From positions 1-64,000 of the forward strand of contig JAIOYZ010000007.1 of the NCBI GenBank assembly GCA_021740845.1: a stretch of 64,000 nt of DNA. The letters are read 5' to 3'. The notes beneath the pieces are model-generated. The model made no database searches. It saw only the letters and a list, made by a program, of their open reading frames with translations, and was not told where the DNA came from. Shown here piece by piece: positions 1 through 64,000 of this stretch. Made by a program: the position numbers and the translations under genes. Source of the DNA: Bacteroidia bacterium (GTDB lineage: Bacteria > Bacteroidota > Bacteroidia > UKL13-3). Within the stretch, counting starts at the first letter, position 1. Each line of letters begins with the position of its first letter.

Positions 1-3000
1 CATTTGCAGGTACTCCATATGTTCCAAATACATTAGCACTATCAAATCTTGCATCTACAACATTTGCATTAGCTGCTGAACTTGAGATATCATATGCCAA
101 CCAATAGTTATTGGTATCATTTACTGTGGTATCATTAATTGAAAATACCATGCTTCCTGATGGGGTGTAAATGGTACCTAATAAATTAGTGTTGGTAAAC
201 GTTGCAGAATTTCCAGTTTTATACAATTTAGCAGAAACTATATCACTTGCACTTGTTGTTCCAGCTGTATTAAATGTTAATTCTGTGATAACACCAGGGT
301 TACAAGGTGAAGAAGTTACTTTAATTGGAACTCTCATTACAGGAACATCAGTTGCACCTGCGCTGGTTGAACCAGAAACTTGAACTGCTCCAGCACTTAT
401 TAAAGAAGGCAAACCGCTTACAATATTAATTGTATAGTCTTCAGTTTCTCCCCAAGTATAAGTACCACAAGAAGCAGGGACTGCAGAAGTTTCAACATAA
501 ATTACACGCATTCTTGTTTCACCTGCCAAAGCAGTACATGGAACTGTGATAGTTCCTGATTTTAGAATACCAGCTGTTGAACCACCAAAAGAACCAGAAG
601 AATATGCCATCTCTCCAGTACCAGTGAAATAACCATCTTGGTTATAATCAATATAGATAACCAAATGAGAAGTATAGTTACCACCACAAGAACTTGTTAA
701 AACAGAGAATGGAGTTGCCAATCCTGCTGGAATTGCTGGAGCAGCTAGCGCGGTAAAATTAGAATACATTCTAGCAACAGTACCAGGTCCACCTGTTGTA
801 CTTGTACAAGAAGTAGTATTATTTAAGGTACCAAAAGTTACATTCCAAATTTCTTCGTCAGCTGTACTTGTTGCAGATGAAATACAATAGTCTGCTCTAA
901 TTTTTCTATAACCTGAAGGGGCTGTTACTGTAGGTGTTTGAGAACTTCCTCCCACACTAATTGAGGTAACTTGGGCGTCTACTGAATCTCCTAAACTTGC
1001 GCCAGAATAAATATCATAAGCTAACCAGAAATAATTGGTATCATTTGCCAATTGTTGGCTACCAGTAATTGCATATGTTGGCCATGATGACGTAGTAGGT
1101 GATGAAACTGAGTAACTACCAAATAATGTACTAGTACTAAAAGTAGAACTATTACCTGTATAATACAATTTCGCACTAGAAATATTTAAAGTATCATTTC
1201 CACCACCAGTTGTATTTAAACTAAATGAAGTAGCAGAAATAGGAGAACCTGTAGATGAAGTAATAACAGCAATTTTTAAAATCTCATTATTTGAACTTCC
1301 AGGTGTTACATAAGTTGTTTTAGGATGACTTGCGGTTGAACCCAAATATGTCATTGGTGAAGCAACTACTAAATTTCCAGTTGGATTATTATTAGCAGGA
1401 ACAAAGCTTGAACCTAAAACAGTAAAACTATCAATTCTAGCATCTAAAGTATTTCCATTAGAAGCAGAACTTGAAACATCATACGCTAACCAATAATTGG
1501 TAGTATCTCCAAAGTTTCTGTTCACAGTATCTGAGACAGTGAATGAAAATGCACCAGAAGGTGAATAAACAGTACCCACCAAGTTAGATGTGTTGAAACC
1601 TGCAGAGACACCTGAATTATAAATTTTAGCTGCTACAATATTAGAAGCAGATGTAGTGCCTACTGTATTGAAGTAGAAATTAGTAGTATAACCATCACCG
1701 CAACCTGTAAATGCTACTGGAATTCTTAATACTGGGAAATCTGTTGCACCTGGAGCTACAAGTCCAGTCATTTGAACTGTATTTGAACTTAAATAACTTA
1801 ATGGTGTAGTATTTTCATATGCACCAATTTTTGGTGGCACATTTCTAATAGCACCCATAATATCTGTACCAACAATACTTGTATAATCACCTCCAGTATA
1901 GCAAGTGGTAACTTGGTAGTTTGTATTGCTTATAAATTTAGGATTTACAAATATTGAAGAGTCACCACCTGCTAATGGTGTATTAAAAGTACTTGAGGTG
2001 TAAGCAGACCCTCTATAAATTGCAGAGGTACTTGCTCCATTGAAATAAATATTATTATTTATTGAATTACTTGCAGTAGGAGCTGAATACAAATAACATG
2101 GCGTTTGAGTACCAGTAGTTGCTGTATTAGCAAAAATATTGTTCTTAACAATTGAATTACTTGGCAAATAAGCTGCAAACGGCGAATAGGTTGCACCTGA
2201 TTGAGGGTAATCTTGTGTTAAGGTATTATGCAAAATAGTTGCAGAAGAAGCTGTTGTTGCATACAAATACATACCATTATTATACCCATAGGTAGTTCTA
2301 CCACCCACGTTATTAATTACATTTAATGGAGATGAGCCTGTATTATAAATGTAATATTGGTAATAATAACCACCATTAACATTGTTACCAATAATATTGG
2401 TTGGTGTTGAGGTTGGGTTAGCACAATAGTACATGTATATACCATAATAAACAGTTGAAGAAGTAGTTGGCATAGAAACTGAATTGCCAATCAAATCAAC
2501 TGCATTATATAGGTAGTATAAATTCATACCCATATAATACATATTGCTAATTGTATTATTTCTAAACTTAAAATTGTAGTTATAAGTGCCATTACTTGCA
2601 CCATAAGCTGAAATACCATAGTAACCGCCAGTACATATATTACTATCAATAGTTATAGAATCATTTCTACACGCTGAAGTACCATTACCACCTAAAGTTG
2701 CTGTAACTGAAATATTGTAACTTGTTGCAGTTTGGTAAGGCATATTAATGATATTACCTACAATAGAACAATTAGAACCATAATTGTTACCTGCAGTACC
2801 TACGATAGCAACACCAACACCTCCTGTAGAAGTATTGTTAATGGTTAAATGACGAATGTTTACATAATTAGCTTGGTTAACCAAGAAAACTGCCGCTCCG
2901 CTAACTGAAGCAGATAAAATCCTTGTGGAGGCAGTATCTCCCTCAAAAGTGATGGTATTGGTTGATGAAGCTCCCGGTATTTGACCAGAAATTACAACCT

Positions 3001-4939
3001 GACCAGAATAAGAACCAGGCAATACTTTAAATATTACAGGACCAGCAACACCATTAGCTAAATCAGCAACTGCTGCCTGGAAAGTTGAATAATCTCCTCC
3101 TGTTCCAATGGTGTATAAGCCACTTAATGGTGCTTTCAATATAATTGCCAAGGTATCATCTGTTGCATCTGCATCTGTAGAAGAATTTGGAGACTCTGTA
3201 TATACTTTTATGCTATTGTTTGAACCTAAAGTAATTTGGTTTGAACCAGTAAATAATACAGAAACAGTATCACAAGCGGCCAATGACCCAGTAAAATACT
3301 GAGTAACTGGAGTGCCATTATTCAATGTATACGAAACTGTAAATGAAGTAACAGTGTTGCTTCCAACATTTTTTACAATGGCTTTAACATCTTGCGCACC
3401 AGAAACCATTGGTAAACCTGGTTGTAAAATTTGTTCAACTTTAATGTTATTACTTAAACTTGCTGCTTCATCAGAGCCAATTAAAGGAGAAGTAACAGAA
3501 CGTGCTTGACCATCTCTATCTGTAGGAACATAAAAACTTCCAATTGGTGAACCTAATTTATTACAAGCATCAAACATATGGCCATCACTTGAATACTTAG
3601 GAAGGTAAACATAAGATGAATCTCCACCAGCTGTTGCTGTATTAAAATTAGAAGCATTATAAGCACCACCTCTATACATTAAATTAGCAGCACTTGCACC
3701 TGTAGAATAATAAATATTATTATTAATGGCTTGCCCTCCTGCTGGGTTGGCTGGACTTGTTGCAAAATAGGCCGCGTAATAACCTGAACTTGTTGTACCT
3801 AAAGCAAAAATATTGTTCATTACACGCACTGCATTTCCAGCATAGTTTCCACTATGATAGAAAGCATATCCATAGGTAGAATTCAACATATAGGAAGTAT
3901 TATGATATACATTTAGGTGACCAGCATAAGTAGTTCCAGTAAAAATATATATTCCATAATTATAAATTCCAGCTCTTCCAATCAAGGTATTGTTATAAAC
4001 CTGAGATGGATTTGATGCTCCTGCAGTAAAATTGTACAAATACATGCCATAAGCAGCATTGTAAACTTGGTTATTTATTATTCTATGTGGGTTATTGCCA
4101 GTATGGTGATTGTAGCAATAGTATATATACATACCATAATAAGCACTAGAATTTACGCTTACCTTATTATTCAAAATTTCCAAACCATTTTGATGGTAGT
4201 AAACGTACATTCCATAATATTTGGAATCTAGAATGTTATTATTTCTAATTTTTACCTCTCTATTTCCTGTATTTCCTAAGGTGGTACGTCCATATAAATA
4301 CAAACCATAATAAGCACCAGTGATGGTATTACTATCAATATTCAAACTATCACAATAAGTATTTCCACCAGTACCATAACCACTCGCTGCTGCTGTAGTT
4401 AAAATACCCATGGAAGTATATGATGTACTAGAGAATGGTATACTAACCTTACAATTATTGATTGTATGGCCTGAACCAATATTAGAAGAAGTATTACCTC
4501 TAATGGCAATACCAGAACAATTAGTTGAACTATTATTAATAACAGTCAACTTTCTTAGGGTAACATATTTATTCAAGTTCAATAAGAAAATTGAACCAGA
4601 ATTAACAGTACCTTGAAAAATAACAGAATCAACATCTGTTCCTTCAAATACAAGAGGGTTAGAAGCACCAACACCCGTGTAATTATTAATGCTAATAGTA
4701 CTTGTTACAGAATAAGTACCAGGAAGGATGGTCATTGTAACTGGACCATTTACACCGTTGGTATTTAAATCTGCTAATGCCGCGGCAATATTAGCATAGG
4801 TTCCACCAGAACCAATTGTGTAGTTTCCACTTAAAGCTTGCGCTCGTATTTTCCCAAAAGAAAATACCGTGAGAAACAACCCAAGCAACAACATGCTTTT
4901 AAAAAGCATGGTCCTTTCTTTAGTAATTGTTTTCATCAT
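1..4939 (-). CDS. Large exported beta-helix/GEVED multidomain protein, 3' end outside window
   Basis: The open frame runs from ATG at 4939 (an ATG-ATG pair) to the left edge, about 1,646 codons without a stop. It is absent from the ORF track because it has no end here. Seen: an N-terminal signal-like segment (LLLGLFLTVFSFG), then a module starting YTIGSGGTY near residue 40 with many YYGMYLYY-type parallel beta-helix turns. A CARDB-like stretch lies near 490-560 and a second copy of the beta-helix module (YTIGTGGDYS) near 607. Domains with a WLAYDI(S/Y)SGAS signature, as in the N-terminal domain of BNR neuraminidases, follow near 1056, 1210 and 1518. A GEVED-type domain (ADYCIS to GETEDYTI) sits near 1348-1500. 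It is probably cell-surface or secreted, perhaps adhesive. A T9SS tail is expected beyond the edge but not seen. The function is not known. Confidence 0.85.
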   Translation of the reverse strand, partial: MMKTITKERTMLFKSMLLLGLFLTVFSFGKIRAQALSGNYTIGSGGTYANIAAALADLNTNGVNGPVTMTILPGTYSVTSTISINNYTGVGASNPLVFEGTDVDSVIFQGTVNSGSIFLLNLNKYVTLRKLTVINNSSTNCSGIAIRGNTSSNIGSGHTINNCKVSIPFSSTSYTSMGILTTAAASGYGTGGNTYCDSLNIDSNTITGAYYGLYLYGRTTLGNTGNREVKIRNNNILDSKYYGMYVYYHQNGLEILNNKVSVNSSAYYGMYIYYCYNHHTGNNPHRIINNQVYNAAYGMYLYNFTAGASNPSQVYNNTLIGRAGIYNYGIYIFTGTTYAGHLNVYHNTSYMLNSTYGYAFYHSGNYAGNAVRVMNNIFALGTTSSGYYAAYFATSPANPAGGQAINNNIYYSTGASAANLMYRGGAYNASNFNTATAGGDSSYVYLPKYSSDGHMFDACNKLGSPIGSFYVPTDRDGQARSVTSPLIGSDEAASLSNNIKVEQILQPGLPMVSGAQDVKAIVKNVGSNTVTSFTVSYTLNNGTPVTQYFTGSLAACDTVSVLFTGSNQITLGSNNSIKVYTESPNSSTDADATDDTLAIILKAPLSGLYTIGTGGDYSTFQAAVADLANGVAGPVIFKVLPGSYSGQVVISGQIPGASSTNTITFEGDTASTRILSASVSGAAVFLVNQANYVNIRHLTINNTSTGGVGVAIVGTAGNNYGSNCSIVGNIINMPYQTATSYNISVTATLGGNGTSACRNDSITIDSNICTGGYYGISAYGASNGTYNYNFKFRNNTISNMYYMGMNLYYLYNAVDLIGNSVSMPTTSSTVYYGIYMYYCANPTSTPTNIIGNNVNGGYYYQYYIYNTGSSPLNVINNVGGRTTYGYNNGMYLYATTASSATILHNTLTQDYPQSGATYSPFAAYLPSNSIVKNNIFANTATTGTQTPCYLYSAPTASNSINNNIYFNGASTSAIYRGSAYTSSTFNTPLAGGDSSIFVNPKFISNTNYQVTTCYTGGDYTSIVGTDIMGAIRNVPPKIGAYENTTPLSYLSSNTVQMTGLVAPGATDFPVLRIPVAFTGCGDGYTTNFYFNTVGTTSASNIVAAKIYNSGVSAGFNTSNLVGTVYSPSGAFSFTVSDTVNRNFGDTTNYWLAYDVSSSASNGNTLDARIDSFTVLGSSFVPANNNPTGNLVVASPMTYLGSTASHPKTTYVTPGSSNNEILKIAVITSSTGSPISATSFSLNTTGGGNDTLNISSAKLYYTGNSSTFSTSTLFGSYSVSSPTTSSWPTYAITGSQQLANDTNYFWLAYDIYSGASLGDSVDAQVTSISVGGSSQTPTVTAPSGYRKIRADYCISSATSTADEEIWNVTFGTLNNTTSCTSTTGGPGTVARMYSNFTALAAPAIPAGLATPFSVLTSSCGGNYTSHLVIYIDYNQDGYFTGTGEMAYSSGSFGGSTAGILKSGTITVPCTALAGETRMRVIYVETSAVPASCGTYTWGETEDYTINIVSGLPSLISAGAVQVSGSTSAGATDVPVMRVPIKVTSSPCNPGVITELTFNTAGTTSASDIVSAKLYKTGNSATFTNTNLLGTIYTPSGSMVFSINDTTVNDTNNYWLAYDISSSAANANVVDARFDSANVFGTYGVPAN

Positions 4940-5046
4940 AATTTATTGTTTATTTTTTGTTAAGTTTTATGTTTTCTAACCTATTATTTTTCTCTCTTTT
5001 AATAAAAATAACTGGCTTGTAAGTTATTAATATTCTCTTAAAATGC

Positions 5047-5085
5047 AAAAACAGGTGTATATAATTAAAACACAAACCTGTTTTT
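5047..5085 (-). terminator. Intrinsic terminator after the endonuclease I gene
   Basis: A perfect 10-bp inverted repeat (AAAAACAGGT / ACCTGTTTTT) with a 19-nt loop is followed on the minus strand by a T run. It lies between the stop of the endonuclease gene and the start of the next minus-strand gene, so those two are probably separate transcripts. Confidence 0.6.
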
Positions 5086-5174
5086 CAGGAACTTAAGTTT
5101 ATAAAAAAAAATCAGGTTTTCAATAATTAATTTTTTTTAGGCTATCAAACACCAAAACTTAAGCAAAATGTGAA

Positions 5175-7715
5175 TTAGTTCTTAATAAGTTTTTTGATAG
5201 CAATTCCTTCATTTGATTCCACTTTTAACCAATAAACCCCAAAATTAAAATTACTCATGTCTATTTCTTGATTTGTAGCAATAAATCCTTCATTCAATTT
5301 TCTTCCAATTGCATCAAATAATTGGTAACTATATTTCTTAGTTTTACTTGGTAATTGCAATAGAACTTTATCGCTAGTTGGGTTTGGATAAACTTCAAAA
5401 TCAAACCTATTATGAATTGTTTTGAGACCTATAGCAATACTTAAATTGAAATAAACGGAAGTATCAGCTGCATTTGAGCTTTTATCTTTAATAATTACCA
5501 CTCCAAAAGGGTGATTAAAATTATTTTGAATAGAATAATTAAACAACTTCGTAGCTGCAGGATAAGAGTTTGAAATTACCTCTAATGTTTGCAGTGAATC
5601 CTGACTAAATAGAATCTCTACACTATCAATATCAATAGCATCCCAACTAATGTTAGCAGAATTTCCTTTGCTCCAAATATCTGTTGCAACTGGTGTAAAT
5701 AATAGTATTGTTGGCTTCTTTGGAGCGGTAGTATCCATAGGAATATAACTCAAGTTCCCAAAATTAATTCTATCTGCCCATTCTGGATGGTCGATAAAAG
5801 GATTTCTATTTCCTTGTGTGGCGGCAACAAATTCATTTCTTGCAATTTCAAACGCATCAGGTGGGTCTGCTTGGTGCCATTCTTTTAACAAGGCTAAATT
5901 TTGATTAGATGGAATCACCCAACTTTTTCCATTTACTCCATTATAGCAAACAGCCATGTAAAATAAAGCTCTTGCCACATTACCTTTGTGCTCGGGTCTT
6001 GGTTCATAAGCAGTCCTATTTGCACTATCTTTTCCTAATATTCCAAAACCTGTAGGAGAAGTATAAGTAGGGGTTACCACTTCGTCAAATGGATGATTGC
6101 TTCTCTTTAAATTGGCATTTGCCTGATGGGCTGGAAATAAATTATGCAAATCATTGTATTCTGGCAATTCCTTACTAGTACCATTTGCATTTGGCCAATC
6201 TGGATTTCCCACATTGCTAGGCATCCAACTTTGTGCCCAAGTATGCTCTCTGGTTAATGTTCCTCCATTACTACCATTTGCCCATACAAATGGTTCATTA
6301 TAAATATGTTCAAAATTAGAATAAACACAAGTAACTGTTTTCTTGCCTCCACTTGTATCCCTAGCTAACCAAGGATTTACCATCCTAGAAATATAATTGC
6401 TATAATAAATGGTGTCGTGTGGGTTAATCTTAGCACTCAAACTACTAATAAAATTAGCTTGGCTAGGGTCAATTCCATTATAATAGTTTCCATAACTTTT
6501 TCCAGGGGTTGTAACTGAGCTAATAAGCGGCGAACCAGTTAAATAATTTTCAAATCCTGCTGGACCATTAAAACTAAAAACAGCATAATGATAATTACTA
6601 TTAGCTAAAATATAGGTTGGGTTCAAACCAAAACTGCTATCTAAAACTGCTTCTATTTGACAGCCTCCAATATAATCTCCCTTTTGATAAGTTTGGCCAT
6701 CCACTGGCGTTTCGTTAACTGGGCCACCTTTCTTTTTAATTACAATATAATGTTCTGGCATTTGAGATGGCGAGGTAAAATTAACCTGAAATCCATACGG
6801 TTTTAAATTTGTAAAAACCAAATTTGTTGGTTGGCTAACAGGTTCTGTGGCAAGGCTACCTCCAATTGCATATAAATCTAATACAAATGGATTTTTGGTG
6901 GTATCGTTACTATAAATTTTCATTAAGGCTTTTCTAGAACCGTTTACAGCCGCATTAAAAAGTAGATTAAGAGGTGAGTTACTGTTTGAACCAACCTTTA
7001 ATGGTAGACCCAAAACAGAAAAGTCGGCAGCAGCTATGCCTTCAAATAAAACACTATCTATAATTAAAGTGTCTGAAGTTCCTTTGTTTTCAATTTGAAT
7101 AGAGGTACTGCTATTATTGCCAACAACTAAATCTGCTCCATTTGCTAATGTTTCTGCTCCAACTTTAACTTGTATAGAAGGATATGGCGCCGCAGGTGCT
7201 GCTTGAATCCAAACACTATCTACGGCCATATTTCCACCAGCAGGATCCGAACTGCCACCAGGCAATTTTTGGGTATAAAAAAACCGTATATACCTAGTTG
7301 TAATTGCTGGGTAATCTATATATCTACCTCCATTAAAATTAGTTGTAGTGCTTGGTTTGGATGTTATAGATCGCATGGTATTCCAAGTTTGTCCATCTGC
7401 ACTTTCTTGAATATCAAAAATACCTCCCCAGGCATTTCCAGCATTTTGAGGGCTTAAATAATAACTTAATGGCCCTGGTTTATCTGTAAATTGAATTACA
7501 ATATTTTCGCCAGTTGCATCTAATCTAGCCGCTAAAGCGTCGCCAATTCCGAAACCATAAGTTAAATTTCCATTTGTACCAAGCGCAAGAGTCCAACCAG
7601 TTGGTGGTGTGCTAATACCTGGTGAGCTAAAATTCCAACTTGTAGGCAAGGTAGTTTGGCCAAAACTAAGCAAACTCAATACAACAAGATTTGTAAGTAG
7701 AATAACTTTTTTCAT
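5175..7715 (-). CDS. Secreted endonuclease I family nuclease with T9SS C-terminal sorting domain
   Basis: 846 aa. An N-terminal signal peptide (about 1-19, ending SFGQ) is followed by a beta-rich region, a choice-of-anchor-D/ASH-like domain (about 180-285) and an FN3-like segment. The endonuclease I domain spans roughly 410-660, with the signatures REHTWAQSWMP (about 487), DLHNLFPAHQ (about 520), a C-terminal EHKGNVARALFY block and GNRNPFIDHPEW (about 635). The family makes Mg-dependent cuts in DNA or RNA. The C-terminal 75 residues carry VYPNP and end in GIAIKKLIKN, a type A T9SS sorting domain, so the enzyme should be exported across the outer membrane or anchored at the surface. Likely roles are nutrient scavenging from extracellular DNA or biofilm remodelling (inference). 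Confidence 0.9.
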   Translation of the reverse strand: MKKVILLTNLVVLSLLSFGQTTLPTSWNFSSPGISTPPTGWTLALGTNGNLTYGFGIGDALAARLDATGENIVIQFTDKPGPLSYYLSPQNAGNAWGGIFDIQESADGQTWNTMRSITSKPSTTTNFNGGRYIDYPAITTRYIRFFYTQKLPGGSSDPAGGNMAVDSVWIQAAPAAPYPSIQVKVGAETLANGADLVVGNNSSTSIQIENKGTSDTLIIDSVLFEGIAAADFSVLGLPLKVGSNSNSPLNLLFNAAVNGSRKALMKIYSNDTTKNPFVLDLYAIGGSLATEPVSQPTNLVFTNLKPYGFQVNFTSPSQMPEHYIVIKKKGGPVNETPVDGQTYQKGDYIGGCQIEAVLDSSFGLNPTYILANSNYHYAVFSFNGPAGFENYLTGSPLISSVTTPGKSYGNYYNGIDPSQANFISSLSAKINPHDTIYYSNYISRMVNPWLARDTSGGKKTVTCVYSNFEHIYNEPFVWANGSNGGTLTREHTWAQSWMPSNVGNPDWPNANGTSKELPEYNDLHNLFPAHQANANLKRSNHPFDEVVTPTYTSPTGFGILGKDSANRTAYEPRPEHKGNVARALFYMAVCYNGVNGKSWVIPSNQNLALLKEWHQADPPDAFEIARNEFVAATQGNRNPFIDHPEWADRINFGNLSYIPMDTTAPKKPTILLFTPVATDIWSKGNSANISWDAIDIDSVEILFSQDSLQTLEVISNSYPAATKLFNYSIQNNFNHPFGVVIIKDKSSNAADTSVYFNLSIAIGLKTIHNRFDFEVYPNPTSDKVLLQLPSKTKKYSYQLFDAIGRKLNEGFIATNQEIDMSNFNFGVYWLKVESNEGIAIKKLIKN

Positions 7716-7846
7716 AAAAACACGATAAATTTAGAGGCAAGGTAAACCTTGATTTTCAGCAATCCTAACTCAACTAATTATTTAATAGTAAACCTCTCGT
7801 TCTTCCTATGCTTTCATAATCCAACTGAGAAAATTAGTTTGGGATT

Positions 7847-9169
7847 ATGAAACAAAAAAAACTAAGCTACCCCAAGAATTTCAAAGAAGATTTACTCCAA
7901 TTTATTTGGAAATATAAATACCTATTGAAGTATCAATTGTATTGCACCAATGGCCAAAAAATTGATATAATAAACCCTGGACTTTTAAACAAAGATTCTG
8001 GACCAGATTTTTTTAATTCAAAAATTAAACTCGACACTACTCTTTGGGCCGGAAATATTGAAATACATATTAAAAGTAGTGATTGGATCCTCCACCAACA
8101 CCATACAGATTTGGCTTATCAGAATGTAATTTTACATGTGGTTTGGGAGGAGGATGAAAAAATTAAAAATAACTATGGTGAAGAAATTCCAACCCTCGAA
8201 TTATGCTACCTATTGCAAGAATCTTTATTAAATACCTATAGCATTCTGATGGAAAATAGCTCAAAAATTCCATGTGCACCAATTTTTGAAATGCCAGAAT
8301 CCATTGTTATATCAACCTGGTTAGATAGATTAAGCATGGAAAGATTACAAAAAAAACATGCTAAAATTATTGCAGAACTTGCCATTAGTAGAGGAAATTG
8401 GGAAGAAATATTTTATAAAATGTTGGCCATTTGCTTTGGGCAAAAAACAAATGCTGTTCCTTTCGAAATTCTTACTCAGTATTTACCCTATTCCTTAGTT
8501 CTAAAATATAAGGGTCAAAAAAAAGTTATTGAATGTTTGATCCTAGGATCCGCAGGCTTTTTGAACAAGAAACTAATAAATCCAATTAACATTTCCATCC
8601 AAAATGAGTTTGTTTTTCTGCAACAAAAACACAACATAAAAACAATGGAAAATAGTGTTTGGAAATTTGGCAAAACAAGACCCTCCAATTTCCCTACCAT
8701 TCGCTTATTTCAGTTTGCAGCGGTATGGTCTAATTTACCAAATCCAATTCAATCTCTATTAAAATGCAACTCCACTCACGAAATTATTAATTTGTTGGTT
8801 CAAACCGACCAACCTAAAGTGGACATAGGAGATTTACATCCTAATAAGGAAAAAACCCAATACGGGGCAATTAAAATAAGTAAACAACTTGGTAATTCAT
8901 TATTAATAAATGCAATAATTCCAGTACTCTTTGCTTACGCTAAAAGCCTAGATAATATAGAACTTCAGGAAAAGGTACAGAATTGGCTCAACGAATTACC
9001 GACAGAAGAAAACCACATTATCAACGACTGGAAGGCCATGGGGATAATTTCGAAAAAAGCCTCAGAATCTCAAGCGCTAATTCAACTAAAGACTTATTAT
9101 TGCAATTACAATCGTTGCTTACAATGTGCCATTGGGAATCATTTGCTCAAAAAAAATATTTCTGTCTAG
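7847..9169 (+). CDS. DUF2851 family protein
   Basis: 440 aa, near full length for this Bacteroidota family of unknown function. Recognisable blocks are GPDFFNSKIKLD, WAGNIEIHIKSSDW and the H-H-x-D-x-AYQNVILHVVW region in the first 110 residues, and a Cys-containing end (YCNYNRCLQCAIG). No signal peptide or membrane segment is visible, so it is probably cytoplasmic. It starts at ATG, 5 bp after a possible -7-like TAGTTTGG. The next gene overlaps its 3' end by about 46 bp, suggesting translational coupling. Confidence 0.85.
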   Translation: MKQKKLSYPKNFKEDLLQFIWKYKYLLKYQLYCTNGQKIDIINPGLLNKDSGPDFFNSKIKLDTTLWAGNIEIHIKSSDWILHQHHTDLAYQNVILHVVWEEDEKIKNNYGEEIPTLELCYLLQESLLNTYSILMENSSKIPCAPIFEMPESIVISTWLDRLSMERLQKKHAKIIAELAISRGNWEEIFYKMLAICFGQKTNAVPFEILTQYLPYSLVLKYKGQKKVIECLILGSAGFLNKKLINPINISIQNEFVFLQQKHNIKTMENSVWKFGKTRPSNFPTIRLFQFAAVWSNLPNPIQSLLKCNSTHEIINLLVQTDQPKVDIGDLHPNKEKTQYGAIKISKQLGNSLLINAIIPVLFAYAKSLDNIELQEKVQNWLNELPTEENHIINDWKAMGIISKKASESQALIQLKTYYCNYNRCLQCAIGNHLLKKNISV

Positions 9170-9699
9170 TTCTACTTTTTGTTGGTCTAGTACCAGCCAA
9201 TTTATTGGGGCAAAACTCATTAATTTTTTTGAACCCAAGCCATGGAAAATTGATAAAAGCCAAAGAAGGAGATGTTTTATCTATTCGGTATAAAGGGTAT
9301 TTGGGTCAAACCGAATATTTTAAGAATACACTTACAGAAATAAAAGATAGCAGTTTTGTACTCGGAGTACCAATATTTAGACGCAATGGCGGGAACATGG
9401 GAAATGAAATAGACCAGCAATTTCAATGCAAAGAAATACGCTATTTGGATGTTATTGCATTTAGAAAAGCTAGTATTGGCAGAAACGTTTTTAAATCTAC
9501 CTTAACCTTAGGTGCGGCTGTAGGAACAGTATTTCTATTTGATAAACTTTATCAAAAAAATCAGGTGTCCACCTTCGCAAAAATTGGCATTTCAATTGGG
9601 GTTGGATTAAGTTTGAATTACCTGATAAATCTAGCTATACCAGAAAAACCAAACCATAAAATGACAGATGGGTGGCAAATTAATCCGTTAAAAGAATAA
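9124..9699 (+). CDS. Small exported/membrane protein, unrecognised
   Basis: The track gives a start at 8983, but that would overlap the DUF2851 frame by 187 bp. I choose the internal ATG at 9124 (191 aa), which sits just before a signal-like segment (KKYFCLVLLFVGLVPANLLGQ). The mature part has a beta-rich stretch and a hydrophobic segment near the C-terminus (FAKIGISIGVGLSLNYLINLA), so it may be membrane-anchored. I do not recognise the family. It overlaps DUF2851 by 46 bp and probably shares its transcript. Confidence 0.65.
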   Translation: MCHWESFAQKKYFCLVLLFVGLVPANLLGQNSLIFLNPSHGKLIKAKEGDVLSIRYKGYLGQTEYFKNTLTEIKDSSFVLGVPIFRRNGGNMGNEIDQQFQCKEIRYLDVIAFRKASIGRNVFKSTLTLGAAVGTVFLFDKLYQKNQVSTFAKIGISIGVGLSLNYLINLAIPEKPNHKMTDGWQINPLKE

Positions 9700-9708
9700 A
9701 AGAATCTA

Positions 9709-9716
9709 TAGTTTTG
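9709..9716 (+). promoter_or_regulatory. -7 box TAGTTTTG for the PspC gene
   Basis: Exact match to the Bacteroidota -7 consensus TAnnTTTG, 15 bp before the ATG at 9732. Its last bases include the TTG that the ORF track used as the start, which argues for the downstream ATG. No clear -33 TTTG is seen. Confidence 0.5.
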
Positions 9717-9731
9717 TTTAAAATCATCACA

Positions 9732-9950
9732 ATGGAAAAGCTAAAATATTTTGTAGAAAAACACGCATTTGGTGTATGCAGCTACCTTGGAGATAGATTC
9801 GGAATATCTTCAAGTAAAATTAGACTCTATTTTATTTACACTTCCTTTATTACGATGGGTTCGCCAGTAATTTTATATTTAATTATGGCCTTTTGGATTA
9901 ATATAAAAAAATATACTAAGCCAAATAAAAACACTCTTTGGGAAATTTAA
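9732..9950 (+). CDS. PspC domain protein
   Basis: 72 aa from the ATG at 9732; the track start is a TTG six codons upstream that overlaps a -7 box. The pattern AFGVCSYLGDRFGISSSKIRL followed by one hydrophobic helix (SPVILYLIMAFWI) is that of small PspC-domain envelope-stress proteins. It lies 11 bp before a histidine kinase gene and could be its target or sensor partner (inference). It is predicted to be an inner-membrane protein. Confidence 0.75.
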   Translation: MEKLKYFVEKHAFGVCSYLGDRFGISSSKIRLYFIYTSFITMGSPVILYLIMAFWINIKKYTKPNKNTLWEI

Positions 9951-9961
9951 CATCAAACTAA

Positions 9962-11071
9962 TTGAATAAGGCTAGGATCATTTTTATTGTTTTAACTATT
10001 TACATTTTTGCCGCTTTTGGTTGGTGGACATATGCCCATTATAAAAACGCAAAACTAATATCTCTTCAACAAAAGGATGTATTAGAAATGCGTTGCTATA
10101 AGGCAACCTTTGACATACAAGGAGGAATTGACCAGCAACTATTTGACGATACAATAGGGTTAAGAACTTTTTTTGACCCAAACTATCCAGACTTAGAAGT
10201 GGTTTTTCTAAATAATTTTATTCCTCTATCCAACTATATGGTTAGGCCCAAATTGGATAGCTATAAATCTTTAGAAAACAACTACAAAAGGCAATTATGG
10301 ATGTACATTATGGAAGGCATTGTGATGATGCTTCTTCTGTTTTGGGGTGTTATAGTAATCTACAGTAGTTTTAAAAAAGAATTACTATTTAAAAGGCTAC
10401 AGGCCAACTTTCTATTATCAATAACGCATGAGTTAAAAACGCCTTTAACCGCAATGAAATTGTATATGGAAACGCTTTTGAAAAGGCAAGTAAGTCCAGA
10501 ACAAACGAAGACAATAATAGAAAATTCGTTAATTGAAACAGATAGACTTCAAGAGCAGGTTGAGAAGTTATTGTTATCTGCTCAATTGGATAACCATAAA
10601 TACCAATTACAAAAACAATCCTTAAATTTAAGTGAATTATTGGAGGAGATAATTGCCAATTTTATTAGGCCTAGAAACCATAGTTTAACAATTGAAACAA
10701 ATATTCAGGAACAGGTAATTGTGCAAGGAGATGCAAATGCATTAGAAATGATAATTAACAATTTAATCTCCAACGCAATTAAATACGGGGGAGAAACCTC
10801 TACAATTAAAATTAGTTTGGTTCAAACCAACCAATTTACTAGCCTAAAAATTGCTGACGAGGGCCCCGGAATAAAGGAAGAAGAAAAAAAGTTATTGTTT
10901 AATAAATTTTTTAGAACTGGTGATGAAAACACTAGGAAAACAAAAGGAACAGGATTAGGGTTATTTATTGTTAAGAACTTAGTTGACCTTCATCAAGGTA
11001 AAATTACTATTAGCAATAACGAACCTAAAGGTACTATTTTTGAAATTAAATTAAATTCAGATGCAAACTAG
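9962..11071 (+). CDS. Membrane sensor histidine kinase
   Basis: 369 aa. Two transmembrane helices (about 4-22 and 112-133) bracket a periplasmic sensor of about 90 residues. The HisKA domain carries SITHELKTPLTAMK with the phospho-accepting His near 156. The HATPase has the N box NNLISNAIKYG, G1 ADEGPGI, F box FNKFFRTG and G2 KGTGLGLFIV. The start is TTG; the first in-frame ATG is at codon 43 and would remove helix 1, so TTG is preferred. It overlaps the response regulator by 11 bp, forming a two-component pair. The signal is unknown. Confidence 0.9.
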   Translation: MNKARIIFIVLTIYIFAAFGWWTYAHYKNAKLISLQQKDVLEMRCYKATFDIQGGIDQQLFDDTIGLRTFFDPNYPDLEVVFLNNFIPLSNYMVRPKLDSYKSLENNYKRQLWMYIMEGIVMMLLLFWGVIVIYSSFKKELLFKRLQANFLLSITHELKTPLTAMKLYMETLLKRQVSPEQTKTIIENSLIETDRLQEQVEKLLLSAQLDNHKYQLQKQSLNLSELLEEIIANFIRPRNHSLTIETNIQEQVIVQGDANALEMIINNLISNAIKYGGETSTIKISLVQTNQFTSLKIADEGPGIKEEEKKLLFNKFFRTGDENTRKTKGTGLGLFIVKNLVDLHQGKITISNNEPKGTIFEIKLNSDAN

Positions 11072-11777
11072 AATACTATTGGTAGAAGATGAAGTGCATT
11101 TACAACATGCCATAAAATTGAACCTTGAACTAGAGGGCCATCAAGTGCAGGTTTCTGGAACAGGAACAGACGCAATACGAGTGTTTAGAGAGCAGAAATT
11201 CGACCTTGTGATATTGGATATTATGTTGCCCGAAATGGATGGCTTAATGGTTTGTGAAAACATTAGAATGTACGATCAAAATATTCCTGTACTATTTCTT
11301 TCTGCAAAGAACACCCCAGCAGATAGAATTAACGGTTTAAAAAAGGGCGCTGATGATTATCTCACCAAGCCTTTTGAATTAGAAGAATTGATCCTAAGAA
11401 TTAATAAACTTATTGAAAGAAGTAGACAAATTAAGAATGTTAATGAAAACAAAGTTCCTAAATTATTCACCTTTGGAAGCAATTGGATAAACTTTGAAAA
11501 TCATGAGGCAAAAGGCGTTTCTGGTACATTTGAACTCACCAAAAAAGAGCTTATGCTAATGCGCTTATTAATTGAAAATAAGAATCAGGTAGTAAGCAGA
11601 GAGCACATTTTAAAGGTTGTTTGGGATTATACAGTGATACCCAACACACGTACAATTGATAACTTTATTTTGGCACTTAGAAAGTACTTTGAAGAAGACC
11701 CAAAATTGCCTTTGTTTATTCAATCTGCAAGGGGAATTGGTTATAAATTCACCATAGCAGAAAACCAAAACGCTTAA
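11061..11777 (+). CDS. OmpR/PhoB-type response regulator
   Basis: 238 aa. The receiver domain has the acidic pair VEDE, phospho-acceptor Asp near 53 (LVILDIMLP), LSAK and the conserved KP (YLTKPFELEE). The C-terminal winged-helix domain (about 135-232) has the ELTKKELMLMRLL and TRTIDNFILALRKYF blocks and ends in a typical GIGYKF. It is translationally coupled to the histidine kinase before it. Regulon unknown; the PspC gene upstream is a candidate (inference). Confidence 0.93.
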   Translation: MQTRILLVEDEVHLQHAIKLNLELEGHQVQVSGTGTDAIRVFREQKFDLVILDIMLPEMDGLMVCENIRMYDQNIPVLFLSAKNTPADRINGLKKGADDYLTKPFELEELILRINKLIERSRQIKNVNENKVPKLFTFGSNWINFENHEAKGVSGTFELTKKELMLMRLLIENKNQVVSREHILKVVWDYTVIPNTRTIDNFILALRKYFEEDPKLPLFIQSARGIGYKFTIAENQNA

Positions 11778-11795
11778 GAAATATAGGTTAAATAT

Positions 11796-12194
11796 TTAGT
11801 TCAAATCACAACTAAACATCCAATGGATGCCAAACTTATCTGTAATTGTACCATAACGAGCACCCCAAAAAGTATCTTGCAATTCACTAGTAATGGTGCC
11901 ACCTTCTGCTAAGTTTTGAAATATTCTATCCATTACAAAAACTTCCATAAAACCTAGAGATAAACTGCTATTTGCAGGCATTTTTTCACTAGAAAGATCA
12001 TCGCATCCTTGCAAAATATTGTTTTCAAATGCAATTTCTGCATGCATTACCTTTTGCTCCATTCCACTTGGTATTTCTATTGGAGAACCCTCATAACGGT
12101 TTAAAGCAGTAATTTCTCCACCAAAAACCTTTGCGTAAAACTCGAAAGCACTTTCGCAGCTTCCATTAAATTTTAAATACGTAGATAAAATCAT
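11796..12194 (-). CDS. VOC family (PhnB-like glyoxalase superfamily) protein
   Basis: 132 aa with the PhnB/3-demethylubiquinone methyltransferase-like VOC pattern: YLKFNGSCESAFEFYAKVFGGEI at the N-terminus, VMHAEIAFENN in the middle and WGARYGTITDKFGIHWMF at the end. Members are metal-binding dimers of uncertain substrate. It converges with the response regulator gene (18 bp gap). Nothing else in the neighbourhood hints at the substrate. Confidence 0.85.
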   Translation of the reverse strand: MILSTYLKFNGSCESAFEFYAKVFGGEITALNRYEGSPIEIPSGMEQKVMHAEIAFENNILQGCDDLSSEKMPANSSLSLGFMEVFVMDRIFQNLAEGGTITSELQDTFWGARYGTITDKFGIHWMFSCDLN

Positions 12195-12242
12195 TTGTTA
12201 TTTTCTTTTACCACAAAAGAAAAGATGTTCCTGAAGAAAAAT

Positions 12243-12258
12243 CATGACGGCGGTCATG
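12243..12258 (-). terminator. Probable terminator after uvrA
   Basis: CATGAC-GGCG-GTCATG hairpin 22 bp beyond the uvrA stop, followed on the minus strand by ATTTTTC. The stem is short (6 bp) but has the expected T run. Confidence 0.5.
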
Positions 12259-12279
12259 TTTAATTAAAACTAAAAATAA

Positions 12280-15201
12280 TTAGCCTCGCATATGGCTAAT
12301 TTCAAGCTCCTTTTTTAGAAATTTTCCTGTATGACTCCTTTTATTATTTGCAATTTCCTCAGGTGTGCCAATACCAATAACTTCGCCACCATATTTACCA
12401 CCTTCAGGTCCAATATCAATAACATGGTCGGCCACTTTTATCATGTCTAAATTATGTTCAATAACTAAAACGGTATTCCCTTTATCAACCAGTTTTTGAA
12501 GAACATCCAATAGCACTTTAACATCTTCAAAATGCAAACCTGTTGTTGGTTCATCCAAAATATAGAATGTATTTCCTGTATCTCTTTTACTTAATTCTGT
12601 GGCCAATTTTACACGTTGTGCCTCTCCCCCGCTTAAGGTTGTGCTTTGTTGACCCAAGGTAATATACCCCAATCCCACATCGTGAAGCGCTTGAATTTTT
12701 CTTAATATTTGAGGAGTATTTTCAAAGAAAACTACAGCCTCATCAATGGCCATATCTAAAACATCGTTAATACTTTTACCCTTAAACCTAACTTCTAATG
12801 TTTCTCTGTTATATCTTTTACCATTGCAGGTTTCGCACTTAACATATACATCTGGCAAGAAGTTCATTTCAATACTTCGCATCCCTGCTCCTTGGCAAGT
12901 TTCGCAACGTCCGCCTTTTACATTAAATGAAAATCTACCTGGTTTATATCCCCGTATTTTGGCTTCGGGCAAATTGGCAAACAAATTTCTAATATCTCCA
13001 AAAACTTCCACATAAGTTGCTGGATTACTGCGAGGAGTTCTGCCAATTGGAGATTGATCTATTTCAATAACTTTATCAATAAATTCGAGCCCTTTTACCG
13101 ATTTGTAGGCTAAAGGCTTTTGGTGTGAACCATAAAAATGCTGACGTAAAATTGGATAAAGAGTTTCATTAATTAAAGAAGATTTTCCACTTCCACTTAC
13201 ACCACTTACACAAATAAATTTACCTAATGGAAAGCTAACAGAAACATTTTTCAAGTTGTTTCCAACCGCATTTTTTATCTCCAAAACATTGCCATTTCCC
13301 TTTCTTCTTTTCTCGGGTAATTCAATATTCTTTTTGCCATTTAAATACTGTGCTGTAATTGAATTCGACTGCAAAATTTGTTGCATAGTACCTTGAGCAG
13401 CTATATGCCCTCCATGCACACCAGCACCAAAACCAATGTCCAAAATATAATCACTTTCCTCCATCATGTCTTTGTCGTGCTCAACTACAATAACACTATT
13501 ACCCAAATCACGCAAAGCCTTCAGTGAATCAATCAATCTATTGTTATCTCTTTGGTGTAAACCAATACTCGGTTCATCCAAAATATATAAAACCCCAACC
13601 AGTTGAGAGCCAATTTGAGTTGCCAGTCTAATGCGTTGGGCCTCACCACCACTTAAAGTTTTAGCTGGAGAATTCAATGTTAAATAATCAATTCCAACCC
13701 CCTTTAGAAAGTCAATTCTACTCCTAATTTCTTTCAGTATTTCGGTAGCAATAATTCCTTGTTTAGCATCTAAATGGTCTTCCACATTTTTGAACCAATC
13801 TCCCAATGCCCCAATTTCCATTTGAGCCAAATCTGCAATATTCATTTGCCCAATTTTATAGTGTAAAGATTCCTTTTTCAATCTTGCACCATGACATTCA
13901 GGACACAATTGAATTTCCATAAACTCCTCTGCCCAACGGTAGATGGCATCATAGTTTTTTTCGTGGTAATGCCTAGTTATTATATTTACTAAGCCTTCCC
14001 AATTACTATTATAATTTTGGGTATATCCACTGCTGTATTGATAAGGCACAACAAGTGGTTCATCAGAGCCGTGTAAAATAATCTCTAGAGCTTCTTTTGA
14101 AATTTTATCTATTGGATCAGCAAATGAAAATTTATGTCGTTTACCAAGTTCTCTTAACTGCAAGAAAGTCCAATTTTCTCTGGCCTCTCCAAGTGGCGCT
14201 AATCCTCCTTTGTTAATACTTAACTTTTTATCAGGAATAATAGATTTTTCATCAATAATACTCTTAACACCCAATCCATCACAAGATGGACATGCACCAT
14301 AAGGCGAATTAAAAGAGAAAGTATTGGGTTGTGGTTCATCGTAACTAATACCACTTATTGGGTCCATTAAAAACTTACTATAATGGTAAATTTTATTTTC
14401 GGTTTGATCCAATAAAACCATTGTACCTTTACCCATTCGCAAACCACTCTTAACACTTTCGCCAATTCTAAAACGGGCGCCCTTACTTGTTTCAATGCGA
14501 TCAATCAATACTTCAATATCATGAATTTTGTATCTATCGGCTTGCATTTTGGGGGTAATATCAACTAACTCTCCATCTAGCCTTACTTTGGTAAATCCTT
14601 GTTTTCTGATCTGCTCAAACAACTCTCTGTAATGGCCTTTTCTTCCTTTCACTAATGGAGCTAAAATGGCAATTTTTTTATTCTCAAATTTGGATACAAT
14701 TGAAGCAATAATTTGTTCCTCGGTAAACTTCACCATTTTCTCACCCGACTCATAACTATAAGCATCTGCAGCTCTTGCAAAAAGAAGTCGAAGAAAATCG
14801 TAAATTTCTGTAATGGTACCTACTGTAGACCTTGGGTTCTTATTTACCGATTTTTGTTCTATTGCAATTACTGGAGAAAGGCCATTAATTTTATCTACAT
14901 CAGGGCGCTCCATATTGCCAATAAATTGACGAGCATAAGCAGAAAAACTCTCCATATATCTTCGCTGTCCTTCAGCAAAAATAGTATCAAAGGCAAGTGA
15001 AGATTTTCCACTACCACTTAAACCAGTAATTGTTACAAGTTTATTTCTTGGAATATTAACGTCAATGTTCTTTAAATTGTGCTCACGAGCGCCCAATATT
15101 TCAATATAATCGTCGGATGGCAAATAGGGTATATCCCCACTTTGTAAAGGCGAAATTGATGAGGAATCAAGTGTTGTAGTATCTGAAAAATTCTTAGCCA
15201 T
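12280..15201 (-). CDS. uvrA: UvrABC excinuclease subunit A
   Basis: 973 aa. This is the damage-recognition ATPase of nucleotide excision repair. Two ABC modules are seen: Walker [10 protein letters not shown] near 60 and GVSGSGKSS near 667, signatures [12 protein letters not shown] near 513 and [12 protein letters not shown] near 852, each followed by YILDEP. Zinc-binding CxxC pairs occur at CPSCDG, CPECHG, CETCQG and CETCNG. The N-terminal block [17 protein letters not shown] is canonical. There is an extra leader of about 30 residues rich in Ser/Thr before the conserved start; a shorter start is not obvious. It appears to be transcribed alone. Confidence 0.97.
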
Positions 15202-15273
15202 TCAAGCAAGGTCTAGGTAAATGAAAAATGTAATTCAATTTTAAACAGGACATATATGTTTTGGTTTCAAAGA

Positions 15274-16038
15274 TTATATATAACCCTTCAACTCATATAC
15301 AAACAATCCTATCCATTCTTTAATGAGCAAAGTCCAATTTTCTAAACCACCATAAGTTGGAATGATGGTATTTAAAACATTGTCTGTACTTCTAATGCTA
15401 TGCAAATCCGTTGAATATGGGTCAACAGACAATCCCGATTTTTTAAAACAAGCTACTGCTCTTCGCATATGAAAACCGGCAGTAATAAGCAGGTATTTCT
15501 TAGTTGTATAACCAGGATCTTTAGCAGCCAATAACTTTTGGGTATAGGCTGCATTTTGGTAGGTATTAATAGACTTTGTTTCAATCCAAATACAGGAATC
15601 AGGAATACCACACTTTAACAAAAACAACCTGCCCATTTCGGCTTCAGGTTTATATTTTCCAAAAATTGTATCCGACCCAGCTGTATAAATAATTCGATTA
15701 GAAACACCTCTTTTAAACAAATCAATCGCCTGCATCATTCGATCATTTCCATCCGAAAAATTTATTCTTAATTGACCCTCAACCTCATAATTTGTAACAA
15801 ACCCACCGGCAATAATTAGGGCATCATATTTTTGGTTTTTCTTAATTGCTACAGGTTCAATCTCATACCAACCCATAACGGTTTGAGAGAAAAATGGATT
15901 TGAAAAAAATAATAACAACCCCATTGCCCACCAAAAATAGCTTTTAATTCGAGTAAAACTATAAATGAGAAAAAGCAAAATAATGAAGCTAACTGGGGCT
16001 ACAATTGCATACAAAACTTTAGACAAATAGTAAAACAT
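15274..16038 (-). CDS. YdcF/ElyC-like DUF218 membrane protein
   Basis: 254 aa. Two N-terminal transmembrane helices (about 7-27 and 33-52) are followed by a DUF218 domain: YDALIIAGG, an Asn/Arg-rich middle, a KSINTYQNA block and LITAGFHMRRAV. Relatives (SanA, ElyC, YdcF) act on envelope or peptidoglycan precursor homeostasis with poorly known chemistry. It is the last gene of a minus-strand operon, 2 bp after the DUF6427 gene. Confidence 0.85.
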   Translation of the reverse strand: MFYYLSKVLYAIVAPVSFIILLFLIYSFTRIKSYFWWAMGLLLFFSNPFFSQTVMGWYEIEPVAIKKNQKYDALIIAGGFVTNYEVEGQLRINFSDGNDRMMQAIDLFKRGVSNRIIYTAGSDTIFGKYKPEAEMGRLFLLKCGIPDSCIWIETKSINTYQNAAYTQKLLAAKDPGYTTKKYLLITAGFHMRRAVACFKKSGLSVDPYSTDLHSIRSTDNVLNTIIPTYGGLENWTLLIKEWIGLFVYELKGYI

Positions 16039-16040
16039 TC

Positions 16041-17027
16041 TTAATGATTAAAGTATTGATAATAAATAATACAAATCAACATTCCAATAAACAAAAACTC
16101 CTTAAGCCATTTGCGTTGGGATCGAACAAAATAATTTGCTAAAAGAATGCTTAGCGAAAATCCTAAAAATGTTAGTCCGTAAACAAAACCTTGATTTTCG
16201 GCCAAAACTGATACAATTCCAAACAAAAGCATAAACAGAATAATCAATTGAATCCTTCTTGTTTTAACTTTATTTCTTAGGAAATTTATTTGAATTTGGA
16301 AAGCTGAGATAACAAAAACTGGAATGATAAAAAACCAAATTATTCCTTGTTCTAAACTAATTCCTATTGGATTGAAATAAGTTTTTTGGAGAGAATAATT
16401 AAAGGAGTTAATAAAATCATTCAAATGATCCGTTAAAAAAAATAATACTCCTAAAAAATAGCTCGGCACAATTATTCCCAAAATTGCCACCACCCAGAAA
16501 CGCAAATTAAAGGAGGTCATATACAAAACACTAAGTAAAATAAACGGCAGGTATATTATTAAATCATAATCAAACAAAATCCCTAAACCTAATAATATTC
16601 CAGATTCAAAAACTAAAAAAAGTGGTTGTTCAGATTCGTATAAATAACACAATCTATTAAATAGCAGTATAACAAAAGTATTGGAAAGCAACTGCGGTGT
16701 AAGTTGCAATTGTTCGATATAAATACTGTTTATTAAAACATAAAACAATCCAGGCAAAACACTTCCTTTATATAAAATATTGTGTGCATTTGCAATGTAA
16801 TTAATTAGAAATGCCTGCAGTAAAATTATTAAAACCGCTATAACCTGATTCTGCCCTAAGAATGCCTGATGATTTGCTAACCAATCAAAAACCAAATCAG
16901 CAAAAGGCGTATAAAAATTAGGGCTAAGCGGAATAGGAATAAAAAAAGTACTTATTCGGATTAGAATGGTAAAGACTACCATGCCAATAATTGCAAAAAG
17001 AGTATTTGAACGAAAAATTTCTAACAA
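16041..17027 (-). CDS. DUF6427-like polytopic membrane protein
   Basis: 328 aa and very hydrophobic, with about nine or ten predicted transmembrane segments, starting MLEIFRSNTLFAIIGMVVF. Composition and layout match the Bacteroidota DUF6427 family; the function is unknown. It sits between an exported protein (10 bp gap) and a DUF218 protein (2 bp gap), so the three are probably cotranscribed and act on the envelope. The family call rests on recollection of the pattern. Confidence 0.65.
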   Translation of the reverse strand: MLEIFRSNTLFAIIGMVVFTILIRISTFFIPIPLSPNFYTPFADLVFDWLANHQAFLGQNQVIAVLIILLQAFLINYIANAHNILYKGSVLPGLFYVLINSIYIEQLQLTPQLLSNTFVILLFNRLCYLYESEQPLFLVFESGILLGLGILFDYDLIIYLPFILLSVLYMTSFNLRFWVVAILGIIVPSYFLGVLFFLTDHLNDFINSFNYSLQKTYFNPIGISLEQGIIWFFIIPVFVISAFQIQINFLRNKVKTRRIQLIILFMLLFGIVSVLAENQGFVYGLTFLGFSLSILLANYFVRSQRKWLKEFLFIGMLICIIYYQYFNH

Positions 17028-17037
17028 AATATTCCTC

Positions 17038-18507
17038 CTAAAAAGTAATACGCATTAAAGCATATTGTTTGTCCTTAATTGTTCCAGCTAAAATAGTATT
17101 TGGCCCAGTTTGTTTTACCTCACTTGGAATAATGGCTACACTAAAATTACTTGATTTTACTGCAATTTTTTCATCCGATTTACCTTGGTAATTTACATTA
17201 TGTGCCATAATGTTTCCTTCAGTTCCCAATTCCGAATTATACAAGATAAAAATATTATCGGTAGTAGCTAATGTAACAATACCCGAAACATATCCCCCAT
17301 CTCCAACAGAGCTTTGCCTCTTACGAATTATATCTCCAAAATGAATACTACCATCTGGATTAATTGAAATAAGCGCAGCATCATCATAATTATAGGTTAT
17401 TCGCACACCTTCTTGCGGCATATTATTTAAATAATAATTAAACCTTTGTTCAATTCTGGTATATTTTTCTGCTACAAAAAAAACACCACCATCACTCCTA
17501 GGGATTATTTTTCTAATATAATAATTCTTTAAATCTGCATTTCTCTTTTCAATTTTTCCACCCGTAACTTGTTGTAAAACTTCTACATCTAATAAACCAG
17601 CATATTTCTCCTCTGTGGTCCTTTTCTCTATATTGAAACGTTCATAGAAATAACCATTAATCACATTTTTTCCCGGTTCAGAATAGAAACCAAATACAGA
17701 AACGGTATGGTTAAAGTTATTTACCACCAACCCTAATTCTTCAATAAACAATTGTGAATTTCCAAGTTCATAAGCCAGCATTTTATCCTCAATTGGATAA
17801 TAGGCGTAAAGGAAAAAATCTCTACCGTCTACCAAATCCTTCTTTTCCTTAGAAGGAAAATCTATTAAAACAAATGCATTTCCAAAATTGTCGATTTCAT
17901 AATTAGTTACAAAAACATCGTCAGGATCTTCATTCAAAGTAAACTGCTTTCCAAATTGTTGTTGAATTTGATCGTTATAACCATATAAATTCAGTTTACT
18001 CTCGCCAGTAATGCTACTTTTGGTAATAAACATCATCAATACTTTTGTTCTATCTGAGCTTAATTTTATTTGAATCCTTCGCTTTTCTATAAATTGATTT
18101 GTTGGGAAACTGCAAATTACATTAGGAATACCAACAGGTTTTAAGGTGGCATCTAATTTTTGATCCAAAATATCAATATGGTTAGTTTGAGTATTTTTTG
18201 CAGAAATAAATACATGCAAATCGTTATTAACCAAAAGTACCCTTTCAATATTTCCATTTATACTAAGAGGAACAGGTACACTCAATTCTAAACTTAAATT
18301 GGTTTTATATTTTTCAATCAAAACCTCATTTGTAAAATCTGAAGTCTTGCATCGAAGTAAAAAGACACCATTTGAGGTTTCGCCCACAATTTGAGAATAC
18401 AGATTTTTCTGTTTAATTTTTTGTGGATTACCCCATTCAACAGTCTGTCCATAAGACCAAAATGTCTTTAGCAAAAAGAGAAAAATGAAAAGCCCGCGAA
18501 ATCTCAT
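17038..18507 (-). CDS. Exported protein of unknown function
   Basis: 489 aa with a clear signal peptide (FRGLFIFLFLLKTFWSYGQ). The mature part is beta-rich and shows loosely repeated blocks (for example VLLVNNDLHVFISAKN and FVLIDFPSKEKKD), which suggests a beta-propeller-like fold, but I recognise no family. There is no T9SS tail or lipobox, so it is probably periplasmic. First gene of the operon with DUF6427 and DUF218. Its promoter region is shared divergently with hflX. Confidence 0.75.
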   Translation of the reverse strand: MRFRGLFIFLFLLKTFWSYGQTVEWGNPQKIKQKNLYSQIVGETSNGVFLLRCKTSDFTNEVLIEKYKTNLSLELSVPVPLSINGNIERVLLVNNDLHVFISAKNTQTNHIDILDQKLDATLKPVGIPNVICSFPTNQFIEKRRIQIKLSSDRTKVLMMFITKSSITGESKLNLYGYNDQIQQQFGKQFTLNEDPDDVFVTNYEIDNFGNAFVLIDFPSKEKKDLVDGRDFFLYAYYPIEDKMLAYELGNSQLFIEELGLVVNNFNHTVSVFGFYSEPGKNVINGYFYERFNIEKRTTEEKYAGLLDVEVLQQVTGGKIEKRNADLKNYYIRKIIPRSDGGVFFVAEKYTRIEQRFNYYLNNMPQEGVRITYNYDDAALISINPDGSIHFGDIIRKRQSSVGDGGYVSGIVTLATTDNIFILYNSELGTEGNIMAHNVNYQGKSDEKIAVKSSNFSVAIIPSEVKQTGPNTILAGTIKDKQYALMRITF

Positions 18508-18552
18508 TTCTTTGTAGTAATTTTCAAAAAAGCGAAGATACTTTTTTCAAGC

Positions 18553-18560
18553 TATTTTTG
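18553..18560 (+). promoter_or_regulatory. -7 box TATTTTTG for hflX
   Basis: Matches TAnnTTTG and lies 15 bp before the ATG at 18576, the same spacing as at the PspC gene. The TTG used as start in the ORF track is the end of this box. Confidence 0.5.
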
Positions 18561-18575
18561 AATACAAATTATCCC

Positions 18576-19745
18576 ATGGGGAAACCAAAATTATTCGATA
18601 CCAAAAGAAAACAAGAAGAGGCCGTTATTGTAGGCGTTGTAAATTACCAGCAAAGGCTAGAACAAGCTGAAGAATACCTTGAAGAATTGGCTTTTTTAGC
18701 GCATACCGCAGGTGCTATTGTAAAAAAACAATTCCTTCAAAAATTAAATTACCCCAACCCAAGGACCTTTATTGGGGAAGGAAAACTTCAAGAAATCTCA
18801 GATTATGTTACACTTCACGAAATTGATATTGTCATTTTTGATGATGAATTGAGTCCTTCTCAGTTAAGAAATTTAGAACAACAACTGAAATGTAAAATTT
18901 TAGATAGGAGCAATCTTATACTCGACATTTTTGCTAGCAGAGCACAAAGCGCTCAGGCTAAATATCAAGTAGAATTAGCCCAAGCCCAATATTTACTACC
19001 TCGACTAACCAGAATGTGGACCCACTTGAGTAAACAAAAAGGCGGAATTGGTATGAAAGGACCTGGGGAAACAGAAATTGAAACCGATAGAAGAGCTCTT
19101 AGAGAGAAGATAAGTAAACTTAAAGAACGCCTCGAGGTTATTGATAGGCAAGCAGCAACACAACGTAGAAACCGCGACCATAAAGCAAGAATTTCTTTGG
19201 TTGGTTATACCAATGTGGGCAAATCAACTATCATGAATCTCATTGCCAAAAGTGATGTTTTTGCCGAAGACAAATTATTTGCAACACTTGATAGTACGGT
19301 AAGAAAAGTGGATTGGCCTGACGCCTCCTTTTTAATTAGTGATACAGTTGGGTTCATCAGAAAACTTCCTCACCAATTGGTTGAATGTTTTAAATCCACC
19401 TTGGATGAAATTAGAGAAGCAGATATTTTACTTCATGTTGTTGATATTAGTCATCCAAATTTTGAAGATCAAATTCATGTTGTAAATGAAACACTAAAAG
19501 AAATTGGGGCACTAAATAAATCAGTAGTTTTAGTTTTCAATAAAATTGACCAATTGAAAGAGCCTTTCATCCTAGGGGATGAAACCATTGAAAATAAGCA
19601 AGCCTATTTAGACCAACTTCAAAACTCATGGATGGCAAAAGAAAACTACCCAGCAATCTTTATTTCAGCAAGTAAGAAACTAAATGTAGAAGAATTGAGA
19701 AACACACTTACAAAGTTGGTTTTAGAATTTTCCAAAAAATTATGA
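18576..19745 (+). CDS. hflX: GTPase HflX
   Basis: 389 aa from the ATG at 18576; the track start (TTG at 18558) falls inside a -7 box and is rejected. The N-terminal HflX domain carries FIGEGKLQEI and the glycine-rich linker GGIGMKGPGETEIETDRR. The G domain has G1 GYTNVGKST, G3 SDTVGFI and G4 FNKID. HflX binds the 50S subunit and rescues or splits stalled ribosomes under stress. It stands alone on the plus strand. Confidence 0.95.
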   Translation: MGKPKLFDTKRKQEEAVIVGVVNYQQRLEQAEEYLEELAFLAHTAGAIVKKQFLQKLNYPNPRTFIGEGKLQEISDYVTLHEIDIVIFDDELSPSQLRNLEQQLKCKILDRSNLILDIFASRAQSAQAKYQVELAQAQYLLPRLTRMWTHLSKQKGGIGMKGPGETEIETDRRALREKISKLKERLEVIDRQAATQRRNRDHKARISLVGYTNVGKSTIMNLIAKSDVFAEDKLFATLDSTVRKVDWPDASFLISDTVGFIRKLPHQLVECFKSTLDEIREADILLHVVDISHPNFEDQIHVVNETLKEIGALNKSVVLVFNKIDQLKEPFILGDETIENKQAYLDQLQNSWMAKENYPAIFISASKKLNVEELRNTLTKLVLEFSKKL

Positions 19746-20007
19746 CCTAAAGGTTATGCTGCCATCTAACTAAGAATTCATACTACTCCTGCAATTTCAA
19801 TAGTATTTCTGGCACATAATAAATTACAAGAAAGAAAATGACTTACTTGATCCAATAGGCCAGAATAAATTCTGTTATACTTTTCAAAATGTGTTTTTCT
19901 AAAATATATAGATTACTGAAATTATGATTTGGCTAGGAAAATCATAACAAATCTAATATTTGGCCAAAAGTTATTATAGAATAGTTGGGCGAAGTGGCAT
20001 AAATATT

Positions 20008-20015
20008 TATTTTCG
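20008..20015 (+). promoter_or_regulatory. -7 box TATTTTCG for the GT2 gene
   Basis: TAnnTTCG variant of the -7 box, 10 bp before the ATG at 20026. A GTTG lies 20 bp upstream as a possible -33 element (19984-19987). It supports starting the gene at 20026. Confidence 0.5.
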
Positions 20016-20025
20016 CAATTCTTGT

Positions 20026-21195
20026 ATGCAAAACTCTGAAAACAAACCGATAGAATTAAGTGTAGTCATGCCTTGTCTTAATGAGGCCGAGACCATTGAA
20101 GTCTGTATCCGAAAAGCATTCGGCTGGATGGAAAATAATGGTGTCTCGGGTGAGGTAGTAATTGGCGACAATGGAAGTACTGATGGCTCACAAAAAATGG
20201 CCGAAGCCCTTGGGGCCAGAGTAATTGCTGTTCCAAGAAAAGGTTATGGAAGTGCCCTTATGGGCGCAATAGATGCCTCCAAAGGAAAATACGTTATTAT
20301 GGCAGACAGTGATGATAGTTACGACTTTAGTAACTTAAGTCCATTTATTGAGGAACTTAGAAAAGGAAGGGACCTAGTAATGGGAAACCGTTTTAAAGGT
20401 GGCATCCAACCTGGAGCAATGCCCCCATTACACAGGTATTTAGGTAATCCAGTATTATCGTTCATTGGTAGATTATTTTTTAATTGTCCAGTTGGTGATT
20501 TTCATTGTGGTTTAAGAGGATTTAGGCAAGATATTGTTTCGCTCTTAGATCTAAAAACTACAGGAATGGAGTTTGCAAGTGAAATGGTTGTTAAAGCAAC
20601 TATTTTTAAATTAGATATTACAGAAGTGCCAACAACTCTTAGTAAAGATGGTAGAACCAGACCTCCACATTTAAGAACTTGGCGTGATGGTTGGCGCCAT
20701 TTAAGATTTTTACTAATTTATAGCCCAAGATGGCTGTTTTTATATCCAGGTCTTTTTCTAATGTTGGTAGGATTAATTTTAAGTTTGATGATTATTCAGG
20801 GGCCGTTGGGAATGTTTAATCACATATACTTCGATACAAACACCCTTCTTTACGCGGGTGCATTTGTAATTGTAGGTTATCAAGCTGTAAGTTTTGGAAT
20901 TTTTACAAGAGCTTATGCAGTTCAAGCTGGCTTCTTACCCGCAAAAGATTCATTAACCAAAGCCTTTGATTTAGTTACACTTGAAGTGGGATTAATTATT
21001 GGAATCTTAATTCTATTTGCTGGAATTGGAGGAACATTTTATTCGCTTTTCTTGTGGGAGCAAAGTGATTTTGGGCAATTAGAATACTCCAAAATATTGA
21101 GAATTGTAATTCCTAGTGTGGTTAGTTTAATTATTGGCCTTCAAACAATTTTGTCTAGCTTTTTACTAAGCGTTTTATCTGTTAATAAAAAATAA
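20026..21195 (+). CDS. Family 2 glycosyltransferase, polyprenyl-phosphate sugar transferase type
   Basis: 389 aa from the ATG at 20026; the upstream start at 19960 would place a -7 box inside the gene. The GT-A domain has LSVVMPCLNEAETIEVC, GDNGSTDGS, a metal-binding DSDDS in the position of DxD, and DFHCGLRGF. Four C-terminal transmembrane helices follow (from about 235). This layout is that of DPM1/GtrB-like enzymes that load a sugar onto a polyprenyl phosphate for use by periplasmic GT-C transferases. The GT-C protein two genes downstream is a natural partner (inference). Confidence 0.88.
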   Translation: MQNSENKPIELSVVMPCLNEAETIEVCIRKAFGWMENNGVSGEVVIGDNGSTDGSQKMAEALGARVIAVPRKGYGSALMGAIDASKGKYVIMADSDDSYDFSNLSPFIEELRKGRDLVMGNRFKGGIQPGAMPPLHRYLGNPVLSFIGRLFFNCPVGDFHCGLRGFRQDIVSLLDLKTTGMEFASEMVVKATIFKLDITEVPTTLSKDGRTRPPHLRTWRDGWRHLRFLLIYSPRWLFLYPGLFLMLVGLILSLMIIQGPLGMFNHIYFDTNTLLYAGAFVIVGYQAVSFGIFTRAYAVQAGFLPAKDSLTKAFDLVTLEVGLIIGILILFAGIGGTFYSLFLWEQSDFGQLEYSKILRIVIPSVVSLIIGLQTILSSFLLSVLSVNKK

Positions 21196-21208
21196 CTTTT
21201 GTAGTAAA

Positions 21209-21757
21209 ATGAAAGCCTTAGATAAATACCTACAAAGGGTAAGAATACAAAAAGCAAGAAATTTCATTCAAAAAAACGACTCTGTACTTGATATCGGTAG
21301 TGTAGATGGAATAATGTTTGAATCTTGGAAAGGTCATATTTCAAAAGGTGTTGGGGTTGACCCAACTTTGAAGGAACCTATAAAAACAGAATTGTATTCT
21401 CTTTACCCAGGATATTTTCCAGAAGCTTGCCCCAAAGGTGAAACTTTTAACGCCATAACACTTTTGGCTGTATTAGAGCATATTCCCACCACCCAACAAA
21501 AAGAGTTGGCAAAAAACTGTTTTGAATACCTTAAACCAAAAGGAAAATTAATCATAACCGTTCCCTCCCCTCAAGTTGATACCATCTTAGAAATATTGCT
21601 AAAATTAGGCTTAATTGAAGGCATGAGCCTAGAGGAACATTATGGGTATAAGCCAGGAGATACCGAATCAATTTTTACCTCGCCTTACTTTAAACTTCTA
21701 CATAAGGAAAAATTTCAATTGGGATTAAATAACCTTTTTGTTTTTGAACGAATATAA
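21209..21757 (+). CDS. SAM-dependent methyltransferase (class I)
   Basis: 182 aa. Motif I is VLDIGSVDG, with acidic and hydrophobic blocks of a methyltransferase-11-like fold (ITLLAVLEHIP, then LKPKGKLIITVPSP). No membrane segment. It is 13 bp after the glycosyltransferase and 20 bp before the GT-C fusion gene, so it likely modifies a lipid-linked sugar or the same glycan (inference). The acceptor is unknown. Confidence 0.82.
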   Translation: MKALDKYLQRVRIQKARNFIQKNDSVLDIGSVDGIMFESWKGHISKGVGVDPTLKEPIKTELYSLYPGYFPEACPKGETFNAITLLAVLEHIPTTQQKELAKNCFEYLKPKGKLIITVPSPQVDTILEILLKLGLIEGMSLEEHYGYKPGDTESIFTSPYFKLLHKEKFQLGLNNLFVFERI

Positions 21758-21777
21758 ATTCTCATAAAGAAAAAATA

Positions 21778-24711
21778 ATGGAACAAAACAACTTATCAGA
21801 AAATAAGATTAGTGTTTGTATTAATGCGCTAAACATAGAAAAATCGTTTTGGGATTCATTAATCCAGTTTTTACAAAAAACCAAATTAGATGTAGAATTT
21901 AATTGTCTTGTAAAGACAAAATCAGAGGATAAAACAATCCTTGATTGGGTTCAAAAAGGAAAATTAATATTAACAGAAACCACTATTGGAAATTCTCTAA
22001 ACCAAGAATTGTATAAAATGGTTTCGCAAGCAAGTGGAAACAACACTGTTTTATTATATCATGTCCCACATAATATAGGCAACCTTCTTCAAAGCATTCA
22101 AAGCAATAAAAAGCAACTAGCTGAAGGAGCACTATTTTTAGGTTCACAAAATATTCAAACAAAAGGAAGCAAGGAAAAAATCCCTTTTGGAATAAAATTT
22201 AAGGCAAGTTTATTAAGGATATTTACTAAAATACAAATTTCAGATCCACAGAGTGGAGTAATTGCTGCCAAAACCAAAACAATTAATAACTACCTTGATA
22301 ATGTTTTAGCCACAGGTAACTCTTACTTACAAACCTTAAATTTAATAGCATCTTCCGACATCCAAACCTTTGATTTGTCTATACCTCAAGAAAAGAAAAA
22401 CACGCTTTCTTTTGGTACCATATTTACTTCAATTTTCTCCTTAAGATTCCACTATTTTGTTAAAGATGCTTTATGGCAATTTAAAAACAAACAAAATAAT
22501 TGGGCAGATGGAAACCATCCAATTTACCGCTTTGCATTCTTTGCTGTTTTTCTTTTTGTTTTCTTCTCAATGCCAATAATTAGTCAAGATTTTGGTAGTA
22601 CTTGGGATGAAAAAGCACACAACGATTACTCGCAATTAGCCTATAATTATTTAACCACATTTGGATCAGACACAATGGCTTTGGCCGAACCTACTAGCAG
22701 TGCTGATTATATAAGGCAAGCATATCGCTATTATGGCGAACAAATGAATACTGTTGCGGCATTTTCATACAATTGGTTTGGAACAGGTATTTATGAAACA
22801 AGGCATTTTGTAAATTCAATTTATGGTCTAATCGGAATTGTTTTTACTGCCTTAATTGCTTTCGAATTGGCCGGATGGAGAGCTGCTTTAATGGCAATGC
22901 TTTTTATGTTTTTTAACCCAGGTTGGTTAGGTCATAGCATGAACAATCCAACTGATATTCCTTTTGCTACTGGATTTGCATTTGCTGGTTACTTTCTAAT
23001 AAAAGTAATGCGCAGCTTACCAAAACCTAAATTTAGAGATTTGCTTTGGCTTTCTGTAGGTATTGGAATTGGCATTGCTTCGCGTGTTGGGGCCTTTTTA
23101 TTGGTTGCATATTTAGGTTTATTTTTAGGGGTAAATTGGTTAGATAAATTCAGAAACAAGGAAATAAAACCAGTTAGCTTAATATTTCCTTACGCAAAAA
23201 TCTTATTACTAGTTGCCATTCTAGGCTATATTTTTGGAATACTAATATGGCCATATGCATTGGATAATCCGTTTCAACATCCATTTCAAGCATTTGCTAA
23301 AGCCTCAGAAAACGCATTTTACACTAATAATGTAGAACTATTTGATGGAAAAAGAATGTATATGATAACGGGTGCTCCATGGTATTATGTATTCAAATTT
23401 ATGGGCATGGGCAATCCATTGTATTTGGTGGGCGGTTTGATCCTAGCAATTCTATTAGCAATTCCACTCAGCAAAAAAATAGGAATAGGTCAATTATTAA
23501 TGCTTCTCTTCATGATTTTCTTCCCTATTCTTTACGCAGAATATAGTAATATTAACTACTACAATGGATGGAGACATTATTTGTTTATTCTACCTTTTGC
23601 TATCCCCTTAGCATCCAGTATTTATGATTATTTATTTACTCTTAAAAAACCAATTGCAATTGGTTCAGCCCTAATTTTAGCTGTATTGTTTCTAAAACCT
23701 ACTATTTGGGTTGTACAAAACCACCCTAATGAATATGTTTATTTTAATGAATTAACAGGTGGACTTAAAGGGGCATATGGTAACTATGAAACCGACTACT
23801 ATAGTAATTCTTGCAGAGAGGCAGCAGAGTGGATTGCAAAACAACATCCAACAGACACATTAGTAATAGGAATTAATAATGAAACTACTACAGCATCCTA
23901 TTGGGCACATCAAATAAATCCGAGGCTAAATTTTGTTTGGACTAGAGAAACTGAAGAGCAAAAATTAGGATGGGATTATCTAATTTTAACTACTAGAACC
24001 TTTTCAAAAAACGAGTTGCAAAATGGGTCTTTTCCGCCAAAAGGTACTGTATACACAGTTGAAGCAGAAGGAGTGCCACTAGCAGCCGTAATAAAAAGAG
24101 AAAATTGGAGCATGCCAAGAGGCTATAGTTCTTTAGATAAACAAGATTTCGATTCGGCAGTATATTATTTCGAGGATGCCGTAAAATATGCTCCTATGGA
24201 TGAGGAAACTTGGAGGATGTTAGGCTTCTCATTGATTAATAAATCAAAAATGGATAGTGCAGAATTAGTTCTTAAAAAAGCAATTGAAATATACCCTGAA
24301 AACTTTACCGCCTACAATAATTTGGGTTTAGTTTATTTCAATAAAAAGGAATTCAAAAAAGCTACCGAAGCATTCGCAAAAAGTACAGAATACAAAGAGA
24401 ACGTTACAGAAAGCTGGTATTATTCTGCATTGGCGTACCTAAATTTAGGTGATTATACAAATGCTATTGTTCAATTGGAAATGGCAGTTAAGCACAATGC
24501 TAATATCCCTGAGGTTTATTATTACTTGGCAAAATCTTATGATGCAACAGGGAACCTACAAAAAGCAGCAGATAATTATCAATTAGCGCTTGGAATAAAT
24601 AAAAATTTCACCCAAGCTTGGGCAGAATTAGCACAGGTATTTAACAAGTTGAACAAACCTGACTATGCCAAAGAGTGTATGGATAGATACAGAGCACTTG
24701 GTGGTCAGTAA
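21778..24711 (+). CDS. Pseudo-GT2 / GT-C membrane transferase / TPR fusion protein
   Basis: 977 aa in three parts. Residues 1-235 resemble a polyprenyl-phosphate GT2 (note ISVCINALN and ISDPQSGVIAAKT) but lack a DxD. About 250-650 is polytopic with GT-C/ArnT-PMT features: TWDEKAHNDYSQ in the first periplasmic loop, where GT-Cs carry an acidic motif, and HSMNNPTDIPFATGF. About 780-977 holds several TPR units (AYNNLGLVYFNKKEFKKATEAF). It probably moves a sugar from a lipid carrier onto an acceptor in the periplasm, with the TPRs binding partners. Last gene of the three-gene cluster. Confidence 0.8.
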   Translation: MEQNNLSENKISVCINALNIEKSFWDSLIQFLQKTKLDVEFNCLVKTKSEDKTILDWVQKGKLILTETTIGNSLNQELYKMVSQASGNNTVLLYHVPHNIGNLLQSIQSNKKQLAEGALFLGSQNIQTKGSKEKIPFGIKFKASLLRIFTKIQISDPQSGVIAAKTKTINNYLDNVLATGNSYLQTLNLIASSDIQTFDLSIPQEKKNTLSFGTIFTSIFSLRFHYFVKDALWQFKNKQNNWADGNHPIYRFAFFAVFLFVFFSMPIISQDFGSTWDEKAHNDYSQLAYNYLTTFGSDTMALAEPTSSADYIRQAYRYYGEQMNTVAAFSYNWFGTGIYETRHFVNSIYGLIGIVFTALIAFELAGWRAALMAMLFMFFNPGWLGHSMNNPTDIPFATGFAFAGYFLIKVMRSLPKPKFRDLLWLSVGIGIGIASRVGAFLLVAYLGLFLGVNWLDKFRNKEIKPVSLIFPYAKILLLVAILGYIFGILIWPYALDNPFQHPFQAFAKASENAFYTNNVELFDGKRMYMITGAPWYYVFKFMGMGNPLYLVGGLILAILLAIPLSKKIGIGQLLMLLFMIFFPILYAEYSNINYYNGWRHYLFILPFAIPLASSIYDYLFTLKKPIAIGSALILAVLFLKPTIWVVQNHPNEYVYFNELTGGLKGAYGNYETDYYSNSCREAAEWIAKQHPTDTLVIGINNETTTASYWAHQINPRLNFVWTRETEEQKLGWDYLILTTRTFSKNELQNGSFPPKGTVYTVEAEGVPLAAVIKRENWSMPRGYSSLDKQDFDSAVYYFEDAVKYAPMDEETWRMLGFSLINKSKMDSAELVLKKAIEIYPENFTAYNNLGLVYFNKKEFKKATEAFAKSTEYKENVTESWYYSALAYLNLGDYTNAIVQLEMAVKHNANIPEVYYYLAKSYDATGNLQKAADNYQLALGINKNFTQAWAELAQVFNKLNKPDYAKECMDRYRALGGQ

Positions 24712-24763
24712 CCTCTATTGATTCATTTATTAACAGTAAATTAATAAGTTGTCCAATTTTAAT

Positions 24764-24804
24764 AAATGGCCGAAACGCTGAATTAACAAGCATTTCGGCC
24801 ATTT
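24764..24804 (+). terminator. Intrinsic terminator of the glycosyltransferase cluster
   Basis: A 12-bp perfect stem (AAATGGCCGAAA / TTTCGGCCATTT), extended inward by GCT/AGC after one mismatch, with CTTTTG following. It lies 53 bp after the stop of the 977-aa gene. Confidence 0.65.
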
Positions 24805-24886
24805 CTTTTGCTAAGAAACAGGTGTTACAAAGGTAATCCACCATTTAGGTAAATCTACCCCTTGAAAAGGACATGTATTTTCACCT

Positions 24887-24894
24887 TAGTTTCG
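24887..24894 (+). promoter_or_regulatory. -7 box TAGTTTCG for the Fic-like regulator
   Basis: TAnnTTCG variant only 6 bp before the ATG at 24901, implying a very short or absent leader. TTG at 24862-24864 is a possible -33 element (22 bp spacing). Confidence 0.45.
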
Positions 24895-24900
24895 TAGGTG

Positions 24901-26067
24901 ATGATTCTGATTAATAAGTACGAACCCATTCTATCAATAGATGAAGCCTTTATGCAATGTGTGCATGACCAGATAGAGCTTTGCAAAATTTATGAGTTCA
25001 TAGACCTTCCCGATTCCATCAGAAATATTGAAAAGCTAAATAGTGCAATTCTTAGGAATTATTATGCAAATGCCCTAGACAATAATTTACTTGAAATAAA
25101 AACGGTTAAATATTTAGTAAATAAAAATCTCCGAGCTTCAAATATAGCCGAACGTGCAGTGGAGCAATATCAAAAGGCAGAATTATTTATTGAAGAACAA
25201 ATACACGAAAATTTAAGTTTACCCTTTCTTTATCAATTAGAAAAAATTCTAATAGAAGATTTATACAAAAACGACGGTGAGGTAAATCTGTTTTCGGTAA
25301 ATAATAGTCGAATTCCAGAAAGATTAAGTATGGAAACAGAACTCGAATTAGAAACCTTGTTTGATTTCTTAAACCATGATTCTGAATTTCATCCAATCAT
25401 TCAAAGTTGGATTTTACATTTCCGTATTCAATCATTGCCTCTATTTAGCGAGGCAAAATCCAAATTTGCTGGATTAATGCAGCTATTTTGGCTCAAGAAA
25501 AATAAAATGGACATGTTTCATTTAATGAGCCTAGAGCACGAAATCTATATTAACAAGATAGAATACGAGCAAGTAATTAATCATGCCATTGAGGGCGAAG
25601 AAAACAGTCTTACAGAGCAAATATCATTTGGACTACAATTGCAACAAGTACAATTAGGCCGATTAAAAGAACTTTTTAGAAATTATTTCCGTCAACAGGT
25701 AGATTTTGAAAAATTGAATCCTCGTCAGAAGAACATCATGAATTATGTTTTTGAACGTGGATATAAATTGAAAGAAATTGATGATAGCATTCTCAACAAA
25801 AGGCAGAAGCTAATCATGTATATAGTTCAGCACAGAGGCTTTATTTCAACCAAAGAGTTAGTAAATGAATTTGATTGTAATAGAAAAACAATTCAAAGAG
25901 ATTTTCAACTCTTATTAGATTTAGGTTTAGTTAAATCTATTGGTGCTGGCGCAGGTTTAAGATATTGTATCAACCTTCAAGAAAAAGGAAATCCGCTATT
26001 GGAAAAATACCAAGCGGATTTCGTTCATCAAAATTCTCTAGACGAACCAACAGAAAACGAGAACTAA
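24901..26067 (+). CDS. Degenerate Fic-like protein with C-terminal winged helix
   Basis: 388 aa from ATG (the track uses the GTG just before it). The all-helical N-terminal 270 residues follow the order of Fic proteins, but the position of HPFx(D/E)GN(G/K)R reads PLFSEAKSK (about 179), so the catalytic His, Asn and Arg are missing. The C-terminal 80 residues form a DeoR-like winged helix (RQKLIMYIVQHRGFIST, then NRKTIQRDFQLLLDLGLV). I infer a DNA-binding regulator that keeps the Fic fold without AMPylation. No Fic partner or antitoxin is adjacent. The Fic assignment is tentative; the HTH is firm. Confidence 0.65.
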   Translation: MILINKYEPILSIDEAFMQCVHDQIELCKIYEFIDLPDSIRNIEKLNSAILRNYYANALDNNLLEIKTVKYLVNKNLRASNIAERAVEQYQKAELFIEEQIHENLSLPFLYQLEKILIEDLYKNDGEVNLFSVNNSRIPERLSMETELELETLFDFLNHDSEFHPIIQSWILHFRIQSLPLFSEAKSKFAGLMQLFWLKKNKMDMFHLMSLEHEIYINKIEYEQVINHAIEGEENSLTEQISFGLQLQQVQLGRLKELFRNYFRQQVDFEKLNPRQKNIMNYVFERGYKLKEIDDSILNKRQKLIMYIVQHRGFISTKELVNEFDCNRKTIQRDFQLLLDLGLVKSIGAGAGLRYCINLQEKGNPLLEKYQADFVHQNSLDEPTENEN

Positions 26068-26289
26068 TTATAGTTCGTCTTCGTTATAAAAATAATCCTC
26101 GTTGGTAGGATAATCAGGCCAAATTTCTTCAATGGTTTCAAATGGTTCCCCATCATCCTCCAATTCCTGCAAATTTTCAATTACCTCCAAAGGGGCACCT
26201 GAACGAATTGCGTAATCTATTAATTCATCCTTAGTGGCAGGCCATGGTGCGTCATCCAGATAAGATGCAAGTTCTAATGTCCAATACAT
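26068..26289 (-). CDS. DUF2795 family small protein
   Basis: 73 aa, acidic. MYWTLELASYLDDAPWPATKDELIDYAIRSG and VIENLQELEDDGEPFETIEEIWPDYP match the conserved Bacteroidota DUF2795 protein of unknown function. Probably cytoplasmic. It converges with the Fic-like gene with no spacer, and a -7-like TAAATTCG lies 23 bp before its ATG. Confidence 0.85.
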   Translation of the reverse strand: MYWTLELASYLDDAPWPATKDELIDYAIRSGAPLEVIENLQELEDDGEPFETIEEIWPDYPTNEDYFYNEDEL

Positions 26290-26312
26290 ATCTTGTCAAT
26301 TTATAATTTACG

Positions 26313-26320
26313 CGAATTTA
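26313..26320 (-). promoter_or_regulatory. -7 box TAAATTCG for DUF2795 gene
   Basis: TAnnTTCG variant read on the minus strand, 23 bp upstream of the ATG at 26289. It overlaps the 3' part of the intergenic strip after the MenE-like gene. Confidence 0.4.
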
Positions 26321-26365
26321 GAAAAAGGCACGACTTATCAATCAAGTTTTTGTTATTCTTTCGAA

Positions 26366-27436
26366 TTACATTATATTTTGCTGATAATCAATCCATTCAT
26401 TTAACTTCCTTCGATTTAATTTACCGCTTTCTGTTATCGGAAACTGTGATATCTGCAATACTTGCTTGGGTAATTCATATTTAATTGCCTTTGAATGCAA
26501 ATAATCTTTCAGTTTTTGCCATTCAAAATCGTTTAATGGGAAATCCACAACTAACACAATTTTCTCTCCTAAAATCGAATCTTTTGCTTTTCCAATATAA
26601 AATTCTCCCCTGTTTTTAAACCATTCCAATCCTTCTAAGACTTTCTCTATATTTTCAGGTTGTATTTTAATTCCTCCACTATTAATTGCAAAATCAACTC
26701 TTCCCAAAATCTCAAATTCATTTGGTTTGATCCAATTACCAATATCATTAGTTACTAATTGTTGATCCAAAAAGGGTGTGGAAATACAAACTCTATTTTG
26801 GGAATCTATTTCTACAGAATAATCTGGCAAAACACGATAGCCAATATCTTTGTACAATCGTTTCAATGCAACATGAGAAAGTGTTTCTGTAGTAGCATAA
26901 GTGTGAAATACCTTGGGTTTGCATTCCGATAATTTATTAATCAAATCTTTTGAAATGGAAGAACCACCAATTAAAACATTTCTAAACTGATTAAATTTGT
27001 CTATATCAAATTTTGTGTTGAAAACTTGAAGAGGAACTAGTGATACAAAACTATATGGATGCTTTTGTGGAATAAAATCAAAAATATTCGATTGGGGGGC
27101 AAAAAGAGTGACTTCACAATCCAATATTAAGGCTCTCGCCAACATCATTGCACCGCCTATAAATTTTGGATGAATACACAACAATAAATGCTCTTCCCCT
27201 TTTATTAAACTTAAAGCATTTATAGTGGCAGTTGCACTTTTAATAAGTTGCCATTTTTCAAAACTAAACTGTTTTGGTGAACCAGTAGTTCCTGAGCTAA
27301 AAAATGTGAAAAGGTGATTATTCTGCCATCTCGAGAGAAAATCTTGAGCAACAATCAAAAAATCTTGTTCAAAGGATTCTTTACAAAATTCAGTCAAAGA
27401 AAAGTTTGAACCTGAATAAATAATGCTGAATGCCAT
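26366..27436 (-). CDS. menE: AMP-binding acyl-CoA ligase, probable o-succinylbenzoate-CoA ligase
   Basis: 356 aa, short for the ANL superfamily and typical of Bacteroidota MenE. The P-loop is FFSSGTTGSPKQF (about 45-57), the A5 motif YATTETLSH, and the C-terminal hinge/lysine region is GRVDFAINSGGIKIQPENIE, with the final catalytic Lys in ITESGKLNRRKL. MenE activates o-succinylbenzoate in menaquinone synthesis. No other men gene is in the window, so the assignment rests on size and motifs. The ATG is only 4 bp from a TACCTTTG promoter box. Confidence 0.75.
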   Translation of the reverse strand: MAFSIIYSGSNFSLTEFCKESFEQDFLIVAQDFLSRWQNNHLFTFFSSGTTGSPKQFSFEKWQLIKSATATINALSLIKGEEHLLLCIHPKFIGGAMMLARALILDCEVTLFAPQSNIFDFIPQKHPYSFVSLVPLQVFNTKFDIDKFNQFRNVLIGGSSISKDLINKLSECKPKVFHTYATTETLSHVALKRLYKDIGYRVLPDYSVEIDSQNRVCISTPFLDQQLVTNDIGNWIKPNEFEILGRVDFAINSGGIKIQPENIEKVLEGLEWFKNRGEFYIGKAKDSILGEKIVLVVDFPLNDFEWQKLKDYLHSKAIKYELPKQVLQISQFPITESGKLNRRKLNEWIDYQQNIM

Positions 27437-27440
27437 TTAC

Positions 27441-27448
27441 CAAAGGTA
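27441..27448 (-). promoter_or_regulatory. -7 box TACCTTTG for the menE-like gene
   Basis: Exact TAnnTTTG on the minus strand, 4 bp before the ATG at 27436. With initiation 5-8 nt downstream of the box, the transcript would start at or next to the ATG and be essentially leaderless. The box abuts the terminator of the upstream gene. Confidence 0.5.
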
Positions 27449-27453
27449 CAAAA

Positions 27454-27484
27454 AAATAAAGGACGGATAAACCGTCCTTTATTT
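27454..27484 (-). terminator. Strong intrinsic terminator after the choice-of-anchor V gene
   Basis: A perfect 13-bp stem (AAATAAAGGACGG / CCGTCCTTTATTT) with a 5-nt loop and a T run on the minus strand. It lies 18 bp after the stop of the 265-aa gene. Confidence 0.85.
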
Positions 27485-27501
27485 TTGATGAATCCAAAAA
27501 T

Positions 27502-28299
27502 TTATTGAACTAAAAGTTTTCTATTTAAAACTTCGTTGTTGGCTTCAATTCTCACAAAATAAACCCCATTCTTTAATGATGGAACTTGAAATTGCTCTTC
27601 AAATATTCCAGAACTCAGATTAGATTCATTTAATACCGAAACCTCTTTACCAGTCATATCGATTAATGTGATTTTTACTATTCCGTTAACTTTCATATTA
27701 AACCCTATATGAAAGGATTGTCCCGTTAATGGGTTAGGATATAAACTCAGATTTGAAATAGCCGAGTTTTCATTTATTCCACTAGCAATTTTTTCATTTA
27801 CACTAATCACTGATTTTCTAGTTGTTAAGGTGCTATTTGCAAATGCACCATAAAAATTAACAGCCCCAGAACCTGCTGAAGGAGCTACCCAAGTGAATGT
27901 CCAAACAGCTGGATTGGTGTTTTTTGGCGTGGTATGAGTAATATATTTTGTTCCAACAACCTGGTTTCCACTTCCTGCTGTTAAAGAACCCATCAAAGTT
28001 CCATCAGGCTTTTGAGGGCTAACACACAGTCCCTTTTTGTTGTTACCATCAACAGTAACGGTAACTGTATAGGATGCTCCAGGTGTATAACCCTCTGTAG
28101 GAATGTTTGTGGAGATAATTCCTGTTGCATCAGAGGGAACCCCAAAATGACAACCACCAGAATAACATGTTTTTCCACCATCACCAGGTGAACCTGTTCT
28201 TCCATCAGATGGTGTTCCATCCGGATTTGAATGAATGTTTTGGATTCCTAATCCAAAAATTACAAAGGCAAATGAAAGTAGTAAATTTTTTCTTTTCAT
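27502..28299 (-). CDS. Choice-of-anchor V domain protein with T9SS sorting tail
   Basis: 265 aa. A signal peptide (LLLSFAFVIFGLGIQNIHS) is followed by GSPGDGGKTCYSGGCHFG and a beta-sandwich of the choice-of-anchor V/reeler-like type (about 45-165, YTPGASYTVTVTVDG, AVWTFTWVAP). The C-terminal T9SS domain (about 180-265) has LYPNP and ends NEVLNRKLLVQ. It is probably exported to the cell surface. C-x4-C-H near the N-terminus could bind a metal or heme but is not a standard CxxCH. Function unknown. Confidence 0.8.
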   Translation of the reverse strand: MKRKNLLLSFAFVIFGLGIQNIHSNPDGTPSDGRTGSPGDGGKTCYSGGCHFGVPSDATGIISTNIPTEGYTPGASYTVTVTVDGNNKKGLCVSPQKPDGTLMGSLTAGSGNQVVGTKYITHTTPKNTNPAVWTFTWVAPSAGSGAVNFYGAFANSTLTTRKSVISVNEKIASGINENSAISNLSLYPNPLTGQSFHIGFNMKVNGIVKITLIDMTGKEVSVLNESNLSSGIFEEQFQVPSLKNGVYFVRIEANNEVLNRKLLVQ

Positions 28300-28377
28300 A
28301 TATTTATATTAGTAATAAGCAAGTATACTAATCAAGACCTGATTTTCAATAAAAGGTTGCAAATGTTACAGAACAAT

Positions 28378-29667
28378 TTATTTAGATCGCAACCAAGGTC
28401 CTGGATTTTGAAAGTCTCGTTGCTTCCAAATTTCAAAATGGAGTTTATTGGTGCCATCGTCCATATTGGTTGCAACAGTACCTAAAATGTCTTTAGGTTC
28501 AACCTCTTGACCAATTTTAACATTTACAGTTGCCAATCTTGCATACACTGTAAAATATTCACCATGATTAACTAATACAACCTTCTCTAAACCTGGAATT
28601 GGGAAAATTGCTTTAACAGTCCCTTTAAAAACTGGTTTCACTTGGGCATTTGCAACTGTTCCAATATCAATTCCATTATTTGTGGTAACAACACCTCGCA
28701 AAGTTGGATGTGGATGCTCTCCAAAAGTTTGGCTAATACTTCCAGCAACTGGCCAAGGCAACTTGCCTTTATTAGAAGCAAAATCACCACTTAATTTTAA
28801 ATCAGAAACAGAAAGGTAACTTGTAGAAGTTTTGGCTGCAACTGGCTTACTTTCTTTCTTTGCTTTAGCCGCTGCTGCAGCTTTTGCTCTCTTTCTTTCT
28901 TCCGCTTTCCTTGCCTCTTCGATTTCTTTTGCAATTAAATTATCAATCGATTTATTCAATTGAGCTGCGGCTTTCTTTTGTGAAGCTATTTTTTGGTTCA
29001 AATCTTTAACTTTCACTTGAACCTTTTCAAGCAATTTTCTCTCCTCTTCCTTATCAATTACGAGTTCCTTTTTTGCTTTTTCATTTAGTTTGATCAGACC
29101 AATTTTCTCCTTTTTAATCTCAATCATTTTGCTCAAGGCGGAAATCATCTCTCGTTGGGTATTAAGAATTAACTGAGCTTGTTTTTGCTTATAATTCCCA
29201 TAGGTGTTTAAGTATTTTAATCTCTTATATGCCTGATTAACGTCTTTACTATTAAAAACATAAAGTAATGAAGAACCAACATTCCTACGTTTATAGGCAG
29301 CAATTATATAATCTGCATAATCTATTTTGAGATTCTCAATGTCTGCTTTTAAGGATTCAATAACTTTTTGCTGATTTGCAATATCAAGACTAATCTCAAA
29401 TGTTTCAGTTGAAACGGTTTCAATAATTTGCTCCCTTGTGGAAATTTGTTCACCCAAAACTTTAAGTTGCGTAAGAGAGGTATTCTCCTCATCTTTAGCC
29501 TTTTTAAGTGCCTGCTTATTATTTTCTATTTGAACCAAAAGAGCCTTTCGCTTGGCCTCTAAATTTTTTCGCTTAGTTCTGGTTTGACCACTAAGATTTA
29601 GTGTGCCAATTACTAACAATAGGACAAAACTAATATACCTGAACTTTATATGATTTTGGAACAACAA
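28378..29667 (-). CDS. EnvC-like murein hydrolase activator with degenerate LytM domain
   Basis: 429 aa. A signal segment (about 10-27) precedes long coiled coils (about 30-265) and a LytM/M23 domain (about 305-429). Of the zinc ligands, the HxGID histidine is Asn (TTNNGIDIG), the Y-x-HL position reads YARL, and the HxHFE motif reads KLHFEIW. Three ligands are therefore gone, as in EnvC of E. coli, which activates amidases rather than cutting peptidoglycan. It overlaps the DUF4292 gene by 38 bp and ends the envelope operon. Likely role: septal or cell-wall amidase activation in the periplasm (inference). Confidence 0.88.
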   Translation of the reverse strand: MLFQNHIKFRYISFVLLLVIGTLNLSGQTRTKRKNLEAKRKALLVQIENNKQALKKAKDEENTSLTQLKVLGEQISTREQIIETVSTETFEISLDIANQQKVIESLKADIENLKIDYADYIIAAYKRRNVGSSLLYVFNSKDVNQAYKRLKYLNTYGNYKQKQAQLILNTQREMISALSKMIEIKKEKIGLIKLNEKAKKELVIDKEEERKLLEKVQVKVKDLNQKIASQKKAAAQLNKSIDNLIAKEIEEARKAEERKRAKAAAAAKAKKESKPVAAKTSTSYLSVSDLKLSGDFASNKGKLPWPVAGSISQTFGEHPHPTLRGVVTTNNGIDIGTVANAQVKPVFKGTVKAIFPIPGLEKVVLVNHGEYFTVYARLATVNVKIGQEVEPKDILGTVATNMDDGTNKLHFEIWKQRDFQNPGPWLRSK

Positions 29668-30430
29668 ACTGTGGGTCTTTTTTAATGCTAGTTGCGAAGT
29701 TGTTTATTAAAAATTTACATTCCATTTTTTTTTCTGCCTGAATGTTAATTAAAATCTCATGAGGATAAAAAATCCCATCTACGAGTTTAAAATCTCCATA
29801 ATTGATGCGCATCTCCTGAGATTTTGATTGTTCAGATAAAACTACACTTTCAGATTTCAATCCTTTTGAATAGGTGGCCCTTTGAAGTGTACTTCCTAAA
29901 TTCATTACCAAGAGAATACTATTTCCAAAAGAATCAATTTGAGTATTTGGCGCTTTAGGATCAAACATTGCATTGGCCCAAGCTAAATTTTGTAATTGTT
30001 CAAACGTAATGGGTGCACTCGAAAAATTGCGCATATATTGATAGGAGGCAGAAATGTACTTTCTGTTTACCATATCCATTATTCTAATTGAATCTGGCTG
30101 AATTAAAACTCTGGCAACATTAACAATCCCAAATGCCTTTGCACTTAAAAAAATATATTGATCCTTCTTGGCACTAACATCCATACTTAAAGATACAGAT
30201 TGTTTTCCATCATTATAATCAGCTTCTGCCAGAAAAGAAAGTACATCAGAGGAGTTCTTTTGTGAAATAATTCTATTGAAAAATGCATCATTTGTGCCAT
30301 TTTTCCTCTCAACCACTAACTCATCCTTTTTCTCATTAGGTTTAATTGTGGTTTTTTTTGATTTGCAAGAAAAAATTAGGTTCAAACCAAGAAGCAAGGA
30401 AAACCAAAAAGCAAGTCTATTTAATTTCAT
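29630..30430 (-). CDS. DUF4292 lipoprotein
   Basis: 266 aa. The lipoprotein signal ends in LIFSCKSKK with Cys near 22. The rest matches DUF4292 in layout (LSFLAEADYNDGKQSVSLS, then IFLSAKAFGIVNVARVLIQPDSIRIMD), a family distantly like LolA/LppX-type lipid-binding folds. It lies 4 bp after the TPR gene and overlaps the EnvC-like gene. The TPR-DUF4292-M23 order recurs in Bacteroidota. Confidence 0.85.
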   Translation of the reverse strand: MKLNRLAFWFSLLLGLNLIFSCKSKKTTIKPNEKKDELVVERKNGTNDAFFNRIISQKNSSDVLSFLAEADYNDGKQSVSLSMDVSAKKDQYIFLSAKAFGIVNVARVLIQPDSIRIMDMVNRKYISASYQYMRNFSSAPITFEQLQNLAWANAMFDPKAPNTQIDSFGNSILLVMNLGSTLQRATYSKGLKSESVVLSEQSKSQEMRINYGDFKLVDGIFYPHEILINIQAEKKMECKFLINNFATSIKKDPQFVVPKSYKVQVY

Positions 30431-30434
30431 TTAA

Positions 30435-32141
30435 TTAGGGTAATGGTAAATTTTTCGATTCAATTTTTAGATCTAATTCTTTGCTGTTAACACCTAGCGT
30501 TCTAGCTAAAATCCACTTTTCTAATGCTTGTTCCTTTTGGTTTAATCGGAACAAAACATCTCCCAAATGTTCAACAACCTCTGCATTATTGGGGGACAAA
30601 CTCAAAGATTTTTCAATGTAAACTTTAGCTGACTCAAAATTATTTTTTTGATATAAAATCCAACCATAAGTATCAAGATTAGAAGGATTATTTGGGTCTA
30701 ACTCAATGGACAAACGGCTCATGTTTTCTGCCTTATCCAAATCTACCAAACGTAAACTCAAAAAATAGGCATAGTTATTTAAGGCCAATGAATTTTTGGG
30801 ATCCATTGCAAGAAGGGCCTCAAAAGCAGAATCAGAAACATCAAACCTTTTAGCATAATTGGCAATATCTCCTAAATTGCTTAAAAGCTGAATCGTCATT
30901 TCTTCATTGTCTGCATTTTCTAAACCCGCTCTAGCAGATTGCAATGCCAAATCGAACTCTTTTAAATTCTTGCAAGCTAAACTATGGTACAAATACCCAA
31001 TAGGATTATTGGGGTAAATTTCAATTAAGTTAGAACAATCAGATTTCAAAAAATCGTATCGACCCAATTGTTGGTCGCAAAACAAAACTTGCTCCCAAGC
31101 TAAAAAACTTGAATTATTCTTTTCTATTGCAATTAAATATTGCTCTCTTGCTTCCTCAAGTTTCCTTTCTTGTAGAAAAATATCTCCTTTAAACAAATAA
31201 GGTTCAAAAGCATTTGGATTTGAAGCCGAAAAAAATTGAACCAATTCTTTAGATCGCTCTCTGTGCTTATCACCAAAAATTGAAGAAGGAATTAAGCGAG
31301 ACAAAACCTGCAATTTGTACTTAGGATCCATGTTTGACTTCATCCCTTGGCTTAAATTCTCAAAACACCTATCCAAATCTCCTCTTTGCTGATAATAATC
31401 TGCCAAAGAAAACGAGGCAAAACCATTTAATGGATCTTTTTCTAAAATTTGATTGTAGATAATTAAGGCTTCGGGTTGTCTTTTGTTAACCATATACAAA
31501 TCTGCCAACATGCCTTTGTATTGAAGTTCTTCAGGAAAGGCATTACTTAATTTCTCTATTTCCTTAACTGCATCTTTTAACTTGTTTTGACCCAAAAATA
31601 TTTCTTCTTTTTCTCTGCTTATTTGTTCAGTAATCCCTTGTTTCTTTTCCAATTGGTTCAAAACGGAAATAGCTTTTTGAGGTTTATTTAATTGCAAATA
31701 AAGTTGACTGAGTTCAATCAAATAATGCGATTGTTGATTTTGCTTATAGGCCAATTCACAAACCTTAGCAGCATCTTCATAGCGTTTTTCTTTTCTATAA
31801 AGTTCAATCAAAAACTTGGCATACCACTCATTAGATGAATTAAGTTTAAACGCTTTTTCTGCATAAAAAATAGTTTCATCTGTTTTCTTTTGAGCCAATA
31901 AAACAGTAGCAATTTGAAAATGAATATTCGCATTGGATGGGTCAATCTTTGCGGCAGATTTAAATTCTTTTTCCGCGTCTTCCATATTGCGAATCATTTT
32001 ATCTTTTAATCCAGCAAAAAAATAACGGTCAAAATCCATTCTTGCCTTTTCACTCAATGAATTTTCTTTGGGTTGAGCAGTCAAAAGTATTGACCAAGAA
32101 ATGGCCAAAACCAACAATAAGAAGTTTTTACAATTATTCAT
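30435..32141 (-). CDS. Exported TPR-repeat protein
   Basis: 568 aa. The signal peptide (FLLLVLAISWSILLTAQ) is followed by about a dozen TPR units through to the C-terminus (examples ALIIYNQILEKDPLNGFASF and SALNN-type LALNNYAYFLSLRL). Periplasmic or lipid-layer scaffold, most likely working with the DUF4292 lipoprotein 4 bp downstream. No enzymatic domain is visible. Confidence 0.85.
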   Translation of the reverse strand: MNNCKNFLLLVLAISWSILLTAQPKENSLSEKARMDFDRYFFAGLKDKMIRNMEDAEKEFKSAAKIDPSNANIHFQIATVLLAQKKTDETIFYAEKAFKLNSSNEWYAKFLIELYRKEKRYEDAAKVCELAYKQNQQSHYLIELSQLYLQLNKPQKAISVLNQLEKKQGITEQISREKEEIFLGQNKLKDAVKEIEKLSNAFPEELQYKGMLADLYMVNKRQPEALIIYNQILEKDPLNGFASFSLADYYQQRGDLDRCFENLSQGMKSNMDPKYKLQVLSRLIPSSIFGDKHRERSKELVQFFSASNPNAFEPYLFKGDIFLQERKLEEAREQYLIAIEKNNSSFLAWEQVLFCDQQLGRYDFLKSDCSNLIEIYPNNPIGYLYHSLACKNLKEFDLALQSARAGLENADNEEMTIQLLSNLGDIANYAKRFDVSDSAFEALLAMDPKNSLALNNYAYFLSLRLVDLDKAENMSRLSIELDPNNPSNLDTYGWILYQKNNFESAKVYIEKSLSLSPNNAEVVEHLGDVLFRLNQKEQALEKWILARTLGVNSKELDLKIESKNLPLP

Positions 32142-32156
32142 TAAGCCTATTAACGC

Positions 32157-32188
32157 AATATTCCCGGAACGATTATTCCGGGAATATT
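32157..32188 (-). terminator. Hairpin between nucleotidyltransferase and TPR genes
   Basis: Perfect 13-bp stem (AATATTCCCGGAA / TTCCGGGAATATT) with a 6-nt loop, 25 bp after the nucleotidyltransferase stop. There is no real T run, so it may attenuate, pause or stabilise the mRNA 3' end rather than fully terminate. Confidence 0.55.
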
Positions 32189-32213
32189 ATTATGATTCTA
32201 TTTCAAATAGCAA

Positions 32214-33224
32214 TTATACAATAGTTGTATAATCTCCAATACTCAAATCTTTTGCCTCACCTAAATAATGAACATGACTTCCAATCATTGCATTGTCTAT
32301 TACGGCATCCTTAATACTTGTATTGTTTTGGATTATACAATTAGATACAACGGAGTTCTCAATAACACAATTATCACCAATAGAGGCATTTGGACCAACT
32401 ATACCTTTCTTAATCTTAACATTTTTACCAATTAAGGAAGGTTGAATAATAAGTGCATTTTCAGTTTGAACAGAATCATCTACCATTTTCTCTCCTGCCT
32501 CATTCATAAAATGGAGGATTCGTGAATTTGTGAAAACAGTTGAATTTTTATTTCCACAATCCAACCATTCAGTAACTTGTCCAGGCTCAAATTTTGTTCC
32601 CTTTTGCTTCATATTCTCCAAAGCATTGGTAAGCTGGTATTCGCCTTTTTCTTTAATATCGTTATCCAATAAATATTGAAGCTCACTTCTTAAATAAGCA
32701 CCATCTTTAAAATAATAAATACCAATAATTGCCAAATCTGAAACAAATTGCTCTGGTTTTTCAACAAAATCAGTAATTGTATTCTGCTCATTTACCTTTA
32801 CTACACCAAATGGTCTAGGGTCTTCAACTTTTTGAACCCAAATAATTCCATCCTTTTCTCTATCCAAAGTGAAATCGGCTTTAAACAAAGTGTCGGCAAA
32901 AACTACCAAACAATTTCCATCCAAACTTTCTTTGGCACACATAATAGCATGTGCAGTTCCAAGAGGTTCATGTTGGTAATAAATTGAGCCTTTTGCACCC
33001 AATTTTTCTGCAACTGCAACTAATTCCTTTTCTACTGCTGCACCAAAAGAAGGTCCAATTATATAGGCCACTTCCTCAATACCAGTTCCGCAAACTTTAG
33101 ACAAATCTTCTATTATTTTTTGAACAATTGGTTTTCCAGCAACAGGAATAAGGGGTTTAGGTACTGTTAATGTATGTGGGCGCATGCGCTTTCCCATACC
33201 AGCCATAGGAACGATAATTTTCAT
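32214..33224 (-). CDS. Sugar-phosphate nucleotidyltransferase with left-handed beta-helix tail
   Basis: 336 aa. The N-terminal NTP-transferase signature MAGMGKRMRPHTLTVPKPL and GKPIVQ match glucose-1-phosphate thymidylyl/UDP-sugar pyrophosphorylase types, with a substrate loop LGTAHAIMCA and VEKPEQFVSD. The C-terminal about 75 residues are hexapeptide-like (VGPNASIGDNCVIENSVV), resembling GlmU-type enzymes. It makes an NDP-sugar for envelope glycans; the exact sugar is not determinable. It precedes the TPR gene in the operon direction, 72 bp away with a hairpin between. Confidence 0.85.
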   Translation of the reverse strand: MKIIVPMAGMGKRMRPHTLTVPKPLIPVAGKPIVQKIIEDLSKVCGTGIEEVAYIIGPSFGAAVEKELVAVAEKLGAKGSIYYQHEPLGTAHAIMCAKESLDGNCLVVFADTLFKADFTLDREKDGIIWVQKVEDPRPFGVVKVNEQNTITDFVEKPEQFVSDLAIIGIYYFKDGAYLRSELQYLLDNDIKEKGEYQLTNALENMKQKGTKFEPGQVTEWLDCGNKNSTVFTNSRILHFMNEAGEKMVDDSVQTENALIIQPSLIGKNVKIKKGIVGPNASIGDNCVIENSVVSNCIIQNNTSIKDAVIDNAMIGSHVHYLGEAKDLSIGDYTTIV

Positions 33225-33340
33225 ATTATTTGAATTGATCTTTAATTTTACTTAACTAATTGTAGTTTTCAAGCCTGCAACCTAATATAATAGGTTAAAT
33301 TTTCAAAACCGCTTATCAACCCAATTTCTTGTTCAGTATT

Positions 33341-33772
33341 TTATTTACCTGTACTGCCATACCCACCAGTGCCGCGGCCACTTTCAGACAGGATTTCAAC
33401 TGGCTTCCATTCAATAATTTCATGTTTACTTAATATCATTTGGGCTATTCTTTCGCCATTTTTGATTTCAAAATCATCCGAACCAAAATTAATAAGTAAA
33501 ACTTTTACCTCTCCCCTATAATCCGCATCAATGGTTCCTGGGCTATTTAATACAGTAATACCATGTTTAAATGCTAAACCACTCCTAGGTCTAATTTGAA
33601 CTTCAAACCCTACAGGAATTTCCATAAACAAACCTGTAGGAATCAAGGCTCTCTGACCACTTTTTAAAACAATAGGTTCTCTTAAATATGCCATAATATC
33701 AACCCCTGCCGCATGTATTGTTTGGATTTGTGGCAATGGATGAGAGGAGACATTTCTAACTTTTACTTCCAT
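33341..33772 (-). CDS. dut: dUTP diphosphatase
   Basis: 143 aa from the ATG at 33772 (MEVKVRN), one base after the flippase stop. The longer track start would overlap that gene. All trimeric dUTPase motifs are visible: AGVDIMA (1), RPRSGLAFKHG (2), GTIDADYRGEV (3), GERIAQM (4) and GRGTGGYGSTG (5). It hydrolyses dUTP to dUMP and pyrophosphate. It sits between a flippase and a nucleotidyltransferase, a linkage seen across Bacteroidota. Confidence 0.96.
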   Translation of the reverse strand: MEVKVRNVSSHPLPQIQTIHAAGVDIMAYLREPIVLKSGQRALIPTGLFMEIPVGFEVQIRPRSGLAFKHGITVLNSPGTIDADYRGEVKVLLINFGSDDFEIKNGERIAQMILSKHEIIEWKPVEILSESGRGTGGYGSTGK

Positions 33773-33773
33773 C

Positions 33774-35234
33774 TTAAATTTTAATTGTTTTACGTTCAAA
33801 ATAATAACCTAGAAATATAAAAACTCCAAGTAAAACCAAACGCATTATATTACTAATAACAGTATTTGGTTCGAACCAATTTTCGGAAAATAAACTAACC
33901 CCATAGATTCCAATAGCAACACTAAAATAAGCAAATGCCCTAGATAAATTATAAGGAATTGGGTAATATTTTTGACCCCAAACATAGCCAACAACCATCA
34001 TAAAAAGGTAACAAACAAAAGTTGTCCATGCACAACCTACATATCCATATTTAGGAATCAAAATTAGGTTCAAAACAATTGTAATAACCGCACCCATTCC
34101 AGAAATTGCCGCTCCTTTTTTTGTTTGATCCGAAAGTTTATACCAAATTGAAATATTATAATAAATACCTAAGAAAATATTAGCAAAAAGTAGAATAGGC
34201 ACCACGTTTAAACCTTCTCTAAAATTTTCCCCAATAAACAATTTAAAATAATGTAAAAACAGCATCACCATTAAAAAAACAAACAAGCAAATCCAAACAA
34301 AATAGTTCATTACTTTACCATACAAATCGCGCTTTTCAGTAGTTTTAGAATGCGCAAAGAAAAATGGCTCAGCAGCAAATTTATAAGCCTGAATAAACAG
34401 TGTAATTATTATTGAGATTTTATAGTTAGCAGAATATATTCCATTCATTGCTTTAGCTTCTTCAGAGTTGGGTAAAACATACCTTAACAAAGCTCTATCC
34501 AAAGTTTCATTTATCATTCCAGCCAATCCAACCCAAATCATTGGAACAGCATAATTTAACATCATTTTCCATTGCTGATATTTAAATCCAATTCCAATAC
34601 CCATTAATTCTTGGGTCAACAATAGAGTTGTAATAAAACTCGCTAATAGATTAATGATAAACACATTGCTAATTCCTAATTCTGGGTAATAAAACGGCAA
34701 CATAATCCCGTAGGTTTTGAACCAATAAGGTGCTAATACTAATACATATAAATTAAGGAGAATATTGGTAAAAATATTGATGTTTTTGATAAGGGCAAAC
34801 CGTATAGGTCTATTTTGAAATCGCAATAATGCAAAAGGAATTGCCGAGAGGCTATCAAAAAACAAAATACCTACAGAAAAATAAATATATTCAGGATGAT
34901 AGCCATATCCTATTCCATTAGCTATTTGGTGCCCAAAAGCCAAAAATAAAACAGCAAAAATGGAGGAAGCACCAAGAACAGAAACCAAAGAATTTGCAAA
35001 AACTTGTTTGCTATTTTCCTTTTCAGCAAATCGAAAAAAAGCAGTTTCCATACCATGTGTAAGCATGATATTAAAAAATGACATGTAAGCGTAAAATTCA
35101 CTATTTACACCATATTCAACCTGGGTAAAAACACGAGTATATACAAATGCTAAAAGGAAATTTAAAAATCTCCCGGCAATAGTGCTTAATCCATAAATGG
35201 CTGTTTGGCCAGCTAATTTTTTTACCGTACTCAC
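33774..35234 (-). CDS. Oligosaccharide flippase (Wzx/MOP family)
   Basis: 486 aa and polytopic with about 12-14 helices. The N-terminal LAGQTAIYGLSTIAGRFLNFLLA block is typical of polysaccharide biosynthesis (MOP superfamily) proteins, and the length fits. It would move a lipid-linked glycan across the inner membrane. First gene of the envelope operon that continues with dut. Substrate unknown. Confidence 0.85.
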   Translation of the reverse strand: MSTVKKLAGQTAIYGLSTIAGRFLNFLLAFVYTRVFTQVEYGVNSEFYAYMSFFNIMLTHGMETAFFRFAEKENSKQVFANSLVSVLGASSIFAVLFLAFGHQIANGIGYGYHPEYIYFSVGILFFDSLSAIPFALLRFQNRPIRFALIKNINIFTNILLNLYVLVLAPYWFKTYGIMLPFYYPELGISNVFIINLLASFITTLLLTQELMGIGIGFKYQQWKMMLNYAVPMIWVGLAGMINETLDRALLRYVLPNSEEAKAMNGIYSANYKISIIITLFIQAYKFAAEPFFFAHSKTTEKRDLYGKVMNYFVWICLFVFLMVMLFLHYFKLFIGENFREGLNVVPILLFANIFLGIYYNISIWYKLSDQTKKGAAISGMGAVITIVLNLILIPKYGYVGCAWTTFVCYLFMMVVGYVWGQKYYPIPYNLSRAFAYFSVAIGIYGVSLFSENWFEPNTVISNIMRLVLLGVFIFLGYYFERKTIKI

Positions 35235-35311
35235 GCGTCACAATTATAACAATAATACTTTGTGTAAAATAACAATGAAGCATGAAGGAGGTAAAATACC
35301 TTATAAACCTT

Positions 35312-35319
35312 TATTTTCG
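35312..35319 (+). promoter_or_regulatory. -7 box TATTTTCG for the 609-aa TPR gene
   Basis: TAnnTTCG variant 14 bp before the ATG at 35334, in the divergent spacer with the flippase gene. No -33 TTTG at the usual distance. Confidence 0.5.
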
Positions 35320-35333
35320 TTTGAATAATTTAA

Positions 35334-37163
35334 ATGAAAACCTATAAAATCAAACATATTTTTACAAAAATAGCCATTCTCTTTTTGTTGATACTATTAA
35401 ACAATTCATGTTATGGTCAGCAGGCAGATGAAGAGTTGGCGGCCCAATTTATGGGGAATAAGGAATACAGCAAGGCAGCAGATATGTATGAAAAACTGCT
35501 TAACAAGAATTCTCGTTCAATGTATTTTTACGACAACTTATTAAAGTGTTACATCCTTCAAAACGATTATAATAGTGCCAATAAACTAACAAAAAAACAA
35601 AGCAAAAGAGAACCAAGCAATTACTATTTTAAGGTTGACCAAGCATATGTTTCAAAACTTCAGGGTGATTTACAAAAATCAAAGCAACAATTTCAAGAAT
35701 TGGTTCAAACCATAACCCCAAATGAAAATAGTATTTACGAATTAGCGAAGGCCTTTGAAAAGAGAAACGAAAAAGAATTTTCAATTGAAACCTATAACAA
35801 AGGAAGGAAAATATTAAAAAGTGAAACACTATTTGCCAATGAATTAGGAAGCTTGTATGGCGAATTAAAAGAAACCAATAAAATGATTGAAGAATTTCTC
35901 AATGTTTTAGTAAACGATCCAACCTTTATTACGGAAATCCAAGGCTATTTGCAAAACACACTAGAATCTGCCACAGATTTTGAGCTTCTAAAACAAGCAT
36001 TAGTTAAGAAAAGCAAACAATACCCTGAGCGCACATCATTTTCAGAAATGTTAATTTGGATGCATGTCCAAAGAAACGAGTATAACCTTGCGTTGATTTA
36101 TGCGAAAAGCATTGATAAAAAAGGAAAAGAAGATGGAAGACGCCTAATTGAATTGGGGTTTTTAGCAAGTGCAAATGAAAAGTATGACGATGCCATTTTT
36201 ATTTTCCAACAGGTAGAGGCATTAGGAAAAGAAAAATCCTATTATTCATTGGCAAGAAATAGTTCATTGGATGCTCTCTCAAAAAAGGTTTTATCAAATA
36301 ACTATACTCAGGAAAATCTTTTAATGTTGCAAAAATCTTACCTTGAGGTACTAGAAGAATTTGGAAGAATTCCATCTACTGCAAACACACTTAAAAACTT
36401 GGCAAATTTGCAAGCTTTTTACTTAAACGATTATGAGAATGCCATCAAAAATTACGAAGAATTAATAACAATGGCTAGAATTGATAGACATCTTCAAGCT
36501 CAATGCAAATTAGAATTAGGCGATTTTTATGTGTTGAAAGGAGAGGTTTGGGATGCAATGCTATTATATGGACAAGTAGATAAAGATTTTTTAGAAGAGC
36601 CTTTGGGTCAGGAAGCAAAGTTTAGAAATGCCCGGCTAAGCTATTATTTAGGAGAATTTGAATGGGCAAAAGCTCAATTAGATATACTTAAAACAGCAAC
36701 CACTCAACTTATTGCAAATAATGCACTTGAATTATCCCTTTTGATTCAAGACAATACCGTTGATAGTATTTTAGAACCCTTACAAATATTTGCTTTAGCT
36801 GATTTAAATTATTTCCAAAAAAACGACGTTGTTGCACTTCAAAAACTAGATAGCATAAATCTTCTTTTCCCTAAACACCGCTTATCAGATGATATCTTAT
36901 TTAAAAAAGCTGAAATATATTATAGAAAAAAAGACTATTCAGTTGCAGCAAACTTTTTTCAAAGAGTGGTTGATGAACATGGTACAGATATACTTGGTGA
37001 TAATGCACTTTATAAGTTGGCTAGGATAAATCAATACGATTTAAAAAATTCAGAAACAGCTAAAAAATTGTATGAAAAATTTATTGATACCTATCCTGGT
37101 AGCTTTTACCTAACAGATTGCCGCAAACAGTTTCGATTATTAAGAGGAGATTTAATTAATTAA
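35334..37163 (+). CDS. Exported TPR-repeat protein with tetratricopeptide/YfiO-like C-terminus
   Basis: 609 aa. The signal peptide (IAILFLLILLNNSCYGQ) contains a Cys but not a good lipobox. TPR units cover most of the length: YSKAADMYEKLLNKNS near the start, then a YfiO/Tol-Pal-like set (LFPKHRLSDDILFKKAEIYY, SVAANFFQRVVDEHG) at the end. It is probably a periplasmic or outer-membrane-associated scaffold. It is followed after 3 bp by DUF4286. Confidence 0.85.
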   Translation: MKTYKIKHIFTKIAILFLLILLNNSCYGQQADEELAAQFMGNKEYSKAADMYEKLLNKNSRSMYFYDNLLKCYILQNDYNSANKLTKKQSKREPSNYYFKVDQAYVSKLQGDLQKSKQQFQELVQTITPNENSIYELAKAFEKRNEKEFSIETYNKGRKILKSETLFANELGSLYGELKETNKMIEEFLNVLVNDPTFITEIQGYLQNTLESATDFELLKQALVKKSKQYPERTSFSEMLIWMHVQRNEYNLALIYAKSIDKKGKEDGRRLIELGFLASANEKYDDAIFIFQQVEALGKEKSYYSLARNSSLDALSKKVLSNNYTQENLLMLQKSYLEVLEEFGRIPSTANTLKNLANLQAFYLNDYENAIKNYEELITMARIDRHLQAQCKLELGDFYVLKGEVWDAMLLYGQVDKDFLEEPLGQEAKFRNARLSYYLGEFEWAKAQLDILKTATTQLIANNALELSLLIQDNTVDSILEPLQIFALADLNYFQKNDVVALQKLDSINLLFPKHRLSDDILFKKAEIYYRKKDYSVAANFFQRVVDEHGTDILGDNALYKLARINQYDLKNSETAKKLYEKFIDTYPGSFYLTDCRKQFRLLRGDLIN

Positions 37164-37166
37164 CTA

Positions 37167-37475
37167 ATGATTGTATATAATGTAACTATCAATATAGATG
37201 ATTCTGCCCACGAAGAATGGATTGAATGGATGAAAACCAAACATATTCCTGATGTAATGGCCACAGGGCTATTTATAGATTTTAAAATATTGGTTCTTTT
37301 AAGTAGGCAGGACGATGAGATTGGAAAAACCTATGCAATTCAATATAGATGCAAATCCATGATTGAATATGAAAAATACCAAAACGAGTTTGCACCTAAG
37401 CTTCAAAACGATACACAGGCGCTTTTTGGAGGCAAGTTCTCTGCATTTAGAACACTTCTTGAAGAAATAAATTAG
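37167..37475 (+). CDS. DUF4286 family protein
   Basis: 102 aa with a ferredoxin-like fold pattern: MIVYNVTINIDDSAHEEWIEWM, then HIPDVMATGLF and a YAIQYRCKS strand. This matches the Bacteroidota DUF4286 family of unknown function. Cytoplasmic. It starts 3 bp after the TPR gene, so it is cotranscribed. Confidence 0.85.
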   Translation: MIVYNVTINIDDSAHEEWIEWMKTKHIPDVMATGLFIDFKILVLLSRQDDEIGKTYAIQYRCKSMIEYEKYQNEFAPKLQNDTQALFGGKFSAFRTLLEEIN

Positions 37476-37735
37476 GAGAACTATCCTGTTTAAAAAAATT
37501 GTATCTAAAATAATTATTCCCTCAAAATATCTAAATTCCTTGTTTCATTACAAAATTACATAAATAGATATTTGCGCTATTTAAATAATTATTTTGCAGC
37601 TTAAATATGTATTTTATAAAAGTGGGTTGCGTTTTGGGTGCTTATGCAAAATTATTTTTGCTTGATTTACTGAGGTTTATGTTTTAATATAAACAAAACA
37701 ACCACTCGCGTAAATAAAAGCACCATTTATATTGC
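37476..37735. other. AT-rich intergenic region upstream of the membrane triad
   Basis: The 319-bp gap between DUF4286 and the small membrane protein gene. It holds no convincing terminator, tRNA or ncRNA. A TATTTTGC-like stretch (near 37588) and an imperfect GCAAAA/TTTTTGC inverted repeat (near 37645-37660) are seen. The only clear signals are the promoter box and the short ORF listed separately at its end. Confidence 0.5.
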
Positions 37736-37743
37736 TATTTTCG
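37736..37743 (+). promoter_or_regulatory. -7 box TATTTTCG for the membrane triad
   Basis: TAnnTTCG variant. It is 14 bp before the ATG of an 11-codon ORF (37758) and 51 bp before the first annotated gene of the triad (37795). Confidence 0.45.
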
Positions 37744-37757
37744 ATTTGCAAAAAGAA

Positions 37758-37793
37758 ATGATAGATATTATTCCTTTAATTAAATCAAATTAG
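37758..37793 (+). CDS. Possible 11-aa leader peptide ORF
   Basis: ATG at 37758, sequence MIDIIPLIKSN, stop TAG at 37791-37793, one base before the ATG of the next gene, in another frame. Its distance from the -7 box (14 bp) equals that of other genes here, so it would be the first ORF of the transcript. It could drive reinitiation at the next start. Chance is also possible for such a short ORF. Confidence 0.3.
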   Translation: MIDIIPLIKSN

Positions 37794-37794
37794 C

Positions 37795-38073
37795 ATGCGA
37801 AACCAAAATCAAACAACAAACCTTCTAGAGACCCCAATGCAAAATTTCACTTTGAAATTGGGGCAAAGGGTTACAAATAGCATAAAATTTGGAATTCAAC
37901 ATGTACTCGATTTTGCTAAATTTAGCTATTTAGCCCTAGTCCCCATTCTGCTTTTATTTGCAGTATTTGAGATAAAAAGAATATTTACCATCGACATATT
38001 TCCAGGAATTGACACTCCAATAGACAAAGCCCAATATAAAGGAAAATACCAACTAGAATTAATTGAATTATAA
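37795..38073 (+). CDS. Small membrane protein A of the EIKxxFxIDxF pair
   Basis: 92 aa, family not recognised. One transmembrane helix (about 43-60, SYLALVPILLLFAVFEI) follows an N-terminal hydrophilic part of about 40 residues. The 19-residue segment after the helix, EIKRIFTIDIFPGIDTPID, is shared with the 61-aa protein after the next gene (10 of 19 identical). It lies 17 bp before the degenerate GT2 gene, so the three are probably one operon. Role unknown; perhaps an accessory subunit of the GT2-like protein (inference). Confidence 0.7.
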   Translation: MRNQNQTTNLLETPMQNFTLKLGQRVTNSIKFGIQHVLDFAKFSYLALVPILLLFAVFEIKRIFTIDIFPGIDTPIDKAQYKGKYQLELIEL

Positions 38074-38090
38074 CTTAATAGCGAATTATT

Positions 38091-39248
38091 ATGATACAAC
38101 TATTACTAATAACAATTCAAATATTTTTGGCTTTATATATTGTTAGTACTTTTTTCTTGGTGCTAATATATTACCTTAAAAATACAAATGTTTTAAACAA
38201 ACCTAATTCCAAAAGGGTTTCGGTTTATCAAGAAAACCATATAGCAATTGTTTTTAACAACTATTCAAATGAAAATGAACTGCTAAGCCAAATTCAATTT
38301 TTAAACCAGCAAGAATATAAAAATTATTCAGCCTATTTTTTTGTAGATGGCCCAATAGTTCAAAGCAATAATTACTCTCATATTAGAATAATTAGACCAC
38401 AAACTAAAAAGTTCCAATTCTTAGGCCTATTAAACTTAGTCAAAAACTATTTTGATGAAACACCTGCTGCGGTTTTAATAATTAATAGTAGTTCAAAAAT
38501 TTCCGAAGATTTTCTGTTTAAAATGAACCAACAATTATTGCTCGGAAACCAAGTTGTTCAATGCAAAATACAGGTTGAAAATCATGATGAAATCCCCATT
38601 AACTACCAAGGTTTTGCTAAGACCTTTTTTAACCTGATTGATAGAGAGGCAATGCAAGCAAACGGACTATCAGCCACACTATGGAACCAAGGTTTTATGA
38701 TAGAAAACAAACTGTTTCAAGAGTTGAATTTTGAAAAATATCCTAAAAATGTCAAAGCTTTACAAGCAGATATTATTTCTAGATCGTACAAAATTTCATA
38801 TGAATCTGAGGCAAAAATAAAAGAAATCGGTTTGAACCAAGAAGAGTTTATTTCTAATAAGATAAGAGGCATTGACCATTATTTTTTCAACTTAAGAATT
38901 GGGTATAACCTTCTTTCTGAAGGGATTAAGAATCCTAATATTGACAAAATAATTTTTGGTTTTAACTATTTAAGACCACCAATATACTTATTGTTTATAT
39001 CCTCAGTTCTACTAGTAATTATCGATTTGTTATGGCTTCAAAACTTGCCTTTTTTTGGATGGGTAGCAGCAACAGGAATAGTTGTAAGCATAATTACATT
39101 ATTTCATCCTTTTAGAATAATGCAAATACTTAAGCCATTTACTAAATCATTAAAAGAAATTAGAAGCCAAGAAAAGGTGTTTACCAAGAAGCAAAACGCA
39201 AGCTACATTTTTAATAATTCATGTTCAACCACTATAAATAATAATTAA
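38091..39248 (+). CDS. Degenerate GT2-like membrane protein
   Basis: 385 aa. One N-terminal helix (about 2-25), a GT-A-like cytoplasmic domain (about 45-290) and two C-terminal helices (about 297-345) give the outline of a membrane GT2. The catalytic signs are weak: where a DxD is expected the chain reads IINSSSKISEDFL, and no QxxRW block is seen (FFNLRIGYNLL instead). It may be a pseudoglycosyltransferase or a very divergent one. It lies between two small related membrane proteins and probably forms a complex with them (inference). Confidence 0.65.
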   Translation: MIQLLLITIQIFLALYIVSTFFLVLIYYLKNTNVLNKPNSKRVSVYQENHIAIVFNNYSNENELLSQIQFLNQQEYKNYSAYFFVDGPIVQSNNYSHIRIIRPQTKKFQFLGLLNLVKNYFDETPAAVLIINSSSKISEDFLFKMNQQLLLGNQVVQCKIQVENHDEIPINYQGFAKTFFNLIDREAMQANGLSATLWNQGFMIENKLFQELNFEKYPKNVKALQADIISRSYKISYESEAKIKEIGLNQEEFISNKIRGIDHYFFNLRIGYNLLSEGIKNPNIDKIIFGFNYLRPPIYLLFISSVLLVIIDLLWLQNLPFFGWVAATGIVVSIITLFHPFRIMQILKPFTKSLKEIRSQEKVFTKKQNASYIFNNSCSTTINNN

Positions 39249-39258
39249 AAGCACTCAG

Positions 39259-39444
39259 TTGAACTTGGTTAATGATAATAGAAATACGATATGGTCTATT
39301 TTAAAACTCCTGTTAAAAGCTGTTTTCTTTTTGCTATTAGTGATGGAGATTAAGCATAATTTTGAAATTGATGTTTTCCAATCTTTAGACTTCCCTTTAG
39401 ACAATTTCTATTATGCAATCAAGGAAAAAATGGGGCTTCCCTAA
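39259..39444 (+). CDS. Small membrane protein B of the EIKxxFxIDxF pair
   Basis: 61 aa, family not recognised. The start is TTG; there is no ATG before the membrane helix (about 12-29, LLKAVFFLLLVM). EIKHNFEIDVFQSLDFPLD after the helix matches small protein A upstream, and the N-terminal part is shorter. It begins 10 bp after the GT2-like gene and overlaps the 3' end of rpoN, on the other strand, by 4 bp. Confidence 0.65.
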   Translation: MNLVNDNRNTIWSILKLLLKAVFFLLLVMEIKHNFEIDVFQSLDFPLDNFYYAIKEKMGLP

Positions 39445-40919
39445 ATTTCCTTTCGCAACCTGGCAACGGGAATGTTCATTTGTTCCCGGTATTTGGCAAC
39501 TGTTCGCCTTGCGATATTATATCCTTTTTCCTTCAATATCTCCATTAACTTTTCATCAGGGAGAGGCTTGTTCTTTTCTTCAGCCTCAATTGCTTCCTTA
39601 AGAATTTTCTTTACCTCCCTACTACTAACTTCCTCCCCATCATCAGTTTGAATACCCTCGCTAAAGAAATACTTTAATGGAAATGTGCCCCATTCGGTTT
39701 GCACATACTTACTATTTGCCACTCTACTAATAGTTGAAATATCTAAACAAGTAATTTCCGCAATATCTTTCAAAATCATTGGCTTCAAAAACGATTCATC
39801 ACCCTCCTCAAAAAATCGATATTGAAATTTTAAAATAGCATTCATGGTATTTAACAAGGTGTTGTGCCTTTGTTTAATGCTTTCTATAAACCACCTTGCT
39901 CCATCAAGCTTTTGCTTAATAAATTGAGCTGTTTCTTTTTGTTCTCTGCTTGGTGCTTTTGCGCCGTCGTAGCCCCTAAGTGTTTCAAGGTAACTTCTGC
40001 TAATTCTTAAATCAGGAGCGTTCCTTGAATTTAAATGAACCATCAACCTACCCATTTCTTCAATTAAAATAAAATCAGGGGTAATATATTGTGTGGCAGA
40101 ATTATCAATAGCCTCTCCTGGCTTTGGATTAAGCTTGGTAATTATGTGTATTATTTCTTTTAATTCCTGTTCGTCAATTTTCAACGATTTGGTGAGCTTT
40201 TCGTAATGTTTTTTTGTAAAATCATCGAAATAATTTAACAAAACATCTGTGGCCATTTTTACCAAATGATCATTTTGGTTCTTCCTTTTTAATTGAAGCA
40301 ATAAACACTCTTGAAGAGTAGTTGCGCCAATTCCAGCAGGATCCAAAGTGTGAACCTTATGCAAAACCTTACTTAACTCATCAAGCGAAGCATCAATATT
40401 AACCGAAAACGCCAAATCATTAGCAATTGCTTCCAAAGCCCTTCGTAAATAACCATCGTCATCTATAGATCCAATAACTTGGTTTCCAATTAATAATTCT
40501 CTTTCATTTTCGGCTATAGCAGAGAATTGTTCCATTAATTCCTCATGAAAAGAATGTGCTTCTGTTAACGGGCGCTCCTTCTTTTCCTCATCCCCTTCAT
40601 CACTTAAATGGAATCCTTCAGGGTCATACTCATCGTTCACATATTCTTTAACATCGAAAGATTCATCAGCCAAAAAATCATCCACAGTCAAGTCTTTTGC
40701 CTCATCCTCTGTTGTTGTTAATTCCGTTTCAGAGATTGGCGCAGTTTCATCTGGTGCAGCATCTGAATCAGAAGAATTTAACAATGCTGGATTTTCAATT
40801 AATTCTTGATCGATTCGTTGGAGAATATCCACAGAATTAAGTTGCAACAATTTAATGAATTGAATTTGTTGCGGAGATAACTTTTGAAGTTGACTTTGTT
40901 GTAATCCTTGTTTTAGCAT
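39441..40919 (-). CDS. rpoN: RNA polymerase sigma-54 factor
   Basis: 492 aa from the ATG at 40919. Starting at 40928 as in the track would leave one base after the -7 box. The Gln/Leu-rich region I (LKQGLQQSQLQKLSPQQIQFIKLLQL), an acidic region II, the core-binding domain, the HTH (LKDIAEITCLDISTISRVANSKYVQ) and the RpoN box ARRTVAKYREQ are all present. It directs transcription from -24/-12 promoters with enhancer-binding proteins. None of the latter is in this window. Confidence 0.96.
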   Translation of the reverse strand: MLKQGLQQSQLQKLSPQQIQFIKLLQLNSVDILQRIDQELIENPALLNSSDSDAAPDETAPISETELTTTEDEAKDLTVDDFLADESFDVKEYVNDEYDPEGFHLSDEGDEEKKERPLTEAHSFHEELMEQFSAIAENERELLIGNQVIGSIDDDGYLRRALEAIANDLAFSVNIDASLDELSKVLHKVHTLDPAGIGATTLQECLLLQLKRKNQNDHLVKMATDVLLNYFDDFTKKHYEKLTKSLKIDEQELKEIIHIITKLNPKPGEAIDNSATQYITPDFILIEEMGRLMVHLNSRNAPDLRISRSYLETLRGYDGAKAPSREQKETAQFIKQKLDGARWFIESIKQRHNTLLNTMNAILKFQYRFFEEGDESFLKPMILKDIAEITCLDISTISRVANSKYVQTEWGTFPLKYFFSEGIQTDDGEEVSSREVKKILKEAIEAEEKNKPLPDEKLMEILKEKGYNIARRTVAKYREQMNIPVARLRKEI

Positions 40920-40929
40920 GATGACCATG

Positions 40930-40937
40930 CGAAGTTA
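40930..40937 (-). promoter_or_regulatory. -7 box TAACTTCG for rpoN
   Basis: TAnnTTCG variant on the minus strand, 10 bp before the ATG at 40919. It supports the shorter start. Confidence 0.5.
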
Positions 40938-41009
40938 GCAAAAAATGCTGGCCATAAAAAAGAATATTCTTGAGAATTTAAAGTCTAAACTGGCTTTAAG
41001 TTTAATAGG

Positions 41010-41534
41010 TTATTCTTCTTCCTGAACCGACTTATAAACAGGAATAATTTCTTCACCTATACAATTAATCCTGCCCTCTAATTTTTTTATTCTAACAACC
41101 GCCTCACCATTTTTGTTAAAAACCCCAATTTGATCATAAATTATTGGTGTTATTTCTTCACCAACTGCATTAATAACACCATATCTCCCACCAATACTAA
41201 CCTGCGCCAAACCGTTCTTAAAAGGACCAATATGATCATATTTAATCGGAACTACCTCTTCATCTTTAAGATTAATATACCCGAATTTCTTTGCAATCAT
41301 TACTTTCGCCACCCCATTTGTGAAATCAGAAATATAATTATAACGACAAATAATAAACTCCTGTCCCTTTTCATCAATAAATCCGCAAGTATTGCCAATA
41401 TATACTTTTGCCATTCCATTTTTAAAGGGATCAATCCTATCATAACCTCTAAATTTAGAGGAAGTACTTGCGCTTATAAAAATTAGTAAAAGTGCAATTA
41501 ATCCAATGCTTTTAAATGGAAGCTTAAAATTCAT
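41010..41534 (-). CDS. WG-repeat exported protein
   Basis: 174 aa. A signal-like segment (IGLIALLLIFISAS) is followed by five repeats of about 30 residues with the pattern FKNG-A-V-xx-G-x-GxI (WG repeats), for example PFKNGLAQVSIGGRYGVIN. WG proteins are small beta-repeat proteins of poorly known role in Bacteroidota. It stands alone on the minus strand, 91 bp after rpoN begins. Confidence 0.8.
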   Translation of the reverse strand: MNFKLPFKSIGLIALLLIFISASTSSKFRGYDRIDPFKNGMAKVYIGNTCGFIDEKGQEFIICRYNYISDFTNGVAKVMIAKKFGYINLKDEEVVPIKYDHIGPFKNGLAQVSIGGRYGVINAVGEEITPIIYDQIGVFNKNGEAVVRIKKLEGRINCIGEEIIPVYKSVQEEE

Positions 41535-41868
41535 TTCTTGTTTTTACAGTATTTAACTGACAATCAATACAAATATATAGTTAAAAAATCCATTAAAGCC
41601 AACAATTAATGTAAAAAAATAAAAAATACATGTTAATTGTATGTTTTATTAGTCAGTTTAAACCAAAAAAAACACTATTAAAAACAATGCATTTCTAGAT
41701 TATTCCTACTCTAATTTTTTCATTAAAATTTTTAATTTTCTTTAATAAATCATACTTTTAAATAGGTTGAATTACAATTGAAATTCCCCCTTAACAATTT
41801 CAATTTCATCCTGTTTTGAATATTAGCATACAATGGTTAACTTGCCGTCTTTGTTTAGAAAATATTAT
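41535..41868. other. AT-rich intergenic region with an inverted repeat
   Basis: 334 bp between the WG-repeat and M6 protease genes, which diverge here. Nothing coding is seen beyond a 12-codon upstream extension of the protease frame. It holds a 9-bp inverted repeat ATTGAAATT/AATTTCAAT (41777-41785 and 41796-41804) with a 10-nt loop, which could be a regulator site or hairpin. No clear -7 box for either gene was found. Confidence 0.45.
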
Positions 41869-44214
41869 ATGAAAAAAATAGTAACAATAGCCATTTTAAT
41901 AGTTTCCTTCTTTCCTAGTATAGGTCAAAATTCAAGGTCTAACTGCCCAGTAAAAGAAGAAGTTTTTTTAAGAAACAATCCAGATGGAAGTCCATTAACT
42001 CTCAGTGTATCAGGAAATGAAATGGTTCAGTACTTTGAGACCTTGGATGGGTTTACTGTATTAGAAAGAAAAGATGGTTTTTATGAGTATGCCATTTTAG
42101 ATTCCTCAAATAACTTAATAGGCTCTGGTCAGATAGCAACAAATAGTAATCCATTTTTAGGCAAAAACCGTAGAACACATTTAAGGTATAGTGCTCAACA
42201 AATGGAGACTATTTCATCAGTTTTTTATCAAATAAATCCAGAAAACCAGAAAAAAGCTGGAGGAAATCCATTTCCATCAACTGGAAGAAGAAAAGTTTTA
42301 GCGCTTTTAATTGAATATCCCGACCTTTCTGCAACATTACCAAAATCGAATTTCGATTCAATGATGGTAAAACCTAATTACAATGGTACAGGCTCGTTTA
42401 GAGATTATTATCTTAAAACCTCCTTTAACCAATTAGAATTAAATGTTGATGTACATGGTTGGTATATGGCTGAAAGTGGTTTTATGAACTATGGAAAATC
42501 AAATGCTAGTTATATTACCAACGTCGGAAAATTAGTCAAAAGAGCCGTATTATCAGCAGATTTGGATGGGGTTGATTTTTCAAAATACGACAATGATTCC
42601 GATGGTTATGTTGATGGAATTATAATTATGCATGCAGGTATTGGCGCAGAAGAACAAAGTGCTCCCTTAGCAAATAACAATATTTGGTCGCATAGATATA
42701 ATTTAAGCAACACAGGCAACTCAGTGGTTGTTGATGGAGTAGTTGTGGATTCATATGGAATTTTTCCGGAAAAACGTTATAATGGTGGGGCTTTATCACA
42801 GGTTGGCATTGGTGTATTAACTCATGAATTTGGCCATATTCTCGACCTTCCCGATTTATACTCGACCAATAGCAAGGGTGAAGGTGCTGGTAATTTTGCA
42901 AACATGGCAGGTGGCCCATGGTTAAATAGTGAAAAAACTCCTTGTATGCACGACGCTTGGAGCAGAATTCAAATGAACTGGCTTGAACCAATAACCATAA
43001 GCGCAAATGGAACCTATACCATTCCAAAATCCTTGGTAGACAGTAATTTTGTTTATAGAATAAACACTAGTAGGCCAAATGAATATTTCTTACTTGAAAA
43101 CAGGCAAAAAAAGGACTTTGACAAATATTTGCCAGCCAAAGGTTTGGCCATATGGCATATTAATACCAACAAAGCAAAACTTCTTTCTAATTCTAGCTCA
43201 AACAGTGTAAATACTGATACTAGTGCTTATGGGCTCGCCTTAAAACAAGCTGACGGGAGAACTGATTTAGAAAAAGGAAATAACAGAGGCGATGGTGGCG
43301 ATTTATTTCCAGGAACTACCAATAACAGAGGTTTAAATTCTTATACCAATCCAAATACTTTATTGCAATACAAAGTTGGGGGTGAAAAATTACCATCGAA
43401 TTTAATAATTAATAATATTACCCAAAATCCTGATAGTTCAATAACCTTTACTATTGGAAGCGACCCTACAGCTGGATTTGATGCTATTCCTTCTAAAGGT
43501 TGTTCACCTTTGCCCGTGAATTTTAATAATGTATCTGCTTTTGCCTTTAGCTATTTATGGAAATTCCATGATGGAACAACAAGTACAGAGGAAAACCCAT
43601 ATAAATTGTACGATTCAGCAGGAAATTTCCCAGTAACTCTTTATGTTTTGGATTCATCAAATTCAATTGTTGATACAAACATTCAAACCATAGTCGTTGA
43701 TCCATCACCCATTTCAGATTTCACTGTAAATAGAGGAGATAGCAACACTTTTCAATTTACCAATAATTCTATAAATGCTCTATATGTTGTTTGGAGATTT
43801 GGTTCAAACCAAAGTTCTACTCAAGCAAACCCAACTTATAAAATTAGTGGTACAGAGGATGTACCATTTATGCTGATTGCTTACTCCCAAAATCAATGTA
43901 CAGATACAACCGTTGGAGTAATGAGTTTTTGGGCATTAGGTTTACCAACCAACAATAATTTAGCAGGTGCCATTACATACCCGAACCCATTTGACAAAGA
44001 ATTGAATCTCAAACTTCAATTAAAATCCTCAGACAAGCTTAATTTATCAATATTGAATTTGTTAGGAGAAACTATTTGGCAAAAGGAAAATTTGTCTGTT
44101 GAATCAGGAGAAAATGTAATACAAATTCCAATTGAACAGTTGTCAAATGGCATGTACTTACTTCAAATCAAAGGCAATGATTTTAACAAAATATTAAGGG
44201 TAACTAGCAAATAG
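41869..44214 (+). CDS. Secreted M6 (immune inhibitor A-type) metalloprotease with PKD and T9SS domains
   Basis: 781 aa from the ATG at 41869 (MKKIVTIAILIVSFFPSIGQ signal); the upstream ATG adds 12 residues before the signal peptide. The protease domain has VDGIIIMHAGIGAEEQSA and the zinc site HEFGHILDLPD (about 319), then NMAGGPW. A PKD-like domain (about 540-620) and a T9SS tail (about 700-781, TYPNP, ending ILRVTSK) follow. It is exported and cleaves extracellular proteins. It is upstream of comF, with 20 bp between them. Confidence 0.9.
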   Translation: MKKIVTIAILIVSFFPSIGQNSRSNCPVKEEVFLRNNPDGSPLTLSVSGNEMVQYFETLDGFTVLERKDGFYEYAILDSSNNLIGSGQIATNSNPFLGKNRRTHLRYSAQQMETISSVFYQINPENQKKAGGNPFPSTGRRKVLALLIEYPDLSATLPKSNFDSMMVKPNYNGTGSFRDYYLKTSFNQLELNVDVHGWYMAESGFMNYGKSNASYITNVGKLVKRAVLSADLDGVDFSKYDNDSDGYVDGIIIMHAGIGAEEQSAPLANNNIWSHRYNLSNTGNSVVVDGVVVDSYGIFPEKRYNGGALSQVGIGVLTHEFGHILDLPDLYSTNSKGEGAGNFANMAGGPWLNSEKTPCMHDAWSRIQMNWLEPITISANGTYTIPKSLVDSNFVYRINTSRPNEYFLLENRQKKDFDKYLPAKGLAIWHINTNKAKLLSNSSSNSVNTDTSAYGLALKQADGRTDLEKGNNRGDGGDLFPGTTNNRGLNSYTNPNTLLQYKVGGEKLPSNLIINNITQNPDSSITFTIGSDPTAGFDAIPSKGCSPLPVNFNNVSAFAFSYLWKFHDGTTSTEENPYKLYDSAGNFPVTLYVLDSSNSIVDTNIQTIVVDPSPISDFTVNRGDSNTFQFTNNSINALYVVWRFGSNQSSTQANPTYKISGTEDVPFMLIAYSQNQCTDTTVGVMSFWALGLPTNNNLAGAITYPNPFDKELNLKLQLKSSDKLNLSILNLLGETIWQKENLSVESGENVIQIPIEQLSNGMYLLQIKGNDFNKILRVTSK

Positions 44215-44234
44215 ATTCAATAAATTGCAAACCA

Positions 44235-44915
44235 ATGCTTAATAATATTTTACAACTACTATACCCAAACCTTTGCATTAATTGCAATAGCAGTTTGGTA
44301 ATAGGAGAAAAATATTTATGCCTAAGCTGCTGCCTGCAATTGCCTGAAACTAACAACCATTTGCAAAAAGAGAACGGAGTAGAAAAATCATTGTGGGGTA
44401 GAATACCATTTGATAGGGCATTCTCGTTTCTTTATTTTAATCAATTTGGTTTGACCCAAAAGCTATTGCATGAATTAAAATACAATGGAAACCACTATTT
44501 GGCAGAATATTTAGGTGAAACCTATGCAAGAAAAATTGCAAATACTGTTCAAAGTCATGGAATTGACTCAATTGTTGCCATTCCTTTGCACAAAAGAAAA
44601 TTAGAAAAAAGGGGCTATAATCAAAGCCAGGCATTTGCTAATGGTATTAGTGAGACGCTAGGCTTAACCGACTTAAGTTCTTGTATAATTAGAAGAAAAG
44701 AAACAGATACTCAAACTAAAAAAACAAGAGATGAAAGATGGAAAAATGTTGATAGCATTTTCTCTGTATTAGAACCTGACCAATTAAAAGAAAGACACAT
44801 TTTACTGGTTGATGACGTAATTACAACCGGCGCAACCATTGAAAGCTGTGCGAGGGAGATGATAAAATATGGAAATTGTACTATCAGCATTGCCAGTATC
44901 GCTTTTGCTGCATAA
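44235..44915 (+). CDS. comF: ComF family phosphoribosyltransferase-like protein
   Basis: 226 aa. The N-terminal Cys cluster (CINCNSS, LCLSCCLQLP) is of the zinc type, and the C-terminal PRPP loop is ILLVDDVITTGAT. ComF proteins take part in DNA uptake and recombination in some bacteria; the enzymatic activity is unclear. It starts 20 bp after the M6 protease gene. Confidence 0.9.
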   Translation: MLNNILQLLYPNLCINCNSSLVIGEKYLCLSCCLQLPETNNHLQKENGVEKSLWGRIPFDRAFSFLYFNQFGLTQKLLHELKYNGNHYLAEYLGETYARKIANTVQSHGIDSIVAIPLHKRKLEKRGYNQSQAFANGISETLGLTDLSSCIIRRKETDTQTKKTRDERWKNVDSIFSVLEPDQLKERHILLVDDVITTGATIESCAREMIKYGNCTISIASIAFAA

Positions 44916-44920
44916 CTTTG
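44913..44920 (+). promoter_or_regulatory. -7 box TAACTTTG upstream of DUF5723 gene
   Basis: Exact TAnnTTTG overlapping the stop of comF, 51 bp before the ATG at 44972. It gives the DUF5723 gene a possible promoter of its own. Confidence 0.4.
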
Positions 44921-44971
44921 TAATGTTTTTAGTTATTAAGTTTATTGAAACCCAAAATCTACCCAAATAAA

Positions 44972-46438
44972 ATGAAAAAGTTAATTAACATAATCGTATT
45001 AATTGGGTTTGCACAAGCTAATGCTTTCGCTCAGTTTCCCACTGGAATTAGTACCAGTAATTATTCTGGTGTAATGGGAATTTCAATTAATCCTGCAAAC
45101 ACAAATTATTTAAATAATGGAACAGATTTTATGCTGTTTGGCTTCTCTGGTAATGCTATGAATAATGGTTTGTACATGAATGCTAAACCTGTAACAAAAA
45201 TAATTTCACCAGAAATTATCGATGCTTTTTCAAATAAGGAGAATAACAATGGAGAATCTGTAAGTCAAACTTTTGATAGAGTATTTGATATGAAAAGGGA
45301 CTTGAAAGACAATAATTACATTTTTGCAGATGCAACTATTTATGGTCCATCATTTTTAATTAATTTAAGAAAACATTCATTTGGAATTTTATCCTCATTT
45401 AAAACAGCTTCTTCTACTGTTAAATTAGCTCCAGAAATGTTAACCTTTTTACTTAAAGGTTCCACAGCATCAGACTTGCAATATAAAACATTCAAACTCA
45501 ACAATGTGGTTTCAGGGACTTTAGTTTATACAGATATTGCATTTAACTACTCTTACCAAATTTTTGAAAATGACAGAACAAAGCAGCGTTTAGGCGCTTC
45601 AGTACATTATTTAAAAGGAATAAACTCTATAAATTTTGAAGATTTGGGAAACACAACCTGGAGCTTTATAGGTGATTCAAGTATTTACATGACAAAAGGT
45701 GATTTTTCATATAATTATGCTGCCACCAAATCCGCTGAAATCAAAGATTTGCTTGAAAGAAGGGGATCTGGTTTTTCTTTTGATTTAGGCTACACTTATA
45801 TGAAGAAAAAGAAAAGTAGACCAACACGTCTTACTGTATGCCCAAACATTCGTTTTTTAGGTCGCATAAGAACTTATCAAGAATATAAATGGAGACTAGG
45901 TGTTGCCATTATGGATATTGGATATATTAAATTTAATAACCAAACAGTAACAAATAATTACAAAAATGCATATGGCGAAACTAAAAATTTAGATTTGTCA
46001 TTCTATAATGGTGTATTTGCACTAGAAAGACAACTTAGAGAGAGTCTTTCTGGAAACCCTGGGACCATATTAACAAATGAAAAAGAATATACAGTATTTA
46101 CCCCAATGCGATTTAATTTTCAATTTGATTACTATTTCAGGGAAAACTTGTTTTTTAATTTTTCAGGAACCCAACGCATCCCAATGCCAGGCACCTTAGC
46201 AATGCGCGCGCCTAATATTTTAAGCTTAACAACAAGATATGAAAAGCAAAATTATGAAATTGGCGTACCAATTAGCTTAATTGAATATCAATACCCAGTA
46301 CTTGGCTTCAATTTTAGAGTAGGTCCATTCTATATGGGAACAAATCACTTATTGGAAATGGTGGGTATTAGGAAAATAAAAGGATTGGACCTGTTCCTCG
46401 GATTAAAATTCAACCTTTCAAACTTTAGAGGAGTTTAA
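44972..46438 (+). CDS. DUF5723 family outer-membrane-like protein
   Basis: 488 aa from the ATG at 44972 (MKKLINIIVLIGFAQANAFA signal); the track start is a TTG nine codons upstream. The mature protein starts QFPTGISTSNYSGVMGISINPANT and alternates hydrophobic and polar residues as an outer-membrane beta-barrel would; the family is DUF5723. Function unknown. It converges with the glutathione peroxidase gene (6 bp gap). Confidence 0.8.
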   Translation: MKKLINIIVLIGFAQANAFAQFPTGISTSNYSGVMGISINPANTNYLNNGTDFMLFGFSGNAMNNGLYMNAKPVTKIISPEIIDAFSNKENNNGESVSQTFDRVFDMKRDLKDNNYIFADATIYGPSFLINLRKHSFGILSSFKTASSTVKLAPEMLTFLLKGSTASDLQYKTFKLNNVVSGTLVYTDIAFNYSYQIFENDRTKQRLGASVHYLKGINSINFEDLGNTTWSFIGDSSIYMTKGDFSYNYAATKSAEIKDLLERRGSGFSFDLGYTYMKKKKSRPTRLTVCPNIRFLGRIRTYQEYKWRLGVAIMDIGYIKFNNQTVTNNYKNAYGETKNLDLSFYNGVFALERQLRESLSGNPGTILTNEKEYTVFTPMRFNFQFDYYFRENLFFNFSGTQRIPMPGTLAMRAPNILSLTTRYEKQNYEIGVPISLIEYQYPVLGFNFRVGPFYMGTNHLLEMVGIRKIKGLDLFLGLKFNLSNFRGV

Positions 46439-46444
46439 TTCTGA

Positions 46445-47023
46445 CTACTTAAGATAGTTAGTTAACTCTTCGCTAAGCGGAATAACTTTTGAAGGAAAAT
46501 AACTAACCCAGTTACCATTTGGGTCGATAAGAATCTTATTAAAATTCCATTTTATTTCTGCATCGCTTATCCCATTCAAATTCTTTTGGGTTAGCCATTG
46601 GTAAATTTCATTCTGATTTTTTCCCTTAACATCAATTTTTTCTGTTAGTTGAAATGTAATACCATAGTTCTTTTTACAGAAACTAACAATTTCTTCCGAT
46701 GTTCCTGGTTCTTGCCCTAAAAATTGATTACATGGAAACCCAATTATTATCAACTTATCTTTATATTCTTCGCTTAGCTTTTGTAAACTTTCATATTGTG
46801 GCGTGTAACCACATTCGCTTGCTACATTTACACATAGTACAAACTTGCCTTTAAAATCTTTCATTTGAATAGTATTAACTCCATCAATTGATCTGATTTT
46901 CAAATCATAAAAAGACTTCTTCTCTGTTCTGGTAATTTCTTTCTTTGCATTTGCTTCTGAAAGACTATAAATTAATGTACCTACAAAAACTAGTATAAAA
47001 ATGGAATAAAAATATTTTTTCAT
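46445..47023 (-). CDS. Exported glutathione peroxidase-like protein (Cys type)
   Basis: 192 aa. A signal or membrane segment (YFYSIFILVFVGTLIYSLS) precedes the thioredoxin-fold peroxidase: peroxidatic Cys in NVASECGYTPQY (Cys in place of Sec), Gln/Trp block with GFPCNQFLGQEPG, and WNFNKILID. It is expected to reduce lipid or hydrogen peroxides in the periplasm. It lies 36 bp after ispH on the same strand. Confidence 0.9.
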   Translation of the reverse strand: MKKYFYSIFILVFVGTLIYSLSEANAKKEITRTEKKSFYDLKIRSIDGVNTIQMKDFKGKFVLCVNVASECGYTPQYESLQKLSEEYKDKLIIIGFPCNQFLGQEPGTSEEIVSFCKKNYGITFQLTEKIDVKGKNQNEIYQWLTQKNLNGISDAEIKWNFNKILIDPNGNWVSYFPSKVIPLSEELTNYLK

Positions 47024-47059
47024 ATGATTAAGAAATTTAAAAAATTAACAACTGAATTA

Positions 47060-47920
47060 TTAACCATTACTTAGGTCGCAAAATTCTAAAATATGGGTTT
47101 TCACTTCCTCCATTTGCCAATGCGGAGTTGAGGTGGCGCCACAAACCCCAACGCTCATTCCATCCTTAATCCATATTGGATTAATTTCGGTTTTATTACT
47201 AATAAAATAAGTATTGGGATTATGTTCTTTGCAAACATCAAAAAGAACTTTACCATTAGAAGATTTTAATCCTGCTACAAAAATTACAACATCAAATTTC
47301 CTGGCAAAATCCCTGAGCTGAATATCTCGATTACTTACTTGCCTACATAAAGTGTCATTGAAATTAACCTCTACTCCTTGGCTCTCTAATTTTTCCTTTA
47401 ATGCATAAAGGTTTTTAGTTCTCTTTGTTGTTTGACTAAATAATTGAATTTTTGAGGGCAATTCGTATTGATCCAATTCATCAAAAGATTCTATAACAAT
47501 TGCTTCGCCGTTTGTTTGTCCCACTAAACCCTTAACCTCGGCATGTCCGTGTTTGCCATAAATTAGAATTTTCTCGTCTTTATTACTAGCTTCTCTAACC
47601 CTATTTTGCAATTTAAGTACAACAGGACAACTTGCATCAACCAATTCAATCATATTATCTAAAGCCAATTTATAAGTTTCTGGCGGTTCTCCATGAGCCC
47701 TTATTAAAACCTTAGTATGAGTAAGTGTTTTTAATTTATCATGATCAATAATTTCTAAGCCCTTCGCCTTTAAACGAGCAACCTCTTCATCATTATGCAC
47801 AATATCACCCAAACAAAACAAATGTCCTTCTTCATTTAGGATATCTTCTGCCATTTGGATGGCAAAAACAACCCCAAAACAAAAGCCCGAATTATCATCA
47901 ATTTCTACGTTTAAATTCAT
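47060..47920 (-). CDS. ispH: 4-hydroxy-3-methylbut-2-enyl diphosphate reductase
   Basis: 286 aa. The three iron-sulfur Cys are seen in SGFCFGV, DASCPVV and VCGATSTP, with the HGE block (IRAHGEPPE) and a KHGHAEVKG His. It makes IPP/DMAPP in the last step of the MEP isoprenoid pathway. It probably shares a transcript with the peroxidase gene, from a TATCTTTG promoter box 7 bp before the ATG. Confidence 0.95.
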   Translation of the reverse strand: MNLNVEIDDNSGFCFGVVFAIQMAEDILNEEGHLFCLGDIVHNDEEVARLKAKGLEIIDHDKLKTLTHTKVLIRAHGEPPETYKLALDNMIELVDASCPVVLKLQNRVREASNKDEKILIYGKHGHAEVKGLVGQTNGEAIVIESFDELDQYELPSKIQLFSQTTKRTKNLYALKEKLESQGVEVNFNDTLCRQVSNRDIQLRDFARKFDVVIFVAGLKSSNGKVLFDVCKEHNPNTYFISNKTEINPIWIKDGMSVGVCGATSTPHWQMEEVKTHILEFCDLSNG

Positions 47921-47927
47921 CTATTAA

Positions 47928-47935
47928 CAAAGATA
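47928..47935 (-). promoter_or_regulatory. -7 box TATCTTTG for ispH
   Basis: Exact TAnnTTTG on the minus strand, 7 bp before the ATG at 47920. It implies a very short leader. Confidence 0.5.
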
Positions 47936-48022
47936 TGTAAACATCTAAAATACCCATGTAAATTCATTACAGCTTATAAACACTTTATCCAAACAGAAAG
48001 TTTTTTAATTAAAATCAATAAC

Positions 48023-48030
48023 TATTTTCG
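48023..48030 (+). promoter_or_regulatory. -7 box TATTTTCG upstream of DUF2452 gene
   Basis: TAnnTTCG variant, 50 bp before the ATG at 48081. Another partial match (TAACTTTTG, one base too long) lies just downstream. Confidence 0.4.
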
Positions 48031-48080
48031 AATTAACTTTTGGTTCAAAACAAAAAGTAGAATTTAAGGTTAAGAAACTC

Positions 48081-48512
48081 ATGAATACAGATCAAGAATT
48101 GATAAATGAAGATGGAAGCTATATTGGTCCAGCTAATTTATCCCCTATTCCTTTAAGTATTGGTTCACCCGTAATTAAGGCCATAGACAAAGGGAAAATG
48201 AAGGCTAACGCTGTTGAAGCTATGCATCATTATGCTAATCAAGAAATGTCGATGTTGAAAAAACAAGCCGACCTAATTATGGAACAAGTTAGAGAAATTG
48301 AAAACCGACTTAAAGTTTCTGAAAAAATATACGAATCTGATATGCGTTTTCAACCTGTAATTGGACAAGTATATCATCTATATGAAAAAGGTGACCACTA
48401 TAAACTTTCATTAATTGGTCCTAAGGAATGGGGAAATAGTAAACAAATTGGAAACCATGTTGCCTCTGTAAAACTACTTGGCGATCATACGTGGGATTTG
48501 GTTAAATTTTAA
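48081..48512 (+). CDS. DUF2452 family protein
   Basis: 143 aa. YIGPANLSPIPLSIGSPVI, a helical middle (EAMHHYANQEMSMLKKQADLI) and FQPVIGQVYHLYEK fit the DUF2452 family of unknown function. Cytoplasmic. Its last four bases overlap the PD40 gene end on the opposite strand. Confidence 0.85.
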   Translation: MNTDQELINEDGSYIGPANLSPIPLSIGSPVIKAIDKGKMKANAVEAMHHYANQEMSMLKKQADLIMEQVREIENRLKVSEKIYESDMRFQPVIGQVYHLYEKGDHYKLSLIGPKEWGNSKQIGNHVASVKLLGDHTWDLVKF

Positions 48513-49561
48513 TCCTTCCATTCAGCCAAAAATAGATTGGTATCTCTAGTTCCGCCATTGTTTCTGTTGCTTGAAAAAATTAATTTCTTACCATCTGGTG
48601 AAAACATTGGAAAGGCATTAAATAAACTTTCGTTCGTTACCCTTTCTAGACCAGTGCCATCAAGATTAATCAAGTATAACTGAAAATCATATCCCTTTTC
48701 GCTGTGGTGATTACTGCTAAAGATAATTTTCTTCCCACTTGGATGAAAAAAGGGTGCCCAATTGGCTTTTCCCAAATGCGTTATTTGTTTCAAATCGCTT
48801 CCATCAACATTGCAAGTGTAAATTTCCATCGTTGTTGGCGCTACTAATCCTTGGCTCAATAAATTTTTATAATCCTTAATTTCTTCCTCACTTGAGGGCC
48901 TGGAAGCTCTAAAAACTAATTTTGTCCCATCAGGCGAAAAGAATGCACCACCATCGTATCCCAATCCAAAGGTTATTTGCTTTACATTCTTTCCATCTAT
49001 ATCAGCGGTATACAAATCCAAATCGCCATTTCTGGTACTTGTAAAAACTATTTTATCACCTTTTGGACTAACTGTAGCTTCAGCATCATAACCTGGCTCA
49101 GTGGTTAATTGGTTGGTAATATTCCCATTCTCGTCAGCAACAAAAATATCAAACTCTGGGTAAATAGCCCATAAATACCGCTTAGAAGGAGTTGGATCAG
49201 CAGGACAATTCTCTCCACCTAAATGAGTGGAGGCATATAATATGTGCTTGTTATCTGGTAGATAAAAGCTGCAAGTAGTTCTTCCTTTTCCAGTGCTTAT
49301 AAGAGGGTATTTTTGTAAGGAATCATGCTTCCCTTGGATATCCATCATAAAAATTTGATCACAACTTAAATTCCAAGCTTTATTATTACTTTGGAAACAA
49401 ACTTTCCTGTTATCAAAACTCCAATAGGCTTCAGCGTTATCTCCACCAAATGTAAGCTGTTTTAAACTTTTAAAGTGTTTTTCAGTCGGTGTTTGAGCTT
49501 GTGAAATAAATCCACAAAAAACAAGAATCAAACTAACCGTAAAGATCGAAATTCTATTCAT
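48509..49561 (-). CDS. TolB-like PD40 beta-propeller protein (exported)
   Basis: 350 aa. A signal peptide (FTVSLILVFCGFISQAQ) is followed by several PD40/WD40-like units with the DGKKLIFSSNR pattern (GDKIVFTSTRNGDLDLY, GTKLVFRASR, GKKIIFSSNH). Predicted periplasmic propeller. It is 19 bp after the HmuY lipoprotein gene and probably belongs to the same operon; its role there is unknown. Confidence 0.85.
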   Translation of the reverse strand: MNRISIFTVSLILVFCGFISQAQTPTEKHFKSLKQLTFGGDNAEAYWSFDNRKVCFQSNNKAWNLSCDQIFMMDIQGKHDSLQKYPLISTGKGRTTCSFYLPDNKHILYASTHLGGENCPADPTPSKRYLWAIYPEFDIFVADENGNITNQLTTEPGYDAEATVSPKGDKIVFTSTRNGDLDLYTADIDGKNVKQITFGLGYDGGAFFSPDGTKLVFRASRPSSEEEIKDYKNLLSQGLVAPTTMEIYTCNVDGSDLKQITHLGKANWAPFFHPSGKKIIFSSNHHSEKGYDFQLYLINLDGTGLERVTNESLFNAFPMFSPDGKKLIFSSNRNNGGTRDTNLFLAEWKD

Positions 49562-49580
49562 TCTTATTAAATTTAGATGC

Positions 49581-50597
49581 CTAATTTATTTCAATTAACT
49601 CAAATTTTGGTGAACCTTTTACACCTTGCTTGCTGTAAAAATCAATAAATCTTAATTTATAATATTTAGGATTTGGGCCATGCATTTTAAGCAAATAATT
49701 TACATAATTTCTTGTTATATACTTACCTTGATTAAAATCATAGACCTTCCAATCAAAACCCATAATATCCCTTTTACTTGAAAAAGTGAATTTATCCATA
49801 TCAGCTTTACAAATTTCAATAAAATTCAAACTGCTATCAACTGCTACCGAAAAAAGTTTAGAATTTATTTGAATACCTGTAACTGAATATAGTAGTGGCG
49901 GTGAAAAATCATAATAAATCCATCTAGTTCTTAAAAAACAAAAATGCCAATCATTAATTCTTGGTTCGAAATTTATTGCTTTACCCGATCTAAAATCAAA
50001 ATATACATTCAATTTATTAATATCCTTTGGGATAATGCAACTTGAAATAAACTTACCTTTACTATCTGCATACTCTATTGCAAAGGTAAATGGGTCTAAC
50101 ATTCTCAACTTAAATTGAAAATAGCGCAATCCAGATTCTGCCTCAATTCCTCTATCTATAATATAAATAGAATCGCGGCTATGTTGGGTAAATTCGTTAA
50201 ACCAATTTTTTAATACAATTGAATCTCCACCTGATGAGGCATCCCAACGCCAATTTACTTTGTTAGGATTAATATTAGCAATAAAACTATCCTTCCCAAT
50301 GGTGCCTAATAAAACTCCTTTTCCTCCATTCATCCAAATGTTTTTAGAATTTGGATTACAATCAAAACCCAAATCCCAACAAGTATTTTTTACAGTATTT
50401 CTTATATAATTACTATCTAAAAAATTAATAAAAATTTGGTCTTCGTATGTTTCGCCCATGTTAACTTGAACTAAAACAAGCGAATCACTTGGCTTTTTTG
50501 CCAAGGAGTACGGTTTCTCTGCCTTTTCACAAGATTGTAAAGCAACTAGAAGCAGCAAAAATCCAAAAACAAAAACTATTGGCTTACCTGATTTCAT
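49581..50597 (-). CDS. HmuY-like lipoprotein
   Basis: 338 aa. The lipoprotein signal peptide ends in LLVALQSCEKA (Cys about 23). The HmuY pattern is seen as NMGETYEDQIFINF, CWDLGF, DWHFCFLRT and GFDWKVYDF near the C-terminus. HmuY captures heme and hands it to a TonB receptor. It starts one base after the receptor gene. It is related to the T9SS-sorted protein upstream (same three W-containing blocks). Confidence 0.85.
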   Translation of the reverse strand: MKSGKPIVFVFGFLLLLVALQSCEKAEKPYSLAKKPSDSLVLVQVNMGETYEDQIFINFLDSNYIRNTVKNTCWDLGFDCNPNSKNIWMNGGKGVLLGTIGKDSFIANINPNKVNWRWDASSGGDSIVLKNWFNEFTQHSRDSIYIIDRGIEAESGLRYFQFKLRMLDPFTFAIEYADSKGKFISSCIIPKDINKLNVYFDFRSGKAINFEPRINDWHFCFLRTRWIYYDFSPPLLYSVTGIQINSKLFSVAVDSSLNFIEICKADMDKFTFSSKRDIMGFDWKVYDFNQGKYITRNYVNYLLKMHGPNPKYYKLRFIDFYSKQGVKGSPKFELIEIN

Positions 50598-50598
50598 A

Positions 50599-52626
50599 CT
50601 AAATGAGATTATACCTTAAACCAATAAATACTGAGCGACCCATTGCTGTTGTTGCTGATCCGCTTATAGAAGAATGAGGACCCATATTTAAACTTGCATT
50701 TACATTAATAACATTCATAAGGTTTTTAACGCCTGCTGTAATGTTTAATTTTTTCTTCAATACTACTTGTCCAACACTAATATCCATCAATGCAAAAGGG
50801 TCAATATAAGAAAGCGAAATATTATCCGATAAATAATCATATTGATACATTTGAAGTTTTCCGTTCCATTTTCCAAAAAAGTTAATGCTAGTTCCAATTT
50901 TACTAAATCTATAACTAGCATTGAATTTCCATTCATTACAAAAATAAATATTGTCAGTTTGAGTATATCCAGTTAAATTATTCTTCCTACCAGTTATTGA
51001 ATATCCTAAAGAAATATGATAAGGAATTGTTCTATATTCAACAGTAATTGATGTTCCAAGACTAGTAAAAGTATTTATGTTAACGTATTGAAAATAGGTA
51101 TTATTTCCTGAACCAAATCTAGCCAAATCAATCATGTTGTTTATTTTATTATAAAAAATGGTTGGTTCAAAACGAAAAACTCTACTTTCTAATTTATAAT
51201 CATAGGTTGCGCTAAACTGCAAATTATTTGATGTTTCTGCAGTTAAGTTCTGATTCCCTTTTAGGTTATGACTAGCATCAACAAATTGCAAATAAAGTTC
51301 TTTTAAAGTAGGTGCTCTAAAACCCTTTGAATAGGAGCCTCTAATTACCCAGGCATCCGTAATATCATACTTTAAATTAATAGAAGGTACAAAAGGAGCA
51401 CTATATTTTGTATGATAAATAACCCTAAAAGCGGGTCTAATCACTAAACGTTTTAATGGTTTAACCTCGGCGCTGGTGAATAAATTATAATCACCCATAT
51501 TTTGTTTTTGGTTTTCAATTCTTGAACCAATTGCAAAATCATGTGTAAATTCATAACCCATTTGGTAATTCATCTTCTTTGAGAAAGCAACATTAGAATA
51601 AGTGCCTCTACTCATAACTTGATGAAAGTAATTTGTGTCATGTTCAAAAGCACTTGGAACTAGTTCTTGGGTCAGCCCAACCAAGTCTTTTAAATATGTA
51701 TTATACCGGCGTTGATAAAAATTATATGAGGCTAAAAAGTTAATGTTTCTTTTTCCATCAAACTTTTTGTCATAAAAAAAAGATGAGGTGTATCTGGTAG
51801 AATAATAATACCTATCCAATGCTACCGCTTGTGTCCAATCAATTGTTGGTGTACCTTTATCTGAAATTGTTTCATTAAAATATTGGTTTAGCCAGCGAAT
51901 ATTCCCATTCTCTAAAAACTTTGTAAGAGTAATATCTGCATTGTATTGGGTTCTGGGTTTCCAAAGTTTATTTCTAGCATCAGGATCTGTGCTAAAACCT
52001 TTAAAGAAATTTCTGCTTCCATTTCCAGATATACTATATTTTTCCTTAGCTACACCTAAAGAAAAGTCTGAATTAAATTGCCCAATACTTTCCCCATACA
52101 AACCAACCCTAGCCGTTTCGGATGATTTTTTTTGTTTCTTGGTAATTATATTAATTACACCTCCTAGCGCATCTGTTCCAAAATTCACGCTCATCGGACC
52201 TTCCACAAATTCTATTCTTTCTACATTTTGAAGACTAATTTGTGAAAGATCTATACTTCCATTTTCTCTGCCAATAACAGGTACACCATCAATTAAAATT
52301 TTAATGTTATTTCCTCCAACGCCTTGCAATTGCATACTAGAGCCCAAAATAGGATCCTGAATAATCCTAATATTCATTTCATTGGATAAAACTTGTTGTA
52401 GCGTAAATGCACCTTGAGCTTCAATCCTTTTGGCGTCAATAACTTTAACTTTATGTACAGATTTACTAAGGCTATTAGCTTCATACTGCCCTGTAACAAC
52501 TAATTCGTCTAAGTCTAATGGTTTACCTTCGGGTTGACCCAAACAAATAATTGAAAAAAACGCAAACACTACCAAAAAGGTAGTGCTGCGCAATATTTGG
52601 AAAAATGTATTTGAGAAAAAAATCAA
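50599..52626 (-). CDS. TonB-dependent outer-membrane receptor, probably for heme
   Basis: 675 aa. The plug domain (about 35-155) has DELVVTGQYEANSLSK, GGNNIKILIDGVPV and NVERIEFVEGPMSVNFG. The barrel follows, with the FRAP box (FRAPTLKELYLQF) and a nearby His and NQNL (SHNLKGNQNL), the arrangement of HmuR-type heme receptors. The C-terminus ends in FIGLRYNLI, an OM barrel signature. HmuY-like genes sit on both sides (2 bp and 1 bp gaps), supporting heme. Substrate by inference. Confidence 0.88.
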   Translation of the reverse strand: MIFFSNTFFQILRSTTFLVVFAFFSIICLGQPEGKPLDLDELVVTGQYEANSLSKSVHKVKVIDAKRIEAQGAFTLQQVLSNEMNIRIIQDPILGSSMQLQGVGGNNIKILIDGVPVIGRENGSIDLSQISLQNVERIEFVEGPMSVNFGTDALGGVINIITKKQKKSSETARVGLYGESIGQFNSDFSLGVAKEKYSISGNGSRNFFKGFSTDPDARNKLWKPRTQYNADITLTKFLENGNIRWLNQYFNETISDKGTPTIDWTQAVALDRYYYSTRYTSSFFYDKKFDGKRNINFLASYNFYQRRYNTYLKDLVGLTQELVPSAFEHDTNYFHQVMSRGTYSNVAFSKKMNYQMGYEFTHDFAIGSRIENQKQNMGDYNLFTSAEVKPLKRLVIRPAFRVIYHTKYSAPFVPSINLKYDITDAWVIRGSYSKGFRAPTLKELYLQFVDASHNLKGNQNLTAETSNNLQFSATYDYKLESRVFRFEPTIFYNKINNMIDLARFGSGNNTYFQYVNINTFTSLGTSITVEYRTIPYHISLGYSITGRKNNLTGYTQTDNIYFCNEWKFNASYRFSKIGTSINFFGKWNGKLQMYQYDYLSDNISLSYIDPFALMDISVGQVVLKKKLNITAGVKNLMNVINVNASLNMGPHSSISGSATTAMGRSVFIGLRYNLI

Positions 52627-52628
52627 AA

Positions 52629-53939
52629 TTAGTTAACTATAATTTTTCTGGTTCCTTTTGCTCCATCTGCCTCAAAACTAACAAAGTAAATTCCTTGGTT
52701 CAAACCGCTTAAATTAAATTCACAATTCAAACTTCCATTTACATTGTTAAATTTTTGGGTAGAAACTGTTCTACCTGTTAAATCAATAATTTCTATTGAT
52801 AATAAAGAAACTGCATTCTCAAAATTAAAATCCACATTTACCAAACCGCTAGCAGGATTAGGGTAAACCTTAACATTTTCTAACTCCTTAACAACCCTTT
52901 CTGAACTTGTTAAAATTGAATAAAAGGTTTTATTAAATTTAATAAATTGTTGTGTAGAATTGGCAAAATATTCAGTGAAAACAATTTTATGATAGTTGTT
53001 TTCTCCATTCTTAACCACATAAGCCAATGAATCAATAATAGGCCATGCACCAGGAGTTGTAGTTACTTCTTTCCAATCCCAACCAATTGTATTAATGTTA
53101 TCATGAGGGATTAGATTGGTATCTGGAACAAAAGTTTGTGCATCAGCACCAACATACTTAGCAGAAATTGCATTTGGATTATGTAGAACTCCCATTACAG
53201 GATACATAAGGGTTTGCCCAAAAAGTGTAACTAGTGATTTATATCTTGTAAACAATATGTCCCATGAATTTATAGCTGGCTCTCTATCAATTACCTGATG
53301 ATTCAGAACATTTACGTAAGCAAATAACTTGTTGTTGTAGTCAGATTTTCTAATTGAATAACCTACACTATCTGTTCCATCTAAATTAGAAATACTAAAA
53401 GACCACATGGTATCATAAACTATTTTATGAATAGCCAATTTTTTAAGCATTTTTGGGTCATTTGGATTTGGTGAGGTAACCAATGCCATTAACCAAATAT
53501 CATTTCCATCAACATCCCTTGTTGTCATATTGTATTGACCCCAACCATAATCAAAAGGGTTAGCCATATTTCTATCTTGGTTAAACGCTCCAATATCCCA
53601 TGTGCTATCGCTATTATAAAATTGTGGCCAAGCATTCCAACCGCTGGTATCAAAACTCGACCAATTTTCTATTGAGGTACCCGATTTATACAATTCTACA
53701 CTTCTTCCATCATTAATTCTGATTGTTGCTGCCTGCATAGTTTTGTATGGAGGTTGGGCTTTCCTAACGGCAAATGCCAAATGCCAATTATTATTTCTAA
53801 CTGTATCCTTTGTTCCTGTGGTAAAATTATAATAAACGTCTAAAACTGTACCTGGTAACATTGTTACACTATCGGCAACTTGTGCCATTAATGCAGTTTT
53901 TAATAAAACAGCCGTCAATAGTAAATAAATTTTCTTCAT
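52629..53939 (-). CDS. HmuY-like protein with T9SS sorting tail
   Basis: 436 aa. A signal peptide (LLLTAVLLKTALMAQ) is followed by HmuY-like blocks NWHLAFAVR, NSWDILFTRYKS and GWDWKEV, matching those of the lipoprotein two genes downstream. The C-terminal 75 residues (VYPNP, ending GTRKIIVN) form a T9SS sorting domain. It is first in the operon with the TonB receptor, HmuY lipoprotein and PD40 gene. I infer a surface heme-binding protein feeding the receptor. Confidence 0.8.
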   Translation of the reverse strand: MKKIYLLLTAVLLKTALMAQVADSVTMLPGTVLDVYYNFTTGTKDTVRNNNWHLAFAVRKAQPPYKTMQAATIRINDGRSVELYKSGTSIENWSSFDTSGWNAWPQFYNSDSTWDIGAFNQDRNMANPFDYGWGQYNMTTRDVDGNDIWLMALVTSPNPNDPKMLKKLAIHKIVYDTMWSFSISNLDGTDSVGYSIRKSDYNNKLFAYVNVLNHQVIDREPAINSWDILFTRYKSLVTLFGQTLMYPVMGVLHNPNAISAKYVGADAQTFVPDTNLIPHDNINTIGWDWKEVTTTPGAWPIIDSLAYVVKNGENNYHKIVFTEYFANSTQQFIKFNKTFYSILTSSERVVKELENVKVYPNPASGLVNVDFNFENAVSLLSIEIIDLTGRTVSTQKFNNVNGSLNCEFNLSGLNQGIYFVSFEADGAKGTRKIIVN

Positions 53940-54084
53940 AAATTTTTGTTTTGTGTGGCAACAAAGAACGCTCTATTAAAATCGACCAACCACTGACATT
54001 TATCATTTTCCTTCATTGTGACAATATTTTGACAGCCCTTGTTTTACAGTGTTTATTGGCAAAATTTAAGGTGATATGCAATAA

Positions 54085-54115
54085 TTTGCGGTATTGCGGT
54101 TTTTAGCTAACTTTG
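54085..54115 (+). promoter_or_regulatory. Bacteroidota promoter TTTG-N19-TAACTTTG for panD
   Basis: Full -33 (TTTG 54085-54088) and -7 (TAACTTTG 54108-54115) elements with 19 bp between them, 16 bp before the panD ATG. This is one of the two best promoters in the window. Confidence 0.65.
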
Positions 54116-54131
54116 AAACGCAAAATTTACT

Positions 54132-54482
54132 ATGCAGATACAACTGTTAAAATCAAAAATTCATCGTGCAAAAGTTACCCAAACTGAATTGCATTACGTT
54201 GGAAGTATAACTATTGATGAGGATCTTATGGATTCTGCCAATATGATTGAAAATGAAAAAGTTCAAATTGTGAACATTAATAATGGCGAACGCTTTGAAA
54301 CATATATTATTAAAGGCGAAAGAGGCTCTGGTACTATTTGCCTAAATGGACCAGCTGCAAGAAAGGCCGCAACGGGTGACCATGTAATTGTTATTTCATA
54401 CTGTATCATGGAGTTTGAGGAAGCAAAAAAATACAAACCAATTGCCATTTACCCAGACCATAACAACAAACTAACCCACTAA
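54132..54482 (+). CDS. panD: Aspartate 1-decarboxylase (pyruvoyl-type)
   Basis: 116 aa. The self-processing site Gly24-Ser25 is in YVGSITID, and [17 protein letters not shown] and [13 protein letters not shown] are conserved. It converts L-aspartate to beta-alanine for pantothenate and CoA. First gene of a three-gene operon with a flippase-like protein (6 bp gap) and rfaE2. Confidence 0.95.
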
Positions 54483-54488
54483 AACAAA

Positions 54489-55478
54489 GTGAAAAAAGCA
54501 ATTCAGTATGGCATAATACTGCTCGTAGGTGGTCTTTTTCTCTATTTTGTTTTTAAGGATACAAATTGGACTGATTTATTCCAAAAGATGAGCTCTGCAA
54601 ATCTTTATTGGTTAGCGTTAGGGGTATTTATTTCACTTATAAGTCACTGGATAAGAGCTTATAGAGCAACACTTCTATATGATGCTATGCATTTTAAAAT
54701 TAGTACTACTCATAGCTTTTATGCCGTTTTAATTGGCTATATGATGAACTATATTATCCCTAGGGCCGGAGAAGTCTCTAGGTGTGCTGCTTTGAGTAAA
54801 ACCGATGACTTGCCTGTTGAAAAATCTTTGGGATCTGTTGTAACAGAGAGAATAGTTGACATGTTCTTGCTAATTTTGGTTTTAGGTGTAATTTTTTTAA
54901 TTCAATTTGATTTAATCTCTCAATTCTTAAAGGATACCTTTGAAAATAAAAATGAAATTGGCCAAGGCAATGAATTCTCTTGGAAATTTATTCTTCTAAT
55001 TGGCCTAATAGCAATTGTTATTCTATTATTTTCTTTAAGGAAAAAATTAGCACAAAGTTCTCTAGTTATTAGGTTATTTAAAATGGTACAAGGTTTTGGC
55101 GATGGCTTATTGAGCATAAGGCATGTAAAAAATCCTTCTCTTTTTATATCACTATCAGTTTTGATATGGATTGGATATATTTTGATGATGTATGTATGTT
55201 TATTTTCCCTAGAAGCAACATCTCATTTGAACTTTGTAGATTGTTTAACAGTTTTTGCAATTGGAACAATAGGCGTTGTTTTACCAGCCCCAGGTGCAGG
55301 TGCAGGCACTTACCATTTCTTTGTTATGCAATCACTTTTGTTATATGGGGTATCAAAGGAAGATGGTATAGCATATGCTACTATGGTTCATGGAATACAA
55401 ATGATCGTTCTACTTATTTTAGGCGCTATTGCCTCCATTATAGTAATGGGTAAACAAAAAAGTAAAATAAATGAGTAA
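54489..55478 (+). CDS. Flippase-like membrane protein (lysylphosphatidylglycerol synthase TM family)
   Basis: 329 aa and polytopic with about eight helices. The start is GTG at 54489. The pattern SHWIRAYRATLLYDAM and YMMNYIIPRAGEVSRCAAL, with the PAPGAGAGTYHFF block in the C-terminal half, is that of UPF0104/LPG-synthase TM domain proteins, which may move lipids or lipid-linked sugars. Translationally linked to panD (6 bp gap) and rfaE2 (8 bp overlap). Confidence 0.85.
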   Translation: MKKAIQYGIILLVGGLFLYFVFKDTNWTDLFQKMSSANLYWLALGVFISLISHWIRAYRATLLYDAMHFKISTTHSFYAVLIGYMMNYIIPRAGEVSRCAALSKTDDLPVEKSLGSVVTERIVDMFLLILVLGVIFLIQFDLISQFLKDTFENKNEIGQGNEFSWKFILLIGLIAIVILLFSLRKKLAQSSLVIRLFKMVQGFGDGLLSIRHVKNPSLFISLSVLIWIGYILMMYVCLFSLEATSHLNFVDCLTVFAIGTIGVVLPAPGAGAGTYHFFVMQSLLLYGVSKEDGIAYATMVHGIQMIVLLILGAIASIIVMGKQKSKINE

Positions 55479-55962
55479 GCATAATTTGGTTCAAACAAAA
55501 ATTCTAACTCCTCCCTCACTTCAACTTCAACTTGCAAAATGGGCTGAAGAAAAAAAGACTGTTGTTTTTACAAACGGCTGTTTTGATATTTTGCACAGAG
55601 GTCATGTAGATTATTTAGCTAAAGCCGCCGATCTTGGAGATGTTTTAATTATTGGTGTAAATACTGATGCCTCCGTAAGTAGATTAAAAGGACCACATCG
55701 CCCTATCCAAGATGAACAATCAAGATTACAAATTTTAGCATCTTTAGGATTTGTAGATGGAGTAATCTTATTTGATGAGCCCACTCCCTTAAATTTAATT
55801 CAATTGGTTCAACCCGATGTTTTGGTTAAAGGAAGTGATTACCAACCTGCTGATATTGTGGGTTATGAAATTGTAATGGCAAAAGGAGGTGATGTTAAAA
55901 CAATTGACTTTATCCCTGGTTTTTCTACTAGTGCCATTGAAAAAAAAATTAAACAATCCTGA
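55471..55962 (+). CDS. rfaE2: D-glycero-beta-D-manno-heptose 1-phosphate adenylyltransferase
   Basis: 163 aa, the single nucleotidyltransferase domain (not fused to the kinase). The signature is FTNGCFDILHRGHVDYL, then GVNTDASVSRLKGPHRPI, RLQILASLGFVDGV and VKGSDYQP. It makes ADP-heptose for LPS inner core. It overlaps the flippase-like gene by 8 bp. Confidence 0.92.
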   Translation: MSKHNLVQTKILTPPSLQLQLAKWAEEKKTVVFTNGCFDILHRGHVDYLAKAADLGDVLIIGVNTDASVSRLKGPHRPIQDEQSRLQILASLGFVDGVILFDEPTPLNLIQLVQPDVLVKGSDYQPADIVGYEIVMAKGGDVKTIDFIPGFSTSAIEKKIKQS

Positions 55963-55983
55963 ACTAAATCAGATATTAATTGG

Positions 55984-56014
55984 TTTGATTATGACCAATC
56001 AAATTCTATATTCG
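55984..56014 (+). promoter_or_regulatory. Promoter TTTG-N19-TATATTCG for the acyl-CoA dehydrogenase gene
   Basis: -33 TTTG (55984-55987) and -7 variant TATATTCG (56007-56014) with 19 bp spacing, 20 bp before the ATG at 56035. It shows that the TTCG form occurs with a proper -33 element. Confidence 0.6.
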
Positions 56015-56034
56015 CCAAACCAAATTGTTAGATT

Positions 56035-57174
56035 ATGAATTTTGACTATACCGAAGAACATTTGAATGTGCAGCAAGCTGCCCGCGATTTTGCCCAAACA
56101 GAATTGCTTCCAGGAGTTATTGAACGTGATAACGAACAAAAATTTCCTGCAGAACAAATTAAGAAATTAGGTGAACTAGGATTCCTAGGAATTATGGTTG
56201 ACCCAAAATATGGTGGTTCTGGTATGGACACCATTTCCTATGTTTTAGCAATGGAGGAACTATCCAAAATTGATGCCTCAGCATCGGTTGTTGTTTCGGT
56301 TAACAATTCATTAGTTTGTTGGGGACTCGAAACCTATGGAACTGAGGAGCAAAAACAAAAGTATTTAGTTCCTTTGGCAAGCGGACAGGTGCATGGCGCA
56401 TTTTTATTGTCTGAACCAGAAGCTGGAAGCGATGCTACCTCCCAGAGAACAACTGCAGAAGATAAAGGAGACCATTACTTACTAAACGGCACCAAAAACT
56501 GGATAACTAATGGAAATTCTGGAACCTATTATTTAGTAATTGCCCAAACCCATGTAGAAAAAGGGCATAAAGGAATTAATGCCTTTATTGTAGAAAAAAA
56601 CTGGGAAGGTGTTACAGTTGGTAAAAAAGAAGATAAAATGGGAATTAGAGGAAGCGACACCCATTCAATAATGTTTCAAGACGTAAAGGTTCCTAAAGAA
56701 AATAGAATTGGAGAGGATGGCTTTGGGTTTAAGTTTGCAATGAAAGTTTTGGCAGGCGGTAGAATTGGAATTGCAGCCCAAGCTTTGGGTATTGCAAGCG
56801 GAGCTTACGAATTAGCTGTAAAATACTCAAAAGAAAGAAAAGCTTTTGGGAAAGAGATCATGCACCATCAAGCAATTCAATTTAAATTAGCTGACATGGC
56901 AACACAAATTGAAGCTGCAAGGTTATTAATTATGAAAGCGGCCTCATTGAAAGATTCTGGAAAAGATTATGCATTGGCAAGTTCAATGGCAAAAGTTTTT
57001 GCTTCAGAAACAGCAATGTGGGTTACAACAGAAGCTGTTCAGGTTCATGGCGGTTATGGTTATGTAAAAGAATACCATGTTGAAAGATTAATGCGTGATG
57101 CAAAAATTACACAAATCTATGAGGGCACTAGTGAAGTAAATAGGATTGTAATTTCAAGAGAAATATTGAGATAA
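56035..57174 (+). CDS. Acyl-CoA dehydrogenase
   Basis: 379 aa, the usual size. The FAD-binding loop YVLAMEELSKIDASASV, AFLLSEPEAGSDA, NWITNGNSG and the C-terminal YEGTSEVNRIVISREIL (with catalytic Glu) are all present. It catalyses the first step of fatty-acid or branched-chain acyl-CoA beta-oxidation; chain length is not predictable. Monocistronic between a promoter and a terminator. Confidence 0.95.
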   Translation: MNFDYTEEHLNVQQAARDFAQTELLPGVIERDNEQKFPAEQIKKLGELGFLGIMVDPKYGGSGMDTISYVLAMEELSKIDASASVVVSVNNSLVCWGLETYGTEEQKQKYLVPLASGQVHGAFLLSEPEAGSDATSQRTTAEDKGDHYLLNGTKNWITNGNSGTYYLVIAQTHVEKGHKGINAFIVEKNWEGVTVGKKEDKMGIRGSDTHSIMFQDVKVPKENRIGEDGFGFKFAMKVLAGGRIGIAAQALGIASGAYELAVKYSKERKAFGKEIMHHQAIQFKLADMATQIEAARLLIMKAASLKDSGKDYALASSMAKVFASETAMWVTTEAVQVHGGYGYVKEYHVERLMRDAKITQIYEGTSEVNRIVISREILR

Positions 57175-57183
57175 ATTAAAAAG

Positions 57184-57213
57184 AAAAGCCGCAACTAAAG
57201 CGGCTTTTTTTTT
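57184..57213 (+). terminator. Intrinsic terminator after acyl-CoA dehydrogenase (bidirectional)
   Basis: 9-bp perfect stem AAAAGCCGC / GCGGCTTTT with a 7-nt loop and a T run; A run on the other side, so it can also terminate the convergent histidine phosphatase gene. Confidence 0.88.
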
Positions 57214-57221
57214 ATGCTCGT

Positions 57222-57842
57222 TTAGGTTGCTAAATGTGTTGTATCGCAGTGTTTCAAAATTCGAAATGCTTTCCCATCAAATTCAAGAATATATAAACAC
57301 AAATTGGTGTGTTCAAACCTTTCCATTTCTAATAATGGCAAATCTAATAAAGCACAAAGGAAGGCCTTCAATGCACGCCCGTGCATTGAAATTAAAATAC
57401 AATCATCACCTTCTTCTTGTTTCAAATAATCAACAAAAGTTTTTTGCCTAGTATGTAATTCTAATGCACTTTCTCCTTCTAAAATTTTAGCGTTATACTG
57501 CCCGTTCTTCCATGAATTTACAACTTTCCAATACACTTCTCGTTCTTCGGGGTTCTGAGGTTTCCCTTCAAAAATTCCCCAAGAAATTTCGTTTAAGGCA
57601 GGAATTGCCTTATAAGGTTTTCCTGCTTCAATGAATGGTAAAATGCTCTGTTGTGTTCGAATAAGGGAAGAGGTATAAATTTTAGAAAACTGAATATCTT
57701 TATAATAATCATAAAACCTTTTGGCCTGCAATATTCCTAAATCATTCAATGGCATATCAATTCCACTACCTTGAACAATGCCAAGTCTATTGAAATCTGT
57801 TTCTCCATGTCTGATTATATATAGTAATTTGCTTTTGGACAT
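57222..57842 (-). CDS. Histidine phosphatase family protein
   Basis: 206 aa. The phosphohistidine motif LYIIRHGETDFN at the N-terminus, IYTSSLIRTQQS, and the second His in ILISMHGRALKAF give the phosphoglycerate-mutase-like superfamily. Substrate (for example alpha-ribazole-phosphate or a sugar phosphate) cannot be told. It converges with acyl-CoA dehydrogenase. Confidence 0.9.
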   Translation of the reverse strand: MSKSKLLYIIRHGETDFNRLGIVQGSGIDMPLNDLGILQAKRFYDYYKDIQFSKIYTSSLIRTQQSILPFIEAGKPYKAIPALNEISWGIFEGKPQNPEEREVYWKVVNSWKNGQYNAKILEGESALELHTRQKTFVDYLKQEEGDDCILISMHGRALKAFLCALLDLPLLEMERFEHTNLCLYILEFDGKAFRILKHCDTTHLAT

Positions 57843-57917
57843 ATTGCAATAATAAACATCAGAATTGACTTGGCATTATTTAAAACAAATTATTAACTTG
57901 CTATAAAAATCAAATCT

Positions 57918-59063
57918 ATGAAAACACAACAAATTAAATACACAAAAGAAACCAAATGGCAAAACGTATCAAACCCCTTTGGTGAAATTACCCCTTCAAT
58001 AATTTTTATTTTTGGTTCAACCCAACTAATAAAATCTAATTCCCCAATTGAAGAATTAAGATTAAAATATCCAAATGCAATTATGGTTGGAGGCTCGTCC
58101 TCTGGTGAAATTTCTGGAACAAACGTATTAGATGATACCATCATTGCAACCTTGGTAACATTCGAAAAATCAACCCTAAAATATGTAAGCCAAGAGATTG
58201 ATAACCCCGAAGATAGTTTTATTGTAGGTGAGAAGTTGATTAAAAAATTAATTGAACCAACGCTAAAACATGTTTTTGTTATGAGTGAAGGTCTTAAGGT
58301 AAATGGATCGGAACTAGTAAGAGGAATGAGAAATGCATTGCCCCAAAACATCTCTGCTACTGGTGGACTTGCTGGTGATGGACCTAATTTTAATGAAACG
58401 TTTATTATTAATGAGGCAGGTCAAGCTCAATCAAAATTGGTTTCAGCAATTGGATTCTATGGAGAAAACTTAGAGGTTTCTTATGGTAGTTTAGGAGGCT
58501 GGGATAGTTTTGGTGTTGAACGTTTAGTAAGTAAATCTAAAAGCAATGTTCTTTATGAATTAGATGGAAAACCTGCATTAGATTTATATAAATCTTTTTT
58601 AGGCGATCATGCGAAAGATTTACCTGCATCAGGATTACTATTTCCATTAAACCTTAGGATGGAGCAAGATAGTGAGCCAGTTGTTAGGACAATATTGGCT
58701 GTTGATGAAAAAGAACAATCCTTAACATTTGCAGGTGATATACCAGAAGGCTCTTATGTTAGGTTAATGAAAGCAAATTTTGACAGACTAATAGAAGGCG
58801 CAATAGGAGCTGCTAAAGGTACTATTGGCTCTTCAAAAAACGAATCTCCTGAATTGGCTATTCTTATAAGTTGCGTTGGGCGAAAATTGGTATTGAAACA
58901 AATGATTGAAGAGGAGGTGGAAGGTGTTCAAGAGGTTTTAGGCAGTGATACCATGCTTTGTGGCTTTTATTCTTACGGTGAAATTTCACCATTCTCAAGT
59001 GATGCTAAATGTGAACTACATAATCAAACTATGACCATCACAACATTTAGTGAAAAAGTTTGA
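57918..59063 (+). CDS. FIST N and C domain sensory protein
   Basis: 381 aa. The FIST N domain (about 25-200) has IIFIFGSTQL and VGGSSSGEISGTNVLDDTI, and the FIST C domain (about 215-370) ends in TMLCGFYSYGEISPF. FIST domains are thought to bind small molecules, perhaps amino acids. It overlaps the hybrid kinase gene by 4 bp at TTGA and likely delivers its signal to it (inference). Confidence 0.9.
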   Translation: MKTQQIKYTKETKWQNVSNPFGEITPSIIFIFGSTQLIKSNSPIEELRLKYPNAIMVGGSSSGEISGTNVLDDTIIATLVTFEKSTLKYVSQEIDNPEDSFIVGEKLIKKLIEPTLKHVFVMSEGLKVNGSELVRGMRNALPQNISATGGLAGDGPNFNETFIINEAGQAQSKLVSAIGFYGENLEVSYGSLGGWDSFGVERLVSKSKSNVLYELDGKPALDLYKSFLGDHAKDLPASGLLFPLNLRMEQDSEPVVRTILAVDEKEQSLTFAGDIPEGSYVRLMKANFDRLIEGAIGAAKGTIGSSKNESPELAILISCVGRKLVLKQMIEEEVEGVQEVLGSDTMLCGFYSYGEISPFSSDAKCELHNQTMTITTFSEKV

Positions 59064-62000
59064 TTTTTAACCAAAACACATTAAAAAACTGCTTTCTGAA
59101 AACGTTTAAAATCAATTCGCGATTTTTCAATTTTCTTGGATTTTATTGGCTGCTTTTCTTTTTAATTGGTCATATTTCAATTATTTGGGGGCAAAATTCT
59201 AAAAAGGAAAGTCAAAAAAATTGGACTATTTATAATCAAACAAACGGTCTAAATCAAATTTCCTATACAAGTTTTTTTGAAAGCAAAAACAAAACAATTT
59301 GGGCAGCTAGTGACAATGAAATTGCTTGGTTTGATGATTTCAAATGGCATAGTATAAAATTTTATGAGACCTTCAAAGAATTTCCATTAGCAATAAAATT
59401 TAGTGAAAATAAAAGCGGCAGGATTCATGTTGTTTTTAACGACTCCATTTATTTAATTGAAAATAATAATGCAATTAAAGTTCGGGCAGCTAATGGAATA
59501 GGAAAAATTAAGGACTTAAAATATATTGGCAATACTTTATTTTTATTATCAATTTTCCCCAATGACTCATCTCTTTATATAAATATATTAGAGGGGAACA
59601 AAATTAAATTAATTCAAAAACTTGCAATGAAACCTGGCTATCCTTATGGTTTCTATCAGTCCGAAAGATCACTCTTTTTGTATTGTAATAAAACAATAAG
59701 CAAATTAAATTCGAATAATAAATTTGAGGAGCTAAAGGGTATACCAAAAACCTGCCTACATATAAGCTTTATTAACGAAAAAGATGTTAACTCAATAACG
59801 ATTGGACATTATGACGATCCTTATGTTTTTAACATAACAGACATAGATTTACTTTCTAAAACCAAAACAAAAAATTCTACAATCAATTCGGCATTTAGCT
59901 TTAAATCTGGAACATTTAATAAACTAAATCAAGGATACATTTTAAACAATGTGGGACTCATAAATTATATCGATAATGGGTCTAGTACATTGTTGAAACT
60001 ACCATTTGAATTAGGAAATAAAAATACTGTTTATTTAGGCCAAAATGGAGATTTATGGGTAGGCTCTTTTGGAAAAATTTTCAATTATAATACCAGCCAG
60101 GAAATCTGGCATTCTATATACATTGGTGATAAAAAGGAAGACAACTTTGTAAATGCTATGTTTATCGATAAATCTGGTGACTTTTGGACACTTGGATTTA
60201 ACAACATAACCCAATTTAAAAAAGATGGAACTAAAATTCAACTAAGAGAAATAGATGGAAGTCCTTTACTCCGGCTCACTGCTATTAATCAAGACAAGGA
60301 TGGAAAAATATGGGTTGGTTCAGGCGCGGAAAAAAATAGCACTTATTGCTATGATGGAAAAAACTGGAAACGAATTGGAGAAAAGGAGGGTTTTACAAAT
60401 AATTGCGTTCACAAAATTGAAAAAGGACCAAATGGAGAATTATATTTTTTGGTTTTTCTCAATAACAATGGCAACGCAATTGGGGAAGGTTTTTATGTAT
60501 TTAATAATGGAAAATTTACATACCCACCCGTAAACAATTTACTTCCAATTAATAGATTCTATGCAGCTCAAAAAGCAAAAGATGGCACACTCTGGCTTGG
60601 CGGTATTGGGGCATTAATCTCGGTTAAAAATGGAAATTTCAAACTATTTAATGAAGTGGATTCTTTACCAATTGGTAGAATAATAGATTTATATTTAGAT
60701 GCAAATGATTCATTATACATATATTTAAACCCTAAGGGCCTCTGCAAACTTACAGGAGAAACGATTGAAAGCATTAAAGCAACCCAACCTTTGGACGCTA
60801 AAAGGTCTTATGCCAGAATTGGGATTGACGAAAATAAAATAGTATGGCATACTGGAGCAGAAGGTCTTTTTGCCTATACAAATAGTACATTTTATAGTAT
60901 TTCTCCCTCAAGTGGATTAAAAACGCAAACCAACTGGCCAATTCTTATAAAGGATTCCCTTCTATATCTGGGAACTGCAGGCGAAGGAGTTCAGGTTTTT
61001 AATCTAAATATACTTAAACGAGATTTGGTAAAACTAGAAATTGAGCAACCAATTATAAATAATCAAGAAATTACAATACAATGGAATGCCAATTCATACC
61101 ATAAATATTTACCAGACGAATATTTGATTGCTTACAAAATAGATGAAGAAGAATGGAGTGAATGGATTAATCAAAAAACATTCAAAATTGAAAATTTGGA
61201 CTACGGAAAACACACCCTTACTTTAAAAGTAAAAGGGTGTTTTCCCTTAAACAATTACCCAATTGAGAAGATTTCCTTTAAAATAGATTATCCTTATTAT
61301 TTTCAACCGTTTTTCGTTTTTCCATTGTTAATTTTATTAACAGCACTAGCTTATTTGTCTTGGAGATTTATAAATGCAAAGCAACAAAATATTAGACTAT
61401 TAAAATCTAATGAAAAAAGGTTAGCGTCCTACCTTGAGTCAATGCCTTTTCAATCTATGATAGTAGATCAATATGGCAAATGTTACGAAAGCTACCTACC
61501 ATTAGAATATTCTATTAAAAGTAAAACAATATTTGACACCTCAGCAAACTTGCATACATTTATTCCAAATGAAAATTTTAGATTGTATGAAGAACAATTT
61601 TTAAGATGTATTCAACAAAATGAAATAACAATCATGAGGTTTGAAAAGACTTTTGATGAGGAAATAAGGCATTTTGAATTAAGGCTTTCTCCCTATAAGG
61701 GAATTTCCAAAATAACCAAAATTTGCATAGGCGTTTTAATTGATATTAGTGACGAAAAGAAAATCGAAAATGAGTTGCGTTTAGCTAAATCTTTAGCAGA
61801 ACAAGCTAATCAAACCAAAATGAACTTCCTAAGCAATATGAGTCATGAAATTAGAACACCAATGAATGCAATTGTTGGAATTACAGACATTTTATTAAAG
61901 GAAAACCCCACTACAACACAGAAAGAAAATCTAAACATTATTAGGCAATCTTCCGAAAATCTATTACTAATTATCAATGATATTTTAGATTTTTCAAAAA

Positions 62001-62926
62001 TTGATGCTGGAAAAATTGAACTAGAAAAAATAAATTTCAACCTTCACGAATTATTAGATCATTTGGTTTCAATTTTCGAAAAAAAAGCAATCAATGGGGG
62101 ATTAAACTTTAAATATTGTTTGAACCCAATAGTACCAAAATTTATTTTAGGTGACCCTACTCGACTAAATCAAATCTTAATAAACCTATTAGGCAATGCA
62201 ATTAAATTTACTGAAAATGGTTCTGTTATAATGACTGTGGAAAGTGAAATAATAGGAGAAAATAAACACAAAATATCCTTTTCAATTAAGGATTCTGGAA
62301 TTGGTATTGCACCTGAAAATCAAAATAAAATTTTTGAGTTGTTTACTCAAGAAAGCAAAAGGATAGTTAGAAAATTTGGAGGAACCGGGTTGGGATTAAC
62401 CATTACTAAACATTTGGTTGATTTATTCCAAGGCGAAATAAAACTTAAAAGCTCACCAGGAATGGGAAGCAACTTTATAGTAGAAATCCCTTTTGAAATT
62501 GGGAATTTTACAGAAAAAATTGCATTGGAAAACACAAATAGCCACGATATAACAAACACAAAAATTTTAGTGGCTGAAGACAACCTAATTAATCAGAAGG
62601 TGATTAGGATGATATTGGAAAAAATGGGAGTAACAGTTGTAATCGCGAATCATGGAATGGAAGCGATTTCTTTATTAAGGGATAATGATTTTGATTTAAT
62701 CCTAATGGACATTCAAATGCCTATTTTAGATGGAATTGAGACAACCATTAAAATAAGAAAAATGGAGGGAATAAAATCTAAAATACCTATTATTGCTCTG
62801 ACTGCCGATGCCTATCCGGAAATAAGAGAACAATCCCTAAAAGCTGGAATGGATGATTACATTTCTAAGCCCTTTAAAAATGAAATCCTTCGTCAGAAAA
62901 TTAGTCAGCTAATAAATAAAAATTAG
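59060..62926 (+). CDS. Giant hybrid sensor histidine kinase with propeller, Y_Y_Y, PAS-like, HisKA, HATPase and receiver domains
   Basis: 1,288 aa. The start is TTG in the TTGA overlap with the FIST gene; no ATG precedes the signal segment (LGFYWLLFFLIGHISIIWGQ). A large periplasmic two-component-regulator propeller (about 55-650, GKIWVGSG- and DGTLWLGG-type repeats) is followed by Y_Y_Y (about 665-745), one TM (about 755-775), a PAS-like region (about 795-900), HisKA (SNMSHEIRTPMNAI, His about 928), HATPase (DSGIGIAPENQNKIFELF, GTGLGLTIT) and a receiver (LILMDIQMP, Asp about 1215; YISKPF). Such proteins sense extracellular glycans or other signals in Bacteroidota. Confidence 0.9.
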   Translation: MIFNQNTLKNCFLKTFKINSRFFNFLGFYWLLFFLIGHISIIWGQNSKKESQKNWTIYNQTNGLNQISYTSFFESKNKTIWAASDNEIAWFDDFKWHSIKFYETFKEFPLAIKFSENKSGRIHVVFNDSIYLIENNNAIKVRAANGIGKIKDLKYIGNTLFLLSIFPNDSSLYINILEGNKIKLIQKLAMKPGYPYGFYQSERSLFLYCNKTISKLNSNNKFEELKGIPKTCLHISFINEKDVNSITIGHYDDPYVFNITDIDLLSKTKTKNSTINSAFSFKSGTFNKLNQGYILNNVGLINYIDNGSSTLLKLPFELGNKNTVYLGQNGDLWVGSFGKIFNYNTSQEIWHSIYIGDKKEDNFVNAMFIDKSGDFWTLGFNNITQFKKDGTKIQLREIDGSPLLRLTAINQDKDGKIWVGSGAEKNSTYCYDGKNWKRIGEKEGFTNNCVHKIEKGPNGELYFLVFLNNNGNAIGEGFYVFNNGKFTYPPVNNLLPINRFYAAQKAKDGTLWLGGIGALISVKNGNFKLFNEVDSLPIGRIIDLYLDANDSLYIYLNPKGLCKLTGETIESIKATQPLDAKRSYARIGIDENKIVWHTGAEGLFAYTNSTFYSISPSSGLKTQTNWPILIKDSLLYLGTAGEGVQVFNLNILKRDLVKLEIEQPIINNQEITIQWNANSYHKYLPDEYLIAYKIDEEEWSEWINQKTFKIENLDYGKHTLTLKVKGCFPLNNYPIEKISFKIDYPYYFQPFFVFPLLILLTALAYLSWRFINAKQQNIRLLKSNEKRLASYLESMPFQSMIVDQYGKCYESYLPLEYSIKSKTIFDTSANLHTFIPNENFRLYEEQFLRCIQQNEITIMRFEKTFDEEIRHFELRLSPYKGISKITKICIGVLIDISDEKKIENELRLAKSLAEQANQTKMNFLSNMSHEIRTPMNAIVGITDILLKENPTTTQKENLNIIRQSSENLLLIINDILDFSKIDAGKIELEKINFNLHELLDHLVSIFEKKAINGGLNFKYCLNPIVPKFILGDPTRLNQILINLLGNAIKFTENGSVIMTVESEIIGENKHKISFSIKDSGIGIAPENQNKIFELFTQESKRIVRKFGGTGLGLTITKHLVDLFQGEIKLKSSPGMGSNFIVEIPFEIGNFTEKIALENTNSHDITNTKILVAEDNLINQKVIRMILEKMGVTVVIANHGMEAISLLRDNDFDLILMDIQMPILDGIETTIKIRKMEGIKSKIPIIALTADAYPEIREQSLKAGMDDYISKPFKNEILRQKISQLINKN

Positions 62927-62936
62927 AAAATCTCCT

Positions 62937-64000
62937 ATGCACAGATTACTAAAAAGGCAAATAAAAAAGTTGTTTGGAGAAATTGTTCCCCAGGTTGCCG
63001 AAATTTCCCCATTATTAAATTTGGTTGATGAAAGTTATTATCAATTTCAGGAAGATTATAATAAATTAGAGAGAATTCTTGAATTAAGTTCTAAAGAATC
63101 ATTCAAAGAATTAAGCAATTTCAAAAACGCAATTGATACCGCATCCCTTGTTTCTTTAACGGATGCAAAGGCCACAATAATTATGGCCAACGAAAACTTT
63201 TGCAAAATATCTGGCTTTTCATTAGGAGAGTTAGTTGGGCAAAACCATAATATTATTAATAGCGAATACCACCCAAAATCATTTTGGAAAGAAGTATGGC
63301 AAACAATTGGATCTGGAAATATTTGGCAAGGTGAAATTTGTAACAAAACAAAAAGTGGTGAATTGTATTGGGTAGATTCAACCATTATTCCCTTTTTAGA
63401 TGATTTGGGTAAGCCATATCAATACCTTTCTATAAGGTTTGATATTACAAACCGCAAAAAAATTGAGGAGGAAATAAAAACACTAGCATTGGTTGCTCAA
63501 AAAACCCAAAATGCAGTAATTATAACAGATACCGCTGGTGTTGCAATTTGGGCAAATGAAGGTTTTGAGAGAATTACAGAATATTCGGTAAGCGATTTAA
63601 TAGGTAAAAAACCTGGTCAACTTTTACAAGGAAAAAATACTGACCCAGAAACTAAAGCACAAATTTCAATGGCTCTCAGGGAAGGCAAACCCTTTAGTGG
63701 GGAAATCTTAAACTATAGCAAAACAAAAAGACCCTATTGGATTTCATTATCTATTACCCCAATGATGGATAATGATAAACACATGGGATTTATTGCTATT
63801 GAAGGGGATATTTCGGAGAGGAAAAAAATTGAGTTTAAATTAAGAGAAAACGAAAAATTATTAAAGGCGATCAATGATGCTTCTGCCGAATTATTAGCTA
63901 ATACCAATTTTGAGAATTCGGTAAGTAAAGCAATAGAAATAATAGGAAAAGCATTCAAAGTAAATCGAGTTCATATATTTAAAAACAATTCTGATTTAAA
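62937..64000 (+). CDS. PAS-PAS-GAF sensory protein, cut by right edge
   Basis: 354 complete codons visible from the ATG at 62937, 10 bp after the kinase stop, and open to the edge. A helical N-terminal part is followed by two PAS domains: about 60-180 (ANENFCKISGFSLGELVGQ, DITNRKKIEEEI) and about 190-300 (WANEGFERITEYSVSDLIGK, GDISERKKIEFKL). A GAF-like region then starts (LLANTNFENSVSKAIEIIGKA). Typically an output domain such as a kinase or GGDEF follows, but it is outside the window. Same transcript as FIST and the hybrid kinase. Confidence 0.85.
   Translation, partial: MHRLLKRQIKKLFGEIVPQVAEISPLLNLVDESYYQFQEDYNKLERILELSSKESFKELSNFKNAIDTASLVSLTDAKATIIMANENFCKISGFSLGELVGQNHNIINSEYHPKSFWKEVWQTIGSGNIWQGEICNKTKSGELYWVDSTIIPFLDDLGKPYQYLSIRFDITNRKKIEEEIKTLALVAQKTQNAVIITDTAGVAIWANEGFERITEYSVSDLIGKKPGQLLQGKNTDPETKAQISMALREGKPFSGEILNYSKTKRPYWISLSITPMMDNDKHMGFIAIEGDISERKKIEFKLRENEKLLKAINDASAELLANTNFENSVSKAIEIIGKAFKVNRVHIFKNNSDL

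Follow-up and report, generated by a model that had tools for sequence, protein, structure and literature searches.

A GT2-like membrane protein without catalytic motifs, encoded between two related single-helix proteins in Bacteroidia

Within the window, the 64,000-nucleotide stretch of a Bacteroidia contig that was analysed here, a GT2-like membrane protein is encoded between two small proteins, A and B, that are related to each other. Comparison with its relatives, together with a predicted structure, showed that the GT2-like protein descends from a sugar-adding enzyme and that the catalytic residues were lost across a whole clade. We propose, tentatively and with slightly less than even confidence, that its present role is that of a non-catalytic scaffold, joined with A (and B) in a complex of the inner membrane. 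The triad had been noticed in a first-pass annotation of this DNA; that observation was confirmed and extends beyond the window, to a clade of 10 genomes and to a second triad in G757.

The three open reading frames are all on the + strand and are separated by gaps of 17 and 10 bp, the tight spacing that had been claimed for them. The locus is flanked by DUF4286 and rpoN (window; G000), and the B gene shares 4 bp at its stop end with the 3′ end of rpoN. Its features are as follows.

37795..38073, + strand: small single-TM protein A, 92 aa; an N-terminal tail and a single hydrophobic helix precede EIKRIFTIDIFPGIDTPID
38091..39248, + strand: pseudo-GT2, 385 aa; TM helix at the N terminus, GT-A-like domain that lacks DxD/QxxRW, interface and TM helices at the C terminus
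38481..38495, + strand: degenerate metal-binding site of the GT2-like protein, INSSS (aa 131-135) instead of DxDN
38856..38870, + strand: degenerate QxxRW site of the GT2-like protein, NKIRG (aa 256-260) instead of QRxRW
39259..39444, + strand: small single-TM protein B, 61 aa, TTG start; second member of the A family, long diverged from A; orthologue in G757

A promoter shared by the three genes had also been suggested, and this was not borne out: the Bacteroidota-type promoter pattern at 37633-37660 occurs 8 times in the window versus about 11 times expected by chance, so it is no commoner than chance. Elsewhere in the window, positions 41833-44214 (+ strand) encode a protein of 793 aa that is probably secreted; it carries an HEFGH motif of the metalloprotease type, and its C terminus resembles that of sorted secreted proteins. 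The related records come from Bacteroidota MAGs, several of them from ponds or lakes (e.g., JAIYCU010000033, from a pond, and NKJG01000001), and from the sources of these relatives we infer a freshwater habitat for the window genome.

Descent of the GT2-like protein and loss of its catalytic motifs

The 385-aa protein of the window gave no Pfam match when searched alone. In six further genomes of the genus, the place between DUF4286 and rpoN is occupied by an orthologue with 39-46% identity, and four of the seven genus-level orthologues matched PF13632 in a Pfam search (best E = 4e-5). More distant degenerate copies are present in G757, at the same site, and in G027 and G770, at another site. 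AF2 prediction with the 7 orthologues only yielded a poor model (pLDDT 56.5), which was replaced by one based on a 27-row alignment; the latter model has a pLDDT of 82.6 and a pTM of 0.77, and since its alignment includes catalytic relatives, it may be pulled towards the GT2 fold. The best PDB folds found for this model with Foldseek were hyaluronan synthases, PcManGT, and the cellulose synthase BcsA, with E values of 1e-7 or better. The PF13632 and Foldseek matches together give the protein GT2 sequence similarity and a predicted GT-A fold.

The degenerate proteins form a clade of 10 genomes in three genera, which occupies one side of a tree branch with 98/95 support; the G757 protein sits on a very long branch, and its position in the tree is unsure. 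DxD was found in none of the 10 clade members versus 22 of 23 catalytic relatives, and QxxRW (scored as QxxxW) in 1 of 10 versus 23 of 23, while the STKxKS nucleotide motif is gone from all 10. The window protein has INSSS at the DxD metal/nucleotide-sugar site and NKIRG at the place of the Q(Q/R)xRW acceptor motif, in agreement with the earlier remark that neither motif could be recognised. As motifs are lost in all ten members, the degeneration is not sequence drift confined to the window, and the pseudo-glycosyltransferase surmised from this one protein is a property of the clade. This clade-wide loss, in combination with a model that matches hyaluronan and cellulose synthases, supports the designation pseudo-GT2.

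Catalytic GT2s of the same bacteria (G000:C29, G015:C30, G018:C52, and G027:C8) belong to the same protein family and have the same length. Unlike the pseudo-GT2, they keep DxDN and QRx(R/K)W (FEDGN and QKAVW in the G034 copy) and have no A or B beside them, although the G027:C8 and G034:C1 copies follow DUF4286, as the pseudo-GT2 locus does. The G034:C1 gene (L141:6719-7948), with FEDGN and QKAVW, after DUF4286 and without A, is a possible intermediate towards the degenerate clade.

A family of single-helix proteins at several loci

A (EIKRIFTIDIFPGIDTPID) and B (EIKHNFEIDVFQSLDFPLD) are identical at 10 of 19 positions and share the motif EIKxxFxIDxFxxxDxPxD, which in both proteins follows a single hydrophobic segment, as had been pointed out. 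A profile built from A only retrieved B among the 417 ORFs of the window at E = 2e-11, with the next-best ORF at E = 0.46, and chance similarity of the two proteins was therefore ruled out. Both conform to a family pattern of one hydrophobic helix, directly E-x-K, and then ID and P-x-D; across 24 diverse members, its E, its K, and its final D never vary. The charges around the helix (mean K+R 3.1 on the N side versus 1.9 on the C side; D+E 2.6 versus 4.7) suggest an N-in/C-out orientation in the inner membrane. Neither Pfam nor NCBIfam gave a significant match for any of 27 family members, and a PDB sequence search provided no name for the family.

Profile searching detected members in 29 of the 64 genomes of the taxonomic family, in 4 of its 14 genera, and up to four in one genome; in a sample of 395 genomes from the class, members outside that taxonomic family turned up in only three (G112, G161, and G356). 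The genes sit at fixed loci. Type 1 is A, type 2 lies beside genes for a 100-aa membrane protein and TlpA-like / M1 peptidase proteins, and type 3 lies between the adenine deaminase gene (ade) and a DUF4175-like gene; further members adjoin ftcD-like, murB, and response-regulator genes. The small proteins seem to belong to one microprotein family, with a particular member, and particular neighbours, at each locus. A tree built from the 58-column core clusters the members by locus and separates B from A; the short sequences keep its support modest. That B arose as a recent duplicate of A is not supported, since A groups, again at modest support, with members from other loci to the exclusion of B. 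A and B appear to be anciently separate members of one single-TM family, with their homology established and their separation modestly supported.

Two further proteins were noted in this survey. G161:C30 (L058:1483-1926), from a distant taxonomic family, encodes a 147-aa family member that is much extended at its N terminus; a DivIC-like gene lies immediately upstream of it. Most type-2 small proteins are adjoined by a conserved membrane protein of about 100 aa (MLLTIFxILLxINxIGFMNRRRAW) with no significant Pfam family (L067:1009-1311, - strand; similar in L039-L046, L049, and L052).

Exopolysaccharide loci were also seen in these genomes. G000:C29 (L164:2815-14236) holds a Wzx/Wzy/Wzz cluster that includes catalytic GT2s in tandem, relatives of the pseudo-GT2, and a second, Wzz/Wzy/OEP locus is located at G000:C34:116533-118707 (L200:9498-11708, - strand), with loci of the same kind in G022, G034, and G757. 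Among the g5 genomes, this second locus and the small family coincide exactly: six have both and four have neither. Across the whole taxonomic family, the match between small family and exopolysaccharide locus is imperfect and confounded with genome size, and for the latter reason the association was set aside.

Pairing of the genes and maintenance of the GT2-like gene

The gene for A precedes the GT2-like gene by 6-29 bp in G000, G002, G003, G018, G757, G027, and G770, which represent three genera, and it also precedes a truncated GT2 in G015; G027 and G770 keep the pair together at a different genomic site. G757, from a second genus, has the full order DUF4286-A-GT2-B-rpoN at the site that corresponds to that of the window; its B orthologue (L138:2876-3094, - strand) has an ATG start and a 13-bp overlap with the GT2-like gene. 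No genome other than G000 and G757 is known to contain B, and a search of the 500-bp gap downstream of the GT2 gene in G018 found no remnant of it. The recurring A-GT2 order and the G757 triad support the view that A and the GT2-like gene form a functional unit and that the triad is old.

This pairing is not obligatory. A is present without the GT2-like gene in G024, G035, and G758, with no copy at the site in the first two or beside the A orthologue in the third, and the GT2-like gene is present without A beside it in G005, G008, and G010; thus, neither needs the other everywhere. The first-pass picture of two paired accessory subunits therefore held in part. The A-GT2 pair is conserved in three genera and the triad recurs in G757, but the small proteins are not dedicated to the GT2: A stands alone in three genomes and its family occupies other loci that have no GT2-like gene, which contradicts exclusivity.

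For the pair G010 and G008, the dN/dS of the GT2-like gene was 0.11 over 382 codons, versus 0.05 for a catalytic GT2 paralogue and 0.06 for rpoN, and the GT2-like copies evolve faster than the catalytic paralogues. Their best-conserved blocks are NLIDREAxxxxGLSA and KIIFGFNYLRPP, outside the donor site; the blocks NLIDREAMQANGLSA and KIIFGFNYLRPPIYL of the GT2-like protein, on the acceptor/membrane side, are best conserved and the donor site is variable. Purifying selection and the conservation of non-donor blocks indicated that the gene is maintained, probably for something other than donor-sugar chemistry. A plain decaying pseudogene is not supported by a dN/dS of 0.11, yet erosion is evident: in G015:C3 (L018:1498-2142) only 214 aa are left, the middle and membrane part being lost, in G757 the middle part is heavily altered, and the missing copies in G024, G035, and G758 belong here as well.

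Such erosion bears on an alternative in which A is an independent protein of the multi-locus family, for example a stress or envelope regulator, and the degenerate GT2 is a slowly eroding passenger in its operon, not a partner. The truncation in G015 beside an intact A and the strong alteration in G757 fit this explanation, as do the genomes with A alone, the family members at loci without any GT2, and the tighter constraint on A (dN/dS 0.025 for G035 versus G024, where A stands alone). We nevertheless consider it rather unlikely, because the GT2-like gene is under purifying selection, is found together with A at a different locus in G027 and G770, and persists without A in G005, G008, and G010, the last of which argues that it has a function of its own.

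Still less probable, in our judgement, is that the GT2-like protein remains an enzyme with altered chemistry, either a metal-independent transfer via the acidic residue of the general-base motif (N/S)DKxLQ or some other reaction on a lipid-linked substrate. The DK of this motif is kept in 8 of the 10 clade members, and the acceptor/membrane-side blocks are those best conserved, but DxD and the nucleotide-site lysine motif are lost in 10 of 10 members and QxxRW in 9 of 10; moreover, DK is lost in G000 and G757, and the window protein itself carries VKALQ. Chance juxtaposition of unrelated ORFs, for which one could cite the short ORFs and AT-rich DNA, is refuted by the orthologous gene order in several genomes and genera and is further opposed by the homology of A and B and by purifying selection.

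A candidate scaffold in an inner-membrane complex

The reading we prefer is that the three genes would be co-transcribed as an operon for a complex of the inner membrane. Its GT2 would be a membrane-bound protein of the processive-synthase type that lost its metal and nucleotide-sugar binding sites and was retained as a non-catalytic scaffold or regulator; our analysis suggests, in other words, that the fold of a former enzyme has been put to use as a structural or regulatory subunit. Single-pass A, plus B in some genomes, would pack against the TM helices of this protein, with a conserved acidic segment, EIKxxYxIDxFPGxDxPxD, exposed to the periplasm. As PgaC/PgaD and DPM1/2/3 suggest by analogy, the small subunits would probably stabilise or regulate their membrane partner, and the complex would most likely modulate envelope polysaccharide or the traffic or handling of lipid-linked sugars, each small-family member serving its own partner. 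The term "envelope system", used in the first reading of the triad, is plausible.

Precedents exist for both parts of this proposal. PgaC activity depends on the small subunit PgaD (PMC8461298), DPM2 is common to two enzymes (PMC7728079), and IRX9 acts without catalytic residues (PMC4132061); these cases show regulation of GT2s by small membrane subunits, and GT folds that function without catalysis. By such analogies, the triad resembles the known systems of a GT2 plus a small membrane subunit, but with a degenerate GT2. No papers on an A-GT2-B system were found in the literature.

As in PgaC-PgaD (IcaA-IcaD type), a membrane GT2 fold is encoded beside a small integral membrane protein without other known homology. 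In contrast to PgaCD/IcaAD, the GT2 here is catalytically degenerate and does not qualify as a catalytic subunit, the gene order is small-GT2-small, and the neighbours are DUF4286 and rpoN, with no deacetylase or outer-membrane export/porin gene; the small proteins have one hydrophobic segment only, and searches of 27 family members against Pfam and NCBIfam gave no significant match, PgaD and IcaD included. The DPM1/DPM2/DPM3 complex likewise combines a GT2 protein with two small membrane subunits, and the sharing of DPM2 parallels the multi-locus small family. DPM1 is catalytic, whereas the GT2-like protein has no catalytic motifs, and DPM2 has two predicted TM regions; compared via Pfam, the small proteins match no family, DPM2 and DPM3 included. 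IRX9, one of the non-catalytic glycosyltransferase homologues, also has a GT fold without its catalytic residues, but it is a plant GT43 that works beside an active GT, and no active GT2 is encoded in the operon described here.

A wider version of our proposal is more speculative, and we think it unlikely to hold as a whole: the single-pass microproteins would be locus-specific subunits of several inner-membrane proteins (the pseudo-GT2, the DUF4175-like protein, and the 100-aa protein), and the A-pseudo-GT2-B trio would be a dead synthase turned scaffold or gate for envelope polysaccharide machinery.

If the scaffold reading is true, the locus would illustrate clearly, for bacteria, how a processive-type GT2 became a non-catalytic subunit while its membrane part and small partners were kept. 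The work also brings to light a family of small proteins that is in neither Pfam nor NCBIfam; its members, located at several fixed loci with their own neighbours, offer a testable way into the roles of single-helix microproteins in membrane complexes.
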